Shown here in pieces: positions 1 through 64,000 of a stretch of 64,000 nt of DNA. Under the pieces are notes generated by a model. It was not told where the DNA came from and did not search any database. It saw only the letters and a program-made list of their open reading frames with translations. Numbering within the stretch: position 1 is the stretch's first letter; every line of letters begins with the position of its first letter. Both the position numbers and the translations under genes were made by a program. Source of the stretch: Candidatus Hebobacterum abditum (GTDB lineage Bacteria; Armatimonadota; Hebobacteria; Hebobacterales; Hebobacteraceae); contig JALGXW010000008.1 of assembly GCA_029821875.1 (NCBI GenBank), positions 1-64,000 of the forward strand, read 5' to 3'.

Positions 1-1
1 A

Positions 2-352
2 TGGTGGAGGCGGTGGGAATCGAACCCACGTCCGATGGACAGTCCTCGCAAGACACTACGAGCGTAGCCTGCGTTTAGCTTCGCCCGGCGCAAGCCCACA
101 GGCGGGCCTCTCGCCGGACTAGTTCGTTAGTGTTCTCCCCTCACCCCTACGAACCTCAGGGCTCTGGGCAAGCTAGCGATGTTTGCGCCCAAGCCGACCG
201 TGCTAGCCCGGTCGGGAGGACGTCGTCGCTTATTAAGCGGCGAGTGCCAGCTGTGTATCGTTGGCAGTTATAGGGTTGCGCGTTTTGACGAGATCACGCG
301 ACTCGGCTCGCGTCTTGCGGCTCCCGGCCCATCGTCGAAGCCGTTCGCCCCC
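2..352 (-). ncRNA. ssrA: tmRNA (transfer-messenger RNA, SsrA)
   Basis: tmRNA rescues stalled ribosomes and tags the unfinished protein for proteolysis. On the minus strand the 3' end reads as a tRNA-like T arm (GGGTTCGATTCCC) and an acceptor strand CGCCTCC with an encoded CCA (plus TGG at 2-4). The 5' end at 352 reads GGGGGCG, which pairs with that acceptor strand with one G-U. The conserved element GGCTTCGACG follows the 5' end. The tag frame runs from 265 down to 233: GCC AAC GAT ACA CAG CTG GCA CTC GCC GCT, then TAA TAA. It encodes ANDTQLALAA, which ends in the usual LAA degradation signal. smpB lies about 1 kb away on the same strand. Confidence 0.96.
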
Positions 353-371
353 ATCAACTGCTGGCACTCAT

Positions 372-401
372 ATTGTACCCGATTCCCGCATCGCGGGTCA
401 A
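372..401 (-). promoter_or_regulatory. sigma-70 promoter of ssrA
   Basis: On the minus strand TTGACC (401-396) and TACAAT (377-372) are separated by 18 nt. They lie about 20 nt upstream of the mature 5' end of tmRNA, as expected for a gene whose 5' end is trimmed. Confidence 0.75.
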
Positions 402-499
402 CGAGGATGTCCCTGTGTCGGTGCTCACCTGGGCCACCACAGGAGAGGAGGGGGCGGGCCCCGAACTCAGCTTCATCCCCCTGGGGAGCCAGGAGCGCT

Positions 500-1390
500 G
501 TGAGCGTGCTGCAGACCCACGTCTACAAGATCGCCAGCGGGTGCGAGATTAGGGCCGATGTCCACTCGCCCGCCGGGGGCGCCGAGCGCCGTCCCGGAAT
601 CGTGTGGATCCATGGCGGGGCGCTCATCATGGGCAGCCGGCGCTGGCTGGCGGGTTGGCAGCGCGACCTCTATGTGCGGGCCGGGTTTGTCGTAATCGCC
701 ATCGACTATCGCTTGGCTCCGGAGACGAAGCTTCCGGCCATCATCGAGGACCTGCGCGATGCCTTCGCGTGGGCCCGGACGGAGGGGGCTGACCTGTTGG
801 GTCTCGATCCGTTGCGGCTGGCCGCGGTGGGCCACTCCGCTGGCGGATACCTCACGCTCATGGCCGGGCACTGCATTGACCCCCCACCGAAGGCACTCGC
901 GGCGTTCTACGGCTACGGCGACATCATCGGCTCCTGGTACAGCCGACCCGATCCCTTTTACTGCCGGCAGCCCGCGGTGTCGGCCGAGCAAGCGCGGGCA
1001 TCTGTGGGCGAACGCCCCATATCCGAGGGTGACGCCGAGGAGGGCGAGCGGCGAGATCGGTTCTACCTCTACTGCCGTCAGCGGGGACTGTGGCCGAAGG
1101 AGGTGAGCGGCCACGATCCGCATGCCGAGGCGGAATGGTTCAGCCCATACTGCCCGGTCCAGAACGTCGCGCCAGGACATCCGCCGACGCTCCTGCTCCA
1201 CGGGGACCGCGACACCGACGTGCCCTATGAGCAATCGGAGCTGATGGCGGAGGCGCTGGAGCGGGCCGGTGTCGAGCACGAGTTCGTCGCGGTCCCGGAG
1301 GGGGACCACGGGTTCGACGCGAGGGAGGACGCGGCGGCCAGGGAGGCCATGAATCGGGTGTTGCGGTTCCTCCAAAGGCACGCCGGGTAG
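500..1390 (+). CDS. alpha/beta hydrolase (esterase/lipase, HSL-like)
   Basis: Predicted cytoplasmic carboxylesterase of 296 residues. HGGA at residues 38-41 is the oxyanion-hole motif of the hormone-sensitive-lipase type. GHSAGG at 111-116 carries the nucleophile Ser113. A LLLHGDRDTDVP segment supplies the likely catalytic Asp, and GDHGF places the catalytic His near residue 270. The frame stays open far upstream, but that stretch overlaps the ssrA gene and looks non-coding. GTG at 500 has AGGAG at 491-495 and starts where homology would be expected to begin. The substrate is not predictable. The gene ends 9 bp from convergent smpB. Confidence 0.85.
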   Translation: MSVLQTHVYKIASGCEIRADVHSPAGGAERRPGIVWIHGGALIMGSRRWLAGWQRDLYVRAGFVVIAIDYRLAPETKLPAIIEDLRDAFAWARTEGADLLGLDPLRLAAVGHSAGGYLTLMAGHCIDPPPKALAAFYGYGDIIGSWYSRPDPFYCRQPAVSAEQARASVGERPISEGDAEEGERRDRFYLYCRQRGLWPKEVSGHDPHAEAEWFSPYCPVQNVAPGHPPTLLLHGDRDTDVPYEQSELMAEALERAGVEHEFVAVPEGDHGFDAREDAAAREAMNRVLRFLQRHAG

Positions 1391-1399
1391 CGCGGGGCC

Positions 1400-1864
1400 C
1401 TATCGCCCGCGCTGGCGCTCGGACAAAGCCCGCTCTTCCTCCCGGCGCGCCTCCCGCTCAGCGATGGCTTTGCGCTTGTCGTACTGGCGTTTGCCCCGCG
1501 CCAGTCCGAGTTCCACTTTGGCATAGCCGCGCTGGAGATAGAGGCGCAGCGGGACGATGGTAAGGCCGCGTTCGACCGTCCGCCCGAGCAGTCGGTTGAT
1601 CTCGCGGCGATGGAGGAGGAGCTTGCGCCGCCGCTTGGGGTCGACGTTCTCCCGGCTCCCGGGCTCGTAGGGGCTGATGTGCATGTTGTAGAGCCAGGCC
1701 TCGCCCCCCTCGATGGCGGCGTGAGCCTCTCGGAGAGAGACGTTCCGGGCCCGTACGGACTTGATCTCGGTGCCGGTGAGGGCCAGCCCGGCGTCGTAGG
1801 TCTCCAGGATCTCGTAGTCGTGCCTGGCTCGTCGGTTGACCGAAATGGGTTCCCTATTGGACAT
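1400..1864 (-). CDS. smpB: SsrA-binding protein SmpB
   Basis: 154 residues, normal length for SmpB, which binds the tRNA-like domain of tmRNA and places it in the stalled ribosome's A site. Typical family stretches are NRRARHDYEILETYDAGLAL near the N terminus, the GTEIKSVR segment, LYNMHISPYE and GRTVERGLTIVPLRLY. The basic C-terminal tail (KRQYDKRKAIAEREARREEER) forms the helix that reaches into the mRNA channel. With ssrA nearby, both parts of trans-translation sit within 2 kb. A strong promoter lies directly upstream. Confidence 0.97.
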   Translation of the reverse strand: MSNREPISVNRRARHDYEILETYDAGLALTGTEIKSVRARNVSLREAHAAIEGGEAWLYNMHISPYEPGSRENVDPKRRRKLLLHRREINRLLGRTVERGLTIVPLRLYLQRGYAKVELGLARGKRQYDKRKAIAEREARREEERALSERQRGR

Positions 1865-1886
1865 GCGAGGATGCCTCGGACGGCGG

Positions 1887-1916
1887 ATTATAGGCGAAGG
1901 CGAGCCGTTGGGTCAA
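1887..1916 (-). promoter_or_regulatory. sigma-70 promoter of smpB
   Basis: Minus-strand TTGACC (1916-1911), an 18-nt spacer and a consensus TATAAT (1892-1887) lie 23 nt upstream of the smpB ATG. Confidence 0.75.
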
Positions 1917-2117
1917 GCTCAGATCAATACCCGCGGCAGATTGACGTGACCGGCGCACACGGATGGGCGGCCCTGGGCCGGTCCTGGCCAGACGTGCCAG
2001 ACGCGGAAATGCTTCGCGGAACAGATGCCAACATGGTATAGCTAGTATGGCCATCGGGGGCCCTCTTGGCACGGCCCGTTGGCTCTGACTCTATCTGTTG
2101 GGCGGGGAGGACAACAA

Positions 2118-3218
2118 ATGCGCCGTTCAATATTATCTCGTCCAGTCATCGCCGGGCTGCTGGTGCTGGCGATGATGCTATCGCTAACTGGACTGCTGGG
2201 CGCTGCGGGGACGAGCATCCGCATCACGTCTCCGGTTTCCGGCGCGCATGTCAGCGGCATGGTCAAGGTTCAGGCATCCATCCGAAGCGATATGCGCATA
2301 AGCTACGTGATCTTGGCCGTGGATAACAACCGGCCCCAGTCCAGCAACTCCGCACCGTACTCCTTCCAGATTGACACCCGTGAGTTGACCGACGGCGCCC
2401 ACCGAGTCTTCGTCGAGGCCTATGACAGGTATGGACTTGTCGGGCGATCCTCTATCATCACCCTGTACGTCAAGAACGGGTCTTCACCTGCGAGGCAGGT
2501 GAAGAAGGAGCCGGCGACTCGAGTCGCCTCGCGCCCGAGTGCGCCCGCCGTCAGCACGGCAAAGGCCGAGCCGAAGCCGCCGGCCCGCGCGGTCGCCGCC
2601 AGAGATGTTGCGCCGGCTCGGACGACGGCCAGGCCGGCCGCCTCGAGCGACCAGGCGGCGGCGTCCCCGGTAGTGTCGGGGCGAGGCCCGCTGCCCGCGC
2701 CGACGCAGAGCGTGGCCGAGCCTACTGTTGCGGCCGCGCGGCCCGCCGCGCCGAGCACGCCGGCCCGCAAGAGCGTGGCCAGCCCGCCGATCGGCAGCCG
2801 ACCACCCACACCGCAGATCGCGGCCAGCCGCATGAAGGGGCATACGGTACTGCTCAACGGTCGCGCGGTTAAGTTCGACGTTGCCCCGCGAATCGTGAAA
2901 GGCCGCATGCATGCGCCGTTCCGCTCCATGTTCGAGAGCCAGGGCGCTCAGGTGAGCTGGGATTCGAAGAGCAAGACTGCGCGCTCCGTCAAGGGCGCTC
3001 TGACGGTCGAGGTGCCCATCGGCGAAAGAATGGCGATGGTCAATGGCGCCCCGGTCGACATGGGCGCGAACGCATCCATCCGCAAAGGGCGGACCATCGT
3101 GCCGGTGCGGTTCTTCGGCGCGGCCGTGGGCGCGAACGTGCATTGGGACAGTGCCACTCGCACGGCAATGGTGCAGATGCGTGATCGGCAGATAGCCGAA
3201 CGTCCTGCTCAGGATTAG
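2118..3218 (+). CDS. secreted protein with Ig-like and copper-amine-oxidase-N-like domains
   Basis: 366 residues. A signal peptide covers about residues 1-30 (MRRSILS then a hydrophobic stretch ending LLGAAG). Residues 35-115 look like a bacterial Ig-like domain (SPVSGAHVSGMVKVQA, then DGAHRVFVEAYDRYG). A Pro/Ala-rich linker follows at about 120-235. The last about 110 residues match the copper-amine-oxidase N-terminal-like domain (VLLNGRAVKF, then GRTIVPVRFFGAAVGANVHWD), which in many secreted proteins is a wall- or surface-associated module and not an enzyme. ATG 2118 is preferred over an in-frame ATG at 2079 because GGGGAGG sits 7 nt before it and the signal peptide starts there. The product is exported; its function is unknown. 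Confidence 0.85.
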   Translation: MRRSILSRPVIAGLLVLAMMLSLTGLLGAAGTSIRITSPVSGAHVSGMVKVQASIRSDMRISYVILAVDNNRPQSSNSAPYSFQIDTRELTDGAHRVFVEAYDRYGLVGRSSIITLYVKNGSSPARQVKKEPATRVASRPSAPAVSTAKAEPKPPARAVAARDVAPARTTARPAASSDQAAASPVVSGRGPLPAPTQSVAEPTVAAARPAAPSTPARKSVASPPIGSRPPTPQIAASRMKGHTVLLNGRAVKFDVAPRIVKGRMHAPFRSMFESQGAQVSWDSKSKTARSVKGALTVEVPIGERMAMVNGAPVDMGANASIRKGRTIVPVRFFGAAVGANVHWDSATRTAMVQMRDRQIAERPAQD

Positions 3219-3255
3219 CTGCGGCGAGACAGATCAGAGTTCAAGTTGGATAACG

Positions 3256-3291
3256 AAGGTGTGCCACTTCCCAGAGAGTGGCACACCTTCT
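3256..3291 (+). terminator. hairpin terminator after the secreted-protein gene
   Basis: A perfect 14-bp stem (3256-3269 with 3278-3291) and an 8-nt loop begin 37 nt after the stop at 3218. The 3' flank is pyrimidine-rich but lacks a true T run, so termination may be partial or Rho-assisted. Confidence 0.6.
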
Positions 3292-3357
3292 GCCTTAGGG
3301 GAGGGAACAGGCGGGCGCCGGAGAAGCATCTGCGACGTTCTGCGCAGAGCAAGGCAA

Positions 3358-3870
3358 ATGTCAGACAAGCTCACTTGCTTCTACCACCCGAACCGCGAGA
3401 CCAGAGTTAGCTGCGGCCGCTGCGACCGGCCGCTCTGCCCGGATTGCGTCCGGCACGGGGCGACCGGTGTGCGCTGCAAGGAATGCATCACTCTCTCCCC
3501 GGCCGAGCGCGGCTTGGCGAGCCGGGAGCAGATCCGCAATGCTCTGGCGGCGGCGCTCGGCGCCGCGGCCGTCGGCGGCCTCGTGTTCGGCTTAGTGGAC
3601 TGGGTGAACGTGGTTACGGGCCTGGCGCTGGGATTCGGGGTGGGCTTGGCTGCATTCCACGCCTCCGGGCGCCATCGGGATGTCAGCATCCGGGCACTCG
3701 CGGGGGGCAGCGCACTGGTGGGCCTGCTGCTGGCGGCCGTCGTGAGCTCCATCGGAATGGCCGGGGCCGGTGGCCAGCTGGGGCACGTCTTGGTCAACAT
3801 CTCCTTCGCCCAGTTCCTCGGGCCGTCTCTGGCGGCCATCGTCGGCGCCATGGTACGCTTCCACTTCTGA
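3358..3870 (+). CDS. B-box zinc-finger membrane protein
   Basis: 170 residues. The N terminus has a cysteine/histidine-rich B-box-type zinc finger (CFYHPNRET, then CGRCDRPLCPDC, then GVRCKEC, about residues 6-45). It is followed by a short charged segment and about four hydrophobic helices (residues 60-170). This arrangement is common in bacterial membrane proteins annotated as B-box or rhomboid-associated zinc fingers. I see no rhomboid catalytic GxSG motif, so protease activity is not claimed. ATG 3358 is chosen because the zinc finger starts immediately after it; the open upstream stretch runs through the terminator hairpin. rsmI follows 10 nt later. Confidence 0.75.
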   Translation: MSDKLTCFYHPNRETRVSCGRCDRPLCPDCVRHGATGVRCKECITLSPAERGLASREQIRNALAAALGAAAVGGLVFGLVDWVNVVTGLALGFGVGLAAFHASGRHRDVSIRALAGGSALVGLLLAAVVSSIGMAGAGGQLGHVLVNISFAQFLGPSLAAIVGAMVRFHF

Positions 3871-3880
3871 GGGTCGGGAT

Positions 3881-4726
3881 ATGTCAGCGAAGCCTGGCAC
3901 TCTCTATGTCGTCGGGACACCGATCGGCAACCTCGAGGACATCACACTGCGCGCTCTCCGCGTGCTCCAGGATGTCGACGTGATAGCGGCCGAGGACACG
4001 CGCCTCACGCGCAAGCTCGCGGCACGCCACGGCATCGGCACCCGCCTGCTCAGCTATCACCAGCACAGCGGCGAGAGGCGGGGGAAGAAGATCGTCGACA
4101 TGCTGCGCCGCGGAAAGAGCGTCGCGCTGGTGTCGGACGCGGGCATGCCCGGCTTCAGCGACCCCGGCGCGGAGCTCGTGAGGGCATGCGCGGAGGCCGG
4201 CATGCCCGTGATGGTCGTGCCGGGACCGACGGCATCCTCGGCCGCGCTCGCCATATCCGGCCTGTTGTCGCGGGAGTTCACGTTCCTCGGGTTCCTGCCG
4301 GCGCGAAGGGGCGAGCGACGGAAGGCCCTCGAACGGGTGGCGAGCCAGCAGGGCGCGCTCGTCTTCTACGAGGCCCCGCATCGACTGGTGGCCTCTCTGG
4401 AGGACATGCTGGCCGTTCTCGGCGACCGCGAGGCAGTGTGTGCGCGGGAGCTCACGAAGCGCTTCGAGGAGATGGCGCGGGGAAAGCTGTCCGAACTGCG
4501 AGCGCGCTTCTCGGAGGGCAAGGCGAGAGGGGAGTTCACGATTGTCGTGGCTGGCGCTGGCCGGCCGGAGGAGGCGGACCTGCGAGCGGCGCGCCGAGAG
4601 GTGAAGGAGCTGGTGGAGGCAGGACTGTCTCGAAGCAAGGCGGCCGCGCACGTCGCCCGGAGAACCGGCCTGCCTCGCAGTCGCCTCTACCAGGCCGGCA
4701 AGAAGGCGGAGGAGGGTCGAGGGTGA
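3881..4726 (+). CDS. rsmI: 16S rRNA (cytidine1402-2'-O)-methyltransferase
   Basis: 281 residues. RsmI uses S-adenosylmethionine to 2'-O-methylate C1402 in the decoding centre of 16S rRNA. Family hallmarks are TLYVVGTPIGNLEDITLRAL at the N terminus, AEDTR, the SDAGMPGFSDPG loop, VVPGPTASSAALAISGL and YEAPHRL. The C-terminal helical region (SRSKAAAHVARRTGLPRSRLY) resembles the HTH-like tail of RsmI. The ATG at 3881 fits the conserved start. The stop overlaps the GTG of the next gene (GTGA at 4723-4726), implying translational coupling. Confidence 0.96.
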   Translation: MSAKPGTLYVVGTPIGNLEDITLRALRVLQDVDVIAAEDTRLTRKLAARHGIGTRLLSYHQHSGERRGKKIVDMLRRGKSVALVSDAGMPGFSDPGAELVRACAEAGMPVMVVPGPTASSAALAISGLLSREFTFLGFLPARRGERRKALERVASQQGALVFYEAPHRLVASLEDMLAVLGDREAVCARELTKRFEEMARGKLSELRARFSEGKARGEFTIVVAGAGRPEEADLRAARREVKELVEAGLSRSKAAAHVARRTGLPRSRLYQAGKKAEEGRG

Positions 4727-5508
4727 GCGGCGACCGGAAGCGCGGAAATCAGCTCGACGGGAAGACGTGGACCCGCTACTCCATCAGCGTCTGGAGCGAC
4801 ATCCGGAAGTCCAAGGAGGAGCTGGCGCTGAAGCATCCGGCGCTCTTTCCGGCCCAGCTCGTCGAGCGGATCATCGAGTGCTTCCTTCCGCCGGAGGGCC
4901 GGGTCGTGCTCGACCCCTTCTGCGGGATGGGTTCGACCGTCCTGGCCGCCAAGACGCTCGGGCACATCGGCATCGGCCTGGACATCAACTCGGAGTACCT
5001 CGAGATTGCGAAGCAGCGGCTCGGTTCAGACTCGAACAGCTGTCAGCTCGTCCAAGCCGACGCGGGCGACCTGCTGTCTCACGTTGAGCCCGGCTCGGTC
5101 GATCTCGTCGTGACTTCGCCTCCCTACTGGGACGTGTTGACCCGACGGCGCACCGCGGACCGAAAGGCGGTTCGGAACTACGGGGATCGGCCGTCAGACC
5201 TCGGTCGAATGGGGGACTATCGGGAGTTTCTGGCCGCGCTGGGAGAAGTCTTCGGGAAGGTGCTGGTGGCGATGCGGCCGGGGGCATACTGCGTGGTGGT
5301 GGTGATGGACCTCCGCAAGCGGAGCGAGTTCTTCCCGTTCCACTCCGACCTGGCGGCGGAGCTGCAGGCGGCCGGCTTCATCTGGGACGACACCATCGTG
5401 TGGGATCGGCGGCAGGAGTACAACAACTTCCGGCCGCTCGGGTATCCCTCGGTGTTCCGGGTCAACAAGGCCCACGAGTACGTGCTGATCTTCCAGAAGC
5501 CGCGGTAA
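4723..5508 (+). CDS. orphan DNA methyltransferase (N4-cytosine/N6-adenine type)
   Basis: 261 residues. DPFCGMGST at 64-72 is the SAM-binding motif I (FxGxG type) and TSPPYW at 131-136 is catalytic motif IV. The TSPPY form is typical of N4-cytosine methyltransferases, although adenine methylation cannot be excluded. Motif X-like sequence and motif I precede motif IV, with no long target-recognition domain between them. No restriction endonuclease or specificity subunit is nearby, so this is probably a solitary methyltransferase acting in regulation or replication. The GTG start overlaps the rsmI stop by 4 nt. The gene ends 18 bp from convergent lptF/G. Confidence 0.88.
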   Translation: MSGDRKRGNQLDGKTWTRYSISVWSDIRKSKEELALKHPALFPAQLVERIIECFLPPEGRVVLDPFCGMGSTVLAAKTLGHIGIGLDINSEYLEIAKQRLGSDSNSCQLVQADAGDLLSHVEPGSVDLVVTSPPYWDVLTRRRTADRKAVRNYGDRPSDLGRMGDYREFLAALGEVFGKVLVAMRPGAYCVVVVMDLRKRSEFFPFHSDLAAELQAAGFIWDDTIVWDRRQEYNNFRPLGYPSVFRVNKAHEYVLIFQKPR

Positions 5509-5526
5509 TCGGACCGGCTTCGCGTC

Positions 5527-6606
5527 TTACTTCCGCACGCCGAGGATGAGGCCAATCCCGACAGACGCTCCCACCGCGTTCGGCAGCCAGGCGGCCCACA
5601 GCGGGGAGAGGTGTCCCTGTTGCGCGACGGCCGAGAGGTAGTGCCACACGACGTAGTAGCCGAAGCCTATCATGATCGCTATCCCCATCCCGATGGAGGA
5701 GCTTCCCCGGTGTGAGCGTATGCCCAACGGCGGCGCGATCAGCGAGAACACGAGGCAGGCGAACGGAATCGAGAGCTTGTGGTAGAGGGTGAGCTCGAGC
5801 TCGGTCGCCTTCCGGCCCTGCTGGGTGAGTCGGCGGACGTGCTCCTGCAGCTCTCGATAGGTCATCTCCTCGGGCTTTCGCGCGCTGCGGGCGATCATCT
5901 CGGGGCTGGTGGAGAACTTGCTGGTCATGCGCGGGAAGACTATGCTGGCCGGGCGCTCTGGGTCGAGCAGGTAGTGCACACCATCGAGCATCTCCCAGCT
6001 CGTGCCCCGCCAGCGCCCTCTCTCCGCGCGGGTGAGCATCGCCTCCCTCCCCTCCTCGAACCAGATGATGACGGGTCGGATCATCTCGCCGGTCGCGATG
6101 TCGAGCTTCTCGGCGTAGACGAGCCGGGAGACCCCCTCGCCGTAGGAATCGGAGTAGAACACGTGCTCCTGAGCGGCCGTGCTGCCTCCCGCGGCGGCCG
6201 CGCGGATGATGTCCTCGGCGCGCCGGTTCGCGGCCGGCACGACGAATTCGTTGAGGGCAACGGTGACGAGGGAGACCAGCAGCCCAGCGGCCACCAGCGG
6301 CACCACGAGGCGGCGGAAGCTGATGCCGCCCGCGTACATGGCGACCAGCTCGCTGTCTCCGCTGAGTCGTCCGAAGGAGACGAGGATGGCGACGAGGGTG
6401 GCGAGCGGGAAGGTGTAGACCATGAAGGCGGGCAGCCACAGCAGGAAGAGGTAGCCAGCCGTCCAGAGGCTGATCCCCAGTTCGTTGACGAGTTTCATGA
6501 GCTCGATAAGGATTTGGGCGGAGACGAATAGGAGCACGAAGGCAAGCACCCCGAAGACGAAGGGCCCGGCCATCTCGCGCAGCAGGTATCGGTCGATGGT
6601 CTTCAT
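5527..6606 (-). CDS. LptF/LptG family LPS export permease (YjgP/YjgQ)
   Basis: 359 residues. The family forms the membrane part of the LptB2FG transporter that extracts lipopolysaccharide from the inner membrane. Three N-terminal helices (starting [19 protein letters not shown]), a periplasmic beta-jellyroll-like middle (about 130-260) and three C-terminal helices match the family. The ATG at 6606 overlaps the lptB stop (ATGA), so the pair is coupled; the frame stays open further upstream but there it shadows lptB. Only one permease gene is present here. Either it forms a homodimer or the partner is encoded elsewhere. F or G cannot be decided from sequence alone. Confidence 0.92.
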
Positions 6607-7325
6607 GTCATCTGGAACCGGTCGCCGAGATAGAAGCGGCGAGCGACGGGGTCCTCCACCAGCTCCTCCGAGGTGCCGGAGGTGAGGATCTTGCCTTCGT
6701 GGATGATGTAGCTCCGATCGGTGATGCGCAGCGTCTCCCGTACATTGTGATCGGTGATGATCATGCCCATGTCGCGTGAGCGCAAGTGAACGATGATATC
6801 CTGAAGCTCGGCCACCGCGATGGGGTCGACGCCGGTGAAGGGCTCGTCCAGCAGCAGGTACTTGGGGTCGGTGACCAGGGCCCGGGCGATCTCGGTGCGC
6901 CGCCGCTCGCCGCCGGACACCACTCCCGCCGGTGACTGGCGAACCGTTCCCAGGTGGAATTCCTCGATGAGCTGCTCCAGGCGCTGGCGGCGGTCGTCGG
7001 GGCTCAGCGGCATCCACTCCAGAATCGCCTGGATGTTCGCCTCCACCGAGAGATGTCGGAAGACGCTGTTCTCCTGGGGGAGGTAGCCGATCCCTCGGCG
7101 CGCTCGGTGGTGCATCCACATGCGGGTGATGTTCGCGTCATCGAGCAGGACCTTGCCCCCATCGGCGCCGACGAGACCCACCATCATGTAGAAGGTGGTC
7201 GTCTTTCCCGCGCCGTTGGGGCCAAGCAGGCCGACCGTCTCTCCGGGGCTGACGGTGACGTCTACGCCATTGACGACAGCGCGGCGCCCATAGCGCTTGA
7301 CGAGTCCCTGCGCGGTGAGGCTCAT
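6603..7325 (-). CDS. lptB: LPS export ABC transporter ATP-binding protein LptB
   Basis: 240 residues, the usual LptB length. Walker A is GPNGAGKT at 35-42, the ABC signature is VSGGERRR and Walker B is LLLDEP followed by FTGVDPIAV, a pattern diagnostic of LptB (YhbG). It powers LPS extraction with the LptF/G permease encoded immediately downstream. The start overlaps the lptA-like stop (ATGA, 7322-7325) and the stop overlaps the permease ATG. Confidence 0.96.
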
Positions 7326-7915
7326 CCCTCGTCGGCCTTCTCCGCCTCTGGCTGGGCCGGGGATTCGCCTCTGGTCTCAGCCGGTGGCTGGGGTTCCTGC
7401 CATTCCATGCGCACAGGTGTGTCGCCCCGCTCGAAGCGGAAGCACTCGGTCTTCACGTCGTAGGTCAATCTCTCCGCCGCGACGGAGACAACACGTCCGG
7501 TGGCTCTGTTCTTCGCCCGGAACGTAACCGAACCGCTGAGAATGCCCTGCTGCGTCTTCCTATCGTACTCGGCCGAATCGGCCCGGCCGTCCACGTCCCA
7601 CTCGGTCTCATCTGCGCTCCGATAGCGCCCTTCGATGCGGACGTTGCCGGCGGCCTCGACTCGCTCGAAATCGCCGCTGTCAGCGGTGGGCCACAGCTTG
7701 AAGGTGTCGCAGGTCATGACGAACCCGGATGCCCTCACCGTAACGGGGCCCTCCCACTCCCAAGGCCCCCGCTCCCGAACGTTCCCCTGGAAGGACTGTC
7801 CTTCGATGGTGAGGTCGCCGAAGGTCATTCGCGTCGGCTGTCCGGCCGCGGTCGGGGCGGCAGAGGCTGCGGCAAGCAGAGCGATCGCCAGACACCCGAG
7901 CGTCGTTCTTCTCAT
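7322..7915 (-). CDS. lptA: LptA/OstA-like periplasmic LPS transport protein
   Basis: 197 residues with a signal peptide ([20 protein letters not shown]). The body has short beta-strand repeats typical of the LptA/OstA jellyroll ([47 protein letters not shown]), in which a transported lipid slides along a beta-groove bridging the two membranes. It lies between lptC-like and lptB genes with overlapping ends, which supports the assignment. The C-terminal 25 residues are an acidic, Pro/Glu-rich tail with no family match that I recognise. Confidence 0.82.
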
Positions 7916-7977
7916 GGCTCCATGCCCTCGTCAGTTCGTGGGGATTCCGGCGCGACGTATGGCCTACTGGTGAAAGG

Positions 7978-8457
7978 CTATTTCGTCTGGCCGGTGGCCA
8001 CTACCTCCCCGGTGTCGAGGTCCCACTCCACGCGGGGCGCCTCCATCCGCCAGCCGCCCTCCGAGGCGACCACCACGTCGCCTTCGAAGACGGCGCGGAG
8101 CGATTCCTCGTCGACCCGGGCGCGGTCGGCGGTCATCTGGACCGGGGCCTTGCCCACCTCCTCGTACACGGCTCGGGCAGGCTCCAGCGTGTACGGCCCG
8201 TGTATGCTCTCGGCTTCGATCCTGTCGGCTTCCGCCCGGAAAGTCCATCGCCCCTTGGGATCGGCCATCCTGATCGTGGAGCCGAGTATCTCATGAGAGG
8301 CCACCGGCTCGGCCTCCCGCGGCTCCTCGTCTGCCGGCTCCTCCGCAGGTTGCGGCTGCTCGGGGACGGCGGGCGACGGCCCCCCGCCACATCCCGCCAG
8401 GCCGAGCAAGCCCGACACGCCGAGGAGCAAGAGCACGGTTGTCAGTGATCGTCTCAT
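7978..8457 (-). CDS. LptC-like lipoprotein
   Basis: 159 residues. A lipoprotein signal ends in LLGLAGC (lipobox), followed by a Pro/Glu-rich linker to about residue 55. The remaining about 100 residues resemble the LptC/OstA beta-jellyroll (RWTFRAEADRIEAES, then YEEVGKAPVQMTADRARVDEE, then AVFEGDVVVAS). Classical LptC is anchored by a single helix; a lipoprotein version is a variation seen outside Proteobacteria. The ATG at 8457 overlaps the upstream glycosyltransferase stop (ATGA). Its place between glycosyltransferases and lptA points to a role in moving LPS to LptA. Confidence 0.75.
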   Translation of the reverse strand: MRRSLTTVLLLLGVSGLLGLAGCGGGPSPAVPEQPQPAEEPADEEPREAEPVASHEILGSTIRMADPKGRWTFRAEADRIEAESIHGPYTLEPARAVYEEVGKAPVQMTADRARVDEESLRAVFEGDVVVASEGGWRMEAPRVEWDLDTGEVVATGQTK

Positions 8458-9830
8458 GGTCTCACGAATTGTGGCGCAATCCAGGCGTGAAGTCCAGCGA
8501 AAGCGAGCACTGCAAGCAGTCCCACCGCGCCTATCAGTACATAGGGAGCGCTGCGATTCGGAGAGATCGTTCGCAGGCCGAGGGCCAGGGCGACCGCGGC
8601 GGCCGGCAGCACGGGGAAGAGATATCTCGCCTGCGCCTGGAAGAACGAGAAGTTGAAGCGCACGAAGCTCGCAAGCAGCAGCACGGCGAAGGCCCCACAC
8701 AGGCCCCACGCCTGCTTCTGCCACTGCTGGAGCTGCGACCGCTCGCAGTAGCGGGCGAACCCGATCGCGCCGCCGACGGCGATCAGGCCCGTCACGAAGT
8801 ACAGCCATCCCGGGAAGAAGACGAAGCGGTTTCCATGAACGGGGCCGAAGACGCCGGTGGCGCTGGCCGCGGTCCAGATCATCACCTCGCCTACATAGCT
8901 CGCCACCGACGTGACCTCGTACTGCTCCATGAACGACTGCGGGGAAGGGCGCAGCCCCTGGAACGCATCGAGGAAGACCTTCTGCGCGAGCGGGTCCCCG
9001 TACAAGAGCTGATTGCGGGCGAGCCACCATCCGCAGACGAGCAGCGCGACGCCCGTCGCCGCCCCGGCATCTCGCCCAAGCTGACGCCAGTTCACGCCGT
9101 CCCGCCCGCGGGCGGCCAGAAGGGCGGCGAGCCAGGCAACCGGCAGCAACAGAAGGGCAATCGACTTCGTCAGCATGGCGAGGCCGATGACGAGCCCCAG
9201 GGCCGCCATGGCCCGCGGGCCGGGAGCGGCTTCTGCCTCCCCTGATCGGTGCTGGGCTGCAGCTCGCACGTGGGCCACCATCAACAGAAGCGCGACCGCG
9301 GCCAGCACCTCAGTGAGTGCGTCGTTGCCGATGGTCGTGGCCACGGAGAGCTGCATCGGCAGGAAGGCCACCACCCCGGCAGCCGCAACGCCCGCCCAGG
9401 GTCGGTCTGGCGCGAGCGCGCGCCCGAGCGCGAACGTCAGGTAGATGAGGGACAGCGAGAGAAGCAGTGTGAACAAGCGCACCGCCTGCTGGGCCGACTC
9501 GTTGCTGCCCGCTAGGAAGTAGACCGGCAGGGCGAGCGCGTAGTAGAGCGGCGGCTGGTGAAACTCGTAGTCCGGGTCGGGGTTGGCCGGGTCGAAGACG
9601 GGAAGGCGGTGTTCGGTGGCCAGGAACTCGATGTAGCGGACGTGGGCCGTCTCATCGGGACCCTTGCCCAGCGGGATCTCCGACGCGTAGTAGTAGCCGA
9701 CGAACAGGTAGGCGATGAGGATGGCCCGCATCGCACGCCTGGCGGTCTGGCTGGCCGGCGCTCCGGGCGCGGCTTCGGCCTGGCGCGGCGCCGCTACGCT
9801 CTTCCGCTTCCGTCTTCTGCGAGTTCCCAT
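8454..9830 (-). CDS. GT-C type membrane glycosyltransferase (ArnT/DUF2142-like)
   Basis: 458 residues with about ten hydrophobic helices. After a basic N terminus, the first external loop holds GKGPDETAH (about residues 54-62), which fits the acidic catalytic loop of polyprenyl-phosphate-dependent GT-C enzymes, followed by the HQPPLYYAL segment seen in ArnT/PMT relatives. Such enzymes move a sugar from a lipid-phosphate donor to a lipid or protein acceptor on the outer face of the inner membrane. Its start overlaps the end of the preceding glycosyltransferase by 37 nt and its stop overlaps lptC. Lipid A or LPS is a plausible acceptor, by context only. Confidence 0.8.
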   Translation of the reverse strand: MGTRRRRKRKSVAAPRQAEAAPGAPASQTARRAMRAILIAYLFVGYYYASEIPLGKGPDETAHVRYIEFLATEHRLPVFDPANPDPDYEFHQPPLYYALALPVYFLAGSNESAQQAVRLFTLLLSLSLIYLTFALGRALAPDRPWAGVAAAGVVAFLPMQLSVATTIGNDALTEVLAAVALLLMVAHVRAAAQHRSGEAEAAPGPRAMAALGLVIGLAMLTKSIALLLLPVAWLAALLAARGRDGVNWRQLGRDAGAATGVALLVCGWWLARNQLLYGDPLAQKVFLDAFQGLRPSPQSFMEQYEVTSVASYVGEVMIWTAASATGVFGPVHGNRFVFFPGWLYFVTGLIAVGGAIGFARYCERSQLQQWQKQAWGLCGAFAVLLLASFVRFNFSFFQAQARYLFPVLPAAAVALALGLRTISPNRSAPYVLIGAVGLLAVLAFAGLHAWIAPQFVRP

Positions 9831-11698
9831 AGATCGAAGGGGCCATAGGCGCCCAGGGAGGATAGTCGCCTGGCCGCATAGAGGTCGCGCAGCAGTGTCT
9901 CGATCCTGCCGGATCCGGTCCTCATGTCCTCCATCGTGGAGGAGTGAATGAGCAGGTGGGTGACGCCCATCCGCCTCAGCGCACCCAGCAACGCGCTGGG
10001 GTCCGCCAGGTCTGCCGCCGTGAAGATCTCGGCGTGGTTGCCGAGCAGGTAGCTTCGGTCCAGATAGAACGTCCGCGGCTCGTCACCAAGTATGAGGAGG
10101 TGCGCATCGGCCGGGGTGTTCTCTTCCACCCACTCGAAGATGGCGAAGGTGGTGAGGCTGCCAGTCGACCGTCGAAGGTAGTCGGCCCGCTCCTCCAGTC
10201 CGAGCGACACCCGTGCTGATGGCGCGGCCAACAGGGCCGTCGGCCAGAGGGCGGTGACGAGGCCGAGCGCGAGTGCAAGCGCGGCGGTGGACGCGGTGAT
10301 CCCTCGTCGCGCCGTCAGCCGCGCCGCGGCGACTCCGGCGCACGCGCTCAGGCCGGGAAGGATGAGGATGAGATAGCGGCCGTTCTGCGTGAGGCCGAAC
10401 CACACGGCCGCGAACACGAGCGCGAACCACAGCGCCAGCCGGCCCGGCATTCCGACAGCCCCGGCCAGCAGCAGTGTCGGCACGAAGGCGAGCAGCAGAG
10501 GGCCGAAGACCCACACGAAGACGTTGAATGCCTTCAGTGCTTTCGGCTCATCGAAGAACCAGCGAGGCCGCATGGTCAGGTTCCAGGGCAATGCGACGAG
10601 CCGCAGGGGGCTGCGCCCGAGGCCGAACTGCTTCTGCGCCTCCGTATAGGCCTGGGCGCGCTCGGCGTTCCAGTAGCGCCCGTCGAACTGCTTGTAGAAG
10701 AACGGATAGACGGGATTGCCGGTCCATACATATGACTTCACGTACCACGGCGCAGCGAGCGCGCCGGCAATGAGAGCGAACACCAGCAAGTGCCTCACCG
10801 CGGCGGCCCGATCCGGTGCGCCGCGCAGCCCCCACAACAGGGCGATGGCGGCGAAGATGAGCACCGCCCCGGCGAGCATCTTCACGCCGAGCGCCCAGCC
10901 GCACATCAGTGCCCCCACCCACAGCCACCCAGACCCCCGGCCCTCGCGCCGGTCCTCGAACCAGCGGGCCAGGGCGTACAGCGCGAGGAAGCTGTAGAGC
11001 GCCACGCCCAGCTCGATGTAGGCCGTCATCATCTGCCACGTCACCACCGGCACGGCCGCGAAGATGGCCGCTGCCAACAAGCCCGCGGACTGGCCCCACC
11101 ACCGTCGAGCGAACGCGAACACGGCGCAGACCGTCAGCCAGCCGCAGCCGAAATGGAAGAGCTTCGCAACCGACTGATCGCGCAGCAGAAGCCCGAGCGT
11201 ATAGAGCATCTCCAGCGTGAAGGGGAAGTTCGAGTGCGTCAGCCAGGGAATGAAGTGGATCCCGCCCTCGGCGAGGTAGAGCTTCGGGATTGTGAGGTGA
11301 TAGACGAGGCTGTCGTAGTCATTATCTCGCGAGGGGGCAAGCGCGCCCAACAGGGTCAGGATCAACACCACCATCAGAAACAACGAAAGCGCGTAGACAT
11401 CCGGCCGGCCGGTCCCCAGAAGCCCCAGCGCGGCCGGCAGGCGGCGCGCCAGCCGGAGGAAATCGCGCCGACCCACGAAGGCCAGCAGCGCGAGCAAGAC
11501 CAAGCCCACCCAGAGTCGCAGGCCGCCGAGGAGTCCCACCGCGAGCATGAGGTAGGCGAGCGCCCCCATTCCGATGGCGGCCGCAAAGGGCAGCTCCTCG
11601 GCGAGGCCGGCGGTGGAAGCGCGAAGGCGTCTCAGCACCGCGGCGCCGGCGGCCGCGCAGACCCAGAGGATAGCCAGCCAGATAACGAGCGATACCAT
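9794..11698 (-). CDS. large polytopic GT-C glycosyltransferase-like membrane protein
   Basis: 634 residues with a dozen or so hydrophobic helices and a soluble C-terminal region of about 130 residues. The loop SRDNDYDSLVYHLTIPKLYL near residue 130 contains the paired acidic residues typical of GT39/83-type enzymes. FDGRYWNAERAQAY and a C-terminal segment with EENTPADAHLLILGD follow the pattern of long dolichyl-phosphate-mannose-type transferases. ATG 11698 is preceded by GGCGAGG at short spacing; upstream in-frame sequence lacks a membrane segment and looks non-coding. It is the first gene of the lpt cluster. Donor and acceptor are unknown. Confidence 0.75.
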   Translation of the reverse strand: MVSLVIWLAILWVCAAAGAAVLRRLRASTAGLAEELPFAAAIGMGALAYLMLAVGLLGGLRLWVGLVLLALLAFVGRRDFLRLARRLPAALGLLGTGRPDVYALSLFLMVVLILTLLGALAPSRDNDYDSLVYHLTIPKLYLAEGGIHFIPWLTHSNFPFTLEMLYTLGLLLRDQSVAKLFHFGCGWLTVCAVFAFARRWWGQSAGLLAAAIFAAVPVVTWQMMTAYIELGVALYSFLALYALARWFEDRREGRGSGWLWVGALMCGWALGVKMLAGAVLIFAAIALLWGLRGAPDRAAAVRHLLVFALIAGALAAPWYVKSYVWTGNPVYPFFYKQFDGRYWNAERAQAYTEAQKQFGLGRSPLRLVALPWNLTMRPRWFFDEPKALKAFNVFVWVFGPLLLAFVPTLLLAGAVGMPGRLALWFALVFAAVWFGLTQNGRYLILILPGLSACAGVAAARLTARRGITASTAALALALGLVTALWPTALLAAPSARVSLGLEERADYLRRSTGSLTTFAIFEWVEENTPADAHLLILGDEPRTFYLDRSYLLGNHAEIFTAADLADPSALLGALRRMGVTHLLIHSSTMEDMRTGSGRIETLLRDLYAARRLSSLGAYGPFDLWELAEDGSGRA

Positions 11699-11927
11699 AA
11701 CCTCGCCTTCGCCCCACCAGCGAAGCGATACGTTCCGCCGACCGTGGCCTTCGACGCCGCGCGGGCCGCTCCCTGTCCTTTGACACGCGGTGCCGATGCG
11801 CGGCGCGGCTCGCGGGAGCGCCGGGGGAGGAGCAGCAGGGGCTGGAGGTGAATCTACAGCCGTCGAGCGGTTCAGAGAATCGCAGGCGGACACGAACTCA
11901 GGACAACTGTGCGAGAAAGGTACGGGG

Positions 11928-12911
11928 ATGGCCGATCAGGTGAACGTGGGTTTCGTCGGGACGGGCGGGATTGCCGTGGATGCCCACCTGCCCGCACTCA
12001 AGGAGATCGAAGGGGTCGAGATCGCGGCTATGTGCGATGTCAGCAGGGAGGCGGCGCAGGCCGCCGCCGATAAGTTCGGCGGCCGCGCCTACACCGACCA
12101 TCGCGATATGCTGGAGCGCGAGGAGCTCGACGCGCTCTTCGTATGCGTGCCGCCCTTCGCGCACACCGACGCGGAGCTGATAGCGACGGAGAAGAAGATC
12201 CACCTCTTCGTCGAGAAGCCGGTGGTGCTCGACATGGAGAAGGGCATCGAGATCGCCGAAGCGATCGAGAAGGCCGGCGTGGTCTCCTGTGTGGGATACC
12301 AGCTCAGGTACTTCCCGGTGGCGACGGCCGCCCGCGACTTCCTCGCCGGGAAGCCGGTGGCGATGGTGGCGGCCAGCAGGTGGGGAGGCATCCCCGGCGG
12401 GCCCGAGCACTGGTGGCGGGTGATGGATCGCTCCGGCGGGATGGTCCACGAGATGGCCACCCACAACATGGACTTCGTTCGCTACATCGTCGGCGATATC
12501 GCCAGCGTCTACGCCCGCTACTCCCTCAATGTTCTCCAGGACGTGGAGAATCTGACGGTGCCGGACTCTCAGGTCATCGTGATGGAGTTCAAGAACGGCG
12601 CGACGGGGTTCTTCTCCGCGAGCTGTGCCCTCACCCAGGGCGGCGGATGGAACTCGACCGACGTCATCCTGCGGGATATGATGCTCAGGATCAGCTTCCA
12701 GGACATCATCGTATCGCCGGAGGGCGCGGCCGAGATCGCTATCCCCGAGGCCGGGATGAACATCCAGCAGGCCTTCGTGCAGGCCATCCGCACCGGCGAC
12801 CGCTCCCTCATCCGCTCCGATTACGCCGACGCCCTCAAGACGACGGAGGTCACGCTCGGGGCAAACGAGTCCGCCAAGAGCGGCAAGCCGGTGGCGATGA
12901 AGCTGTCCTAG
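11928..12911 (+). CDS. Gfo/Idh/MocA family oxidoreductase
   Basis: 327 residues. GFVGTGGIAVDAHLPAL at the N terminus is the Rossmann NAD(P)-binding motif. EKPV near residue 99 is the family's conserved lysine motif, and GGMVHEMATHNMDFVRYIVGD carries the catalytic His region. These enzymes oxidise or reduce sugars and cyclitols; the substrate is not evident. ATG 11928 has GAGAAAGG 7 nt upstream. The gene stands alone between the lpt cluster and the surface-protein gene. A second, only distantly similar family member lies at 57794-58963. Confidence 0.88.
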   Translation: MADQVNVGFVGTGGIAVDAHLPALKEIEGVEIAAMCDVSREAAQAAADKFGGRAYTDHRDMLEREELDALFVCVPPFAHTDAELIATEKKIHLFVEKPVVLDMEKGIEIAEAIEKAGVVSCVGYQLRYFPVATAARDFLAGKPVAMVAASRWGGIPGGPEHWWRVMDRSGGMVHEMATHNMDFVRYIVGDIASVYARYSLNVLQDVENLTVPDSQVIVMEFKNGATGFFSASCALTQGGGWNSTDVILRDMMLRISFQDIIVSPEGAAEIAIPEAGMNIQQAFVQAIRTGDRSLIRSDYADALKTTEVTLGANESAKSGKPVAMKLS

Positions 12912-12993
12912 GCTGGGCTGGACCGCTCTGAGGCCCTCTGCCCCTCCAGCCGGGCGGGGGCGACCCCGCAGGGGCGTCCGAGGCCTGGAACGA

Positions 12994-13021
12994 GAACTTC
13001 CCGGCTCTCGACCGCGTCTAA
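12994..13021 (+). promoter_or_regulatory. ECF sigma-type promoter upstream of the LVIVD/SLH gene
   Basis: GAACTT (12994-12999), exactly 17 nt, then TCTAA (13017-13021). The same geometry occurs upstream of the ECF sigma gene at 29771-29798, at 45467-45494 and on the minus strand at 34509-34482. The predicted transcript start is near 13028, giving a leader of about 140 nt. Confidence 0.7.
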
Positions 13022-13168
13022 TAGGGTTGCAGAGAACTGGCGCCGGTGCCTGGCGGCGGCGTCAGGCCATGCAACACGTCCCAGGTCCGCAGGTAGCAGG
13101 CTCCCGCTTCCTCCCGGACTCGGCACTGAGGAGTGCTGTCGGGGCCCTGGGTCTGGAGGTGATGTGTC

Positions 13169-15559
13169 ATGCGATGCGTACTTCCTGCCGTCATCCTGCT
13201 CCTCGTTCTCTCCCCTGTCTCTGTTCTCGCCCAGACACCGGAGTGGCCGCTGGTGGGCGAGCTGGTGGGGGGCAAGCCCCGGGACGTTGCTGTGCAGGAT
13301 GGGATCGCGTATGTGGCCATCAATTGGGGGATGATGGCCATCGACGTGTCTGCGCCTGAATCTCCGTCCCTCCTTGCCCACTGGCTGGTCCCATGCATGC
13401 ACCATTACACTCAGTACGGGCCGTACATGGCTGTGTCCGGTGACCGGGCCTACCTGGTCCACGAAGGAACAGGGCTGTGGATCATCGACATCGCAGACCC
13501 CGCGGATCCCAATCTCCTCGGCTTCGTGGATGCTCTCGGGACACCAAGAGACGTTGCGGTGTCAGGGGCATATGCATTCGTGGGCGAGGACACCCTTTAC
13601 GGGAGCTGGCTGCGCGTCATAGACGTCAGTGACCCGAGCGATCCCTTTGAGCTTGCACGGTGTGCACTTGTCGGTTGGCCAGGCGCGGTGGCCGTGAAGG
13701 ACGGATACGCATACGTTACAAGTGAGCGCCATCTTGAGCTGAGCGTGATTGACATCTCTGACCCAGCACACCCGGTCATGGTGGCAAACCCTCCTCTGGG
13801 GCACGGACACGATCTCACCGTCGGCGAGTCGTATCTGTATATCGCCGACATGGGCAAGTTCAGAGTCATCGACATCGGTGACCCGGCCACACCTGTGCTG
13901 AAAAGCGAGTCGCTGGTGCCCGGATACTGTGCGAAGGGTGTGTCTGTGTGGGGATCACACGTCTACGTGGCCGACAGAGCAGCGGGCCTCAGGGTGTATG
14001 ACGTCGAGGACCCGGCCAACCCAACTGAAGTGGGATTCCTGGAAACGCCCGGGAATGCACGCGCTGTCGCCGTGTCGGCAGACTACGCCTACCTAGCCGC
14101 CATGGGGGGCGGGCTCGTGGTCGCCGATGTCTCGGCCCCAGAGGCCCCAACCCAGGCGGGGATTTGGTCGGTGCCGCGCTATCCAAGCGGGCTGAGCGTG
14201 TCCGATGGTACGGCGTTCCTGGCCGCCGCGGCCGCCAGGCTGGTACTGGTGGACGTCACTGATGTGAAGAATCCGATTGAGCTCATCTCGGTCAAATCCC
14301 GCGGCGATGCAGAGAATGTAGTCGTCCGAGACGGGTATGCCTATGTCGCCGATGGCGAGGCCGGCCTCACGATAGTGGACGTCACAGAGCCGACGAGTCC
14401 GGCTGTGATCGGACAGTGGGGCACACCTGGCGAGGCATACGATGTTGCGGTGTCGGGCGACCATGCTTACGTCGCGGATAGGTACACCGGGTTATGGGTG
14501 CTCGACGTGACCGACCCAACGGATCCTGGTTGGGCAGGCCTGTGGGCAGCCCCCTCCTCGGCCTACCATGTGACACTAGCAGGCGGCTACGCCTACGTCG
14601 CGGCGGACGAGCTGTGGATACTCGACGTCAGCGACCCGGCTGCTCCGGTGGGCCTCAGCTACTTCCCCTTCTCGACGATCGCCGTCGCGGTGGCTGGGGA
14701 CCTCGCCTATGTCGGGGGCCGGGATGGGCTGTCCATAGCAGATGTCAGCTCCCCAATGGAGCCGTTCGAAGTGGGTACCCTGGAGACCTACTTCACCGTC
14801 TGCGACGTCGCTGTCTTGGGCACAACCGCCTACCTCGGTGGCAGTTACGGTGAGTTCTCAGTGGTTGATGTCTCAGATCCCGCCCAGCCGTGGGAGGTAG
14901 CCCACTGGGACTCGCCGGGACATGACGGCGGCCTGGCCGTCAGCGGCGGCTATGTCTACCAGGGGGCCCGGGAATGGGGCCTCTTGATCTTCCCTGCGCG
15001 GGCGACCTTCGGCGATGTGGGCAACGACTATTGGGCCTTCGAGCACGTGGAGGCCTGTGTGGGGAGCGGCATCGTTGACGGCTACCCGGATGGGCTGTAT
15101 CACTCAGAGGTCGCCGTCACCCGAGACCAGATGGCGGTCTACGTCTCCCGCGCCCTCGCGGGCGGAGACGCGAATGTGCCCGAGGCCGGCTCCGACCCCA
15201 CCTTCTCAGACGTGCTGGAGGATCACTGGGCCTACGGCTACGTCGAGTACGCCGCCCAGCAGCAGGTGGTCCGCGGCTTCTCCGACGGGCTGTATCGGCC
15301 TGGTCTGGAGTTGGACCGCGGCCAGATGGCGGTCTACATCGCCCGGTCGATTGCTGGTAGCGACGATGCCGTGCCCAGCCCGACGGGAGCCCCCTCCTTC
15401 GAGGACGTGCCGGATACGTTCTGGTCCTGCCGGCACGTGGAGTACTGTGTGTCGCAGGGCGTGGTGGCGGGCTATGAGGACGGCCTCTACCATCCCGAGC
15501 TGACCGTGACTCGGGACCAGATGGCCGTCTACGTATCCAGGGCCTTCGGCCTGCTGTAG
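13169..15559 (+). CDS. secreted LVIVD-repeat protein with three C-terminal SLH domains
   Basis: 796 residues. The signal peptide is about 1-22 (ending VSVLAQ). Residues 30-610 hold about a dozen LVIVD-type beta-propeller repeats, recognisable by recurring VxDVSDPxxP and AYVA elements, a fold used for adhesion or ligand binding. From about residue 612 there are three SLH domains (FGDVGNDYWAFEHVEAC, FSDVLEDHWAYGYVEYA, FEDVPDTFWSCRHVEYC), each ending in a DQMAVY- or GQMAVY-like motif. SLH domains anchor proteins to secondary cell-wall polymers. A perfect Shine-Dalgarno GGAGGTGAT lies 5 nt before ATG 13169. An ECF-type promoter upstream links it to the sigma factor at 29.8 kb. Confidence 0.92.
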   Translation: MRCVLPAVILLLVLSPVSVLAQTPEWPLVGELVGGKPRDVAVQDGIAYVAINWGMMAIDVSAPESPSLLAHWLVPCMHHYTQYGPYMAVSGDRAYLVHEGTGLWIIDIADPADPNLLGFVDALGTPRDVAVSGAYAFVGEDTLYGSWLRVIDVSDPSDPFELARCALVGWPGAVAVKDGYAYVTSERHLELSVIDISDPAHPVMVANPPLGHGHDLTVGESYLYIADMGKFRVIDIGDPATPVLKSESLVPGYCAKGVSVWGSHVYVADRAAGLRVYDVEDPANPTEVGFLETPGNARAVAVSADYAYLAAMGGGLVVADVSAPEAPTQAGIWSVPRYPSGLSVSDGTAFLAAAAARLVLVDVTDVKNPIELISVKSRGDAENVVVRDGYAYVADGEAGLTIVDVTEPTSPAVIGQWGTPGEAYDVAVSGDHAYVADRYTGLWVLDVTDPTDPGWAGLWAAPSSAYHVTLAGGYAYVAADELWILDVSDPAAPVGLSYFPFSTIAVAVAGDLAYVGGRDGLSIADVSSPMEPFEVGTLETYFTVCDVAVLGTTAYLGGSYGEFSVVDVSDPAQPWEVAHWDSPGHDGGLAVSGGYVYQGAREWGLLIFPARATFGDVGNDYWAFEHVEACVGSGIVDGYPDGLYHSEVAVTRDQMAVYVSRALAGGDANVPEAGSDPTFSDVLEDHWAYGYVEYAAQQQVVRGFSDGLYRPGLELDRGQMAVYIARSIAGSDDAVPSPTGAPSFEDVPDTFWSCRHVEYCVSQGVVAGYEDGLYHPELTVTRDQMAVYVSRAFGLL

Positions 15560-15629
15560 GCCGCCGAGGGAAGCCACCGGCTACCGGCAGACAGTCGTAG
15601 TCTAGCGACAACTCAAGGCTCTGTGGCGG

Positions 15630-15655
15630 AGGCCGGGCGATGTGATGCCCGGCCT
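15630..15655 (+). terminator. terminator-like hairpin
   Basis: AGGCCGGGC pairs with GCCCGGCCT around an 8-nt loop, 70 nt after the SLH gene stop. There is no T tract. Confidence 0.45.
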
Positions 15656-15728
15656 GCGCTCTGCCCTGCAACATGCTGTTGGGTGCCGTGATCGCTGGCG
15701 GGCGCGCACAACGCGCACCTCCACCGCG

Positions 15729-15757
15729 TTGACAGACGTTCGCCACCTGGCTATCAT
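15729..15757 (+). promoter_or_regulatory. sigma-70 promoter of the activase gene
   Basis: TTGACA (15729-15734), 17-nt spacer, TATCAT (15752-15757). This predicts a start near 15764 and a leader of about 114 nt to ATG 15878. Confidence 0.7.
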
Positions 15758-15877
15758 TTCGGGCGGAACTCCTCACCAAGAGGCAACCGAAGCTGAGGCG
15801 AGCGCAGCTTGTCGGAGCCGCCCACGTCGATGGATGCGGCGGATGAGCGCGCCGGTCACTGAGCGCTGACAGAAGAG

Positions 15878-16810
15878 ATGAAGCAGCCATCGCCAGACAC
15901 AGCATCGCCCGGGCAGCCCGAGTCTCTCCCCGACTCCCAAGCGTGTGAGCAGCCCGTGCGCCTGGGCATCGACATCGGCGCGGACACGATAAAGGCCGTG
16001 CTGGTTCGCGGGGAGGCCGTGGAGCAGCTGGGCCGAGTCCCCGTCCAGGGGAAGCCCTTCCAGCGAGTACAGGAGATCCTAGAGCGCCTTCGCGCGGAGG
16101 GACACCAGAAGGTTCTGCTCGGGCTCACGGGCTCGGGGGCGCCTCAAGTGGCATCGCTGCTGGGCGTCGAGCCGGTCGATGAGTCCAACGCCCTCGCCGC
16201 GGCCTGCAACCTCCACCACCCAGAGGCTCGAACCATCATCGAGATGGGCCGCGAGACGCAGAAGTACCTTCGGTTCGCGCGGGATGATGTCGCCCAGCGA
16301 CTGCTGCTGGACGACTCGAATCTGGGCTGCAAGTGCGCCGCCGGAAGTGGATCCTTCCTCGACCACATGGCGACCAGGCTCAACTTCGGCAGCGTCGAGC
16401 AGTTTGCTGCCGTCGCCAACGAGACAGAGCGGCCCGCCACGCTGTCGGGCCGATGCGCCGTCTTCACCGAGTCGGACATCGTTCACCTCTACCAGAAGGG
16501 CACGCCGCGGGAGCGCATCGCGGCCGGGATTCACCAGGCCATCTGCCGGAACTACCGCGCGGCCGTCGCCCGCGGCCGGGATTTCGAGGATCAGATTCTC
16601 CTCATCGGCGGCGTGTCGCTCAACCCAGCGGTCTCGGCGCGATCGGCGCGGGGCTCCGGGCCGAGCGGAAGGTCGACTTGGCCGGGGCGCTCGCGCTGCT
16701 GCAGGAGCAGATCTCGAAGCCGCTCGAATACGCGGGCACCGACCCACTCCGGCTGGGCAAGTCAGAGGTCCTCTCCCCGACGGAGGCCGGCGACGACCTG
16801 TCCAGCGTGA
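15878..16810 (+). CDS. acyl-CoA dehydratase activase, N-terminal part (frameshifted)
   Basis: First BadF/BadG/BcrA/BcrD-type ATPase domain of a giant CoA-substrate activase. LGIDIGADTIKAVL is the phosphate-1 loop, GLTGSGAPQ and IEMGRETQKYLRF are ATPase motifs, and CKCAAGSGSFLDHM carries the cysteine that in HgdC-type activators binds the intersubunit 4Fe-4S cluster. Homology runs to LLIGGVSLNPAV near 16632, then the frame continues as an arginine/serine-rich tail (to 16810) that is not part of the family. The expected continuation, LGAIGAGLRAERK, is in another frame from 16633. One missing nucleotide explains the break. The rest of the protein is the next entry. Confidence 0.85.
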   Translation: MKQPSPDTASPGQPESLPDSQACEQPVRLGIDIGADTIKAVLVRGEAVEQLGRVPVQGKPFQRVQEILERLRAEGHQKVLLGLTGSGAPQVASLLGVEPVDESNALAAACNLHHPEARTIIEMGRETQKYLRFARDDVAQRLLLDDSNLGCKCAAGSGSFLDHMATRLNFGSVEQFAAVANETERPATLSGRCAVFTESDIVHLYQKGTPRERIAAGIHQAICRNYRAAVARGRDFEDQILLIGGVSLNPAVSARSARGSGPSGRSTWPGRSRCCRSRSRSRSNTRAPTHSGWASQRSSPRRRPATTCPA

Positions 16811-19800
16811 TCCCCGTGGCGGCCCTCGGTGTTGACATCGGTTCTGTCAGCACAAAGGCGGCCCTGGTGACGGAGGTGGAGGGCGAGGTCCGCATTCTGG
16901 CGAGCTACTACCGCCGGACGGACGGCGATCCGCTGTCGGCGGTCAGGGATACGATCGGCCGCATCCAGAAGCAGGTGGAAGAGGCCGGCCTGCGGATCGG
17001 CGAGATCGTCGCAGGCACGACCGGCTCGGGCCGCTACCTCACCGGCGACTACCTGGGCGCGGATGTCGTCAAGAACGAGATCACGACCCAGGCGCATGGG
17101 GCGCGGGCCTTCATGCCTGACGTCGAGTCGATCCTAGAGATCGGCGGGCAGGACTCGAAGTACATTCGGCTCGACGGCGACGTCATCGTCGATTTCGAGA
17201 TGAACAAGGCCTGCGCGGCCGGCACGGGCGCCTTTCTCGAAAAGCAGGCGGCCCGGCTCGGGCTGGACATCACCGAGTTCGGCCCCACCGCCCTCAGGGC
17301 GATGCGGCCGCCCGACCTCGACTGGACCTGTACCGTCTTCTCGGAGTCGGCGGCGGTCCATTACCAACAGAACAACGTCCCCATCGAAGACCTGTGCGCG
17401 GGACTCTGCCTGGCGAGCGGGAAGAACTACCTCAACAAGAACGTCGCCAACCGCGAGATGAGCGAGAAGGTCGCCTTCCAAGGGGCGGTGGCCTTCAACC
17501 AGGGAATGGTGGCGGCCTTCGAGACCATACTCGGCCGCCCGGTACTCGTGCCACCGCATCCTCATCTGACTGGCGCGATCGGGGCGGCCTGGCTCGCCTA
17601 CAAGGAGCGACCGGAGAAGAGCAGCTTCCGGGGGTTCGATCAGATCGCCTCGGCCCAGTACGAGGTGTCATCATTCGAGTGTGGGCGCTGTCCGAACCGG
17701 TGTGACGTGAACGTCTTCCAGATGGATGGCGGGCCCAAGTACTACTACAACGACCGCTGCGAGCGATACAGCGGGGCCCACAAGCGAGACCTGGGAAAGG
17801 ACCTGCCCGACCTGTTCGCCGAGCGCGAGCAGATGCTGATGGAGGGCGGCGACGCGGAGGCGCCGCCCCCCGGCGCCCCCACGGTCGGCATCCCTCGGGG
17901 GATGATGTTCGCCGAGTACTATCCGCTCTATCGGGCGTTCTTCCAGGCCCTGGGCCTGAGCGTCGTCCCGTCTGAGCCGACGAACAAGGACATCGTCAAG
18001 AAGGGAATCAACTCGGTCGCGGGCGAGCCGTGCTTCCCGCTCAAGGTAGCACACGGACACGTCGCGCAGTTGATCGAGAGCGGCGTTGACTATCTGTTCA
18101 TGCCCGGCGTCTGTGACGCGGAGCAGCCGAACCCGGAGTTCAGGCAGAGCCACACCTGTCCCTACGTGATGTCTGCGCCGGAGATCATCGCCGCCGCGCT
18201 TCGCCTGGAGGACCCGGGCAAGCCGAAGCTGCTGCGCCCCCGGCTGTTCTTCCGCCGGGGGGAGCGGCATCTCCGCCGCGTGTTTCATGAGTTGGGAGGC
18301 GAATTCGGCAAGCGCGATGCGGAGATCGAACGGGCCATCGATGCGGGCCTCGCCGCCCTCCGGGACTTCCGGCGCAAGGCCGAGGCGCGTGGCCGCGAGG
18401 TCATGGAGGGGCTGGCCGAGAATCAGCGCGCTTTCATCGTCGTAGGCCGGCCCTACACGACGTACGATTCGGCCGTCAACATGGACATCGGCAAGAAGAT
18501 CCAGGACCTCGGCGTCCTTGCGATGCCGCTGGAGTTCCTCCCCGTCGATGAAGAAGACGTCACCGACGCCTGGCCCCACGCCTACGCCCGACAGATACAG
18601 AAGAAGCTCGCCGCGGCCCGCCTCATCGGCAGCGATCCCAGGCTGCGGGCCGTGGTGCTGACGTATTTCGCCTGTGGGCCGGACTCGTTCGCCAACCCAT
18701 TCTTCAAGGACGAGATCGGCGAGCCGTGCTATGTCATGCAGATCGACGAGCACACCGCCGATGCCGGGGTCATCACGCGCATGGAGGCCTTCGCCGACAC
18801 GGCCGTGGGCCGGGATGGCTCCGGCCCCGAGGTGCTGATCCGGACCGACGCCACCCCATTGGCCGAGGTGGGCGAACGGCGGCTGTGGCTCCCGCGTGCC
18901 TCCGACGCGGCTGAGGCCCTGGCCGCAGTGCTTCGCGAATGGGGAGTGGACGCCGCCCCGCTGCCGCGCTCCGCTGACCCGGGTCTCAACCTGGCGCGGA
19001 AGGAGATCTCGGAGGATGTCTGCCTTCCTATGTTGGTGACCACGCAGGACATCCTCGAACGGGCCGCCGCGTCGGACTTCGACCCGGATCGAGAGGCCTT
19101 CTTCCAGGCACAGTCCGACGGACCGTGCCGGCTCGGCATGTACTACATGATGCAGCTAAGGATCCTGGACGAGATGGGGCTGGGCGCAGTGCCGATGGTC
19201 ACGCTTGGCAGCAATGCCACGGAGGGCGGCGTCGGGATGGACCTGCTGCTGACCGGCTGGGGCGCGTCAGTTGCTCACGATATGCTCGAGAAGCTCCGCA
19301 TGCACACGCGCCCCTATGAGGCGAGTCCAGGGCAGAGCGACGAGATCTACCAACGATACCTCCGAGAGCTGTGTGATGAAGCGATCCCGGCGCAGGCCCG
19401 TCTGATGAAGTCCAGGGGCGGCCGCCTTCGGGCGCTGATGGGGCAACACACGGAGCCGGTTGCTGAGGTCCTGCGGCGGGCGCAGCGCGACTTCGCCGCC
19501 GTGCCCCGCACAGACGGAGCGGAAGGGCGCCCTCTCGTGGGCGTCGTCGGCGAGTGGTTCGTGAGACTCCACGACGGCGCCAATCAGTCGGTCATCAGGA
19601 AGCTCGAGCGTGCGGGCGGCGAGGCGTGGCTGGCGCCGTCGAGCGAGTTCTTCGCCTACTCCATCTGCATCGGCGGCCTGCTGGCGCGTGAGCGATGGCG
19701 GGACACGAAGGACGCCGCCGATCTCAAGCTGGCCTTCTCCCGGGCGCTGCTCACGCGGGTGGCGACCCGTGACGAGCATCACCTGTTCGAGGCCACCCTT

Positions 19801-20163
19801 CCCTACCTCGACGGGCTGGACGACATCGGGCCGCGGGAGGTGATCGAGGAGGGAACGCGCTACGTTCATCCCTCCTTCGGGGGCGAGCCGATCTGCAGCA
19901 TGGGCAAGGCGCGGGACTTCTGGAGGCGGCGGCTCGACGGGATCGTGAACGTCATCCCATTCAACTGCATGCCGGGCAATGCAGTCGTGATGCTGTCACA
20001 TGCCTTCCGCCGCGATCACGACAACATCCCATTCCTCAACCTCGACTACGACGGCTTCGTGGACGCAAGCCGCGACGCGAAAATCGTCTCCTTCATGTCT
20101 CAGGTCAAGGAGCGCCGCGCCGCCCGGCGCGAGCGTGCCACTCCTGGCGCGAGCGTGAGGTAG
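16633..20163 (+). CDS. acyl-CoA dehydratase activase, remainder: second ATPase domain plus DUF2229/HgdB-like region (frameshifted)
   Basis: Continuation of the preceding frame. It contains a second ATPase domain (LGVDIGSVSTKAAL, GTTGSGRYL, IGGQDSKYIRL, CAAGTGAFLEKQ) and a CGRCPNRCDVNVF cysteine cluster. A long region of DUF2229 and 2-hydroxyglutaryl-CoA-dehydratase-like character follows (GIPRGMMFAEYYPLYRAFF, then SVAGEPCFPLKVAHGHV). Restoring one base gives a single protein of 1,428 residues, the size of known giant activases. Such proteins use ATP to deliver a low-potential electron to radical dehydratases or related reductases. The physiological substrate is unknown. No good start codon and ribosome-binding site lie at the break, so independent translation is doubtful. 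Confidence 0.85.
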   Translation, partial: LGAIGAGLRAERKVDLAGALALLQEQISKPLEYAGTDPLRLGKSEVLSPTEAGDDLSSVIPVAALGVDIGSVSTKAALVTEVEGEVRILASYYRRTDGDPLSAVRDTIGRIQKQVEEAGLRIGEIVAGTTGSGRYLTGDYLGADVVKNEITTQAHGARAFMPDVESILEIGGQDSKYIRLDGDVIVDFEMNKACAAGTGAFLEKQAARLGLDITEFGPTALRAMRPPDLDWTCTVFSESAAVHYQQNNVPIEDLCAGLCLASGKNYLNKNVANREMSEKVAFQGAVAFNQGMVAAFETILGRPVLVPPHPHLTGAIGAAWLAYKERPEKSSFRGFDQIASAQYEVSSFECGRCPNRCDVNVFQMDGGPKYYYNDRCERYSGAHKRDLGKDLPDLFAEREQMLMEGGDAEAPPPGAPTVGIPRGMMFAEYYPLYRAFFQALGLSVVPSEPTNKDIVKKGINSVAGEPCFPLKVAHGHVAQLIESGVDYLFMPGVCDAEQPNPEFRQSHTCPYVMSAPEIIAAALRLEDPGKPKLLRPRLFFRRGERHLRRVFHELGGEFGKRDAEIERAIDAGLAALRDFRRKAEARGREVMEGLAENQRAFIVVGRPYTTYDSAVNMDIGKKIQDLGVLAMPLEFLPVDEEDVTDAWPHAYARQIQKKLAAARLIGSDPRLRAVVLTYFACGPDSFANPFFKDEIGEPCYVMQIDEHTADAGVITRMEAFADTAVGRDGSGPEVLIRTDATPLAEVGERRLWLPRASDAAEALAAVLREWGVDAAPLPRSADPGLNLARKEISEDVCLPMLVTTQDILERAAASDFDPDREAFFQAQSDGPCRLGMYYMMQLRILDEMGLGAVPMVTLGSNATEGGVGMDLLLTGWGASVAHDMLEKLRMHTRPYEASPGQSDEIYQRYLRELCDEAIPAQARLMKSRGGRLRALMGQHTEPVAEVLRRAQRDFAAVPRTDGAEGRPLVGVVGEWFVRLHDGANQSVIRKLERAGGEAWLAPSSEFFAYSICIGGLLARERWRDTKDAADLKLAFSRALLTRVATRDEHHLFEATLPYLDGLDDIGPREVIEEGTRYVHPSFGGEPICSMGKARDFWRRRLDGIVNVIPFNCMPGNAVVMLSHAFRRDHDNIPFLNLDYDGFVDASRDAKIVSFMSQVKERRAARRERATPGASVR

Positions 20164-20170
20164 CTTCGTC

Positions 20171-20863
20171 TCACCCCGAGAGCGAGGCCAGCGCCGAGGC
20201 AAAGCGCTCCGTCGCTGCGCGGAGCGAGTTGGCCTCGCGACCTGTCACTATCGCGCCGATCATGATGGCGTCCATGCCTATGCCCACAAGCGTCGCGACC
20301 TCCTCCGGCTCGATGGCGCGCTGTGTCGGGACGATGATCGGGAGCTTCGTGGCGCGTCGCACGCGCTGGTAGGCCATCAGGTCGGCCGCGCACAGCGGCT
20401 CGCCGTAGCCCTCATGCGGCACGATGGCGGCCTCGAGCAGTTCGACCCCGAGCCCCTCCAGGTCTCGGATCGACTCCGGCGGGGTGGCGTGGCCTATCGC
20501 CACCGCCCTGGTCATCCCCTCCAGGCGGATCATCCAGGCCGGCATGTCGTGTGCGTAGAGGTCGAAGAAGTCGAGGCCCATCTCGGCGAGCTGGCCCATC
20601 TCCTCCGGTGTGGGAAGGGACCCCGCCACACCGGGAACGATGCCGGTGGGCAGGCCGACTGCAAGTATCTCCTCCAGGCGGCCGCGCTCCTCGGAGAAGC
20701 TGCCGAACCGCGTTCCGGAGGCGTCGTGTTTCACGTTGAGGTGGACCTTGAGGACGTCGGCGCCGCCTTTGGCGGCGGCGTGGGCAAGCTCCACGGAGTT
20801 CTCTGGCAGGCTGACGATGAGCCGGGGGCGCGCAGCCAGCAGAGCCAGGACCTGACCGGCCAC
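20171..20863 (-). CDS. predicted TIM-barrel protein of unknown function
   Basis: 230 residues with the alternating strand-helix pattern of a (beta/alpha)8 barrel: PRLIVSLPENSVELAHAAAKGGADVLKVHLN, GIVPG, FFDLYAHDMP, LLEAAIVPHEGYG, LPIIVPTQRAI and a C-terminal IGMDAIMIGAIVTG that resembles a phosphate-binding loop. I do not recognise a characterised family and assign no reaction. The GTG start at 20863 has GGGGGAGG about 7 nt upstream, inside the end of the DnaJ gene, so the two are translated from one transcript. It ends 7 bp from the convergent activase. Confidence 0.65.
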   Translation of the reverse strand: MAGQVLALLAARPRLIVSLPENSVELAHAAAKGGADVLKVHLNVKHDASGTRFGSFSEERGRLEEILAVGLPTGIVPGVAGSLPTPEEMGQLAEMGLDFFDLYAHDMPAWMIRLEGMTRAVAIGHATPPESIRDLEGLGVELLEAAIVPHEGYGEPLCAADLMAYQRVRRATKLPIIVPTQRAIEPEEVATLVGIGMDAIMIGAIVTGREANSLRAATERFASALASLSG

Positions 20864-20866
20864 CGG

Positions 20867-21802
20867 CTATACCTCCCCCGCCTTCTTCATGTTCTCGAAC
20901 TGCACGGCCACCACGACCGGCGGCAGATCGAGCACGGAGGCGAGCCGCTCGATGGCTCGGGCCAGCGCGCGCTCGTGAAGGTCTTCGTCGAAGCTGTCCT
21001 GATAGCGCAGTTCCTCGTCGTTCGCGGCTATCCAGGTGAGAGCCTCCCGGAGATAGCGCGCCTTCGACTGGGGATACTGCCGCTTGGGAAGCTGCTGATA
21101 CTGGCGATGGATGCGCTGGATCACCTGGTCCCAGGGACCCTCACCGACTCCTGCGGAGGGGCGCGTCTCAGTCGGCGCTGCGCCTTGCCGGACGCGGGCG
21201 GCAGTCTCCCGCGCTGTAACCTCACCCTTCTTCAGCCCCTCCCACTCCTCCAGAGTGGTGCCGTCGATGATGCGGAAGTCGAGCCGCTCGCCCGAGGTCA
21301 ACTCGAGCGCGTTGAGGATGGAGTTGCGATTCGCAGCCGTCTCCATATGTCCGGACAGATGACGCTCGCTTCCAGGCATAGTAATCACCAGGAGATCGTC
21401 GTCCAGTGTGATGGGAACCGCAGCCTGCATCGCCTGGTTGAGCGGGCCGAAGCGGTCCGAGCGGATGAGAACGACCTCCGTGCTCTCGCGCCAGATCTTC
21501 TCGGGCGTCGGATGGCGGAGGGGGTAGCTCTTCTGCGGGAGGGTCCGATCGTACTGGTGGCGTCGCTGAGGATCGCTGAGGACACGGTAGGCCTGGCTGA
21601 TGAGAGCGAACTTCTGCGAGACCTCGGGGTCTTCCGAGGCGACGTCCGGGTGATGCTCCCGGGCGAGCTTATAGTACGACGCCTTTATCTCATCCGGACT
21701 GGCGTCGCGGTCCAGGTCGAGCACGTCGTAGTACGTCACCGGGCGCTGCTCTCCCGCGGGTTGAGCCGCCGGCCGTCTCGGTTCCTCGCTGTTTCCAGAC
21801 AT
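20867..21802 (-). CDS. DnaJ-domain protein
   Basis: 311 residues. A J domain occupies about residues 23-90 (TYYDVLDLDRDASPDEIKASYYKLAREHHPDV), with HPD at the Hsp70-stimulating loop and YRVLSDPQRRHQYD at its end. There is no G/F-rich region and no zinc-finger domain, so this is a class III J protein and not DnaJ itself. The remainder includes a middle segment (VVLIRSDRFGPLNQAMQAAV) like those in bacterial J proteins with a DNA-replication-initiator-like fold, and a helical C-terminal part. ATG 21802 follows AGGGAG at 6 nt; GTG three nt upstream is an alternative. Confidence 0.85.
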   Translation of the reverse strand: MSGNSEEPRRPAAQPAGEQRPVTYYDVLDLDRDASPDEIKASYYKLAREHHPDVASEDPEVSQKFALISQAYRVLSDPQRRHQYDRTLPQKSYPLRHPTPEKIWRESTEVVLIRSDRFGPLNQAMQAAVPITLDDDLLVITMPGSERHLSGHMETAANRNSILNALELTSGERLDFRIIDGTTLEEWEGLKKGEVTARETAARVRQGAAPTETRPSAGVGEGPWDQVIQRIHRQYQQLPKRQYPQSKARYLREALTWIAANDEELRYQDSFDEDLHERALARAIERLASVLDLPPVVVAVQFENMKKAGEV

Positions 21803-21849
21803 CACTTGCTCCCTTGCTCCCGCCTGCGCCTGCCCTCTGCGCCCGGAGT

Positions 21850-22719
21850 CTAGCTGCTCGGCGCACGGGCCCGCGTCGCTGGCTCCGCGTCTGCAGGGCT
21901 GACCAGGGCGATGAGCAGCTCCATCATGGTAATGAGGTCGAGGCGGTTATGGTGGAAGATTGGCGCAATGAGGCGAGCGTCCTGCTCGCGTACGAAGTCA
22001 TGGTAGCGCTGGGGAATCTCCTCGCCCGGGATGTCGCCGCTTCGCCAGCGGCCGCACAGGTAGCGCTCCAGAGTCTGCAGCTTGCAGTTCGGAAGCTCCG
22101 AGCGCCACCGCCGGCGGGAGGGATGTAGCAGGTCCAGATGATCGAAGGCCGGCTTGCAGGCCAGCCGGTGGTAGACCATTCGATCCCGGACGAACGGCCA
22201 GTCGAAGGCCTTGCCGTTGAACGATATCAGCAACTCCACCTCAGGCAGCTCTGCGGCGAACCTGTCGAGGATGGCGGCCTCCTCCGCGTAGCTTCGGGCG
22301 AAGGACTGAGTGAGGATCAGTTCCTCGCCCACATGGCGGACCATTCCGATCATGAAGAGCGGCCGCCCGTGCAGGCCCGCCGTCTCCGTGTCGATCAGGG
22401 CAGTCGTCTCGGCGTCGGCGCCCGCCAGCGGCTCCAGGAACGCGGGCAGCTCATCTCGGCGCGCCAGCCGCCGCGCCTTCTTGAAGGCCGCCAGGTAGCG
22501 CCGCCGGAGCCGGCGGCTGGCCGAGTAGATGTCTCCCAGAGGCGTTTCGCACACAAACGCGTCGCCGCGATCTGTGCGGCAGATCGATCCCTCGGGGAAG
22601 TGGCGCGTGAGATCGGCGCTTGCGCGGCGCGGCTTCCGCCCGTCGGGGCGGCCGGGCCGCGGGGGAGAATCCTCCCGTTGAAGCCTGGAGATACGTCGCT
22701 TGAGTTCGCCGGAAACCAT
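21850..22719 (-). CDS. YprB/MrfB-like RNase H-fold 3'-5' exonuclease
   Basis: 289 residues. A DEDD exonuclease core is visible: LIDTETAGLHG (first acidic pair), LISFNGKAFDWPFVRDRM (second, preceded by an FNG loop) and HHNRLDLITMMELL near the C terminus. It matches the RNase_H_2 family of YprB. Its neighbour at 22778-25273 is a YprA-like helicase. In Bacillus subtilis YprA and YprB (MrfA and MrfB) act in a UvrABC-independent pathway that repairs mitomycin C lesions. The B. subtilis protein carries TPR-like repeats that I do not see here. The start is ATG 22719 (a TTG precedes it). Confidence 0.82.
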   Translation of the reverse strand: MVSGELKRRISRLQREDSPPRPGRPDGRKPRRASADLTRHFPEGSICRTDRGDAFVCETPLGDIYSASRRLRRRYLAAFKKARRLARRDELPAFLEPLAGADAETTALIDTETAGLHGRPLFMIGMVRHVGEELILTQSFARSYAEEAAILDRFAAELPEVELLISFNGKAFDWPFVRDRMVYHRLACKPAFDHLDLLHPSRRRWRSELPNCKLQTLERYLCGRWRSGDIPGEEIPQRYHDFVREQDARLIAPIFHHNRLDLITMMELLIALVSPADAEPATRARAPSS

Positions 22720-22777
22720 CAAACTAAATCCGCGCAGTCCAGTTTATCTGCGGGCCGCGGGGACGTCAAGCCGAAGC

Positions 22778-25273
22778 TCAGAGGCCGACGTGACGCCGGC
22801 GCGCCGACCGCAAGCGCTGGGCGACCTGCTCCGAGACCGACACCGACTTAGGCTTGCCTTCCTCCGCGGCCGGCCGGGGCTCCGGCGGCTCCGCCGGGAC
22901 GGCCCGGCCTGCGCGCCTGCGCCGCTTTCGCGGCACGTACGCCTCTCGGCCCAGCAGATGGTGGAGCAACACCAGCGCCGCCTCTTTGTCCGGAATCGGA
23001 TACCCCCGCCCGAGATCGGGGTCTCCCTGCTGGGGCGGCTGGGTGACGGGCAAGCCGACACAGGAGGGACAGCCCTGGTCACAGGCGCACTTCGCGATGG
23101 CGCCTAGGCATTCTTCCATCAGAGATTCGAAGAGCTTGTAGCCCCTCTCCGCGAACCCCAGGCCGCCGGGGTAGCGGTCATAGAGGAAGAGCGTCGGCGT
23201 GCCGAAGTTCGTCGAATCCACGATCCCGCCGACATCCAGCCGGTCGCACATCGCCAGCAGGGGCAGCATGTTCACCGCCACATTCCGGATTCCCACCAGG
23301 CCCTCGATGGGCTTCATCTCGTGCTGGGACACCAGCGACAGGGCCTCCTCTGATGGGGCGAACCAACACGACGCCGTCTCCAGGTTCTGGGCGGGAAGCT
23401 CCAGCCGCGAGTAACCGACGTTCTCCTGGGTGTAGAACTTGATCTTCTTGAAGGCCGTCGTGCGCCAGGTGACAGTTGCCTCGCCGAAGCACAGCTGCCC
23501 GCCGGCATAGTCCTGCTCGGCCTGTCGCTCTCCCGCCCGGATGCTCGAATCGAGGACCGCCTGCGTGTAGTAGTCGACGTGCTGCCGTTCGACATAGGCG
23601 GCCCGCGCCTCCAGGTCGAGGTCGCGGACGAGATGGGTCTCGCCCTCGTGAAGATACACGCCGCCGGGGTACACGGTCTCGGGCGCGCTTATCGAGTCCA
23701 CCATGCCGATGACCCTGTTCCCGTCCGAGGTGTCCATGATGGTGTAGGTGTCGTCCGACTGGGTTCGCAGCGCGACCTCGGCCGCCGGGTAGTCGGTGCT
23801 CGACCAGTACCAGGCGTCATCGATCCGGTTCACCTGCCCGAGATCGTCCAGAATCTCCAGTATCGGCATGACCTGCTCGCCGAAGCACTCCCCATCCTCC
23901 TCCCGGAGCGGCAACTCGAAGGCCGCGCAGCGCACGTGGCCCGCGAGCAGATACGGATTCTCCGGGTCGATCACCGCGTGCTCGGGCGACCGGCCGAACA
24001 AGTACTCCGGGCGAAGCATCAGATACTGGTCGAGCGGGTCGTTGTAGGCGATGAGCGCGACTAGCGCCTCATCGGTGCCGCGTCCGGCCCGGCCCGCCTG
24101 CTGCCAGGTGGAGGCGATGGTGCCGGGGTAGCCGACGATCAGGGAGGCGTCGAGGGTGCCGACATCGATCCCGAGTTCGAGCGCGTTCGTGCTCGTCACC
24201 CCCAGCAGCTCCCCCGAGAAAAGCTGCCGCTCGATCTCCCGCCGCTCCTCCGGCAGGTAGCCCGCCCGGTACGGCCGCACCGCTTCGGCCAGCGATGGGC
24301 TGACCTTCTCCAGCGCCTCCGCCGTGTACTTGAAGAGCAGCTCCGCCACGATGCGCGTGCGAGCGAAGGCTATCGACTGCACCTTCTTCCGCAGCAAGGA
24401 GACCAGCAGCCGGTGGCCCTCCTCATTGCTCGAGCGCCGCTCCATCTTGCCCGTGTCGATGTAGGGCGGGTTCCACAAGATGAAGCGCTTCGGCCCGCGA
24501 GGCGAGCCGTCCTGATCGACAAGCTGAACCGGCATGCCGATGAGCCGCTCCGCCAGCTCGGCCGGATTGGCGATGGTGGCCGAGCAGCAGACATAGGTCG
24601 GCGACGAGCCGTAGTGGCGGCAGATGCGGCTCAGACGACGCAGCACATTGGCGACGTTCGAGCCGAAGATGCCGCGGTAGGTGTGGATCTCATCCACGAC
24701 GACGAAGTCGAGGTCGGCGAGGAAGCCCCCCCAGCCGCTGTGATAGGGCAGGATGCCCTGGTGGAGCATGTCCGGATTGGACATGATGACATTGGCTTCG
24801 CGCCGCAGCTTGCGCCGCGTCGGGCTCGGCGTGTCGCCATCATAGGTGCCGCAGCGAACGAGGTCGGCCAGCTCAGGATGCGAGTCGGCCAGCCGCCGCA
24901 GGCCGCGCACTTGATCCTGGGCCAGCGCCTTCGTCGGAAAGAGATAAAGCGCCTTCGCCTCCGGGTTCGCCAGCAGCCGCTCGAGCACGGGCAAGTTATA
25001 GCAGAGGGTCTTGCCGCTGGCGGTGCCGGTCACAACGGCGGTGTGCTTCCCGGCACGGATGCTCTCGATCGCCTCCGCCTGGTGCGAATACAGCCGCCGG
25101 ATATCGAGCGACGAGAGAGCCTCTCGGATCGGCCCCGGGAGCGGCTCGGCCAGCTCTCCGTAGGCCGCCTCCCGGGCCGGTATCTCCTCCGTATGGACGA
25201 TCTGCCCCGCGTATCCCTGCGAGGAGACAATGTCTTCGAGGAACTTCGAGAAATCCGCCGCCACTATCCTCAC
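22778..25273 (-). CDS. mrfA: YprA/MrfA-like DEAD/DEAH-box repair helicase with DUF1998
   Basis: 831 residues. Walker A is TGTASGKT (about residue 81), the DEVH-like box is VVVDEIHTY, motif III is CCSATIANP and motif VI is QQAGRAGRGTD. The C-terminal third has DUF1998 features, including FLYDRYPGGLGFAERGYKLF and a four-cysteine cluster CACDQGCPSC that binds zinc in MrfA. It unwinds 3'-5' and, with the exonuclease encoded next, would remove bulky or crosslinked DNA damage. The start is GTG 25273, about 14 nt after the predicted transcript start; GTG 25264 is an alternative. The last 40 residues are basic and Pro-rich. Confidence 0.93.
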   Translation of the reverse strand: MRIVAADFSKFLEDIVSSQGYAGQIVHTEEIPAREAAYGELAEPLPGPIREALSSLDIRRLYSHQAEAIESIRAGKHTAVVTGTASGKTLCYNLPVLERLLANPEAKALYLFPTKALAQDQVRGLRRLADSHPELADLVRCGTYDGDTPSPTRRKLRREANVIMSNPDMLHQGILPYHSGWGGFLADLDFVVVDEIHTYRGIFGSNVANVLRRLSRICRHYGSSPTYVCCSATIANPAELAERLIGMPVQLVDQDGSPRGPKRFILWNPPYIDTGKMERRSSNEEGHRLLVSLLRKKVQSIAFARTRIVAELLFKYTAEALEKVSPSLAEAVRPYRAGYLPEERREIERQLFSGELLGVTSTNALELGIDVGTLDASLIVGYPGTIASTWQQAGRAGRGTDEALVALIAYNDPLDQYLMLRPEYLFGRSPEHAVIDPENPYLLAGHVRCAAFELPLREEDGECFGEQVMPILEILDDLGQVNRIDDAWYWSSTDYPAAEVALRTQSDDTYTIMDTSDGNRVIGMVDSISAPETVYPGGVYLHEGETHLVRDLDLEARAAYVERQHVDYYTQAVLDSSIRAGERQAEQDYAGGQLCFGEATVTWRTTAFKKIKFYTQENVGYSRLELPAQNLETASCWFAPSEEALSLVSQHEMKPIEGLVGIRNVAVNMLPLLAMCDRLDVGGIVDSTNFGTPTLFLYDRYPGGLGFAERGYKLFESLMEECLGAIAKCACDQGCPSCVGLPVTQPPQQGDPDLGRGYPIPDKEAALVLLHHLLGREAYVPRKRRRRAGRAVPAEPPEPRPAAEEGKPKSVSVSEQVAQRLRSARRRHVGL

Positions 25274-25293
25274 CCTGTCTGGAAATGCGGGGG

Positions 25294-25323
25294 ATTATAG
25301 CACAAATGTTTGCGTATGTGCAA
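25294..25323 (-). promoter_or_regulatory. promoter of mrfA with an inverted repeat in its spacer
   Basis: Minus-strand TTGCAC (25323-25318), 18-nt spacer, TATAAT (25299-25294). The spacer is bounded by GCACA (25300-25304) and TGTGC (25317-25321), a 5-bp inverted repeat in position to act as an operator. Confidence 0.7.
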
Positions 25324-25340
25324 CGGAGAGCTAGTAGTGC

Positions 25341-25368
25341 TTGACGTCTTCCCGCAGTGTGGTATACT
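25341..25368 (+). promoter_or_regulatory. strong sigma-70 promoter for a small RNA
   Basis: TTGACG (25341-25346), 16-nt spacer, TATACT (25363-25368). It points away from mrfA into a 57-nt stretch that ends in an intrinsic terminator, with no open reading frame. Confidence 0.75.
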
Positions 25369-25374
25369 ATCTGT

Positions 25375-25434
25375 AATCCGGTAAGCCGGAGGTGGATGGC
25401 TTAAGCCATCGGGGCCCGCAAGGGCCCTTTTCTT
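25375..25434 (+). ncRNA. small structured RNA, probably a DUF3800-associated RNA
   Basis: Between the promoter above and an intrinsic terminator lies about 57 nt made almost entirely of three consecutive tetraloop hairpins. Stem 1 (25377-25390) is TCCGG/CCGGA with loop TAAG. Stem 2 (25395-25410) is GATGGC/GCCATC with loop TTAA. Stem 3 (25412-25427) is GGGCCC/GGGCCC with a GNRA loop GCAA, followed by TTTTCTT. The terminator ends a few nt from the stop codon of the convergent DUF3800 gene. Comparative genomics has reported a set of RNA motifs found beside DUF3800 genes; assigning this RNA to that group rests on position and size, not on a model match. Confidence 0.65.
25412..25434 (+). terminator. 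intrinsic terminator of the small RNA
   Basis: A 6-bp all-GC stem with a GCAA loop, followed directly by TTTTCTT. Confidence 0.85.
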
Positions 25435-25439
25435 ATGGC

Positions 25440-26210
25440 CTAGAGGAGCTTCTTCCCGAACAAGCGGCCCTGGTCTTGGTCGTACTTGCCGCCCAAGATC
25501 GCGACAATGCGCTGTGCGAAAGGCGGCAACTTCTTCGTCCTTAGGTCGTTCTCAAGCAATATCTCATTTCTGCTGGGGTGTGCCACCAGGTCTGCAAGCT
25601 GCAGTCCGGCTATGTTGTGTGCCTTAGGCCTTACCTTGAGTTGACGACTGGTGAGTACCTTCTGGAGGAGTTCGGGTCCGATGAAGTTTGTACCCCTGTG
25701 CCATATGCGATGGAAGGCATTCTTGAGTCGCATATCCTCCTTGCCGCCCCGCGACTCGGCCATCACGTCGCCAACGCTGTGTGTTCTGTTCAGGAAGAGG
25801 CAGAAGCGCTCGAGTAGCACCGTGAGGCAGTAGTGGTACGGATCGTACCTCCAGACTGTGTATGTCTCCTTGTGTCTCTTCTTGTCGATGCACACTGACA
25901 TCACCGTGTAGTCACACTCCTCCAGAAGAGCAAGCAGTGCCTCGTCGAACTCCGCGCGGATATCGGGATCGGCGAGACACTGAAAGGGCGGCCGTGCGTT
26001 CAACAGGTCCTTCCGATGGAACACGACATGATCATCTGGATGGGGGCGGAAGTATCGTTCCTTCAACGCCTCCATTCTTGGATGAAGCACGCTCCGCACG
26101 TATTCCAGGTCGAGGACGACTCCAGTCAGGCTGAGGAAGCGATGGTTGGGGTCGTCGGAGCTCTCAAGATCGGGGTTCCCGACCTCGTCGATGTAGATCC
26201 GGCACTTCAT
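25440..26210 (-). CDS. DUF3800 domain protein
   Basis: 256 residues. The N terminus MKCRIYIDEVGNPD matches the DUF3800 opening (YIDExG), which in this family resembles an RNase H-like strand with its first acidic residue. Further acidic residues fall in CIDKKRHKE and in GLQLADLVAHPSRNE near the C terminus. DUF3800 proteins are suspected nucleases associated with mobile or defence loci; no activity is proved. By eye, GC content is clearly lower than in flanking genes, which suggests transfer. Start ATG 26210 marks where homology begins; the open frame further upstream shadows pyrG. A small structured RNA ends next to its stop codon. Confidence 0.85.
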   Translation of the reverse strand: MKCRIYIDEVGNPDLESSDDPNHRFLSLTGVVLDLEYVRSVLHPRMEALKERYFRPHPDDHVVFHRKDLLNARPPFQCLADPDIRAEFDEALLALLEECDYTVMSVCIDKKRHKETYTVWRYDPYHYCLTVLLERFCLFLNRTHSVGDVMAESRGGKEDMRLKNAFHRIWHRGTNFIGPELLQKVLTSRQLKVRPKAHNIAGLQLADLVAHPSRNEILLENDLRTKKLPPFAQRIVAILGGKYDQDQGRLFGKKLL

Positions 26211-26275
26211 GGCTATCTGGCGATGAGGGTCCGCCGAATCCAAACGCGGTCTCCTGACGCCTGCTTCTGGTCCTG

Positions 26276-27880
26276 TTACTTCTTCCCTGCGTACTTCACC
26301 GCGGCTTTCACGAACTCCCGGAACAGCGGGTGGGCGCGGTTGGGGCGGGATTTGAACTCGGGGTGGAACTGGCTGCCGAGGAAGAAGGGATGGTCGGGCA
26401 GCTCGACCAGCTCGACCAGGTTGCCGTCCGGGCTGACGCCCGCCGTGACCAGCCCTTTGTCCTCCAGCTCGGAGCGGAACTCGTTGTTCACCTCGAAGCG
26501 GTGGCGATGGCGCTCGTCGGCGCGGGCGGAGCCGTAGACCTTGCGGGCCATCGTGCCCGGCATGATCCGCATGGGATAGGCGCCCAGACGCTGGGTCGCG
26601 CCCTTGTCGGTCACACCCTCCTGCTCGGGAAGCAGGTCGAGCACGGGGTGCTTGGTCTTCGAGTCGAACTCGGCGCTGTTCGCGTCCTTCCATCCGCAGA
26701 TGTGGCGGGCGAACTCGATCACGGCGCACTGCATCCCGAGGCAGAGCCCCAGGAACGGGATCTTGTTCTCGCGGACGTGCTTGATGGCCTGGATCTTCCC
26801 CTCCACCCCGCGGTCGCCATAGCCGCCCGGAACGACGATGCCGTGCACGCCTTCGAGCAGCTTCTTGGCACCATGCTCTTCTATCTCCTCGGAGTCGACC
26901 CGCGTGATCTCCACCGCGGCCTGGTTCGCGATGCCGCCGTGCTTGATCGCCTCGACGACACTGATGTAGGCGTCCTGCAGTGCCATGTACTTGCCGACCA
27001 TGGCGACGGTGACGGAGCGCTTCGGCTTGCTGATCGCCTTGACCACCTTCTCCCATTCGGCGTGGTTGGGCTTGCCGTCGAGGCCGAGGCGCTTGGCGAC
27101 GAGGCTGCCGAAGCCCTGCTTCATGAAGATGAGGGGAAGCCCGTAGATCGACTCCGTATCCAGACCCTCGATGACGGCCTCGGGCGCGACATCGCAGAAC
27201 AGGCTCAGCTTCTCCCTCATCTCCTTCGACAGCGGCCGGCGGGAACGGCAGAGCAAGATATCGGGCTGGATGCCGATGTTGCGCAGCTCCCTCACGCTGT
27301 GCTGGGTCGGCTTGGTCTTGCTCTCGCCGGAAGGTCCGACATAGGGGATGAGGGTCACGTGGATGAAGAGGCTGTTCTCCGCGCCCAGCTCGCGGCGCAT
27401 CTGCCGGATGGCCTCCAGGAACGGCTGCCCCTCGATGTCGCCGACCGTGCCTCCGATCTCGATGATGGCGATGTCGGCCGCGTCCTGCTTGGCGATGGCC
27501 CGGATCTGTGACTTGATGTGGTCTGTCAGATGAGGGATGACCTGGACGGTCTGGCCGAGATACTCGCCGGCCCGCTCCTTGCGGATCACCGCGCCGTAGA
27601 CCTGCCCGCTCGTCACATTGCTGAGTTGGGTGAGGTTGATATCGACGAACCGCTCGTAATGCCCGAGGTCGAGGTCGCTCTCCGCGCCGTCGTCGGTGAC
27701 GAAGACCTCGCCGTGTTGGAAGGGGCTCATCGTCCCGGCGTCCACGTTCAGGTAGGGGTCGATCTTCTGGATCGTCACCTTCAGGCCCCGATCCTTCAGG
27801 AGGCGGCCCAGACAGGCGGTGGTGATGCCCTTGCCCACCGATGAGACGACGCCGCCCGTCACAAAGATGAACTTCGTCAT
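26276..27880 (-). CDS. pyrG: CTP synthase
   Basis: 534 residues, standard length. PyrG makes CTP from UTP, ATP and glutamine. The synthetase domain starts with [17 protein letters not shown] and has the [10 protein letters not shown] region. The class I glutamine amidotransferase domain has [27 protein letters not shown] with the nucleophile Cys, and [11 protein letters not shown] with the catalytic His. GGGGAAG lies about 6 nt before ATG 27880. It follows thiD by 80 nt in the same direction, so it may share the transcript that begins at 29.67 kb. Confidence 0.97.
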
Positions 27881-27960
27881 GAGTGCTTCCCCTGGTCTGC
27901 GACCCGTGCCGTCATGGTTGCTCTCCCTCGCCTGCGTTGTGTTGCTGCGTCTGAGTTGTC

Positions 27961-28746
27961 TTACTGTGGGTGTAGTACGAGCGCTCCCTTCCCAAGCGCG
28001 AGCGCGTTTTCGATCAGTCCCTGGAGAAATGACCTGGCCTCGCGAACTGCATCGGGAATTGAGCGGCCGCGCGCCAGGTGGGCCGTGATGGCGGCCGAGA
28101 GCGCACAGCCGGTTCCGTGGAAAGGTCCGCCGGGGATTCGGGGTGACGTCAGGGCCTGCTTGCCATCCGGACCTAGGAGCAGGTCTACGACCTCCGGCCC
28201 GCCGAGATGCCCGCCCTTGATAAGCACCCAGGTGCACCCCAAGTCCCGCAGCTTCGCCGCGGCCGCGGGAAGGTGCTCTTCGGAGGCGATTCTCAGGCCG
28301 GTCAGCGCTTCCGCCTCGGGGATGTTCGGCGTGACGATCGCCGCCGCGGGCACAAGCTCATCCCGAACCGCCGCGATGCCGGCCTCCGAGAGAAGATGGG
28401 TGCCGTCCTTCGCCACAACCACCGGGTCGACCACCAACGGCAGGGACGATCCCTGCCCCGTCGCCTCGACCACCGCGCGGACGACGACCTCCGAGGAGAG
28501 CATGCCGGTCTTCGCGGCCTTCACCGGCAGGTCAGCCAAGACGGCCTCGATCTGTGACCTGACGAACTCCGCCGGGGTCTCGCAGGCGGCCTGCACACCA
28601 GCGGTGTTCTGCGCCGTGAGGGCGGTGATCGCGCAGGCCCCGAAGACCCCCAGCGCGGAGAAGACCTTCAGGTCCATCTGGATGCCGGCGCCCCCGCCGG
28701 AGTCGGAGCCGGCAATGGTCAGCGCGACAGGAGGTGGTGTCCTCAT
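27961..28746 (-). CDS. thiD: hydroxymethylpyrimidine/phosphomethylpyrimidine kinase
   Basis: 261 residues of the ribokinase fold. ThiD phosphorylates HMP and HMP-phosphate to the pyrimidine diphosphate used in thiamine synthesis. ALTIAGSDSGGGAGIQMDLKVF is the family N terminus, GMLSSEVVV and VVDPVVVAKDG the middle, and GPFHGTGCALSAAITAHLA the anion hole with the catalytic Asp position replaced by the usual GTGC motif. The start overlaps the HAD phosphatase stop (ATGA, 28743-28746). Confidence 0.95.
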   Translation of the reverse strand: MRTPPPVALTIAGSDSGGGAGIQMDLKVFSALGVFGACAITALTAQNTAGVQAACETPAEFVRSQIEAVLADLPVKAAKTGMLSSEVVVRAVVEATGQGSSLPLVVDPVVVAKDGTHLLSEAGIAAVRDELVPAAAIVTPNIPEAEALTGLRIASEEHLPAAAAKLRDLGCTWVLIKGGHLGGPEVVDLLLGPDGKQALTSPRIPGGPFHGTGCALSAAITAHLARGRSIPDAVREARSFLQGLIENALALGKGALVLHPQ

Positions 28747-29579
28747 GTCGGCCTCTCGCTCGGGGGAATGCGGCCCTGAAGGACGTCGGGAACCTGCTCC
28801 ATGCTATCGACCACCCAATGCGGCCGGCTGGCGGCCGGCAGGGCCTGGGCCTCCTCGGCCGTGCTGATGCCAGTCAGCACCAGACACGTCAGCAGCCCCG
28901 CCCGCCGGCCCATCTCGATGTCGGTCTCCAACCGGTCGCCGACCATGAGCGCCTCTTCGGGCCGCACGCCGGCCTGGTGGCAGATCAGGCGGCCGGCTTC
29001 GGGCGATGGCTTGCCGATGACGAGCGGCTCCCTCTCAGCCGCGGTAGCGACCGCGGCGACGATGCTGCCGCCGCCCGGGATTACATTGTCCTCGACCGGA
29101 TAGGTCGCGTCTCGATTGGTGGCGATGAACTTCGCCCCGGCCCGGATCGCCTGCTGGGCCTCGTGCAGCTTGCGATAGGTGAACTTCCGGTCCATGCCGA
29201 CCACCACATGGTCGATGGGGCGCTTGCCCCGGCGGCGCACGACTCGGACTCCGACGCGCCGGAGCTCCTGGGGCAGCCCCTCCTCGCCCACCACCAGCAC
29301 GGTCGCGGGGAGCAGTCCGTTGTCCGCGAAGTAGCGCGCGGTGAGAGAGGCCGATGTTACTATGTGATTGACGTCGGTGGCCACGCCGTAGCCGGCCAGC
29401 AGCTCGACGTAGCTCTCCCGCGTCTTGGTGGAGTTGTTGGTGAAGTAGTAGACCTGGTAGTCGTGCGCGGCCAGCCATTTCGTCACGTCGCTGGCGCCTG
29501 GGAGGGGGGTATGCCCTCGGTAGATCACTCCGTCGAGGTCGAGGATGACGACCCTGATCTGCTCTGCACGTGCTGTCAT
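28743..29579 (-). CDS. HAD-IIA family phosphatase (NagD/PGP-like)
   Basis: 278 residues. VVILDLDGVIYRG is HAD motif I with the Asp nucleophile and the general acid. YYFTNNSTKTRESY is motif II of the IIA subclass, a C2 cap lies in the middle, IGKPSPEAGR is motif III and MVGDRLETDIEMGRRAG is motif IV. Such enzymes dephosphorylate phosphoglycolate, glycerol phosphate, nucleotides or pyridoxal phosphate. The substrate here is unknown, but cotranscription with thiD suggests a phosphorylated metabolite near thiamine or nucleotide pathways. A candidate fluoride riboswitch lies in its leader; HAD phosphatases are inhibited by fluoride complexes. Start ATG 29579. Confidence 0.92.
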   Translation of the reverse strand: MTARAEQIRVVILDLDGVIYRGHTPLPGASDVTKWLAAHDYQVYYFTNNSTKTRESYVELLAGYGVATDVNHIVTSASLTARYFADNGLLPATVLVVGEEGLPQELRRVGVRVVRRRGKRPIDHVVVGMDRKFTYRKLHEAQQAIRAGAKFIATNRDATYPVEDNVIPGGGSIVAAVATAAEREPLVIGKPSPEAGRLICHQAGVRPEEALMVGDRLETDIEMGRRAGLLTCLVLTGISTAEEAQALPAASRPHWVVDSMEQVPDVLQGRIPPSERPT

Positions 29580-29602
29580 CGAGTGCTGGCCACGCTGCTC
29601 CC

Positions 29603-29670
29603 AGGGCAGGCCATCAGCGGGGAAAAGCAAGCGCCCGCCCGAGCACCGGGCGGGCCTCATCAACCGGCCC
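29603..29670 (-). ncRNA. candidate fluoride riboswitch (crcB motif)
   Basis: In the leader of the HAD gene, minus-strand GATGAGGCCCGCCC and GCTGATGGCCT repeat the two conserved blocks of the Thermotoga petrophila fluoride aptamer as I recall it. P1 can form from CCGGTTG and CGCCCGG with one U-C mismatch. P2 is GCGGG with CCCGC (loop of 12). The loop AGGCC can pair with the 3' GGCCT as the family pseudoknot. The GAUG and UGAUG nucleotides that position the metal ions holding fluoride are present. Against it, the linker before P2 is 7 nt and lacks the usual A-rich sequence. A promoter sits directly upstream. Confidence 0.58.
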
Positions 29671-29674
29671 CGCT

Positions 29675-29704
29675 ACTCTATCACGCCCTCGGCCGCGATG
29701 TCAA
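29675..29704 (-). promoter_or_regulatory. sigma-70 promoter of the HAD-thiD(-pyrG) unit
   Basis: Minus-strand TTGACA (29704-29699), 18-nt spacer, TAGAGT (29680-29675). The predicted start, near 29669, coincides with the 5' edge of the candidate riboswitch. Confidence 0.65.
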
Positions 29705-29770
29705 GGATGGGTTGCCGGGCGGGACCGGGGAGGGCGTCGGGCCTGGCCTGTCGAGGGTCAGATTTGCCCG

Positions 29771-29798
29771 TAACTTTCGGCGGTTCCGCGGCGTCTAA
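29771..29798 (+). promoter_or_regulatory. ECF sigma-type autoregulatory promoter
   Basis: TAACTT (29771-29776), 17 nt, TCTAA (29794-29798). The -10 element overlaps the first ATG of the sigma gene, so a transcript from here would start near 29805, after that ATG. The architecture matches three other sites in the window. Confidence 0.65.
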
Positions 29799-30388
29799 TG
29801 GTTCAGAGGAGGGAGACAATTCGAAGTGCCGCGGCGGAGTCGAGCCTGTTGAGCGAGAGCGATCTCGGCACACAGGCGCGGGAGGCGGTGCCCGTGCTCG
29901 TCGGCCGTGCGCGGCGGGGCGATGTCGAGGCTTTCGATGAGCTGTATCGCTTGCACAGAGACAAGGTCTATGCGCTCTGCCTCAACCTCTGTAGGAACAG
30001 GGAGCAGGCCGAGGACCTCCTCCAAGAGACCTTCGTGCGTGCCTGGCGCGGCCTGCGGAAGTTCCGCGGCGCCTCTCAGTTCAGCACCTGGCTCCACCGG
30101 ATCGCCGTCAACGTCTGCCGGGACGCGGCGCGGCGGCGAAATCCCCAGATGGAACTGCTCACCAGCGCCGAGCCGGACGAGGAGACCGTCGACCGCGTCC
30201 GGGCGGCCCTCGGCCGCCTGCGAACACAGCACCGCGTCGTCCTCGTGCTGCGATACACCCTCTCTCTGTCCTACCAGGAGATTGCAGAGACGCTGAACTG
30301 GTCGCTGTCCAAGGTGAAGGTGACCCTCTACCGGGCGAAGGCGGCCTTCAAGACTGCATACTGCGAAGTCGACGGGATTGAGCAATGA
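29798..30388 (+). CDS. ECF-family RNA polymerase sigma factor
   Basis: 196 residues from ATG 29798. Region 2 is clear (DVEAFDELYRLHRDKVYALC, then AEDLLQETFVRAWRGLRKF, then FSTWLHRIAVNVCRD), and region 4 is a helix-turn-helix (LSLSYQEIAETLNWSLSKVKVTLYRAK). The first 35 residues are poorly conserved. An ECF promoter overlaps the ATG and a strong Shine-Dalgarno (AGGAGGGAG) lies at 29807-29815, so real translation from that transcript may begin later: at ATT 29819 or TTG 29849, in the same frame. The anti-sigma gene overlaps its stop (ATGA), the usual sigma/anti-sigma pairing. Confidence 0.93.
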   Translation: MVQRRETIRSAAAESSLLSESDLGTQAREAVPVLVGRARRGDVEAFDELYRLHRDKVYALCLNLCRNREQAEDLLQETFVRAWRGLRKFRGASQFSTWLHRIAVNVCRDAARRRNPQMELLTSAEPDEETVDRVRAALGRLRTQHRVVLVLRYTLSLSYQEIAETLNWSLSKVKVTLYRAKAAFKTAYCEVDGIEQ

Positions 30389-31200
30389 ACTGTCTGCAAG
30401 TGAGAGCACGACTGGCCGCGTACGTGAGCGGCGACCTGTCTGCGGGTGACGCGGCGGCCATCGGGGACCACCTCGAGGGCTGCACGTTCTGCAGGTCGGA
30501 GGCGGCCGCTTTCGGCCGCTGCGAGCAGGCGCTTGGCGTGCTCAGCGCGGTGGAGGAGGCCCCCGATCTCAGTGAGGACTTGAGACGGCGGATCGCGACG
30601 CCTCTCCCCTGGCGGCCGCGCTGGGGCGTGGCCGCGGCCGTCGCGGGCGTGGCCCTCGCGGTGACGGCTATCGCCATGGTGTTGGCGGGCCCACAGAAGG
30701 CGCCCGCGCCGAGCGTGCCAATTGTCCGCGAGAACGTAACCCGGCAGCCGGTTGTCTCGATGCCACAGGCCCCCGACGTTACGGTGGCGATCCCCGCGGA
30801 GACATCGGTCTCGCCCCACTCGCCGCCGGTGATCGTGAGCGCGCCGCGCCCAGTGCCGGCCGAGGTGGTGCTCGAGCAGGCCACCATACCGGCAGTCGTC
30901 TCCGTCCCTGGCCAGGGGCAGCCGGCCGGATTGGCGGAAGTAGGGGCAATCGAAGCAGGCCCGGTAATGGCTTCGCTCACGACTCAGCCCGAGCGGGCCG
31001 GCGGGGTGGTCCTCCTGCTGGGAAGGCCGAAGCCAGCACAGCATGCTTCGAGCTGCTACCTCGAAGTCTCGCTGCCAAACGGCGCACGGTCGGTATTCGA
31101 GAGGACTGCGAAGCTGGAACCGGCGGGCGCGCCGCGGGTGATCAAGATCTCATATGAAGAGATAGCGCCGGAGCGTCCGGCGGCGGAGCAAGGAGGTTAG
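30385..31200 (+). CDS. anti-sigma factor with N-terminal zinc finger (zf-HC2)
   Basis: 271 residues. The N-terminal zinc-binding anti-sigma domain has Cys3 and the signature HLEGCTFC (H-x3-C-x2-C, about residues 29-36). A single membrane helix at about 76-100 (GVAAAVAGVALAVTAIAMVLAG) separates it from a Pro/Val-rich extracytoplasmic region of about 170 residues. Such proteins hold the sigma factor at the membrane until an outside signal releases it. The start overlaps the sigma stop by 4 nt and the following gene starts 3 nt after its stop, so the genes form one operon. Confidence 0.88.
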   Translation: MNCLQVRARLAAYVSGDLSAGDAAAIGDHLEGCTFCRSEAAAFGRCEQALGVLSAVEEAPDLSEDLRRRIATPLPWRPRWGVAAAVAGVALAVTAIAMVLAGPQKAPAPSVPIVRENVTRQPVVSMPQAPDVTVAIPAETSVSPHSPPVIVSAPRPVPAEVVLEQATIPAVVSVPGQGQPAGLAEVGAIEAGPVMASLTTQPERAGGVVLLLGRPKPAQHASSCYLEVSLPNGARSVFERTAKLEPAGAPRVIKISYEEIAPERPAAEQGG

Positions 31201-31202
31201 GA

Positions 31203-31760
31203 ATGGGAGCGCGAATATGGTGCGTGCTTGCGGTACTGGTTCTCGCGATGATAGGGGTGTCCGGCCTGTCGGCTGACACGGCCGCTGTTGAGACCGCCTC
31301 TGTTGACGAGGGGGACGCTGAGGATTCCGAGTGGAAGTTTCGTCTCTTCGTATTGCTGGCTCGCGTGGAGGGTACTGACGCGAGGCTGCGCGAAGTCAGG
31401 CGGGAGGCCGAAGAGGGCCGCGCGACCCAGGACGACGTCAAGGCAGCAGAGCGGGACTTCCGTAAGGCGATGGAAGCGCTGGAGCGAGCGTCAGAGGGGA
31501 CGACGCTCACCCAGGCCGACCTGGAGACCAGGAAGGCAGAGCTTCGCCTCCGATATGCAGAGCAGGCCCTCGCCGACGCGCTGGCCCGGGTCGATGCAGG
31601 GACGGCGGACGAGGGTGCAGTCAGGAGCGCGGAGCGGGAACTAGAGGAGGCGCGGCTGGCCCTCATGGAGACGCAACTCCGGGCTCAGGACGCAACTCCG
31701 GGCTCAGGAGTGGGAAAGCCAGAGGATCTCCCTCGATCTCCAGGATACGTGGCTCGATGA
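31203..31760 (+). CDS. secreted coiled-coil/secretin-N-domain protein, N-terminal part (split by duplication)
   Basis: 185 codons as it stands. Residues 1-24 are a signal peptide (ending VSGLSADT). Residues 50-160 are an Ala/Glu/Arg-rich coiled coil (for example VKAAERDFRKAMEALERA, then ADLETRKAELRLRYAEQALADAL). At 31671-31708 a 19-bp sequence is present twice in tandem, which shifts the frame. The last 20 codons (ending GYVAR) are out-of-frame sequence. With one copy removed, the frame runs straight into the next entry and yields one 500-residue protein. The intact gene would be the third member of the sigma/anti-sigma operon. Confidence 0.8.
   Translation: MGARIWCVLAVLVLAMIGVSGLSADTAAVETASVDEGDAEDSEWKFRLFVLLARVEGTDARLREVRREAEEGRATQDDVKAAERDFRKAMEALERASEGTTLTQADLETRKAELRLRYAEQALADALARVDAGTADEGAVRSAERELEEARLALMETQLRAQDATPGSGVGKPEDLPRSPGYVAR
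31671..31708 (+). repeat. 19-bp perfect tandem duplication
   Basis: The unit ACGCAACTCCGGGCTCAGG occurs at 31671-31689 and 31690-31708. Nineteen is not a multiple of three, so the second copy shifts the reading frame of the gene it lies in. Confidence 0.95.
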
Positions 31761-32724
31761 CGCCCTGCGCCTGATCTTTAGACGCACTCCATACTCGTAT
31801 GTGTTGAGCCCCGAGATCAGACGCCTCGACCTCGATCCTCTGACTATCCGCCTTAAGGAGGTCGATCTGCAGACGGCCGTACGGGTGATCTGCGACACCT
31901 ACGACCTGCTCTACAGGAAGGACGACCTCGTCTACTACTTCTTCCCCCGCTCCGACGTTGTCACAATCGGCGGGCGCACTGTGCCCGTGCTCGGCACGCT
32001 CGAAGTGCCCCCCGTGCCCCCCAGGCCGGGGCTCAGCTTCTCAAGTTCGCCCGGCATCGTGTCCCGCAGCACGATCATCAGAACTGACCCCTGGTCTACC
32101 GAAGTCCGCGACCATGACCTCGATCTCGCCCCGCGTCCCGAGGAGAGGCCCATCGATCTGCAGCTCGAGGACGCGCCCATCAGGGAGGCGATGGCGCAGC
32201 TCGGGAAGGCTGCTGAGATGGAGATCGTGGTGCACGAGGCTGTCCCGGAGGACATACGCATCACGGCCAAGGTCTACCGGGTGTCAGGACTTCGGCTGCT
32301 GACTGAGATCGTGGATCAGGCAGGACTGACTGTTGTGGAGGAGCGGCTCATAGAGGGGACCGACGAAGATGGCCATGTAACTCGAGTCCCCTATGGGCCC
32401 CGCGGGACGGTGCACAGCACGCCAGAACTCGCGGCGAGGAGGTCTATCAGTATCTTCCACGTGGTGCCCAAGCCGGAGATCAAGGTGTCCGGCACTGGCG
32501 TGGCAGGGACCTGGGAGACGAGCGACATCCAGCGGCGGCTCGACCGGCCCGACCTTGACTTGGTCCGGGAACTGGCCGCCGAGACGCGGGAGACCCGCGC
32601 GGTTCTTCGCCTCCGATCGTGCCCGGAGTGTGAGCAGCTCATCATGATGCCCAACTGGCAGTTCTGTCCCTACTGTGGGGAGGAGCTGCCGTGTGACGAG
32701 GAGGTCGGCGCGGAAGCCAGATAG
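31709..32724 (+). CDS. secretin/TonB N-domain protein with C-terminal zinc ribbon, C-terminal part (split by duplication)
   Basis: Frame continuing after the duplication. Translation gives ISLDLQDTWLDDALRLIF and TPYSYVLSPEI, a secretin/TonB short N-terminal (STN) domain. A second copy begins IDLQLEDAPIREAMAQLGK and ends near ITAKVYRVSGLRLLTEIV. The C terminus has a zinc ribbon (CPECEQLIMMPNWQFCPYC). STN domains sit in the periplasm in secretins and TonB transducers that feed signals to anti-sigma factors. As an independent gene it would have to start at GTG 31801, inside the STN domain, with no ribosome-binding site; I treat it as the 3' part of the split gene. Confidence 0.78.
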
Positions 32725-32753
32725 GCTGGGGACTCCCTTGCGTCCCCGTAGCA

Positions 32754-32784
32754 GCGGGCGGCCCCGCATCGGGGGGCCGCCCGC
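32754..32784. terminator. bidirectional hairpin between convergent genes
   Basis: A 12-bp GC stem (32754-32765 with 32773-32784) and 7-nt loop between the ECF operon and the convergent propeller gene. No T run on either side. Confidence 0.6.
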
Positions 32785-32791
32785 AGGTGTA

Positions 32792-34453
32792 TCAGGGCTC
32801 TTGCTGTTCTGCCAGCTCCGGCGGCGGCTCTCCCTCGAACACCATCACATTCCCGGCGGCATACCCCACGAGGTAGTAGTCCTCGGGATAGTCGATGATG
32901 GCGATCGGGAAGTTGACAGGGTCGCTCACCTCGATGAGCTTGAGGCCCGGTTCCACGAGGTATCTGATGGCCACTTCATCCTCCGAGCCCGGCCGAAGGA
33001 AGATCGCCTGGCTGTGGACGTACTCGTCCAGTAGCTTGCGTATCTCGGCCATCTCGCTCGCGGGCGGGAAGATGTCGTTGTTGTCGCTGAAGTAGTTCTG
33101 CATGGCGAGAGCGAGATTCTGGATGTTGTAGTGCAGCTGCTCGCGCTCGATCTTCTCCGCCGCCTCTGCGGGGCCACCCAGGTACTCCCGTTCGACCGCG
33201 CTCACCACCAGCTTGCCCGCGTGTTCCGGGGCATACAACCTCGTCGGGGGCGCGGTTATCTCGACCCCATCGACCATCAGGATCCCGCCGTGTTCAGGGG
33301 GAGGGCTGCCGCTGGCTGGCACCGTCATCTCGCTCGCACCCACATACGCAATCGTGGTCGGCCCTCCAGTGGACCAGGAGGGCGGGCCGGCGTCCGGATC
33401 GATCTGGCAGGCGGCCAGTGCGGCGCGTGCTGGCGAGTAGAGCCCCCGCCGTGATGGGAGTACCGCGCGGACGTCGGGCGGCACTGGCTGCGGCGGGACC
33501 GCGATAGGATATATGTCATCGCCGATGATCATCACGAGGCTGCTGTCGGGCGACCAGCCGAGGAGGTGGGTCGGTTCAATGCCGGGCAGGTCGACCGCCG
33601 CCCCTTCCGCGCTGGCGGCGCGGTAGATGACCAGCTCCTTCTCATCGGTCTCAGGCCTCGCCTCCAGGGCGGCGCACCAGAGGCCGTCGGGGGACCACAG
33701 CGTGCCCGCCGGCCGCGCATGTATTGGGTCGGCTGCCGTCGCCGCGGCGCCCCGCACGTCCCACCATACGCGGGTCCAGCCGGCCTGGTCCGGCTGCACC
33801 CAACTCAGTTCCCGGCCGTCCACCGACCAGCGTAAGTTGAGGCCTCCTCTGCCGATCTGCTCAGCGCCTGCGGGCGGGACCGTCTGGAGCCACACTATCC
33901 GCTCTGTCTCACTGTCGGTCACAGAGGCGATCTGCCTCGCGTCCGGCCGCCAGGCGGCGTCGGCGACCTGTGCGCGCTGAGTTATCCACGTCGCCTCACC
34001 TGTCACGTAGTCAACGACGACGAGGTCGGCAGACTCCTCCGTGCAGGCGCGGACAGCAATGCCGCTGCCATCCGGCGCCCACCACACCGGGCCGCGCAGA
34101 GTGACGCCCTCTGGCGCCAGCCACAGCAGACGTGCCCGCCCCTCTGGCGGCCTCGCAGGGGGCCCCTGGCCTCCCTCCACCACCGGAACAGCGACCACCC
34201 GGAGAGCGAATGCGGAGTCCGGTTCATCGCGGCCGCAGTAGGCGATCTCGGCCCTGCCGGGGCCGAAGGCGAAGCCGGTGAACTGATGGGCGTCGGCCAC
34301 GGGGAAGGTGGCGGAACGCTCGAACCGCCAGGCCCACTCGCCCGCAACCAGCTTGCCGCGGTAGTCAAGGATCGGGGGCAGTTGAGCCTGCGCGGCCGTG
34401 GCGACACAGACGACTGTGAGGGCAATCAGAACCAGACGTCGAGGACGTAGCAT
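32792..34453 (-). CDS. secreted beta-propeller protein with pilin-like C-terminal region
   Basis: 553 residues. The signal peptide is about 1-23 (ending AAQAQ). Residues 40-340 hold TolB/WD40-like propeller repeats (VWWAPDGSGIAV, AAWRPDARQIASV, TLWSPDGLWCAAL, LGWSPDSSLVMII). Near residues 440-520 a different module appears: YNIQNLALAMQNYFSDNNDIFPP, then LRPGSEDEVAIRYLVEPG, resembling the globular part of type II pseudopilins. A Shine-Dalgarno GGGGAGGGG precedes ATG 34453. An ECF-type promoter identical in layout to that of the neighbouring sigma operon lies 29 nt upstream, which makes this gene a likely regulon member. Confidence 0.82.
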   Translation of the reverse strand: MLRPRRLVLIALTVVCVATAAQAQLPPILDYRGKLVAGEWAWRFERSATFPVADAHQFTGFAFGPGRAEIAYCGRDEPDSAFALRVVAVPVVEGGQGPPARPPEGRARLLWLAPEGVTLRGPVWWAPDGSGIAVRACTEESADLVVVDYVTGEATWITQRAQVADAAWRPDARQIASVTDSETERIVWLQTVPPAGAEQIGRGGLNLRWSVDGRELSWVQPDQAGWTRVWWDVRGAAATAADPIHARPAGTLWSPDGLWCAALEARPETDEKELVIYRAASAEGAAVDLPGIEPTHLLGWSPDSSLVMIIGDDIYPIAVPPQPVPPDVRAVLPSRRGLYSPARAALAACQIDPDAGPPSWSTGGPTTIAYVGASEMTVPASGSPPPEHGGILMVDGVEITAPPTRLYAPEHAGKLVVSAVEREYLGGPAEAAEKIEREQLHYNIQNLALAMQNYFSDNNDIFPPASEMAEIRKLLDEYVHSQAIFLRPGSEDEVAIRYLVEPGLKLIEVSDPVNFPIAIIDYPEDYYLVGYAAGNVMVFEGEPPPELAEQQEP

Positions 34454-34481
34454 GGGCCCCTCCCCGCGCTTGTGTGGCAGA

Positions 34482-34509
34482 TTAGATGCTGGCGAGCGGC
34501 GTTTTGTTC
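34482..34509 (-). promoter_or_regulatory. ECF sigma-type promoter of the propeller gene
   Basis: Minus-strand GAACAA (34509-34504), 17 nt, TCTAA (34486-34482), 29 nt before ATG 34453. Confidence 0.7.
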
Positions 34510-34513
34510 GCGC

Positions 34514-36055
34514 CTAGCTCGTCTTCTCGACGATCTTCGCCGTCTTGGCGAAGTGCCGCTTGAGGGAGCGGTAGAGGCCGCGGTAGATCGGGTAGTACTT
34601 GTTGTAGACGGCCGAGAGCTTCCGGTTCGGGCGGACGGGCTCCTTTGTCCGGACGGTCGCAGCGCAGGCGGCCGGCACATCGGGCCATACACCGCCGGCC
34701 ACCCCGCCCAGCAGGGCCGCGCCGAAGGCCGCGCCCTCGTCTATCGCCATCGCCACCAGCGGGGCGCGGAACACATCGCTCTGCATCTGGCGCCAGAACG
34801 CGCTGCGCGAGCCGCCGCCGGTGTTGCGAATCTCGCTGAGCGGAAGCTCCATCTCCTTGAGGATCTCCAGCGAATCGCGCATGCCGTAGCAGACACCCTC
34901 CATGATGGCGCGGGCCATGTGCGCCTTCGTGTGGCGCAGTCCCAGACCCATGAACACCCCGCGGGCGTTCGGGTCCGCGTGGGGAGTCCGCTCACCTGTC
35001 ATGTATGGCAGGAAGATCAGGCCTTCAGAGCCCACCGGCGCGGAGGCGGCCTTCTCCGTGATGATCTCATAGGGATCGACTCCCCGGCGGTCGGCCTCCG
35101 CCTTCTCCTCCCCGCAGAGCTCGTCGCGGAACCAGCGCAGCGAGCCCCCCGCCATCAGCATCACGCCCATCGCATGCCACTGCCCCGGCACCGCGTGGCA
35201 GAAGGTGTGCACCCGCAGCTTGGGGTCCAGCTTGGGCTCGTTCATCGGAGAGAAGACCGTGCCGGAGGTTCCCACCGAGACCTGAACGATCCCCTCCTCG
35301 ATCACGCCGTTGCCGACCGCGCTGCAGGCGTTGTCGCCGCCCCCGCCCGCGATGGGCAGGCCGGCGCGGAGGCCCGTCTCCTCGGCCGCGCTCTGGCACA
35401 CGGCGGTCGAGGCGACGGGAGACTCGTATACCTTCGGGACCATCTCCCGCGTGAGGCCGAGGCCGCTCAGCATGGCCTCCGACCAGTCGCGCTTGCCGAC
35501 ATTGAGCAGCGACGTGCCGGCCGCGTCCGACACCTCGGTCGCGAACTCGCCGGTGAGCCGGTAGCGGACATAGTCCTTCGGCAAGAGCACCATGCGGAGC
35601 CGCTCGTACTTGTCCGGCTCGTTGTCGCGCAGCCACACGATCTTCGGGGCCTGGAAGCCGGTAAGCACCGGGTTCAGGGTCTCCTCCACGACCTTCTCGA
35701 AGCCGACGGTCTCGTGAATCCAGTCGCACTGGGCGGCCGTGCGCTGGTCGCACCATAGGATCGCCTCGCGGATCACAGCGCCGTCCTTGTCGAGGAAGGT
35801 CGATCCGTGCTGCTGTCCCGACAGCCCGAGGCCGCGCATCTCATCCGGCCGCGCACCCGAGGCGGCCAGGACTTCCTTGATCGCGGCGACGGTTGCGCGC
35901 CACCAGTCGGCCGGGTCCTGCTCGGCCCAGCCGGGCCGCGGTGTGTGGAGGGGGTACTCGTGCGTGGCTCGCGCCGCCACCTTCCCCGCCGCGTCGATCA
36001 GCACCGCCTTCGTTCCGGTCGTCCCGACGTCGATCCCGATGAGATACTCTGGCAT
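34514..36055 (-). CDS. xylB: xylulokinase-like FGGY sugar kinase
   Basis: 513 residues. FGGY-family features: YLIGIDVGTTGTKAVLID at the N terminus, GLSGQQHGSTFLD, DQRTAAQCDWI, GGGGDNACSAVGNG in the middle, GTSGTVFSP and the C-terminal RNTGGGSRSAFWRQMQSDVFRAPL. XylB phosphorylates D-xylulose for the pentose phosphate pathway. The GGDNA and SGQQHG motifs favour xylulokinase over glycerol or gluconate kinases, though related substrates are possible. ATG 36055 fits homologues; a GTG at 36064 with a closer AGGAG is an alternative. It is the last gene of the minus-strand run that starts at thiE. Confidence 0.88.
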   Translation of the reverse strand: MPEYLIGIDVGTTGTKAVLIDAAGKVAARATHEYPLHTPRPGWAEQDPADWWRATVAAIKEVLAASGARPDEMRGLGLSGQQHGSTFLDKDGAVIREAILWCDQRTAAQCDWIHETVGFEKVVEETLNPVLTGFQAPKIVWLRDNEPDKYERLRMVLLPKDYVRYRLTGEFATEVSDAAGTSLLNVGKRDWSEAMLSGLGLTREMVPKVYESPVASTAVCQSAAEETGLRAGLPIAGGGGDNACSAVGNGVIEEGIVQVSVGTSGTVFSPMNEPKLDPKLRVHTFCHAVPGQWHAMGVMLMAGGSLRWFRDELCGEEKAEADRRGVDPYEIITEKAASAPVGSEGLIFLPYMTGERTPHADPNARGVFMGLGLRHTKAHMARAIMEGVCYGMRDSLEILKEMELPLSEIRNTGGGSRSAFWRQMQSDVFRAPLVAMAIDEGAAFGAALLGGVAGGVWPDVPAACAATVRTKEPVRPNRKLSAVYNKYYPIYRGLYRSLKRHFAKTAKIVEKTS

Positions 36056-36070
36056 TGAAGTCACAGTCTC

Positions 36071-36538
36071 CTATCGTACGGCGGCGCGCCGGCGCGCCGG
36101 CAGAAATGTGCTCGGCCAGATCAAGACCTGCAGCATGAGAAGCACCAGGATGGCGTCGCGCACGACCAGATCCCAGCCGAGCTTGCTGTCTCCCATGAAC
36201 GGGAAGAAGCACCCGCACTCTATCTCGAGGCCGCGCATGAGCGCGAGGGACCCCGCCCCGATGAACATCCCGAGCATTCCCGCGATGACGAGAGCGCTGC
36301 TGCGCGGGATGATCCCGATCACGAGGAAGAGGCCGGCGACGAGTTCCAGCCACGGCATGGTGATGCCGACCAGGTTGACCATGTCGACGTGGAGGATGCG
36401 GTAGCCGTACACCAGGCGGGCGACGTCGTCCGGCCGGAGCAGCTTCGGGTAGCCAGTGAAGATGAAGATGCCCCCGACGACGAGACGGCACACGGCCCCG
36501 ACTGCGGGATGGCCCACTATCGATCGCACGCGCGTCAC
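36071..36538 (-). CDS. MauE/DoxX-like membrane protein
   Basis: 155 residues with four hydrophobic helices. VCRLVVGGIFIFTGYPKLL at the N terminus, MPWLELVAGLFLVIG in the middle and EIECGCFFPFMGD before the last helix match the MauE/DoxX group. In MauE relatives the paired cysteines (CGC) are linked to periplasmic thiol-disulfide chemistry or maturation of cofactor proteins. The GTG start at 36538 overlaps the rhodanese stop (GTGA), so both are coupled. Confidence 0.82.
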   Translation of the reverse strand: MTRVRSIVGHPAVGAVCRLVVGGIFIFTGYPKLLRPDDVARLVYGYRILHVDMVNLVGITMPWLELVAGLFLVIGIIPRSSALVIAGMLGMFIGAGSLALMRGLEIECGCFFPFMGDSKLGWDLVVRDAILVLLMLQVLIWPSTFLPARRRAAVR

Positions 36539-37071
36539 GGCGCGCCTTCCTCTTCGGTGGCGCCCTCCGACTTCAACCACGAGCGCCAACCCCCCTCGAA
36601 CACGTAGACCTCGGGGAAGCCGAACTCGACCAGCCGCTCCGCCACCGCGATCGAATCCGAGCACTCGCCCCCATGGCAATAGACGATGATGCGGCTCGCC
36701 TCCTCGATGGGGTCCATCAGGTCGAAGAAGTAGTCGTCGAACTCGTAGGCGGGGAGGTTCAGAGCCCCGGCCAGATGGGCCTCCTCGTATTCGTCGGGCG
36801 AGCGGGCGTCGAGGAAGAGCGCGGATTGATCCTCGAAGGCTCGTTTTGCCTCCGCCAGGCCCACGCCCTCGAGGCCGGGGGGCAAGGCAAGCGCGGGCGC
36901 CTCGCCGGCCTCGGTCTCCGTGGAAGTCGGCAGGAGAGGTATTCTGCGAGGGGAGAGGTGGTTCACGACGATCCCGAGCGCCGCGCTCCCCGCGACGAGG
37001 GCGAGCGCGCCCAGGAGCACGCCTGTCACGTGGCTGCGTCCCGCGCTATCGAGTCTTCGCTGCCGCGTCAT
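36535..37071 (-). CDS. membrane-anchored rhodanese-domain protein
   Basis: 178 residues. One N-terminal helix (VTGVLLGALALVAGSAALGIVV) anchors a single rhodanese domain at about 75-170. Its features are LFLDARSPDEYEEAHLAGALNLP, the active-site loop YCHGGECSDS with the persulfide-forming cysteine, and the terminal VYVFEGGWRSWL. Rhodaneses carry sulfane sulfur. The ATG at 37071 overlaps the end of the DUF1573 gene by 26 nt and the stop overlaps the MauE-like start. Grouping with CGC-containing DUF1573 and MauE proteins suggests an extracytoplasmic sulfur or redox unit; this is inference. Confidence 0.88.
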   Translation of the reverse strand: MTRQRRLDSAGRSHVTGVLLGALALVAGSAALGIVVNHLSPRRIPLLPTSTETEAGEAPALALPPGLEGVGLAEAKRAFEDQSALFLDARSPDEYEEAHLAGALNLPAYEFDDYFFDLMDPIEEASRIIVYCHGGECSDSIAVAERLVEFGFPEVYVFEGGWRSWLKSEGATEEEGAP

Positions 37072-37825
37072 CGGCCTTCGCCGCGGCGGTCCTCGCATAG
37101 ACTGAGATCTGGAATTCCTTCGTGTATTCTAGGTCAGTCCGGACCTTGATCTTCGCGCGGAAGCGTGCAGGCTCCTCGACGGGGCCGATCTCGATTGGCA
37201 GCTTGTAGCCCGGCCGGTCTTCTTCGAGGGGAAGCGGGTCCCCGACGCGGACGAGGGGGTTGTCTGACTCGACGCTGAGGATCTCGAATCGCTCCGCCGC
37301 CTGGGGTGTGATCTCGACGAATCGGTGGACGGTTTCGCCGATCTCCAGTCTTCCTATATAGATCCCGCGGGGAGAGATGTTGATCTCGACCAGCACCTCG
37401 CCCTCGATGGTCAGGATGACCCGAGGCTCAACGGGATCGTTCGAGTCCACGTAGATGCGCTTCGCGATTCGGTCCCGGTAGGATCCGGTCCGGAAGGTGA
37501 TATCGAGGGTAGTCTCCTCCCCGGGGGCAAGTCGCAGCTCCTGTGGCAGGGCGGCCGTGCACCCACAGCTGCTCCTCACCTTCTCGATCTTGAGCTGCGC
37601 AGTGCCGGTGTTCCGGAACTTGAAGGCGTGATCGACTTCCTGGTACTGGTACATCGTGCCGAAGTCGAAGATCGTCTCCTCGAACTCAATGCGGGGGGCA
37701 GCTTCCTCCCCCTGGGTCGCCTCTGCTCCCACCGTTGGGATGGTCGCAAGCAGCACCGCGCAGGCGGCCGCAACGGCCGCCACCGACAGGGCCAGCATAC
37801 TGAGGTCTGAGCGATTCCTCGCCAT
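37046..37825 (-). CDS. DUF1573 secreted protein
   Basis: 259 residues. A signal peptide covers about residues 1-34. DUF1573 follows: RIEFEETIFDFGTMYQYQEVDHAF, then FRNTGTAQLKIEKVRSSCGCTA, an Ig-like/ASPM-type beta-sandwich with a conserved CGC. A second beta-domain (IYIGRLEIGETVHRFVEI, then LPIEIGPVEEPARF) occupies the rest. The molecular role is unknown. Start ATG 37825 lies 28 nt after the thiL stop, within the thi operon. Confidence 0.85.
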   Translation of the reverse strand: MARNRSDLSMLALSVAAVAAACAVLLATIPTVGAEATQGEEAAPRIEFEETIFDFGTMYQYQEVDHAFKFRNTGTAQLKIEKVRSSCGCTAALPQELRLAPGEETTLDITFRTGSYRDRIAKRIYVDSNDPVEPRVILTIEGEVLVEINISPRGIYIGRLEIGETVHRFVEITPQAAERFEILSVESDNPLVRVGDPLPLEEDRPGYKLPIEIGPVEEPARFRAKIKVRTDLEYTKEFQISVYARTAAAKADDAAAKTR

Positions 37826-37853
37826 GGGCACCTCCCCGCCGGCGCCGCGCCGG

Positions 37854-38897
37854 TCAATCATCGCCCCGCTCCGCAGCGGGCCCGGCGAAGTGGTCGAAGC
37901 CCTTCCCCAAGGCCATCTCTCTTCCGTCGGCATCCAGGATAATCACTTCTTCCTCTTCCACGATCTCGCCTATAACAATCGCCTGCGCGCCGCGGAGGTC
38001 GGACAGAGCGGCCTCGATCTCTGGCACGGCGCCGGGCCGGCAGGTGAGCAACAGCTCGTAGTCCTCGCCGCCCGAAACTGCCATCCGAAGATCGTTCAGG
38101 CCCACCCGGCTGGCGACCAGCGAGCACGCCTGGTGGATCGGTATCGTCTCCGCGCGCACGTGCGCGCCCACCCCGCTCTGCTGGCACAGGCGCGGCAGGT
38201 CGTCGGCCAGCCCGTCGCTCAGGTCCATCATCGCCGTCACCTTGCCCGTATTGGCGACAGCACGCGCCTCCGCAAGCCGCGGCCGCGGCTCGTGATGCGC
38301 TCGGATCGCCTCCCCAAGCAACGAGCTCTCGGCCTCCTCCAGGCCGTTCTCTCGCGCCGCCAGGCCGGCCGCGGCCGCGCCAAGACGTCCGGTGACGAGG
38401 AGCGCGTCTCCAACCATGGCGCCCCGCCTGAGCAGTAGCCGCTCGCGCTCGACCCAGCCCGTGATGGCGACGTCGACGACCACTGGTCCGGGCGACCCAA
38501 CGAGGTCGCCGCCGACCAGGGCCGCCCCGTGGACGGCAGCCGCCGAAGCCAGCCCCTCGGCAATCTCGGCGGCGACGTCCTCGGCGAGATCTCCGGGCGC
38601 GGCCAGCGATGCCACCGCGGCCGCCGGTTCGCCTCCCATGGCGGCAATGTCGCTCAGATTCTGCACCATCGCCTTCCATCCGACCTGCCGCGGGGAAGCC
38701 CATTCCCACCGGAAGTGGACTCCCTCGACCATCATGTCGCAGGCCAGCAGAAGGAGCCTGCTCTCGCCCGAGTTGATGACCGCCGCGTCGTCGCCAGGGC
38801 CGACCAGAATGTCTGAACCCAGAGTTCCAGATGCGAGCACCCGGAAGCGCGACACGACGCGGTTCTCTCCCACGTCCTTGATCGGCCGGTTATCCAC
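37854..38897 (-). CDS. thiL: thiamine-monophosphate kinase
   Basis: 347 residues. ThiL phosphorylates thiamine phosphate to thiamine pyrophosphate. Recognisable parts are VGPGDDAAVI (Mg-ATP site), DMMVEGVHFRWEWASPRQVGWKAMVQNLSDIAAMGGEP typical of the family, VGGDLVGSPGPVVVDVAITG, MMDLSDGLADDLPRLC and SGGEDYELLLT. The start is GTG 38897. It lies between thiC and the DUF1573 gene. Confidence 0.95.
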   Translation of the reverse strand: MDNRPIKDVGENRVVSRFRVLASGTLGSDILVGPGDDAAVINSGESRLLLLACDMMVEGVHFRWEWASPRQVGWKAMVQNLSDIAAMGGEPAAAVASLAAPGDLAEDVAAEIAEGLASAAAVHGAALVGGDLVGSPGPVVVDVAITGWVERERLLLRRGAMVGDALLVTGRLGAAAAGLAARENGLEEAESSLLGEAIRAHHEPRPRLAEARAVANTGKVTAMMDLSDGLADDLPRLCQQSGVGAHVRAETIPIHQACSLVASRVGLNDLRMAVSGGEDYELLLTCRPGAVPEIEAALSDLRGAQAIVIGEIVEEEEVIILDADGREMALGKGFDHFAGPAAERGDD

Positions 38898-38957
38898 TTC
38901 TCATTCACCCCTCATTAGGCCGAAGGTTCTCAGCTATCAGCTGCAAGCCGCACTCGC

Positions 38958-40244
38958 CTACTTGCGAGCTGCGACCGGTTTCCCCAGCAGAGAGAAGACG
39001 CAGTAGTCGCCGCACATCGAGCAGGCCGCGTCCGAGCTGCCGGCGGGCCGGTAGCGCGCCCGGGCCCGGTCCGGATCCATGGCCAGGCCGAACTGCTCCT
39101 GCCAGTCGAGGTCGCCTCTCGCCTGGGCCATCCGATCATCCCACTCCCGTGCGCGAGGACCCATCCGGACGACGTCCGCGGCGTGGGCCGCTATCCGCGT
39201 CGCGATGACACCCTCCCGCACTTCCTCCACAGTCGGAAGCCCCAGGTGCTCGGCCGGCGTGAGGTAGCAGAGGAAGTCGGCCCCGGCCATTCCCGCCACC
39301 GCGCCACCAATGGCCCCGCTTATGTGGTCATAACCCGGGGTGACATCTGTGACAAGAGGCCCGAGCACGTAGAATGGAGCCTCGTGGCAGAGGCGCTTCT
39401 CGAGCACGACGTTGGCCGCCACTTGATCCAGAGGGAGATGCCCGGGCCCTTCGACCATCGCCTGAACCCCGGCCTCGCGGGCCCGGAGCACGAGATCGCC
39501 GAGCACGGCCGTCTCCGCGATTTGAGCGCGGTCGCTGCCATCTGCCAGGCAGCCGGGCCGCAGCCCATCGCCAAGGCTCAGCGTCACGTCGTGCCGCCGG
39601 CATATCTCGAGCAGATCGTCGAAGCGCTCGTAGAGTGGATTCTCTCGATCGTTCGCCCGCATCCAGCAGATGGTGAAGGCCCCGCCGCGGCTCACCACTC
39701 CCGTGATCCGACTGCCCTCCAGCGCCAGGGGCGCGGTCTCTCTCGTGACGCCGCAGTGAACCGTTATGAAATCGACGCCGTCCGCCGCCTGTTTCTCGAT
39801 CAGGGCGAACAGCGCCTCCTCCGACATGCCGCCAATGCCCTCGCCGTCCGCCGCCGCTTCGATGGCGGCCTGGTAGATCGGCACTGTCCCGACGGAGACG
39901 GGGCACTCCGCCAGCACGGCGCGCCGGCTCGCGTCCAGATCGCCGGCCGTGCTGAGGTCCATGACGGCGTCGGCGCCCGCGTCGAGCGCCGCGCCGAGAC
40001 GGGCGGCGACTCCCTCCGAGGAGGGATCTTCGCCCGAGCTGCCGATGTTCGCGTTGACCTTGATGCGCAACCCGGTGCCGATGGCCGTCGGCCGCGGGCA
40101 GCGCCGGTTGATGTTGACGGGAAGGACGATCTTGCCGGCAGCGATGCCTTCGCGCAGCAGCTCCACATCGACCTGCTCGCGCTCGGCGGCCTCTCGCATC
40201 TCCGGCGAGAGCTCGCCCGCCCGTGCGATCTCAAGCTGAGTCAT
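38958..40244 (-). CDS. thiC: phosphomethylpyrimidine synthase (short ThiC)
   Basis: 428 residues. ThiC is a radical-SAM enzyme that rearranges aminoimidazole ribotide into HMP phosphate. Family segments include INRRCPRPTAIGTGLRIKVNANIGSS, DAGADAVMDLSTAGD, FITVHCGVT, EGPGHLPLDQVAANV and the C-terminal cluster motif CSMCGDYC. The protein lacks the extra N-terminal domain of the about 600-residue ThiC. Its cluster motif has three residues between the second and third cysteine, where E. coli-type ThiC has four. The paralogue BzaF (benzimidazole synthesis) is an alternative, but flanking thiE and thiL favour ThiC. Confidence 0.93.
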   Translation of the reverse strand: MTQLEIARAGELSPEMREAAEREQVDVELLREGIAAGKIVLPVNINRRCPRPTAIGTGLRIKVNANIGSSGEDPSSEGVAARLGAALDAGADAVMDLSTAGDLDASRRAVLAECPVSVGTVPIYQAAIEAAADGEGIGGMSEEALFALIEKQAADGVDFITVHCGVTRETAPLALEGSRITGVVSRGGAFTICWMRANDRENPLYERFDDLLEICRRHDVTLSLGDGLRPGCLADGSDRAQIAETAVLGDLVLRAREAGVQAMVEGPGHLPLDQVAANVVLEKRLCHEAPFYVLGPLVTDVTPGYDHISGAIGGAVAGMAGADFLCYLTPAEHLGLPTVEEVREGVIATRIAAHAADVVRMGPRAREWDDRMAQARGDLDWQEQFGLAMDPDRARARYRPAGSSDAACSMCGDYCVFSLLGKPVAARK

Positions 40245-40259
40245 TGGTACTGCTCCTGC

Positions 40260-40892
40260 TCACCCGAGCCGCGCACTGCTCACGCATTCGCGCAGCGCCC
40301 GGGCCGCAGCCGTCATGTCGGTTGCTCCGGCCACGGCCGAAACCACCGCGATTCCGTCTGCGCCGGCCCGGATTACGCTGTCCACATTGTCGCAGGTGAG
40401 GCCGCCGATGGCAAGCACGGGAATCGACACCGTGCGCTTGATCTCGCCAATCGGCCCCAGGCCGATCGCATCCCCTGCGTCGGCCTTCGAGCCCGTCGGG
40501 AAGACGGGCCCGACGCCGAGGTAGCTGGCGCCGGCCGCCTGCGCCTCCGCGGCATCTGAGGGGTTATCCACAGATGCACCGATCAGCCTCTCCGCGCCGA
40601 GAAGTTGCCGCGCGGCCGCTATCGGCATGTCCTCCGCCCCAAGGTGCACCCCGTCGGCCTCGGCCGCCAGCGCAATGTCGACGCGATCGTTCACGATGAA
40701 GGCCGCGCCATGCGCACGCGTGAGAGCGCGGATCTGCCCGGCAAGCTCCAGCATCGCCGGGCCGGGCAGTTCCTTCTCCCGCAATTGGATGATCGTCGCG
40801 CCGCCCTCCAAGGCCGCCCGCGCAACATCGACATGGCCTCGCCGCGGTCGCTCCGCTTGAGTCGTGATGACACAGAGATCGAAACACACCAT
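40260..40892 (-). CDS. thiE: thiamine-phosphate synthase
   Basis: 210 residues, a TIM barrel that joins HMP pyrophosphate and the thiazole phosphate. QLREKELPG, FIVNDRVDIALAAEADGVHLGAEDMP, IGASVDNPSDA, YLGVGPVFPTGSK and the phosphate-binding IGGLT and GIAVVSAV segments are all present. Start: ATG 40892; GTG 40901 is an alternative. It is the first gene after a strong promoter. Confidence 0.95.
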   Translation of the reverse strand: MVCFDLCVITTQAERPRRGHVDVARAALEGGATIIQLREKELPGPAMLELAGQIRALTRAHGAAFIVNDRVDIALAAEADGVHLGAEDMPIAAARQLLGAERLIGASVDNPSDAAEAQAAGASYLGVGPVFPTGSKADAGDAIGLGPIGEIKRTVSIPVLAIGGLTCDNVDSVIRAGADGIAVVSAVAGATDMTAAARALRECVSSARLG

Positions 40893-40955
40893 CGCCTTCA
40901 CATGCCTTGCCCGGCACCACAGTTTCAACCGGGACGCGGGGCCGCTCCAACGACA

Positions 40956-40985
40956 AGTATAGGAAGCCGCGAAAGGAGGTGTCAA
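40956..40985 (-). promoter_or_regulatory. sigma-70 promoter of the thiE-thiC-thiL run
   Basis: Minus-strand TTGACA (40985-40980), 18-nt spacer, TATACT (40961-40956). The predicted leader to thiE is only about 57 nt and contains no recognisable TPP riboswitch. Confidence 0.75.
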
Positions 40986-41014
40986 GCGAACGGATGCTGG
41001 GGCCTCCTCCGCTG

Positions 41015-41034
41015 TGGCCGCGCGGTCGCGGCCA
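41015..41034 (-). terminator. hairpin after zupT
   Basis: TGGCCGC and GCGGCCA (7 bp) around a 6-nt loop begin 6 nt after the zupT stop. No T run. Confidence 0.45.
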
Positions 41035-41040
41035 TGGGTG

Positions 41041-41802
41041 CTACCGCGCCAACAGCCAGAGGCTGGCCGCCATCACGATCATGCCGGCGATTGCGCCAAC
41101 TATGGCGAGGTGCTGCTCGCCGTGCTCCTGCGCCGCTGGCAGGAGCTCGTCCAGCGAGATGTACACCATCAGGCCCGCCACCCCCGCCAGCACCGCGGCG
41201 AGCGCCGCCTCGGTGAGAAACGGCAGCAAGAACAACGCCGCCAGACCGGCGCCCACCGGCTCGGCCACACCCGACAGGAACGACCACAGGAAGGCCTTCT
41301 TCTTGCTCCTGGTGGCGGCATAGACGGGCGCGGCCACGGCAAGGCCCTCGGGTATGTTGTGGATGGCAACGGCCACCGCGATGGCGCTCCCCACCCGCAC
41401 ATCCGCCAGCGTGCCCACAAAGGTGGCCATGCCCTCGGGCAGGTTGTGAATCCCGATGCCGAGGGCGACAAAGAGGCCGAGCCGCAGCAGCCGACTCTCG
41501 TCCCCAGCCCCCGCGCTGTCGGCCACTCCCTCGTAGGAGTGCGGGACGGCCTCGTCGATCAGGAACATCACGCCCAGCCCCGCGAAGAACGCGACCATGC
41601 CCCAGCCGAAGCCCAAGACTTCCATGCCCTTGGGGAGAAGCTCGACGAAGGAGACGAGGATCATCACCCCGGCCGCGAACCCCAGCGACAGCGCCATGAA
41701 CCGTCGACCGGGATCTTTGATCAGCAGCGCGAGGACGCTGCCGACAGTCGTCGACAGTCCGGCCAGCGTTGCCAGCAGCAGGGCGAGCGCAACTGGGGAC
41801 AC
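41041..41802 (-). CDS. zupT: ZIP-family divalent metal transporter (ZupT-like)
   Basis: 253 residues with eight predicted helices. The metal-site helices IGIHNLPEGMATFVG and VAIHNIPEGLAVAAP are the ZIP signature. Likely cargo is zinc, with iron or manganese possible. The start is GTG 41802 with GGAGG about 6 nt upstream. It diverges from the blaI/blaR1-like pair across a 210-bp region. Confidence 0.93.
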   Translation of the reverse strand: MSPVALALLLATLAGLSTTVGSVLALLIKDPGRRFMALSLGFAAGVMILVSFVELLPKGMEVLGFGWGMVAFFAGLGVMFLIDEAVPHSYEGVADSAGAGDESRLLRLGLFVALGIGIHNLPEGMATFVGTLADVRVGSAIAVAVAIHNIPEGLAVAAPVYAATRSKKKAFLWSFLSGVAEPVGAGLAALFLLPFLTEAALAAVLAGVAGLMVYISLDELLPAAQEHGEQHLAIVGAIAGMIVMAASLWLLAR

Positions 41803-41926
41803 CGAGCCCTCCTCCCTTCTCGCCTAACTGTGCGGCGTCGCCGCCGCCCACTCCTTCCTGTGGGGCCGTGCTCGCTGTGGCACTGCACACGCCCAGTGCG
41901 CCGTGATGCGGCGAAAGGGCGAAAAA

Positions 41927-41998
41927 ATTCGCATGCGAGCCTTGACTACGACCTCCTTTCCTGCTAAAATATTCGCATCAATAACTCCCCAGGGGAGT
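41927..41998 (+). promoter_or_regulatory. blaI promoter with candidate operators
   Basis: TTGACT (41942-41947), 17 nt, TAAAAT (41965-41970). ATTCGCAT occurs at 41927-41934 (inside the palindrome TCGCATGCGA, 41929-41938) and again at 41971-41978 over the predicted transcript start. A further palindrome, ACTCCCC-A-GGGGAGT, lies at 41984-41998. These are candidate binding sites for the BlaI-like repressor encoded next. Confidence 0.6.
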
Positions 41999-42012
41999 CA
42001 GGAGAAGGGGCG

Positions 42013-42411
42013 ATACCGAAACGCCGGGAACAGCCGCTGCTCAACCTGAGCCGCCGGGAGCGGCAGATCATCGACATCGTCTATCGGCGGGGACGAGCCT
42101 CGGCTGCAGACGTGCGAGAAGACCTCCCCAATGCGCCAAGCTACTCATCGGTGCGCACCTTGCTGTCGATCCTGGAGCAGAAGGGCCACCTCACGCACGT
42201 GGCGGAGGGCGGCCGCTACGTCTACTCCCCGACCCGCCGAAGGGAGAACGTCGGCCGCGCGGCACTGCGGCGTGTGCTGCAGACCTTCTACCAGGGGTCG
42301 GTGGAGAAGACCATGGCTGCGCTGCTGGACATCTCCGAGTCCCGGCTCTCTGCCGAGGAGATGAAGCGGCTCGCCAAGCTTATTGAGGAGGCACGGAAGG
42401 AGGGGCGCTGA
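42013..42411 (+). CDS. BlaI/MecI-family transcriptional repressor
   Basis: 132 residues. The winged helix is complete only if translation begins near 42013: PLLNLSRRERQIIDIVYRRG, ASAADVREDL, SYSSVRTLLSILEQKGHLTHV, YVYSPTRRRENV. Then comes the dimerisation part, LRRVLQTFYQGSVEKTMAALL. Position 42013 is ATA, 2 nt after a strong ribosome-binding sequence (GGAGAAGGGG, 42001-42010). No ATG, GTG or TTG lies in frame before GTG 42112, which would delete half the DNA-binding domain. The gene therefore either uses ATA as start or carries a base change from ATG. The repressor would be cleaved or released through the BlaR1-like sensor encoded 2 nt downstream. Confidence 0.85.
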   Translation: MPKRREQPLLNLSRRERQIIDIVYRRGRASAADVREDLPNAPSYSSVRTLLSILEQKGHLTHVAEGGRYVYSPTRRRENVGRAALRRVLQTFYQGSVEKTMAALLDISESRLSAEEMKRLAKLIEEARKEGR

Positions 42412-42412
42412 G

Positions 42413-45397
42413 ATGTTTGTTTTGTCTGCCTTCCCCGCGGGTGCGGCAGCATGGCTCGCCGTGCTGCTCCATGTCTCGGCAAAGGCCGCCCTTGTGCTTG
42501 TGACCGCGGCCGCCGTCTGCTTTGCCCTGCGGCGCGCCTCCGCGTCATTGCGCCATCTGGTGTGGACACTCGCCATCGTGTGCATCCTCTGCCTGCCCCT
42601 GCTCTCGATGGTGCTTCCCACATGGCAAGTGGGTGGTCTGCCGCGCTTCACCGCGGCCTCGGCCAACTCTGATCCCCTGCCAGAGAGGGCCCTCCAACTT
42701 CCCGCCGACGAGGCCATCGCTAACGCCTCGTCCGGCTACCTCGTCGGAGCAGAGAGTGGATCGGCCACTGTCACCTCCAGCCCTGCACTCTCTGAGCCGT
42801 CTCGCCCTGCCAGTGTGCCGTCGGCGACCCCTACGCTCTCACAGCGCATCCCCTCCCTGCTCTTATCCCTGTGGGCCTTGGGCACGCTGGCCGCACTCAT
42901 ACATGTGGTGATCAGCACGGTTTGCGTACGTCGCGCGGTGAGACAGGGCCGTCGGCTCACCGATCCCTCCTGGCAGCGGCTTGTGCGTGATGCTTCCGCG
43001 CAGCTCGGGCTGCGCCGGCCCGTGACGCTGCTGTCTACCCGGTCCGGGGTCATCCCCATGGTGTGGGGCTGGCGGCATGCGATCCTGCTCTTGCCCGCCG
43101 ATGCAGAGGGATGGTCGCCGCAGCGGCGACGGCTGGTGGTCCTGCACGAGCTTGCCCATGTGAGGCGAGCAGATTGCCCGACCCAGATGCTCGGCTACCT
43201 CGCGCGGGCCCTCTACTGGTTCAATCCTCTCGCTTGGGTGGCCATTCGCCAACTGCGGCGCGAGCGCGAGCAGGCCTGTGACGACCTGGTGCTGAACAGC
43301 GGCCTCAGATCCTCCGACTACGCCGCCCATCTGCTGGGGATTGCCAGCGCAGCGCAGCGGCCTACCCTCGCCTACGTGGCGGCCGTGGCAATGGCGCGCC
43401 CCGCGGGGCTGGAGGCCAGGATCCGGGCCATCCTGGATGCTCGCCGCACCCGGCGCGCCGTGCCTCGCGCATGGGCGCTGATGGTGGCGCTGGCCGCCAC
43501 CGGCCTCCTCGCTGCCGTGGCCTCGGTCCAGGGGGCCGACGCTCAGCTTGCCGATCAGATCGCGCAGCACGGCCTGGGCGCCCGCGAGCAGTGGCAGCCT
43601 CAACTCGCGGACGCCGATGCGCGCCTCGAACAGCCGGTCCACATCGAGATCATCGGGCGCGCCGCAGTGCCCGCCCTCGCGATGCTCTCAGAGGAGACAG
43701 GAGTGTCCCTCCAGGTCGCGCCCGAGAACCTGGACACGGTCGGGGAGCGAAAGCTCACCGTCATCGCGCAGGGCTGCAGTCTCAAGGGCCTCATGGTCCA
43801 GATTCCCCAGGCACTCCAGGAATGCCACTGGGACATCGACCCATCTGGCCCGGAGCCGGTCTACCTGCTGCATCGGAACGGTGGCGCGGACGCGGGCATG
43901 GCGGAGTTGCACGAGAGCGAACGCCGGCGCCGTTCCGAGGAGCAACGGCCGGCCTTCGAGAGCCGTATTGCTGAAGCGCGCCAGGCGCTGGCCATGTCGC
44001 CGGAGGAGCTGAAGGAACTGGAGCAGTCCGACCTCCTGCTCGCCCGCGCCGCGCAGGACCCCGAAGCGCGGAAGTGGCTCGAGCTGTTCGCCTCGCTCCC
44101 CGACGACAGGATGCAGGAACTGGCAGCCAATGGCTGGTTTCAGTGGGACTACTTCAGGGATGCCCCAGAGCGCTTCCAGGAGGCGTCCCGAGATCTCCTA
44201 GAAGCGCGGTACAGAGAGGCGATGAACGCTCAGGATCAAGACGAGGGCCGGTTTGACAGCGCTGAGTTCAACAAGTTCTTCCTCGACCACCTGAGCAACG
44301 TCAGCATCGGCTATCAGGGCGCGCTACACCGTGGCATCTCGCTGAGACTGGAGACCTACCGAAAGGAGGGCAACGCACTGGGAACAGGCATCGGGACTGT
44401 GCCGCCCAAGTTCCCGGACTCGCATTCCACGTATTGGCCGCGCAAGCTGCTCCTGCAGACCGGGACACCCGACGAGCAGACGGCAGACGCGCTCCTCGCC
44501 GAGCTGGTCAGCAAGGGCGACGCGGAAGCCCAGGAGCGGCAGCAGCGGAAGCGGGAAGCGGAGTGGCGCGAGCCGCGGAGCCCCGCGCTGCGCCGCACCA
44601 TCACTCTCCCCTTCTCGACCGAGGAGCCCGTGGCCAGAGCCGAGGTGCAGCGGCTCATCGCCCACGAGACCGGCCTCTCCCTGGTCTCGGACTACTTCAC
44701 CGGCTGGGGCCCGATGCCGATTCCTGAGGATGCTCTGGCGAGCATGCCAGCATGGCGCCTGCTCTACCTGCTCGGGGAAAAGTGGTTCTGGTCCTACGAG
44801 TGGGCCGAGATGGGCGATTGTCTGGTGTTTCACGACCGCTACTGGTACCGTAAGGCCCCACGAGAGCTGCCCGAGTCCCTCATCGAGGCCTGCCGGGAGA
44901 AGCTCGACGAGCAGGACCGGTTCACGCTTGAGGATGTGGTCGCGATCGCGCAGAGACTCGCCTCCCGCAGGGCGGCCCTCCTCGCCACTGGTGGGGGCCT
45001 GGGGAACGACCGCATTTCCGTCCCCTCTGATCTAGAGAGGGCCGGGTTGAAGGGGTTGTGCCTGCCCTCTGAGGCACTCCTGATCTATGGCTCGCTCTCC
45101 CCGGAGCAGCGGGACAAGGCCCTCCACGAGGACGGGCTCCCCTATGCCGAGATGACGCCGGAGCAGCGGGAGTTGGTGCGACGGACCCACAGAAGGGGCA
45201 ACGATCGCCGGCCCCTCCCGGAGAAGCAGATCTCCCAGGCCGTCTTCCGCGTCAGGCAGCGAACCTGGGGAGAGGGCTCGGGCGCAACGCAGTACCTCCA
45301 GCTTCTCGTGGTGTTCCCAAGCCGCGAGGTGGGGGCCACGCTGAGGGTCGGGATGCCGGCGGCCGCGGCGGGACCCGCACCTGCCAAGCAGGACTAG
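42413..45397 (+). CDS. BlaR1/MecR1-like M56 membrane metalloprotease with long sensor region
   Basis: 994 residues, much longer than BlaR1 (about 600). Membrane helices lie at about 10-70 and 150-180, and the zinc protease motif HELAH is at residues 245-249, followed by RRADCPTQM. A fourth helix is near 355-375 (AWALMVALAATGLLAAVASV). In place of a penicillin-binding domain, the extracytoplasmic part begins with an STN-like domain (VHIEIIGRAAVPALAMLSEETGVSLQ, about 410-490). It continues as about 500 residues of charged helical sequence that I do not recognise. By family logic, ligand sensing outside activates the protease and inactivates the BlaI repressor. The ligand is unlikely to be a beta-lactam. 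Confidence 0.87.
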   Translation: MFVLSAFPAGAAAWLAVLLHVSAKAALVLVTAAAVCFALRRASASLRHLVWTLAIVCILCLPLLSMVLPTWQVGGLPRFTAASANSDPLPERALQLPADEAIANASSGYLVGAESGSATVTSSPALSEPSRPASVPSATPTLSQRIPSLLLSLWALGTLAALIHVVISTVCVRRAVRQGRRLTDPSWQRLVRDASAQLGLRRPVTLLSTRSGVIPMVWGWRHAILLLPADAEGWSPQRRRLVVLHELAHVRRADCPTQMLGYLARALYWFNPLAWVAIRQLRREREQACDDLVLNSGLRSSDYAAHLLGIASAAQRPTLAYVAAVAMARPAGLEARIRAILDARRTRRAVPRAWALMVALAATGLLAAVASVQGADAQLADQIAQHGLGAREQWQPQLADADARLEQPVHIEIIGRAAVPALAMLSEETGVSLQVAPENLDTVGERKLTVIAQGCSLKGLMVQIPQALQECHWDIDPSGPEPVYLLHRNGGADAGMAELHESERRRRSEEQRPAFESRIAEARQALAMSPEELKELEQSDLLLARAAQDPEARKWLELFASLPDDRMQELAANGWFQWDYFRDAPERFQEASRDLLEARYREAMNAQDQDEGRFDSAEFNKFFLDHLSNVSIGYQGALHRGISLRLETYRKEGNALGTGIGTVPPKFPDSHSTYWPRKLLLQTGTPDEQTADALLAELVSKGDAEAQERQQRKREAEWREPRSPALRRTITLPFSTEEPVARAEVQRLIAHETGLSLVSDYFTGWGPMPIPEDALASMPAWRLLYLLGEKWFWSYEWAEMGDCLVFHDRYWYRKAPRELPESLIEACREKLDEQDRFTLEDVVAIAQRLASRRAALLATGGGLGNDRISVPSDLERAGLKGLCLPSEALLIYGSLSPEQRDKALHEDGLPYAEMTPEQRELVRRTHRRGNDRRPLPEKQISQAVFRVRQRTWGEGSGATQYLQLLVVFPSREVGATLRVGMPAAAAGPAPAKQD

Positions 45398-45466
45398 GAT
45401 CGACTCTCCAGCTGCCGCCCACCTCCTCTTCCTTCTGGCCGGGGACCATCGCTCGGGCCAGGTGGG

Positions 45467-45494
45467 GAACAACAACTCCCCGCTACAGGTCTAA
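45467..45494 (+). promoter_or_regulatory. ECF sigma-type promoter of the HEAT/TSP3 gene
   Basis: GAACAA (45467-45472), 17 nt, TCTAA (45490-45494). The predicted start is near 45501, about 50 nt before ATG 45551. Confidence 0.65.
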
Positions 45495-45550
45495 CTGCTA
45501 GATATCCGGGCGGTCGCTCGGCCTGTCGAGGCGAGCGAAGGAGTCGTGGA

Positions 45551-46702
45551 ATGGGAAGGCTCAAGTGGGCCGCAGTGTTCGCTTCACTTCTGGCCGTCAC
45601 GCTCTGGCCACAGGGCGAGGCATCTGCCAGCCCATCGTCCGGGCAGTCTGCCTTGACTCCATCCGGCGAGGTCGGGAGGCTGGCCCGCCTGCTGCTGGAG
45701 GGGGAGGCGAGCGAGGGCCGGGCCGGCTTCAACCTGGACGGCGACGACTCGCGGGTCCAGGCGATGCGGCGCCTCTCGGAGATCGCCACCCCGGAGGCGG
45801 TGGAGGTGCTCTCCCGCTTCCTGATCAGGCCCGACGCGGACAGGAAGCTGAAGGCATGCGCGGTCGCCGCGCTCGGACGGGCGGGGACGAGGGAGGCCGT
45901 GGACGCGCTGGCCCGCTTCGAGCAGTGGGCCGAATGGCGGCGAACCGTGCCCGGTCGCTTCTCGTTCGGCGAGAAGGAGTTCGCCATCCATCACTTCGGA
46001 CCGACCAGGCTTGAATCCATGATGAGGCACAAGGGGTCCGACGGCCGCTGGTGGGCGGTGTTCGAATGGGACAAGTTCGGGCTGCGAAGCGATGAGGGAG
46101 GAGAGCCCGACTTGTGGGTCACCTCATCCACGGACAGCCGATTCTGGGACCCGCCCCTACTCATCGAGCGCCGCGAGCCGCTGATGGACTGGCTCAGGGG
46201 AGTGGCCGAGGACCCGTCGCGCCTGGGGGAGTTCAGGCGGGACTCCGACGCGGACGGCCTGCCAAACCTGGTGGAGAGCCGATACGGCACCGACCCCGAG
46301 AACCCGGACAGCGACGGCGACGGGGTGACCGATGGCGAGGACGGCAATCCGCTGACACCCGCGGGACAAGTGACGGGAGACGAGGCCGAGATCAGGCAGG
46401 CCGTCTTCTCGATCCTCTTCGCGACCTGTGACAGCGACTATCCGATCTATGTCGTGCCCCCGGGCGAGTTCGCCGATCAGGAGTACCAGGGGTATCAGGG
46501 CGTGGTGCTCCGCTCGCCTGAGATCAAGCTCGGCCGGGTCAACATAAGGGACATCGACGTGGAGATGAAGTCGCCGACATCCGCCGTCGCGAGCATAACG
46601 GACTACGAGGGGGGCGAGGCCGCCAGCGGCCACCGCGCCGTTCTGGAGAAGGCGCACGGGAGATGGGTGGTGGTGGACTTCAGAATGACGTGGATTTCGT
46701 AG
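45551..46702 (+). CDS. secreted protein with HEAT-like and thrombospondin type 3 repeats
   Basis: 383 residues. A signal peptide is at about 1-27 (ending GEASAS). A HEAT/PBS-like region follows (AMRRLSEIATPEAVEVLSRFL, then KLKACAVAALGRAGTREAVDALARF). At about 235-265 there are calcium-binding thrombospondin type 3 repeats (DSDADGLPNLVESRYGTDP, then NPDSDGDGVTDGEDGNPL). The C-terminal 110 residues look like a small alpha+beta domain (IRQAVFSILFATCDSDYP, then AHGRWVVVDFRMTW). An ECF-type promoter upstream suggests coregulation with the surface proteins at 13 kb and 34 kb. The function is unknown. Confidence 0.83.
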   Translation: MGRLKWAAVFASLLAVTLWPQGEASASPSSGQSALTPSGEVGRLARLLLEGEASEGRAGFNLDGDDSRVQAMRRLSEIATPEAVEVLSRFLIRPDADRKLKACAVAALGRAGTREAVDALARFEQWAEWRRTVPGRFSFGEKEFAIHHFGPTRLESMMRHKGSDGRWWAVFEWDKFGLRSDEGGEPDLWVTSSTDSRFWDPPLLIERREPLMDWLRGVAEDPSRLGEFRRDSDADGLPNLVESRYGTDPENPDSDGDGVTDGEDGNPLTPAGQVTGDEAEIRQAVFSILFATCDSDYPIYVVPPGEFADQEYQGYQGVVLRSPEIKLGRVNIRDIDVEMKSPTSAVASITDYEGGEAASGHRAVLEKAHGRWVVVDFRMTWIS

Positions 46703-46798
46703 GCGCCACCGGAGACGATAGGCGGGGCGCATCCGCGGTTCAGCAGCCGCAGCGGCCGACTGCCGCGGGTCAGACCCCAAGACGCCCGAGGACAGGGA

Positions 46799-49270
46799 TT
46801 ACTCCAGCTCCCCAAGGGCCCGCAGGGCGGCCTCTATCAGCGCGTCCACCTCGGCCCGTGCGCCGACAATGACCTCGGGCTGCTTCGTGTACTCGGTCCA
46901 GGAGGCCGTGACCTCGGGGCGCACCGCCAGCACCTCCCGCGCCTGAGCGACGAGCTCGTCGTGGCCGTCGGCTGCCTCCAGCCTCTCGGCCAGCTCGGCC
47001 AGCATGGCGAGGGCCTCGTAATCCTCGATTCCATCCCGCAGGTTCTCCAGCCGCGTGCTGGCAAGCGGTGTCGCGTCCAGGCCGGGGTAGATGAGGATGC
47101 CGTCGTTGTTGGTGCCGTACGAGAGCGTGTTCCACGGCCGCTCCGGCATCCCCGGCCGTTCCGGCCGCTCCGGCATCCCCGGCCGTTCCGGCCGCTCCGG
47201 CATCCCCGGCCGTTCCGGCCGCTCCGGCATCCCCGGCCGTTCCGGCCGCTCCGACATCCCCGGCCGTTCCGGCCGCTCCGGCCACTTCGGCCCGGGCATG
47301 TTCCAGTTCTCCTGCTTCTCGTAGTGGTTGATGAGGTAGTAGAGAAACCCGGTCACGCCGTGCTGGTAGTACTGCCAGGGAAGAATGCGCGGGTCCACGC
47401 CCGGGAAGTCCACGAACAGGTTGGCGTAGGGCTGGACCGGCCAACAGCAGACATAGGCCCACACCTCATCGCCGGCGGCCTGTCGCTCCCGCAGTTCCGG
47501 TTTCCACTGCACGCTCAGCGGCGTCCAGATGTCGAAGTATCCGACATGGGCCGGGTTGAGCGGATTGGCGGATTCGCGCTTGATGAGCGGGAACTTGTCG
47601 CCGATCATCCCGTAGATGCGGCGGATGGACGGGTCCACCTTCTCCGCGTGGTCCCGCCTCATGTCGGACTCGTCGAACCCGTGCACATACCACGTCATGT
47701 CCGGCCAGTTCTTCTCTTCGATGAACTCGTTCCAGTCGGCCAACCACGCTTCGAGCTGGCTCAGCTCCTTCTCCGCCGCCTGCGGGTCCTCCGACAGCTC
47801 CTCCACATAGACGAGGCAGGTGGCATTCATCCCTCGCTCGTAGCAGTACTCCATGTCCTCTCGGCTCGGGACTACCCTCGCTCGCCCCTCCTTCAGCATG
47901 GAGTAGATAGTGGTGGGGCTGAGGCGATGGGCGAGCAGGAAGTCGTACATCTCGAGCCACTTCTCATGTGGCAGCACGTCTTCACACTCGTACGAGCTAT
48001 ACAGAGGCCCGTGCTTATGGTCATCGCTCAGGCCGAGGCGGCGCTTCACCTCCTCCGGCTCGTACCAGATCTCCCACATGCCCGCGCAGATGGAAAACGC
48101 GGTCTTAAGCTTCCCGCGCAGCGGCAGCGAGAACGGCCGCACTGTCAGCTCCAGCCCGACGGTCTGGGGCCGCGCGTTTATCGGCCGGATGGTGATAAGG
48201 CCGCGGTACACGCCGGGCTCGGCCTCGGCCGGAACGTCGAGGGTGAACCAGACCGGCTGAACGTTGCCGACGAGGACGTCAAACTGCTCGGCCGGCATGA
48301 GCACATCGGGCCACGACCAGCCCACTCGCCTGACGGCGGAGTTCGACTCCTTCGTCTGCACGTAGCCCACGGGGTGCCATGTCACGCGGTCGGCTGGCAG
48401 GCGCGTCGCGCCATCCTCGTGCAGGAGGTCGGACACCTCGATCACTGTGCGACGCAGCGGACGGCCTACCGGTAGCAGGACGAGCTGGAAGCTCTCGCGC
48501 TCCCGGCCGGCCGCGGCGATGCGGACGTGGGGATCACCGGAGGCGCTGAAGTCGGCCGCCGCACGGAACACCTTGGTCATCGGGCCGGCCTGGCCCACGA
48601 GGTAGATCGAACGCTCGCCCTGGCGGGTCCCCCGCACCTCATCCCAGCCGCTGAGCAGGAGCGGCAGCGGATCATCGGGGTAGACGCGGCTCAGGCGCAC
48701 CCAGAGCCAGCGCGTCTCGCTGGTGCTCTCCCGCCAATCACAGAGGTTGATGCGGGCGGTTAGCGCGCCTGTCCGCCACGCCGGCACTGGCCGGTCAAGC
48801 TGCGGCCTGCCGTCGATCCTCCAGTCGAACACGCGCTGGCTGTTAAAGTCGCACAACTGGACGACCTTCTTTCCCTCGACGACGACATCTTTCGCCTGCT
48901 GGCGGGCGTTGAGGGTGGGCCGCGTGCCGGTGAACTCCACGACAACCGGCCCCTCGGCCAGGTGGAGATCCTGCCCCCAGCCGCCGATCTTGACCGGGAC
49001 GAGCGCCCACTCCAGCCGGAGGACGTACCCGTCGCGAGGCCGGGGGATACGGTCCTGGTGCAGGCCGTGCGCTCCGTTGAAGATCGGCTCCTCGGGAGCG
49101 CTCTTCGTCCGGAGAGCCCCCTCTCGCAGTTCGGCCGCGCCCTCGAGCCGCCACTCGCTCTCGTCGAGCGCCGCCGCATCGAAGCGCTGCTCCCACACCA
49201 ACTCCACTCGCTCCGCCCAGGCGGCGGTTGCAGCTACCATCAGCACCAGAACAAGGATCGCACTACGCAT
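46799..49270 (-). CDS. DUF4091 (GH123-like) secreted glycosidase-like protein with internal repeat
   Basis: 823 residues. A signal peptide is at 1-19 (ending TAAWA). The N-terminal 220 residues form a lectin-like beta-sandwich, followed by a DUF4091/GH123-type region. Family features include PFSLPLRGKLKTAFSICAGMWEIWY, the WYVHGFDESDM segment with adjacent acidic residues in the position of the catalytic pair, and NNDGILIYPG with LENLRDGIEDYEALAML near the end. At about residues 665-710 a (ERPERPGMP)n tract interrupts the domain, encoded by a 27-bp tandem repeat. ATG 49270 follows GGAGG at 8 nt. Substrate unknown; GH123 enzymes act on N-acetylgalactosaminides. Confidence 0.85.
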   Translation of the reverse strand: MRSAILVLVLMVAATAAWAERVELVWEQRFDAAALDESEWRLEGAAELREGALRTKSAPEEPIFNGAHGLHQDRIPRPRDGYVLRLEWALVPVKIGGWGQDLHLAEGPVVVEFTGTRPTLNARQQAKDVVVEGKKVVQLCDFNSQRVFDWRIDGRPQLDRPVPAWRTGALTARINLCDWRESTSETRWLWVRLSRVYPDDPLPLLLSGWDEVRGTRQGERSIYLVGQAGPMTKVFRAAADFSASGDPHVRIAAAGRERESFQLVLLPVGRPLRRTVIEVSDLLHEDGATRLPADRVTWHPVGYVQTKESNSAVRRVGWSWPDVLMPAEQFDVLVGNVQPVWFTLDVPAEAEPGVYRGLITIRPINARPQTVGLELTVRPFSLPLRGKLKTAFSICAGMWEIWYEPEEVKRRLGLSDDHKHGPLYSSYECEDVLPHEKWLEMYDFLLAHRLSPTTIYSMLKEGRARVVPSREDMEYCYERGMNATCLVYVEELSEDPQAAEKELSQLEAWLADWNEFIEEKNWPDMTWYVHGFDESDMRRDHAEKVDPSIRRIYGMIGDKFPLIKRESANPLNPAHVGYFDIWTPLSVQWKPELRERQAAGDEVWAYVCCWPVQPYANLFVDFPGVDPRILPWQYYQHGVTGFLYYLINHYEKQENWNMPGPKWPERPERPGMSERPERPGMPERPERPGMPERPERPGMPERPERPGMPERPWNTLSYGTNNDGILIYPGLDATPLASTRLENLRDGIEDYEALAMLAELAERLEAADGHDELVAQAREVLAVRPEVTASWTEYTKQPEVIVGARAEVDALIEAALRALGELE
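47137..47282. repeat. 27-bp tandem repeat inside the DUF4091 gene
   Basis: Five units of 27 bp (47137-47271) plus a partial sixth, near-identical, the fifth with one substitution. In frame they encode ERPERPGMP units on the minus strand, with one Ser for Pro. Confidence 0.95.
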
Positions 49271-49412
49271 GGGGATATCCTCCAGTCGTGGGCAGAAGTA
49301 ACCTTCCACCGCGCCCCGCAGATGACCTGCCGCGGTGTAGGTTGCGGAAGGAACTGGGCCCACGCCGGCGCAAGACGCAGCCGGTCCCCGGTGGGCAGGA
49401 GAGAGCAGGCCG

Positions 49413-49919
49413 ATGCCTGAGTCGGCGGACAGCCAGAAGAGGGAGATTCGCCATCTGACCTACGTGGCCGCCGTTGCTCTCATGCGGAAAGGGGGCGAGG
49501 TGCTGCTCGTCCGCCAGCGCGGGCCGGGGGATGAGCGGGCCTACTGGGGGCTGCCGGGCGGCATCGTGGAGCCAGGGGAGACGCTCATCGAAGGGCTGCT
49601 TCGCGAAGTCCGCGAGGAAGCCGGCGTGGAGGTCACTGACCCCGGCCGCATCGCGTTCGTGACACACTCGCCCACATGCATCTCCTTCACCTTCGAGGTC
49701 GGCGAATGGCGAGGGGAGGCCGGCCCGGCCGACCCGGACGGCTTCGTGCTGGAGGCCGGCTTCTTCCCCCTGAACGAGGCCATCGCTCGACTCGAGGAGC
49801 TGCCCATCCGCGGGATGCGGGAGCCCGTCACCGCCTACCTGCGCGGCCAGGCCGAGCGTGGCACGGTGTTGGTCTATGCGAAGGGGCTGGAAGAGGACCC
49901 GGACTCGCCCGCGGCCTGA
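49413..49919 (+). CDS. Nudix hydrolase
   Basis: 168 residues. The Nudix box is complete (GGIVEPGETLIEGLLREVREEAGVEV, about 49-74, G-x5-E-x7-REUXEEXGU). It hydrolyses nucleoside diphosphates linked to another moiety. YWGLPGG precedes the box as in ADP-ribose pyrophosphatase and MutT-like members; substrate not predictable. It diverges from the DUF4091 gene. Confidence 0.92.
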   Translation: MPESADSQKREIRHLTYVAAVALMRKGGEVLLVRQRGPGDERAYWGLPGGIVEPGETLIEGLLREVREEAGVEVTDPGRIAFVTHSPTCISFTFEVGEWRGEAGPADPDGFVLEAGFFPLNEAIARLEELPIRGMREPVTAYLRGQAERGTVLVYAKGLEEDPDSPAA

Positions 49920-49987
49920 CGCCCTCAAACTGCGACGCCCCGCCAGTATCGCTCGGCTGGAGGCCCTCTAAAGACTCTCCCGGGGTC

Positions 49988-50017
49988 TTGACATAGTCTC
50001 TGGTTTGTGGTACAAAC
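49988..50017 (+). promoter_or_regulatory. promoter with overlapping operator-like palindrome
   Basis: TTGACA (49988-49993), 17 nt, weak -10 TACAAA (50011-50016). The inverted repeat GTTTGT-GGT-ACAAAC (50003-50017) covers the -10, a position suited to repression by the winged-helix protein encoded at 50794-51081. Confidence 0.6.
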
Positions 50018-50053
50018 TAGTATGCAGTGCCGACTCAAGGGAGTGAAACAACC

Positions 50054-50797
50054 ATGAACCCTAACATCCGACAGCCACAAGGCGAGCCCGACGCTGGTCT
50101 CCGCGAGATCCCGAAGTGGGCGCGTCGCTACGCCCAGAACCGGACGCTGCCTGTACTGGCGTCCCTTCTGGTATTCGCTGCGGGGTACGCCGTATTCGGC
50201 GGACTGTCCTACCTCACTGCTTGGGCCTACAAGGCCGGAGAGCGGTTCCTCGCGGCCGCCGCCATGCTGGTTCTGAGTGGGTTCGCCGTCTGGTGGCTGT
50301 GGTTCTGCTTCGTGGGCGGGCCCGCCATCATGCGCAGGATCTGCCAACGGCTGTACCAGCGTGAGGGAGGCGTCATCGCCGGGACATCCCAAGCGGAGGA
50401 ACACAAGCGGCTTCCGTTGGGCGTCTTCGTCTTCCTATTCTGCGTTGTTGCCAGCATAGGGCTCGGCTTCCTCGGGTTCCTCCCGATCCGCTTCATGCAG
50501 CCCATCTCGGCGCTCTATGTTGTGCCCTTCATGTGCTACCTGGGGTTGAAGATGCATGGCACTGGCAGCCCCTTCATGTTCCTCTGGCCCGCGCTCTACG
50601 GAGTCCACGCAGTCCTTATCGTGGCGGGCGCACCGATCAGGTTGGGACCCGCGTTCGACATCATCGTGCCCACAGTCGGATACGGATTGATAGCCGCGCT
50701 CGCGGGACACATCTACAGCCGAATCGCGCTGCGGCGGCTGCGGGCACTGGCGGCGAGCCCGGAATCTGGGAGCGCAGCCGATGGGGAGCAGACGTGA
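50054..50797 (+). CDS. membrane protein of unknown function
   Basis: 247 residues with six predicted helices arranged in pairs (LPVLASLLVFAAGYAVFGGL, FLAAAAMLVLSGFAVWWLWFCF, LGVFVFLFCVVASIGLGFLGFL and others). No catalytic motif is recognised. Start ATG 50054, with GGGAG about 10 nt upstream. Its stop overlaps the GTG of the regulator gene (GTGA, 50794-50797). Membrane protein, winged-helix regulator and CPBP protease form a compact operon, a layout seen in small self-regulated membrane-stress or transport units. Confidence 0.75.
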   Translation: MNPNIRQPQGEPDAGLREIPKWARRYAQNRTLPVLASLLVFAAGYAVFGGLSYLTAWAYKAGERFLAAAAMLVLSGFAVWWLWFCFVGGPAIMRRICQRLYQREGGVIAGTSQAEEHKRLPLGVFVFLFCVVASIGLGFLGFLPIRFMQPISALYVVPFMCYLGLKMHGTGSPFMFLWPALYGVHAVLIVAGAPIRLGPAFDIIVPTVGYGLIAALAGHIYSRIALRRLRALAASPESGSAADGEQT

Positions 50798-51081
50798 GCG
50801 ACCTTGACCCCCATGTGCATCAGCCGGCGCGCTTGCGGATCCTCATGCTCCTTTCGGGAGTGGACAGCGCCGACTTCGCCTTCCTCCAGAAGACCCTGCA
50901 GTTGACGAAGGGGAATCTCTCCTCCCACATGGCGCGGCTGGAACGAGCGGGCTACGTGAGGGTGACCAAGGCCTTCCATGGCAACATGCCCAACACGAGC
51001 TACCGCCTGACACGGCTCGGCCGCACACGCCTCGCGGCCTACTGGAAGGCAATCGATGAGATCCGACATGGCGCAGAGTGA
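50794..51081 (+). CDS. winged-helix transcriptional regulator (HTH_34-type)
   Basis: 95 residues. One winged helix: ARLRILMLLSGVDSADFAFLQKTLQLTKGNLSSHMARLERAGYV, wing VTKAFHGNMPNTSYRLTRLGRTRL. Matches the small stand-alone winged-helix family found beside membrane proteins. The GTG start overlaps the preceding stop by 4 nt and the gene overlaps the CPBP start by 14 nt. A palindrome at 50003-50017 in the operon promoter is the likely target. Confidence 0.88.
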   Translation: MSDLDPHVHQPARLRILMLLSGVDSADFAFLQKTLQLTKGNLSSHMARLERAGYVRVTKAFHGNMPNTSYRLTRLGRTRLAAYWKAIDEIRHGAE

Positions 51082-51745
51082 GCGGACGCGGATTGGCTGG
51101 CAGCCGATCACCCTCGGTCTCGTGCTCGTGGTGGGCCTGAGCGCCATGCGAGCCGGTGGCGCCGCGGTCATGCGCAAGCTGTGGGGCGACGTCGACTTCG
51201 AGCCTTCGCTGCGCGGGGCCGTCTTTCTGCTCGCGGTCTTCCTCGTCGGCTCCGTCGGGCTCATTGGCGGCGGGCTGTTCGGTCTCGGCGGTGTCTCGTG
51301 GGAGAGACTGGGCTGGCGGCGTGATCGCCTGGGGTGGGAGATCGTGCGCGGCTTGCTCGCAGCTGTGCTCCTTGGCCTCATGACGGTGGTCTTCGCCATC
51401 ATTGCCGGCTCTCTCCTGGGCCTGAAGCCGCCGGTGCGGGATCCCACCCAGCCTATCTTCTCCCTGGTCGGCACGGCGATGTCGGTGTTCTTTGGTTTCT
51501 TCGTCGCGTCATGGCAGGAAGAGTGCCTCTTCCGCGGCTACCTGCAGCCGCTGTTCATCGAGAGATGGGGTCTCTGGCCGGGCGTCTTGGTGCAGGCCTC
51601 GCTCTTCTCCATCGCCCACATTGGCTGGGCACCGTCGTGGCCATACTTCGTCCTTTTCTTCGTTAGTGGGATCGTGTTGGGATGGCTGCGAGGCCGCGAC
51701 GGGAGCATCGTGGCCCCGTTCGTCGCGCATGGGCTGATCGGGTAG
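51068..51745 (+). CDS. CPBP-family intramembrane glutamic endopeptidase
   Basis: 225 residues with about six helices. The family's catalytic motifs are EECLFRGYL (EExxxR), SIAHIGWAPSW (FxxxH-like) and AHGLIG at the C terminus. CPBP proteins (Abi/Rce1-like) cleave membrane-embedded substrates, sometimes matured peptides. Start ATG 51068, overlapping the regulator gene; an in-frame ATG at 51056 is possible. Confidence 0.87.
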   Translation: MAQSERTRIGWQPITLGLVLVVGLSAMRAGGAAVMRKLWGDVDFEPSLRGAVFLLAVFLVGSVGLIGGGLFGLGGVSWERLGWRRDRLGWEIVRGLLAAVLLGLMTVVFAIIAGSLLGLKPPVRDPTQPIFSLVGTAMSVFFGFFVASWQEECLFRGYLQPLFIERWGLWPGVLVQASLFSIAHIGWAPSWPYFVLFFVSGIVLGWLRGRDGSIVAPFVAHGLIG

Positions 51746-51797
51746 CAGCACGGCCACGCGTCCTTGACACCGGGGGCCCGTTCTGAGAGCCTACGGC

Positions 51798-52709
51798 ATG
51801 CGGTGTTTGGTGGGTGTGGTCGCGATCATGCTGTGGGCAGTTCCAGTCAGCGGGTCATCATCTGAGTCGCCGCCGTCGTTGTTCCCGGATGGCGTGGCTG
51901 GATGGCGCGTCGCCGAGCGCTCCACCTACGACCGCTCGAACCTGTTCGACTTCATCGACGGCGGCGCGGAGGTCTACCTCGCCTATGACTTCCGTCGCGC
52001 CTGGGTCCAGATGTATCGCTCCGAGGGCGAGCCGGAGATCGGCGCCGAGACCTATGACATGGGCTCGCCCGAGGAGGCCTACGGCGTGCTCTCCATCGAC
52101 CTGACCGGGGAGAAGGTGGAGGTCGGATCGCCTGCGCGCTATGGCGCGGGGTTGCTGCGCTTCTGCAAGGGCCGCTGGTTCGTCCGCGTGCTGGCCGAGC
52201 GGGAGACGCCGGAGACGCAGGAGGCCGTGCTGGCCTTGGGCGCGCAGATCGCCAAGGGAATCCCCGAGGAGTCGCGCCTGCCAGACCTGCTGTCGGTCCT
52301 GCCGGCGGAGGGACTGGTACCCGATTCCACCACCTACTTCCACACCCAGGTGACCCTCGGGCAGATCTACTATCTGTCCCACGAGAACCTCTTGTCGCTG
52401 GGACCGGACACGGATGCGGTGATCGCCGACTACCGGGCCGGTTCAGAGGAGGCGAAGTTGCTGGTGGTGCAGTATCCCACGGTGGAGCGACGAACGGCGG
52501 CTCATGCTTCCTTTCTCGAAGCGTACCTGGGCGCCTCGGCCGGCGAGAAGAAGAGAGTAGTGCAACGAACCGAAGACGGCCGCTTCGTCGGAGTAGACGC
52601 TGCCGCACAGCATGTGCTGCTCGTGCTCGACGCGCCGGATGCTGACGCAGCAAGAGAGCTGCTCGACGAGGCGATTGAGAAGATCAGCGGGGGCACATGG
52701 GATGACTGA
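51798..52709 (+). CDS. DUF6599 family secreted protein
   Basis: 303 residues with a signal peptide (ending PVSGSSS). Recognisable DUF6599 features are GWRVAERSTYDRSNLFDFIDGGAEVYLAYDF, then TYDMGSPEEAYGVLS and GLVPDSTTYFHTQVTLGQIYYLS. The function is unknown. The end overlaps the DUF362 gene by 8 nt, so the two are translated together. This pair recurs in other bacteria as I recall. Confidence 0.82.
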   Translation: MRCLVGVVAIMLWAVPVSGSSSESPPSLFPDGVAGWRVAERSTYDRSNLFDFIDGGAEVYLAYDFRRAWVQMYRSEGEPEIGAETYDMGSPEEAYGVLSIDLTGEKVEVGSPARYGAGLLRFCKGRWFVRVLAERETPETQEAVLALGAQIAKGIPEESRLPDLLSVLPAEGLVPDSTTYFHTQVTLGQIYYLSHENLLSLGPDTDAVIADYRAGSEEAKLLVVQYPTVERRTAAHASFLEAYLGASAGEKKRVVQRTEDGRFVGVDAAAQHVLLVLDAPDADAARELLDEAIEKISGGTWDD

Positions 52710-53607
52710 CGATGAGCGCGGTGATGGATTGACACGTCGCGACTTCCTCCGGAACGCCGGGCTTGCCACGGTTGCCGGGCTGGCCGGGCTGCGCCTGGCC
52801 GAGGGCGCTGAAGAGGCACTCTTCGCCGCCAAGCGGCCGCTGGCCACAGTCGTGCTGGTCAGGGACCAGGCGGCATTGAAGGGTGACGGCTCGGCCGAGG
52901 CGGAGGTCGTTCGCGCCATGGTGTCCCGCGGCGTCAGGGCGCTGCAGGAAACCGAGGACGAGAAGGCCGCCTGGGGCCAGCTCTTCAAGGCCTCCGACGC
53001 GGTCGGCATCAAGTACAGCCGCTGTGGGTGGATGAGCGTGCCCACCCGCCAGGAGGTCATCGACGCAGTCGGCGCGGGTCTCCAACTGGCAGGAGTGCCG
53101 AAGGACAAGCTCCACGCCGAGGACTACGGCCTGCCCGCAGAGCAGTGCACCGCGCTCGTCAGTGTCACTTCCCTGAAGGCCCATCCGCTCACGGGCATCG
53201 CGGCCTCCATCAAGAACTACATCAACTTCCATCCCAAGCCAGACAGCTTCCATCACGAGAACAGCAGCAAGCTCGGCGAGATCTGGCTCCGGCCGGAGGT
53301 GAAGGGCAAGACGCGGCTGGTCGTGCTTGACCTGCTCACCCCCTACTTCGGGACAGGTCCGCAGATCGATCCCCGCTATCGGGCCGACTACCGAGGCGTG
53401 CTGGTGGCGACCGATCCAGTGGCGGCGGACACGGTCGCGCTGCGTCTCTGCCAGCTCATGCGGGATCGCCACAGGAGAAAGCCGTGGCCCGTCACCCCGC
53501 CGCCGCTGTTCCTCGCGGCCGCCGACAAGGAGTATCATCTCGGCACCGCTGACCCGGCGCGGATCAAGCTCGTCCGGCTCGGGTGGACCGATCACATGCT
53601 TGTGTGA
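52702..53607 (+). CDS. Tat-exported DUF362 protein
   Basis: 301 residues. The N terminus carries a twin-arginine signal (LTRRDFLRNAG, then a hydrophobic AGLATVAGLAGL). The DUF362 body contains VVLVRDQ, GIKYS, TALVSVTSLKAHPLTGIAASIKNYINF and GVLVATDPVAADTVALRLC. DUF362 domains accompany iron-sulfur or flavin-dependent redox proteins, and Tat export implies folding with a cofactor in the cytoplasm. No ferredoxin cysteine motif is visible here. Coupled to DUF6599. Confidence 0.85.
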   Translation: MTDDERGDGLTRRDFLRNAGLATVAGLAGLRLAEGAEEALFAAKRPLATVVLVRDQAALKGDGSAEAEVVRAMVSRGVRALQETEDEKAAWGQLFKASDAVGIKYSRCGWMSVPTRQEVIDAVGAGLQLAGVPKDKLHAEDYGLPAEQCTALVSVTSLKAHPLTGIAASIKNYINFHPKPDSFHHENSSKLGEIWLRPEVKGKTRLVVLDLLTPYFGTGPQIDPRYRADYRGVLVATDPVAADTVALRLCQLMRDRHRRKPWPVTPPPLFLAAADKEYHLGTADPARIKLVRLGWTDHMLV

Positions 53608-53678
53608 CAGCAAGCGGAGGCGTATCCGTCTGCGCGTAACAAACAGATAGTCTGTAAACAGGGAAAGGAGACCCGAGT

Positions 53679-54362
53679 ATGGCAAGGGCTCTGAGACGGA
53701 GGAAGCTGACGTTGCTTGCCCTCTGCGCGGCACTCGCGGCCGCACTGGTGACGGCCTCTGGCTGCGGATCGCCAGCGCCCTACAGGGAGGGCGGCGAGGC
53801 CGTGGTCGAGACGACCGAGGCCGCCGAAGAGGAGGCTGCAGAAGCTGGAGAGGCGGCCGAAGAAGGGACGGCAGAGGAGGGCGAGGCCGCCGAGACGGCG
53901 CCGGCCGAAGGCGCTCCTGCCCCGACCGCACCGGCAGCTGGCGAGGGCACATCTTCATCCGATGACGCTGCAGCTGCTGCAGCCGCCGGCGCGGCCGTAG
54001 TGGCCAGCGAGGCGCTGCCGTCGGCGGAGGAGGCCCCGCCTGCCGAGGCAGCCCCGGAGCCGGCCGCGGCTGAGCCGGCCGCGGCGGCACCCCCTGACAC
54101 CGACTGGACCGGCACCGCGCAGAAGTGGGTGGTCATCTTCAGCCTGGACAGGGAAGGCGCGAGGGTGGGAGCGGCCCAGGTAGCCGGGCCCACCGCACAG
54201 GTCGCCAAGGTCAAGGGAGTGGCCGAGCTGCGGCTCAGGTTCAAGGACATCGGCCGCATCTACGCCTACATTCCCGTCTCCGAGATCAGCCTCACGAGGC
54301 AGAAGCGCGTGCAGGGCGTCAGCGTGTGGGTGATCGGTGACATCGAGATCTTGGACCTCTGA
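53679..54362 (+). CDS. lipoprotein with Ala/Glu-rich linker and small C-terminal domain
   Basis: 227 residues. A lipobox (VTASGC, Cys29) follows a basic, hydrophobic signal. Residues 35-145 are an Ala/Glu/Pro low-complexity linker. Only the last about 80 residues look folded (KWVVIFSLDREGARVGAAQVAGP, then IGDIEILDL). That domain is similar to the whole mature part of the next protein: the strings GAAQV and GVSVWVI/GVSAVVE align in order. AAAGGAG 8 nt before ATG. A short inverted repeat ACAGA-TAG-TCTGT lies at 53643-53655. Confidence 0.78.
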   Translation: MARALRRRKLTLLALCAALAAALVTASGCGSPAPYREGGEAVVETTEAAEEEAAEAGEAAEEGTAEEGEAAETAPAEGAPAPTAPAAGEGTSSSDDAAAAAAAGAAVVASEALPSAEEAPPAEAAPEPAAAEPAAAAPPDTDWTGTAQKWVVIFSLDREGARVGAAQVAGPTAQVAKVKGVAELRLRFKDIGRIYAYIPVSEISLTRQKRVQGVSVWVIGDIEILDL

Positions 54363-54382
54363 GCGAGGAAGGAGCAAGCGAC

Positions 54383-54820
54383 ATGAAACTCACGCGTATG
54401 AAGATCGGTATCGCCGTCGTCGCGGGGCTGGCCCTCCTCGCAATGTCAGGTGTCGCGGCGCGTGGGCTCGGCCTCGGAGAGATCGTGAAGGTCGGCGGCA
54501 TCGCCTATCTAGTCGATAGGTATGACTCGGAGATCGACACCTTCATCAGCAGCGCGCTGGGCGAGCGCGAGGCGGCCGCTCAGGGCGCGACCAAGGTGGT
54601 TCCCATCATCTCCCTCGGAGGTGGGGGCTACATCGGCGCGGCCCAGGTGGTGGGCAATCCCGAGCAGGTGCAGCGCGTCAAGGTCGTCGTCCAGGTGGAG
54701 GGCAAGTTTGGGAGCTTCGGTGCGAAGGTGCTCATCCCGACCACCACCTCTACCCCCTCCGGCACCCCCGACCGCGCAAAGGGCGTCGGCGTCTCTGCGG
54801 TGGTGGAGTTCCAGATCTAG
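54383..54820 (+). CDS. secreted protein paralogous to the preceding lipoprotein's C-terminal domain
   Basis: 145 residues. A signal peptide covers about 1-27. A mature domain follows: ATKVVPIISLGGGGYIGAAQVVG, then EGKFGSFGAKVLIPTTTSTPSG, then GVGVSAVVEFQI. It has no catalytic motif and no family I can name. It shares a pattern with the upstream lipoprotein and follows it by 20 nt, so they probably arose by duplication and work together. Confidence 0.75.
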   Translation: MKLTRMKIGIAVVAGLALLAMSGVAARGLGLGEIVKVGGIAYLVDRYDSEIDTFISSALGEREAAAQGATKVVPIISLGGGGYIGAAQVVGNPEQVQRVKVVVQVEGKFGSFGAKVLIPTTTSTPSGTPDRAKGVGVSAVVEFQI

Positions 54821-54856
54821 CGGAGCAGAACGCCAGCTGCACAAGAAGAGCGGGTA

Positions 54857-54879
54857 GGGCAGAAACGTGTCTTCTGCCC
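54857..54879 (+). terminator. hairpin after the paralogous pair
   Basis: GGGCAGAA/TTCTGCCC around a 7-nt loop, 36 nt after the stop at 54820. Similar GGGCAGGAG palindromes recur at 58985 and 59385. Confidence 0.5.
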
Positions 54880-54980
54880 CGGCCTGCCGCGAGTGAGACA
54901 GCGCGTCGGGCCGGGCCCGCGGCAGGGATGGCCTCGCGGCAGCGGGAATTGTGTCAGCAGTAGAGTTCCGAGGGGCTGAG

Positions 54981-56924
54981 ATGTTCCGCGACCTCCTTGC
55001 TCTTCTTGAAGCTGAGATAAGCGGAGACCGCGCCTGGGAAGACGCGGCCGCCATCCACGCCATCGACCGCTGGTTCACCTTCTCCGCCTTCCACGAGAGC
55101 GCTCGCCTGAGCGCGGACCGCCTGCGTGAGGCGGGCGCCGCCGAGGTCGAGATCCTCGAAGCCCCGGCCGACGGCCACACGCTCTACGGCGACTGGATGA
55201 TGCCGCTGGCCTGGGATGTCGAGCAGGCCTTCTTCGAGATTGTCCCGGTCAGAGGCGAGGCCGAGCGAATCGCCGATCGCGCCGACACCCCGGCCTGCCT
55301 CGCCATGTGGAGCGCGCCAACGCCACCGGGCGGTGTGGAGGCCGACTTGGTGTGGGTCGAGGACCCGCACGATCCGAAGGCGTGCACGCCAGAGTCGGTT
55401 GGTGGGAAGATCGTGTTCACCTCGGCCGCGCCGCAGTCGGTCAAGGCGGTGCTGCTGGAGAAGGGCGCGCTGGGAATCCTCTCCGACTTCCAGGTATCGC
55501 CGGCCGAGCTGCCCGGAGCGGTGACCTGGGTCAATTCCTTCGGCGACCTGCCCGGAGAATGGGGTCTCACCAGGCGCCACATGCTCGGCTGGTCGTTCCA
55601 GATCAGCCCGAACGAGGGCGCAGGCCTCCGCGCCAGGGTGAACGCCGGTGAGAAGCTGCGCGGCCGCGCCGTCGTCCGCTCGACCATCCAAGAGGGAACC
55701 TTGCCCGCGGTGACCGGCGTCATTCCCGGCTCCGGCAAGGAAGAGGTGCTGCTGCTGGGGCACCAGTTCGAGCAGGGAGCGGTGGACAACGCCTCCGGCA
55801 TCGGGGTGATGTTGGAGGCCACGCGGGCGCTGAGCGCGCTGATCGAGGCGGGGAAGCTCGCGCCGCCGAAGCGCTCGATCCGGTCCCTGTTCGTGTCCGA
55901 GTGCTACACGACACTGTTCTGGGCCGAGACCAGCCCCCGTCCGCGGCGAACGGTCGCGGGTCTCTGCCTCGACTCGCCCGCGGGCTCGCCCTCGCTCGCG
56001 CTGCGGCCGCCGCAGATAAGCGTCAACCCACACTCACAGATGAGCTACGTCGACGCGCTGCTGGTCGAGATCGCCCACCACGTCATGAGGCAATCCCCGT
56101 TGCATGCCTGGGGCGAGCAGTCCTTCTCCATGACCGACAACATCGTCGCCGACAAGACCATCGACATCCCCTGCCCGTGGATCGGCGGGCATAGCCGCAC
56201 TTGGCACACTTCGGCCGATGTGCGGGACGTGATGGACGCGACGCTGCTTGGCCTCACCGCGGTCATGAGCGCGGCCTATGCCTATCTCATCGCCTCCGCC
56301 GACGCCGGCATCGTCAGCAACCTGGCCCACCTGGCAACCGCCCGCGGCAAGGCCGCGCTGGCAGCGGCCGGCGTTGCCGAGGCGGCCGACCTGGACAACC
56401 GCGACCTCGACGACGCGATGCTCCAGATGCACTATCTGGCCGAGCGCCACGCGGAGGCGGTCGCAACTCCGCTCAAGCTGCTCCCCGCCAAGGAGCGGTC
56501 CCAACTGCGGCCGGACATCAGAGCGCTCCAGCGAGTCGTGCGGCGCACAGGAAAGGACGAAGCCGCCGCCCTGGCCCGTCGCGCCGGCCGCCCGGGCCGC
56601 ACGCCGTGCGCCGGCGAGATGAAAGGCCCGCTGGCGAAGATCCATCCGCGCCGGCTCGTCACCGGCCCGGTCACCTTCGACCGAATCCAGCCCGAGGCGC
56701 GGGAGGGAAAGCCCAGCCCGCGCTGGTCGCCCGGGCTGTTCGCGGTCCTGAACTGGTGTGATGGGCGGCGCTCGCTGGCCGAGGCCGCCCTCCTGGCCGC
56801 CCGCGAGCTGCGGCGGCAGCGCACGCTCTCTCCCGACGAGCTGGCCACGGGCTTCGACCCAGAGGGCGGCTCCATGCTCGGCTACTTCGAGTTCCTGCGC
56901 CGCCACGGCTACGTCACCTGGTGA
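54981..56924 (+). CDS. M28-family zinc aminopeptidase-like protein with PA-like insert
   Basis: 647 residues, no signal peptide. The peptidase core shows LLLGHQFEQGAVDNASGIGVMLEATRAL (first His ligand and bridging Asp), FVSECYTTLFWAET and GLCLDSPAG. SRTWHTSADV near residue 410 provides the last His. The usual Glu-Glu pair reads Glu-Cys here. Residues 100-200 resemble a PA insert. The C-terminal 120 residues look like a winged-helix tail (LNWCDGRRSLAEAALLA, then YFEFLRRHGYVTW) as in DUF4910-type members. ATG 54981 has GAGGGG at good spacing; GTG 54951 is possible. The next gene starts 4 nt after the stop. Confidence 0.82.
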   Translation: MFRDLLALLEAEISGDRAWEDAAAIHAIDRWFTFSAFHESARLSADRLREAGAAEVEILEAPADGHTLYGDWMMPLAWDVEQAFFEIVPVRGEAERIADRADTPACLAMWSAPTPPGGVEADLVWVEDPHDPKACTPESVGGKIVFTSAAPQSVKAVLLEKGALGILSDFQVSPAELPGAVTWVNSFGDLPGEWGLTRRHMLGWSFQISPNEGAGLRARVNAGEKLRGRAVVRSTIQEGTLPAVTGVIPGSGKEEVLLLGHQFEQGAVDNASGIGVMLEATRALSALIEAGKLAPPKRSIRSLFVSECYTTLFWAETSPRPRRTVAGLCLDSPAGSPSLALRPPQISVNPHSQMSYVDALLVEIAHHVMRQSPLHAWGEQSFSMTDNIVADKTIDIPCPWIGGHSRTWHTSADVRDVMDATLLGLTAVMSAAYAYLIASADAGIVSNLAHLATARGKAALAAAGVAEAADLDNRDLDDAMLQMHYLAERHAEAVATPLKLLPAKERSQLRPDIRALQRVVRRTGKDEAAALARRAGRPGRTPCAGEMKGPLAKIHPRRLVTGPVTFDRIQPEAREGKPSPRWSPGLFAVLNWCDGRRSLAEAALLAARELRRQRTLSPDELATGFDPEGGSMLGYFEFLRRHGYVTW

Positions 56925-56928
56925 CCTG

Positions 56929-57657
56929 GTGCCGACCTTCGCGTTCCTGCATACGGCGGACTTTCACAACCGACTGCCGCCGGCCGCGGCGCGACAGCTC
57001 GCCGAGCTGAAGCGGCAGAACGAGGGCGCGCTGCTCTTGGACGCCGGCGATGCGGTGGCCGCGGGGAACCTCTGGTTCCGCCTCGGCGGCGAGCCGATTC
57101 TCCAGCGCATGGCCGACATCGGCTATGACGCGATGGCGATGGGCAACCGCGAATCACATCCGAGCCGCCGCCTTCTAGAGCGCAAGCTGCGGGACGCGGC
57201 CTTCCCCGTCCTCGCGGCCAATCTGCGCGGCCAGCGGGCGGACGTGCCGGGGGGGATCCGGCCGCACATGGTCTTCGACACACCCGCCGGCCGGGCGGCG
57301 GTGATCGGCCTCGCGCCGCAGATCACTCGGCCCGGCTCGGCCTGGGCGCGGGTCACGGATTACGTGTTCGAGGACCCGGCGGCCACCGCGGCCGAGCGGG
57401 CGGCCGCGCTACGCCAGGAGGCCGACCTCGTGGTATGCTTGTCCCACTGCGGCAATGACGTGGACGAGAAGATCGCCGCGCTGCCGGAGGTGGATTTGGT
57501 GCTCGGCGGACACGCGCACCGCGACTTCGTCACGCGAGCAGAGGGCGGCGCGTTGGTCGTGCATCCCGGCCACCACGGCAGCCACGTCGCGCAGACCGAG
57601 ATCGCGGGCCGGGAGGACGCGCAGAGCGTGCTCATCCCCCTGGAGTCTGGACAGTGA
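56929..57657 (+). CDS. metallophosphatase / 5'-nucleotidase-like protein
   Basis: 242 residues. Calcineurin-like metal-binding motifs are present in order: FLHTADFHNR (Dx H), LLDAGDAVAAGN (GDxx), MAMGNRESH (GNxE/H), VCLSHCGNDVDEKIA and VLGGHAHRDFV (GHxH). The long C-terminal nucleotide-binding domain of secreted 5'-nucleotidases is absent, as is a signal peptide. The substrate is probably a phosphomonoester or nucleotide. The start is GTG 56929, 4 nt after the peptidase stop. Confidence 0.85.
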   Translation: MPTFAFLHTADFHNRLPPAAARQLAELKRQNEGALLLDAGDAVAAGNLWFRLGGEPILQRMADIGYDAMAMGNRESHPSRRLLERKLRDAAFPVLAANLRGQRADVPGGIRPHMVFDTPAGRAAVIGLAPQITRPGSAWARVTDYVFEDPAATAAERAAALRQEADLVVCLSHCGNDVDEKIAALPEVDLVLGGHAHRDFVTRAEGGALVVHPGHHGSHVAQTEIAGREDAQSVLIPLESGQ

Positions 57658-57797
57658 CCGAGCCGGAGGAGAAGACAGGCGGACTGCTCGACCGCTGGTG
57701 GGCGAGGCTGCTCGTCGCGGCCTGGATCGTCGCCGTGCTCGCCATCTACTTCCGGCTTCAGATCATGCGGGTGCTGAAGATGCTGCCCCCTCCCTAA
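57654..57797 (+). CDS. 47-residue single-pass membrane protein
   Basis: Starts with GTG at 57654 overlapping the stop of the metallophosphatase (GTGA) and ends at TAA 57795-57797. Residues 1-17 are acidic then basic (VTEPEEKTGGLLDRWW), 18-34 form one hydrophobic helix (ARLLVAAWIVAVLAIYF), and the tail is basic ending MLPPP. No family is known to me. Overlapping start, membrane-spanning pattern and codon use like the neighbours support it as a real gene of the peptidase-phosphatase operon. Confidence 0.68.
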   Translation: MTEPEEKTGGLLDRWWARLLVAAWIVAVLAIYFRLQIMRVLKMLPPP

Positions 57798-58963
57798 CGC
57801 TGGCCCTTCTTCTTCCTCTTCTTCTTCGTGAAGGCCGTGTCGGTGATGCGCTGGTCCTTCGCCCCCCGCTTCGGCTTCGACTTCGCCTTGAGCTCGTCGA
57901 GCAGCTCCTCGAACTCGTTCCGGTTCACCGGCAGCCGCACCGTCTTCTTGCGATAGCTGGAGAGCATCATCGCGTTCACCAGCTCCAACGACGCGATGCC
58001 CTCCTCGCCCGGGGCGATCAGCTCCTCGCCGTGCAGGATCGCCCGGCAGAAGTTCCGCGTGATGGCGGCGTGCCCGGTCTCGCGCTCCTGCAGTGTGACC
58101 GGGCGCTCCTTCGTCTCGGGCCGCGCCCACATCTCGGTGTTCTCCCGGGTGAAGCGGCTGATGGTCTGCGGGATCTCCCAATAGCGCAGGCCCTGCTCGT
58201 CGATGAGGATCTTGCCGCGGTCGCCGCAGATCTCGAGCCGGTCGGTTTCGGGCACCTCGATCACGCCCGCGAAGAGGTAGCCGTGGGCGCCGTTCTCATA
58301 TTCGAGCAGCGCGAAGGCCTCGTCCTCCACCTCGATGTCGTGGGCACGTGTCCGCGTCTGCGCGGTGACCCGCTTCGGCGTGCCCACCAGCCAGGTGAAG
58401 ATGTCCAGCCCGTGCGGTGCCTGGTTCATCAGCACGCCCCCGCCCTCGCCCTTCCAGGTGGCCCGCCAGCCGCCCGAATCGTAGTAGGCCTGGGAGCGGT
58501 ACATGCCGAGCATCAGGCTGACCCGGACGAGCTCGCCGATCTTCCCGTCATCGATCAGCTTCTTCGCCGCCCGGTAGATCGGCATGGCGCGAAGCTGGAA
58601 CATGACGCCGAAGACCTTGCCGCTGCGCTTCGCCGCCCGAATCATCTGGGAGGTGTCCTTCACGCTCACGCCGATGGGCTTCTCGCTGAGCACGTGAAGG
58701 CCGCGCCTGAAGGCGTCGATGGCGATGGGTGGATGGAAGTAATGCGGGGTCGCGATCAGCACCGCCTCCACCAGGCCCGAGTCCATCAGGTCGGTGCCCT
58801 TCACGAAGTGCGGCACGCCATACTTCTCGCCGACCGTCTTCGCAACACTCGGGACGATGTCGCAGACCGCGGTCAGCTCGGCCTCCTGCACCTCCGCCAT
58901 GGAATCGCAGTGCCCCTGCCCCATTCCCCCCGTGCCGATGACGCCAATGCGAACCTTCCTCAC
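57794..58963 (-). CDS. Gfo/Idh/MocA family oxidoreductase
   Basis: 389 residues. RIGVIGTGGMGQGHCDSM is the Rossmann motif, LSEKPIGVSVKDT holds the conserved EKP lysine, and GGGVLMNQAPHGLDIFTWLVG the His region. The last 25 residues are very basic (KKKRKKKGQR), an unusual tail. The start is GTG 58963. It overlaps the convergent 47-residue gene by 4 nt. Substrate unknown, probably a sugar or cyclitol derivative. Confidence 0.88.
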   Translation of the reverse strand: MRKVRIGVIGTGGMGQGHCDSMAEVQEAELTAVCDIVPSVAKTVGEKYGVPHFVKGTDLMDSGLVEAVLIATPHYFHPPIAIDAFRRGLHVLSEKPIGVSVKDTSQMIRAAKRSGKVFGVMFQLRAMPIYRAAKKLIDDGKIGELVRVSLMLGMYRSQAYYDSGGWRATWKGEGGGVLMNQAPHGLDIFTWLVGTPKRVTAQTRTRAHDIEVEDEAFALLEYENGAHGYLFAGVIEVPETDRLEICGDRGKILIDEQGLRYWEIPQTISRFTRENTEMWARPETKERPVTLQERETGHAAITRNFCRAILHGEELIAPGEEGIASLELVNAMMLSSYRKKTVRLPVNRNEFEELLDELKAKSKPKRGAKDQRITDTAFTKKKRKKKGQR

Positions 58964-59410
58964 GATGCTCTCCCTTCAGGTGATGGGCAGGAGACACGCT
59001 CCTGCCCTACGCGTCAGATGATGGGCTCCGACCTCGCCGACACTTCTGCACTGTGCGGGGCCAGCCCTGCCAGGCGACGGTGTCCGCGGGGGGACGACCG
59101 GCGAGTAGTTTATCCTGAGCCTGCCGAAGGGTCCCCCGCACCCCCCTCACTCGCCTTCGGCCTTCCTGACGATGTCCGCGACGTGCGCTGACGAAGTGAC
59201 CGTGTGCGGTCCGTGGGTGTGGGAGTCGCCGGACAGTACACTGTCCGGCGGGAGCCGGTCGGGGGCCTACCGGCCCCCAAGCCCCCGGAGATCGTTGGGC
59301 AGGCGCCTTGGCCGCCTTAGGCGGCTTGCCTCCTGCCCCTCTGCTGTCACTCTGAGCGCAGCGAAGAGTCCCGCCGTTCCCGTTGGGCAGGAGCGCGTCT
59401 CCTGCCCCTC
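58964..59410. repeat. intergenic region with palindromes and dispersed repeats
   Basis: 447 bp without a gene. It holds GGGCAGGAG-N5-CTCCTGCCC twice (58985-59007 and 59385-59407), a nested palindrome at 59297-59338 (outer GGGCAGG/CCTGCCC, inner CCGCCT/AGGCGG), and two copies of a TCCTGAGCxxxxCGAAGG-like repeat (59111-59135 and 59346-59372). The 59385 copy lies 4 nt beyond the HIT gene stop and may terminate it. Confidence 0.75.
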
Positions 59411-59884
59411 TCATGGTGCTGTCGCTGCGAGTCCCCGTCGCAGCTCCTCGACCAAGGCCTCGAACTCCCCCTCCCCATATATGTCAGTCCGCACCTGTCG
59501 GTAGTCTATCGGCTGGCCGGGGAATGGATCGTCCATAGACCGCGGGAAGAGGTGCACGTGCAAGTGAGGGACGGTGTTGCCGTGGATCTCGTAGTTGATC
59601 TTGACGGCCTGGGTGACCTTCTTTAGCGCCCTCGCACAGGCCGACACGTCCTTCATAAAGGCCAGCAGTTCCTCATCGGGGAGATCGTAGAGTTCGACCG
59701 CGTGCACCTTCGATGTCACACACACCTGCCCCTTGAGACAGACCTCCGGCTGAGCGTTGAGCCACGAGGCGGGCAACTCCACGACATCGACCATCCCCTC
59801 CGGCATGGGAGCGCCGCCGCAGACCGGGCAGTTCTCCCTCCTCGCCATCCTCTCCCAGCGCTCGTGGTCATGATGAAAGCTCAT
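59411..59884 (-). CDS. HIT-family hydrolase
   Basis: 157 residues. The HIT motif reads PHLHVHLFPR (HxHxHxx), with the middle His as the nucleophile for nucleotide-phosphoramidate or dinucleoside-polyphosphate hydrolysis. An N-terminal CPVCGG contributes half of a zinc site. Start ATG 59884 chosen because upstream codons run through repeat sequence. Partners are unknown. Confidence 0.9.
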   Translation of the reverse strand: MSFHHDHERWERMARRENCPVCGGAPMPEGMVDVVELPASWLNAQPEVCLKGQVCVTSKVHAVELYDLPDEELLAFMKDVSACARALKKVTQAVKINYEIHGNTVPHLHVHLFPRSMDDPFPGQPIDYRQVRTDIYGEGEFEALVEELRRGLAATAP

Positions 59885-60208
59885 GCCGTCCCTCCTCCGG
59901 CGCCAATCTGCCCTGTCAAGTTTGCAGGCCGGAAGCCTTGCCTCCTGCCCCTGTAGGCCTGTCATCCTGAGCGTAGCGAAGGCCTGCCCTGAGCCTGCCG
60001 AATGGGATCTTGGTAGGCTGCGATCGCGCCTGGTGTTTCAGGAGGCTTGGGCGCCTCAGGCGCCTTGCTCCCGAAACCTGTAGAGCGGCATCCGCTCGCC
60101 TCCCCACCTTACTCAGCCCCGCCCCTTGACAGCTGTTCCCCGCGGCGCGAGAGTTGGCAGAGGAACGTCCGACTGCGCGCTGCCCGAGCAGCGAAGGGGG
60201 GCTGGAAG
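59885..60208. repeat. intergenic region with dispersed and palindromic repeats
   Basis: 324 bp without a gene. Copies of the TCATCCTGAGCGTAGCGAAGG-type repeat and its variant CCTGAGCCTGCCGAA lie at 59961-59984 and 59988-60010. A nested palindrome around GGCGCCTCAGGCGCC follows near 60049. TTGACA at 60125 may be a -35 for the next gene, but I see no good -10. Confidence 0.65.
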
Positions 60209-61036
60209 ATGGCCGATGAGAGCGAAGCTGGTCTGTCAATCGAGAAGTGGATCGAGCGCGAGGCGCGGTACGTCTCGCTGCACGCAGCCGTTCAGCGGCC
60301 CGAAGGCATCGCCTGGCTTGGGCCGAAGCGGCCTCTCACCGACCTACATCGGCAGTTCCTCGAATGCCCCCTCCCTGACGTGACCAAGCTGGTGCTGGAG
60401 GAGTGGCCGCAGGACGCGCCACGCCTGCTGGCAGACGTAGCGCCGGACTTCGGGGAGCTGTTCTCCGAGATCGACGAGATAGGCTGTATCTGGCCGGCCG
60501 AGAGCGGCGATGATGTTGGCTCGGCCCTCGTCGCCAGGCGGAAGAACCCACCCACTGGCGAGTCGCTCTTCCTCATCTTCGAGCCCGGCGTGCCCGCAGC
60601 GGCGATTGATGACTTCGAGCGCGAGGCGGGCATGACGCTGCCAGATGAGCTCCGAGCATACTACTGCACGTTCGGCTACATCAAGGCGGAGGGGCCGGCT
60701 GTCCACGAGGGGTTCATCGGGCTCCGCCCGGGGCTGGCCTTGGGGGCCGTGCTCGCGGAACGGCAGGATTGGATTCAGTGGTGCAAGGAAGTGGGTGAAG
60801 AGGACGACATCGACACAGCTGCGATCGAGGACTACCTCCCGGTGTACACGAACGGCTCGGCCGACTACGTAGTGTGGCTGGGGCGCAACCGGGAGAAGCG
60901 CGAGCCCCAGGTGTGGTTCTTCTCCCATGACACGCTGGAGATGCACCGCTGCACTTCAACGGTTCCCCGCTTCTGGCGAAAGCTCATCTCGAGCGTCCAT
61001 CTGGGCGAGGAAGAGGCCTTCGAGCTCGACCTCTGA
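60209..61036 (+). CDS. SMI1/KNR4 (SUKH) domain protein
   Basis: 275 residues. The SUKH core begins about residue 130: AAIDDFEREAGMTLPDELRAYYCTFGYIKAEG, then GFIGLRPG and, towards the end, a Trp-rich stretch (WFFSHDTLEMHRCTSTVPRFWRKLI). SUKH proteins often serve as immunity proteins against polymorphic toxins, though cellular roles also exist. Start ATG 60209, with GGAAG just upstream. It ends 20 bp from the convergent immunity-like pair. No toxin gene is in the window. Confidence 0.8.
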   Translation: MADESEAGLSIEKWIEREARYVSLHAAVQRPEGIAWLGPKRPLTDLHRQFLECPLPDVTKLVLEEWPQDAPRLLADVAPDFGELFSEIDEIGCIWPAESGDDVGSALVARRKNPPTGESLFLIFEPGVPAAAIDDFEREAGMTLPDELRAYYCTFGYIKAEGPAVHEGFIGLRPGLALGAVLAERQDWIQWCKEVGEEDDIDTAAIEDYLPVYTNGSADYVVWLGRNREKREPQVWFFSHDTLEMHRCTSTVPRFWRKLISSVHLGEEEAFELDL

Positions 61037-61056
61037 CATGTCGCCAACGCCTCGTG

Positions 61057-61728
61057 TCAGAACGTCTCTCCCATCTCGAAGAAGTCCACGTTGGTGAACT
61101 GCTGCTCGATGATGAAGTCGCGGACGCGATCTGTGCAGAACATGCCTCCAGGTCCTTCGATCCTGAAGATATCGGCCCCGTCGAGGTCCGCTTCCGCCAC
61201 GTAGATTCCCTTGCCCGGGTCCCTGGGAAGCCTCTTCTCGCATCGATTCGGGAAGACCCCAGAGGACTCAATCCTCTCGCAGCCTTCCACCTGGTAGCGC
61301 AGCTCGCCCGTCTTCTCATGTGTCGTGACATTGGTGAGAGTAGAGCGATCCAGGTCCGGCCTGACCTTGTGAGTCACCCATATCTCACAGAGTGGGGGCC
61401 CCTCATACGGCAGCCACACCCGGCGCTTCCCCCGCCGCGTGATCTGCCGCTTGCGCTTCAGCTTCGGGTCCTGGACCATCTCCACTGGCCCGAGCTCGAA
61501 GCCCTTGAACCGCGCCAGGAGCATCTCCCCCACCGTCTCGGTCACCATCCAGTCCTCACTGTACACCACCGGGGTGAAGTCGCCGATCACATCCGAGTCC
61601 GGCTCCCACTCGATGATGAGCGGCTGGGCCCTGCGCTTCCGCCCATCCTGATTTCGCGACCAGGCTCCCTGCTCTTGCGCGCCGGCAAAGGGAGAGTCCC
61701 AAACGTAGTCTAGGCACCAGATTCTCAT
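61057..61728 (-). CDS. immunity-like protein (Imm11/DUF1629-like), downstream paralogue
   Basis: 223 residues, cytoplasmic. The segment SDVIGDFTPVVYSEDWMVTETVGEMLLARFKGFELGPVEM resembles the core of the Imm11/DUF1629 family. It is followed by PKLKRKRQITRRGKRRVWLPYEGPPLCEIWVT and the C terminus EQQFTNVDFFEMGETF. It is about half identical to the protein encoded at 61742-62416, and the ends of the two are almost the same. ATG 61728 follows AAGGGG at 6 nt; the upstream stop is only 13 nt away. The family call is by pattern, so moderate. Confidence 0.6.
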   Translation of the reverse strand: MRIWCLDYVWDSPFAGAQEQGAWSRNQDGRKRRAQPLIIEWEPDSDVIGDFTPVVYSEDWMVTETVGEMLLARFKGFELGPVEMVQDPKLKRKRQITRRGKRRVWLPYEGPPLCEIWVTHKVRPDLDRSTLTNVTTHEKTGELRYQVEGCERIESSGVFPNRCEKRLPRDPGKGIYVAEADLDGADIFRIEGPGGMFCTDRVRDFIIEQQFTNVDFFEMGETF

Positions 61729-61741
61729 CGTCACCCCCTTC

Positions 61742-62416
61742 TCAGAACGTCTCTCCCATCTCGAAGAAGTCCACGTTGGTGAACTGCTGCTCGACGATGA
61801 AGTCGCGCACGGGATCTGTGCAGAAGATCCATACTCCTCCGCGATGGAATATGTCGGCCCTGGCTAGGGCCGCTTCCGCCACGTAGATGCCCTTCCCCGG
61901 CACCCTAGGGATCCGCGTCGTGACGACCTGGTACGTACGTGGGTCAACATCTACATGCACCGACTCCGCCCCCTCTATGTCATACACAGGGGCACCGGTC
62001 TCTGGGTCGGTCTCGGTGACCTTCAATGTCGAGCGCTCCATGTCAGCTTCTACCTCAGTAGTCACCCATATCTCATAGAGTGGCGGCCCCTCGTAGGGCA
62101 ACCACACCCGAGTCTTCCCCCGCCGCGTGATCTGCCGCGTCCGCTTCAGCTTCGGGTCCTGGATCATCTCCACCGGCCCAAGCTCGAAGCCATTGAATCG
62201 CTCCAGGAGCATCTCCCCGACCTTCTCGGTCACGACCCAGTCGCTGTCGAAACCGGTGCAGGTGAAGTCCCCGACCACGTCCGAGTCTGGCAGCCACTCG
62301 ATGATGAGTGGTTGAACCCTGTGCTGCGGCCCATCCTCCTCTGGAGACCACGCCCCCCTAAGACCGGCGCGGGCAAACGAGTAGTCATCGGGTTCGGCGA
62401 AGCGCCAGATCCTCAT
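61742..62416 (-). CDS. immunity-like protein (Imm11/DUF1629-like), upstream paralogue
   Basis: 224 residues. Matches its neighbour along the whole length: SDVVGDFTCTGFDSDWVVTEKVGEMLLERFNGFELGPVEM, PKLKRTRQITRRGKTRVWLPYEGPPLYEIWVT and EQQFTNVDFFEMGETF. The most divergent part is the segment at about residues 130-170, which may hold a specificity surface. A sigma-70 promoter lies 41 nt before ATG 62416. Partner toxins are not in the window. Confidence 0.6.
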   Translation of the reverse strand: MRIWRFAEPDDYSFARAGLRGAWSPEEDGPQHRVQPLIIEWLPDSDVVGDFTCTGFDSDWVVTEKVGEMLLERFNGFELGPVEMIQDPKLKRTRQITRRGKTRVWLPYEGPPLYEIWVTTEVEADMERSTLKVTETDPETGAPVYDIEGAESVHVDVDPRTYQVVTTRIPRVPGKGIYVAEAALARADIFHRGGVWIFCTDPVRDFIVEQQFTNVDFFEMGETF

Positions 62417-62456
62417 GGCTGATCGGCCTCCCTGCAAGGCCGCCCTCTGGCCATTT

Positions 62457-62485
62457 AGTTAACTCCGGATGGCGCGGCCTGTCAA
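62457..62485 (-). promoter_or_regulatory. promoter of the tandem immunity-like genes
   Basis: Minus-strand TTGACA (62485-62480), 17 nt, TTAACT (62462-62457). Confidence 0.6.
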
Positions 62486-62500
62486 CATGGTGGAAGGGCA

Positions 62501-62628
62501 GGAGGCAAGTGGCTAGGCCGCTTGAGGCGGCCGCTGGCTAGGCCTCTCCAGGAGGCCGCCATCCCGGCCCCTTTGGGCCTAGGGACATCCCGGCCCAGAA
62601 GGGCCTAGGGACTCCTGCCCAACGGGTC
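62501..62628. repeat. compound palindromic repeat
   Basis: Outer arms GGGCAGGAG and CTCCTGCCC enclose several inner inverted repeats (GGCCGC/GCGGCC, GGCCTCTCCAGGAGGCC, CCCGGCCC/GGGCCTAGGG). Same family as the palindromes at 59.0-59.4 kb. Confidence 0.75.
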
Positions 62629-62649
62629 GTTTCGCCGTTCTGATCGTCG

Positions 62650-63999
62650 CTACCCCGCCTGCCCTGGCACTTCGGTGAGGAGGCGGATGGCGTTGGAGAG
62701 CAGGAGCGCGGTGGTGCCGCCGAGGAAGAGGCCGAAGAAGCTCGGGCGCATCCGCTGATAGAGGCGGAGGCCGCCGAGCCGGAAGATCAGGGTGACGACC
62801 AGCCAGCCGACGATGGCGTTCGCCCAGATGTACCGGTTGAGGCCGGTCCCCGGCTGGAAGAGGAAGCCCACGGGGCTGAGCCGCCACCAGGTAACATGTG
62901 TCTGCAGCAGCGCGAGGGCGCTGACCACGACACCCCCGGCCACCATGGCGAAGACGCCGATCGCGTTCGGGCCGCGCGGGTTCTCCAGCCCCTCCACCAT
63001 GTCGCCCCATTCCCAGCGCGGGACCATGTCCGCCGCCCAGCTCGACAGCGTCCCGACCCCGCGGTGGTAGTCGGTGTAGACGCGGCTGACCGAGCCGACG
63101 ACCAGCATCACGAGCACGGCCAGTATCAGCGCGATGATGACGCTCGTGCCGCGGAGCCTGCTCGAATGGAAGATCTTCATGTCGTTGGCCGCGTAGTGCA
63201 TGAACGAGACCTTGAATTCGGTCATGAAGATGGCGTCCATCTGGTTGAGCAGGACGAAGCTGCCCGGCCGCGCGCCGGCGGTGCCGATGCCGTAGTCGAG
63301 CAGGTAGCGAATCTGCGGGCCGCACTCGACGTGATTGGTGCCGGCGGCGGCGATGACGCGGGTGAGCGAGAGCGCGGTCATATAGAAGAAGAAGAGCAGA
63401 ATGAGCAGGCGGTCCAACTGCGCCCCGGCCGCGTTCGCGATGAGGCAGAGGCCGGCGGTGCTCAGCACCAGGCCGAGCAGCGCGTAGCGCGGCTGCAGCA
63501 GCTCGAGGGGATCGGCCTCCAGGTAGGCCGGGTCTCGCCACGACTTCACCGCCGCGATGATGGCCCGGCGCGACTGCCACAGCAGGAACACCCCGAAGCC
63601 GACGAGGGCCCCCGCCGTCTGGAAATCCATGAACGCATAGGGATCGAAGCCATAGCGGGCGCCACCCTGTCCGGTCAGGCCGAGCTGCGCGAAGCCGACC
63701 ATCACCGCGAAGTGGACGAGGTTGAACAGCCAGAAGCTGAGCGACACTTCGACCGGCACCAGGCACATGACGCCGACGGCGGCGATGGTGACGTTGAACT
63801 GCATCCGGCTGAGCGGCCCCCAGGGGATCGCGTCGGGATTGACGGCCGCGGCCGGCGACCAGCGCAGATTGTGATAGGGCACGGCCGGGAAGTAGGTGTG
63901 CAGAAGTCCGATCATGCCGTAGAGGAAGGCGGCGGCGAAGCCGACCCAGAAGACCCGCGACCCGAGCAGCGCCGTGCCGGGCACCCCGCGCTGGCCCAC
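62650..63999 (-). CDS. DUF6785/DUF6784-like polytopic membrane protein (partial)
   Basis: At least 449 residues; the frame is open to the window edge, so the N-terminal part is missing. About ten hydrophobic helices. Recognisable stretches include MQFNVTIAAVGVMCLVPVEVSLSFWLFNLVHF, AAGTNHVECGPQIRYLLDYG and THVTWWRLSPVGFLFQPG near the C terminus, which match a family of large membrane proteins annotated DUF6785/DUF6784. The function is unknown. Transport of a polar solute is a guess. Confidence 0.75.
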   Translation of the reverse strand: MGQRGVPGTALLGSRVFWVGFAAAFLYGMIGLLHTYFPAVPYHNLRWSPAAAVNPDAIPWGPLSRMQFNVTIAAVGVMCLVPVEVSLSFWLFNLVHFAVMVGFAQLGLTGQGGARYGFDPYAFMDFQTAGALVGFGVFLLWQSRRAIIAAVKSWRDPAYLEADPLELLQPRYALLGLVLSTAGLCLIANAAGAQLDRLLILLFFFYMTALSLTRVIAAAGTNHVECGPQIRYLLDYGIGTAGARPGSFVLLNQMDAIFMTEFKVSFMHYAANDMKIFHSSRLRGTSVIIALILAVLVMLVVGSVSRVYTDYHRGVGTLSSWAADMVPRWEWGDMVEGLENPRGPNAIGVFAMVAGGVVVSALALLQTHVTWWRLSPVGFLFQPGTGLNRYIWANAIVGWLVVTLIFRLGGLRLYQRMRPSFFGLFLGGTTALLLSNAIRLLTEVPGQAG

Positions 64000-64000
64000 C

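Follow-up and report, generated by a model that had tools for sequence, protein, structure and literature searches.

A widespread three-hairpin small RNA facing DUF3800 genes, and its possible part in a transferable RNA-protein cassette

A small structured RNA gene converges on a DUF3800 gene in the window, by which we mean the whole stretch of 64,000 nucleotides of Candidatus Hebobacterum abditum DNA that was analysed, and the same RNA accompanies the relatives of that gene. The relatives were collected by protein search alone, which returned 80 loci spread over about 20 phyla (phylum names being those of the database records), and the RNA was sought on the opposite strand in the 150 bases beyond each DUF3800 stop codon. 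Wherever the flanks were readable, at 77 related loci of about 20 phyla, it faced the stop codon without exception; it is also present in all nine relatives from the same phylum as the window. A preliminary description had suggested an RNA-protein module at this place, and the invariable linkage together with strong covariation bears this out: on comparative sequence evidence the pairing of the RNA with the DUF3800 gene is strongly supported. The toxin-antitoxin-like nature also proposed for the module is hypothetical.

Structure of the locus

The promoter, three tetraloop hairpins and terminator that had been recognised close to the DUF3800 stop codon proved to be real (Table 1). The plus strand from 25341 to 25434 reads as the promoter followed by AAUCCGGUAAGCCGGAGGUGGAUGGCUUAAGCCAUCGGGGCCCGCAAGGGCCCUUUUCUUA. 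The promoter matches the consensus at 10 of 12 positions, three promoter-like sites being observed in 1.6 kb against 0.4 expected, and A25375 is the putative start of the RNA. Fold prediction returned exactly these three hairpins at -32 kcal/mol (z -3.5, equalled by none of 200 shuffles), and the covariance model R1, built with the window sequence included, gave the window RNA 72.8 bits (E 2.8e-21). The DUF3800 stop codon lies a few bases beyond the T-tract, the two genes being convergent on opposite strands. The genes that flank the pair, that of an MrfA-like helicase and pyrG, are both read from the minus strand.

The RNA is present in a single copy in the genome, which speaks against repeat or mobile RNA copies. 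A coding leader was likewise rejected and the RNA, as first described, encodes no peptide: its sole ATG gives Met-Ala-stop and becomes AAG in many relatives, as a compensated change within the same stem, and neither this ATG nor the SD-like GGAGG of the window is conserved. A tmRNA gene lies at the window edge (2-352, minus strand; Rfam RF00023, 181.6 bits).

Table 1. Coordinates of the RNA-DUF3800 pair and associated features in the window.
Feature	Position	Strand	Remarks
RNA promoter	25341..25368	+	sigma-70-type, TTGACG-N16-TATACT, TG before -10
Three-hairpin small RNA	25375..25434	+	about 57 nt including T-tract
Hairpin 1, TCCGG-TAAG-CCGGA	25377..25390	+	paired in 99.2% of cells, 76 sequences
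Conserved AGGUGGA (linker GGUG and start of hairpin 2)	25390..25396	+	candidate protein-binding site
Hairpin 2, GATGGC-TTAA-GCCATC	25395..25410	+	paired in 98.9% of cells
Hairpin 3 and T-tract, intrinsic terminator	25411..25434	+	GGGGCCC-GCAA-GGGCCCT at 25411-25428, then TTTCTTA
DUF3800 gene	25440..26210	-	256 aa; PF12686, E 1.4e-13; stop codon 25440-25442
Promoter of MrfA-like helicase gene, outside the RNA-DUF3800 pair	25294..25322	-	divergent; TATAAT region kept in sister species
Acquired cassette	25316..26275		about 0.96 kb; extent versus empty site of sister species (L010 of G001)

Conservation of the RNA

The RNAs of the relatives carry their own promoter and terminator, the latter ending beside the DUF3800 stop codon, and 61 of 82 relatives have a -10-like box whose end lies 6 nt ahead of the invariant AA at the start. 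Two members from Bacteroidota (Runella and Porphyromonas) have in its place the box TAnnTTTG, preceded by TTTG at a distance of 19-21 bases; this is the Bacteroidetes form of promoter. Such independent, host-adapted promoters argue for real transcription of the RNA.

Covariation across homologous DUF3800 loci, to which the preliminary description had looked for confirmation, is strong. An alignment of 76 RNAs shows 99% pairing in hairpins 1 and 2, both of which RNAalifold recovers unaided. Changes on both sides were seen in three of the five pairs of hairpin 1 and three of the six pairs of hairpin 2 (for example U-A to A-U), amounting to 124 cells against 41 in shuffles, and the covariation score was 0.321 against 0.143 +/- 0.009 for shuffled and at most 0.130 for slid alignments. 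The lower figure for hairpin 3, 68% of cells, comes from its variable length, which puts the alignment out of register; every sequence has its own terminator hairpin. The linker GGUG is found in 78 of 82 RNAs. Within hairpins 1 and 2, 35 G-U pairs were counted against 2 A-C pairs, and therefore the promoter-bearing strand, that of the RNA, is the strand under selection. Weak matches to R1 (E above 1e-6, e.g. L147-L152) lay inside ordinary genes or were without context, and were taken as chance.

These features bear on several other explanations. Because the genes are convergent, readthrough of either would overlap the other, and the RNA might be an antisense regulator of the DUF3800 mRNA acting through a 3' overlap, as in type I toxin-antitoxin systems. 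We consider this very unlikely: with the end of the RNA lying roughly at the stop codon there is no designed overlap, and antisense action would not account for a GGUG shared between phyla or for a preference of G-U to A-C on one strand. Perhaps the RNA and DUF3800 are instead neighbours of unrelated roles, joined merely as cargo, and the orphan RNAs described below would agree with this; however, an unbroken linkage across about 20 phyla in many different contexts, and a similar arrangement with different RNAs in other DUF3800 subfamilies, make it extremely unlikely. The least probable reading of all is a guide steering the nuclease to its targets, like OMEGA or CRISPR RNAs. A nuclease with an adjacent small RNA in a compact acquired cassette does recall such systems, but whereas OMEGA/IS200-IS605 RNAs have a variable guide beside a conserved scaffold, this RNA has no variable segment: its 5' end is fixed at AATCC, a terminator forms its 3' end, and variation is essentially confined to the short loops. 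Sequence analysis shows an RNA gene of definite functional strand and structure that is constantly linked to DUF3800, and likewise the predicted protein fold, the transfer and the defence genes around the relatives that are described below.

RNA without an intact gene

The RNA model was also searched, without regard to the gene, in 395 genomes of the phylum of locus L062. This yielded 18 RNAs, of which 11 had an intact gene, one a frameshifted gene, one a C-terminal scrap and five no gene. Further RNAs with a broken or missing gene were found at L142, L143/L230, L225, L228 and L226, the last (at 1622-1972) having an in-frame internal DUF3800 deletion that leaves 117 aa, with residues of about 57-198 gone, beside an intact RNA. 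The genome of L226 holds a second, intact copy. Where the DUF3800 gene has gone the RNAs are largely intact, and no intact DUF3800 gene of the window subfamily was seen without its RNA. That the RNA outlives the gene and never the reverse fits an antidote role. We rejected the orphan RNAs as decisive proof of one, because the gene is about ten times larger and thus a far larger target, and ten gene-first losses in succession would arise by chance with a probability of about 0.35.

The DUF3800 protein

An AlphaFold2 model of the window protein, built with 62 relatives, reached a pLDDT of 94.9. In a fold search of the PDB the best match was RNase HII (1eke; Foldseek E 1.3e-3, prob 1.00), which aligned with the model at Z 10.3 over 171 residues and 4.3 A. 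RNase H2 and H3 came next; matches with Z below 8 were left out of the interpretation. No solved structure belongs to a sequence relative of the protein. All of 14 divergent members keep D8, E9, D159 and D207, and E152 is nearly invariant in divergent members; D8 and E9 stand at the position of the RNase HII DE pair. With an RNase H fold, DE on strand 1 and further acids, the protein is modelled as a predicted RNase HII-like nuclease, in keeping with the RNase H-like features ascribed to it at first. The literature likewise describes an RNase H fold for DUF3800, notes a 'catalytic rearrangement' (PMC10910872) and places it in some CRISPR V-A2 and VI-F loci (PMC12669027, PMC10910872).

Acquisition and gene neighbourhood

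In the sister species G001, whose helicase is 92% identical to that of the window, the helicase gene and pyrG are adjacent with 46 unrelated bp between them, and both the RNA and DUF3800 are missing. The cassette has a GC content of 56%, the helicase gene 67% and pyrG 65%, in agreement with the lower GC noted earlier for the DUF3800 gene. The best relatives of the protein, with up to 68% identity, are in other phyla, the same-phylum copies having 36-56%, and a single clade of the same-phylum copies was rejected (p-AU 0.0007, quick tree). Because the site in the sister species is empty and the protein tree rejects vertical descent, the cassette was acquired horizontally. Transposon ends were looked for, and no direct or inverted repeats of at least 7 bases were found between the flanks tested.

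To survey the neighbours we compared 66 genes adjoining DUF3800 at about 40 loci with 66 random genes from 20 regions of the same genomes. As tallied from annotation tables, at least 11 of the 66 neighbours were defence genes against 0-1 of the 66 random genes (one-sided p 0.0003 to 0.002, for 11 versus 0 or 1). Five were type III methyltransferases, and the others included type IIG and type I restriction proteins, ResIII proteins, DrmD- and DpdE-like SNF2 helicases and Cas7; PADLOC hits among the random genes numbered four and were scattered, and none of these genes belonged to a restriction-modification system. Three loci, L077, L108 and L125, share the gene order helicase or ResIII, DUF3800, RNA, methyltransferase. 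The possibility of a mobile or defence element, raised at the outset, is thus upheld by the empty site, the tree incongruence and the defence neighbours of the relatives. The window cassette itself is flanked by housekeeping genes and no Cas effector adjoins its DUF3800 gene.

Two observations on individual loci may be added. At L077, L108, L125 and L110 the cassette lies within defence-like operons of helicase/ResIII, DUF3800, RNA and DNA methyltransferase (or DUF1156), and at L059 (5116-7050) a reverse transcriptase gene is directly downstream of the RNA-DUF3800 pair.

RNAs of other DUF3800 subfamilies

RNAs beside DUF3800 genes were reportedly found through comparative genomics by Weinberg et al. 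in about 2017, with no role assigned. The preliminary description had looked to covariance models of these motifs to recognise the window RNA, and this did not succeed: cmscan against Rfam 15 gave no match of a DUF3800 family to it (E up to 5), nor did any Rfam 15 DUF3800 model match the RNAs of the relatives (E up to 10). The window RNA is a structured small RNA adjoining a DUF3800 gene and does not reach the gathering score of any listed Rfam DUF3800 family; it is an unlisted member of the class of DUF3800-associated RNAs and a new, widespread family. The 2017 paper may have drawn the same motif, with Rfam then omitting it.

Within the same phylum, Rfam DUF3800-VII, -VIII and -IX match at the same convergent, downstream position of other DUF3800 subfamilies, where several RNAs that Rfam does not list are also found. 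The facing strand had a promoter score of at least 9 at 16 of 29 other-subfamily loci against 3 of 53 control genes, and at these 29 loci it folds more stably than controls (p 6e-4). At least six other-subfamily loci (L178-L181, L186, L189) gave no sign of a convergent RNA, and therefore in some subfamilies the protein is not always dependent on one. The convergent RNA-DUF3800 arrangement is common, not universal. A GGA...UCGG hairpin occurs in 6 of 34 other DUF3800 RNAs against 1.9% in controls, a mere hint because the pattern was defined after looking. A search with R1 found no match at phage, plasmid and remote DUF3800 loci, and therefore their RNAs are different families; no relative was found among viral contigs.

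A second undescribed RNA, GGATTGGG-loop-CCCGGTCGGC with a terminator, faces DUF3800 genes at L268, L269, L271 and L177, hosted by a Paracoccus phage, Methylobacterium and Sinorhizobium plasmids and one same-phylum genome. It lies on the facing strand about 80-105 nt past the DUF3800 stop codon, and has no Rfam match at the phage and plasmid loci. More promoter-driven structured RNAs without an Rfam match converge on other subfamilies (L165, L166, L169; L167, L168, L191; L171, L172; L173, L175), for example GCAGGNCCGAACC-hairpin-GGTA...CTGC. DUF3800 is carried by the temperate-type phages of L267 (Pseudomonas phage JBD68) and L268 (Paracoccus phage Pkon1); in Pkon1 one small gene separates it from a CI-like repressor gene, a usual place of prophage accessory genes.

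Possible mode of action

Our best explanation, which we advance tentatively and at slightly less than an even chance, is an RNA-protein defence cassette in which excess RNA holds the RNase HII-like nuclease inactive until infection or stress releases it. The two would act jointly as a ribonucleoprotein. Made from a strong promoter, the RNA would exceed the product of the poorly promoted DUF3800 gene and bind the nuclease, most likely keeping it inactive (activation being less likely); infection or another stress might then halt transcription or degrade the RNA, and the freed nuclease would cut nucleic acid. Such an anti-invader device would follow the logic of type III toxin-antitoxin systems with different parts. 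A promoter score of at least 9 was found for the RNA at 36 of 44 loci and upstream of DUF3800 at 8 of 44 (10 versus 5 in the window), which suits an RNA needed in excess for restraint. We infer that the two partners bind, that the protein acts as a nuclease, that the RNA inhibits it and does not activate it, and that the pair serves in defence.

A required activating RNA would predict much of the same pattern. The RNA might be an activating cofactor or structural scaffold, the complex being active and the RNA-free protein inert, and linkage, covariation and the conserved single-stranded linker would serve this equally well. RNase H-fold enzymes having RNA partners are often activated by RNA. 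DUF3800 is also an accessory nuclease within some CRISPR loci (PMC12669027). However, the strong RNA promoter against the weak gene promoter suggests an excess of RNA that a 1:1 cofactor would not need, and largely intact RNAs persist after loss of the DUF3800 gene; we regard activation as the less likely of the two readings.

The pair has the look of a small system of two parts that can be transferred. The work adds functional strand, architecture, protein fold, transfer and context to the evidence for the class, and supplies a covariance model of an RNA family that Rfam lacks. The RNA family is compact, almost always fits whole within one kilobase, and is found in cultured hosts, and Runella zeae and Longilinea arvoryzae are among its hosts; these properties, together with an RNase HII-like protein and defence neighbours, mean that co-expression could reveal the role of the whole class. 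DUF3800 proteins and their diverse convergent RNAs might even make up one large class of anti-phage systems, so far unrecognised, in which RNA controls an RNase H2-like protein and each protein subfamily co-evolves with its own small RNA switch; the window RNA would then be a very widespread example and would found a kind of RNA-protein toxin-antitoxin system outside the recognised types. This wider proposal is possible, and we hold it as rather doubtful.

Comparison with known systems

The Rfam motifs DUF3800-I (RF02969), -VII (RF02967), -VIII (RF03075) and -IX (RF02968) are likewise short structured sRNA genes beside DUF3800, although they differ from the window RNA in sequence and architecture. 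RNase HII and RNase H2 are the nearest solved folds and share with DUF3800 the DE-G motif on the first strand and the conserved acids; the identity is about 15%, and DUF3800 has extra helices.

Type III toxin-antitoxin systems (ToxIN, CptIN, TenpIN) also pair a small RNA, apparently the more strongly expressed partner, with a predicted nuclease and are linked to phage defence. They are defined by tandem short repeats in the antitoxin RNA and by a bicistronic operon with the RNA upstream and a terminator between (PMC5086642). Where their antitoxin has tandem pseudoknot repeats, the window RNA is one set of three different hairpins without repeats, and it has its own promoter and converges on DUF3800 from the opposite strand. 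A ToxN/Kid-like fold is absent from the match list of the model, in which RNase HII is best, a result that does not exclude other folds. By definition, then, the module is not a type III system. The TPR-DUF3800 accessory proteins of Cas12a2 and type VI-F loci differ from the window protein, which is DUF3800 alone, and they likewise place an RNase H-fold DUF3800 in a defence setting (PMC10910872, PMC12669027).
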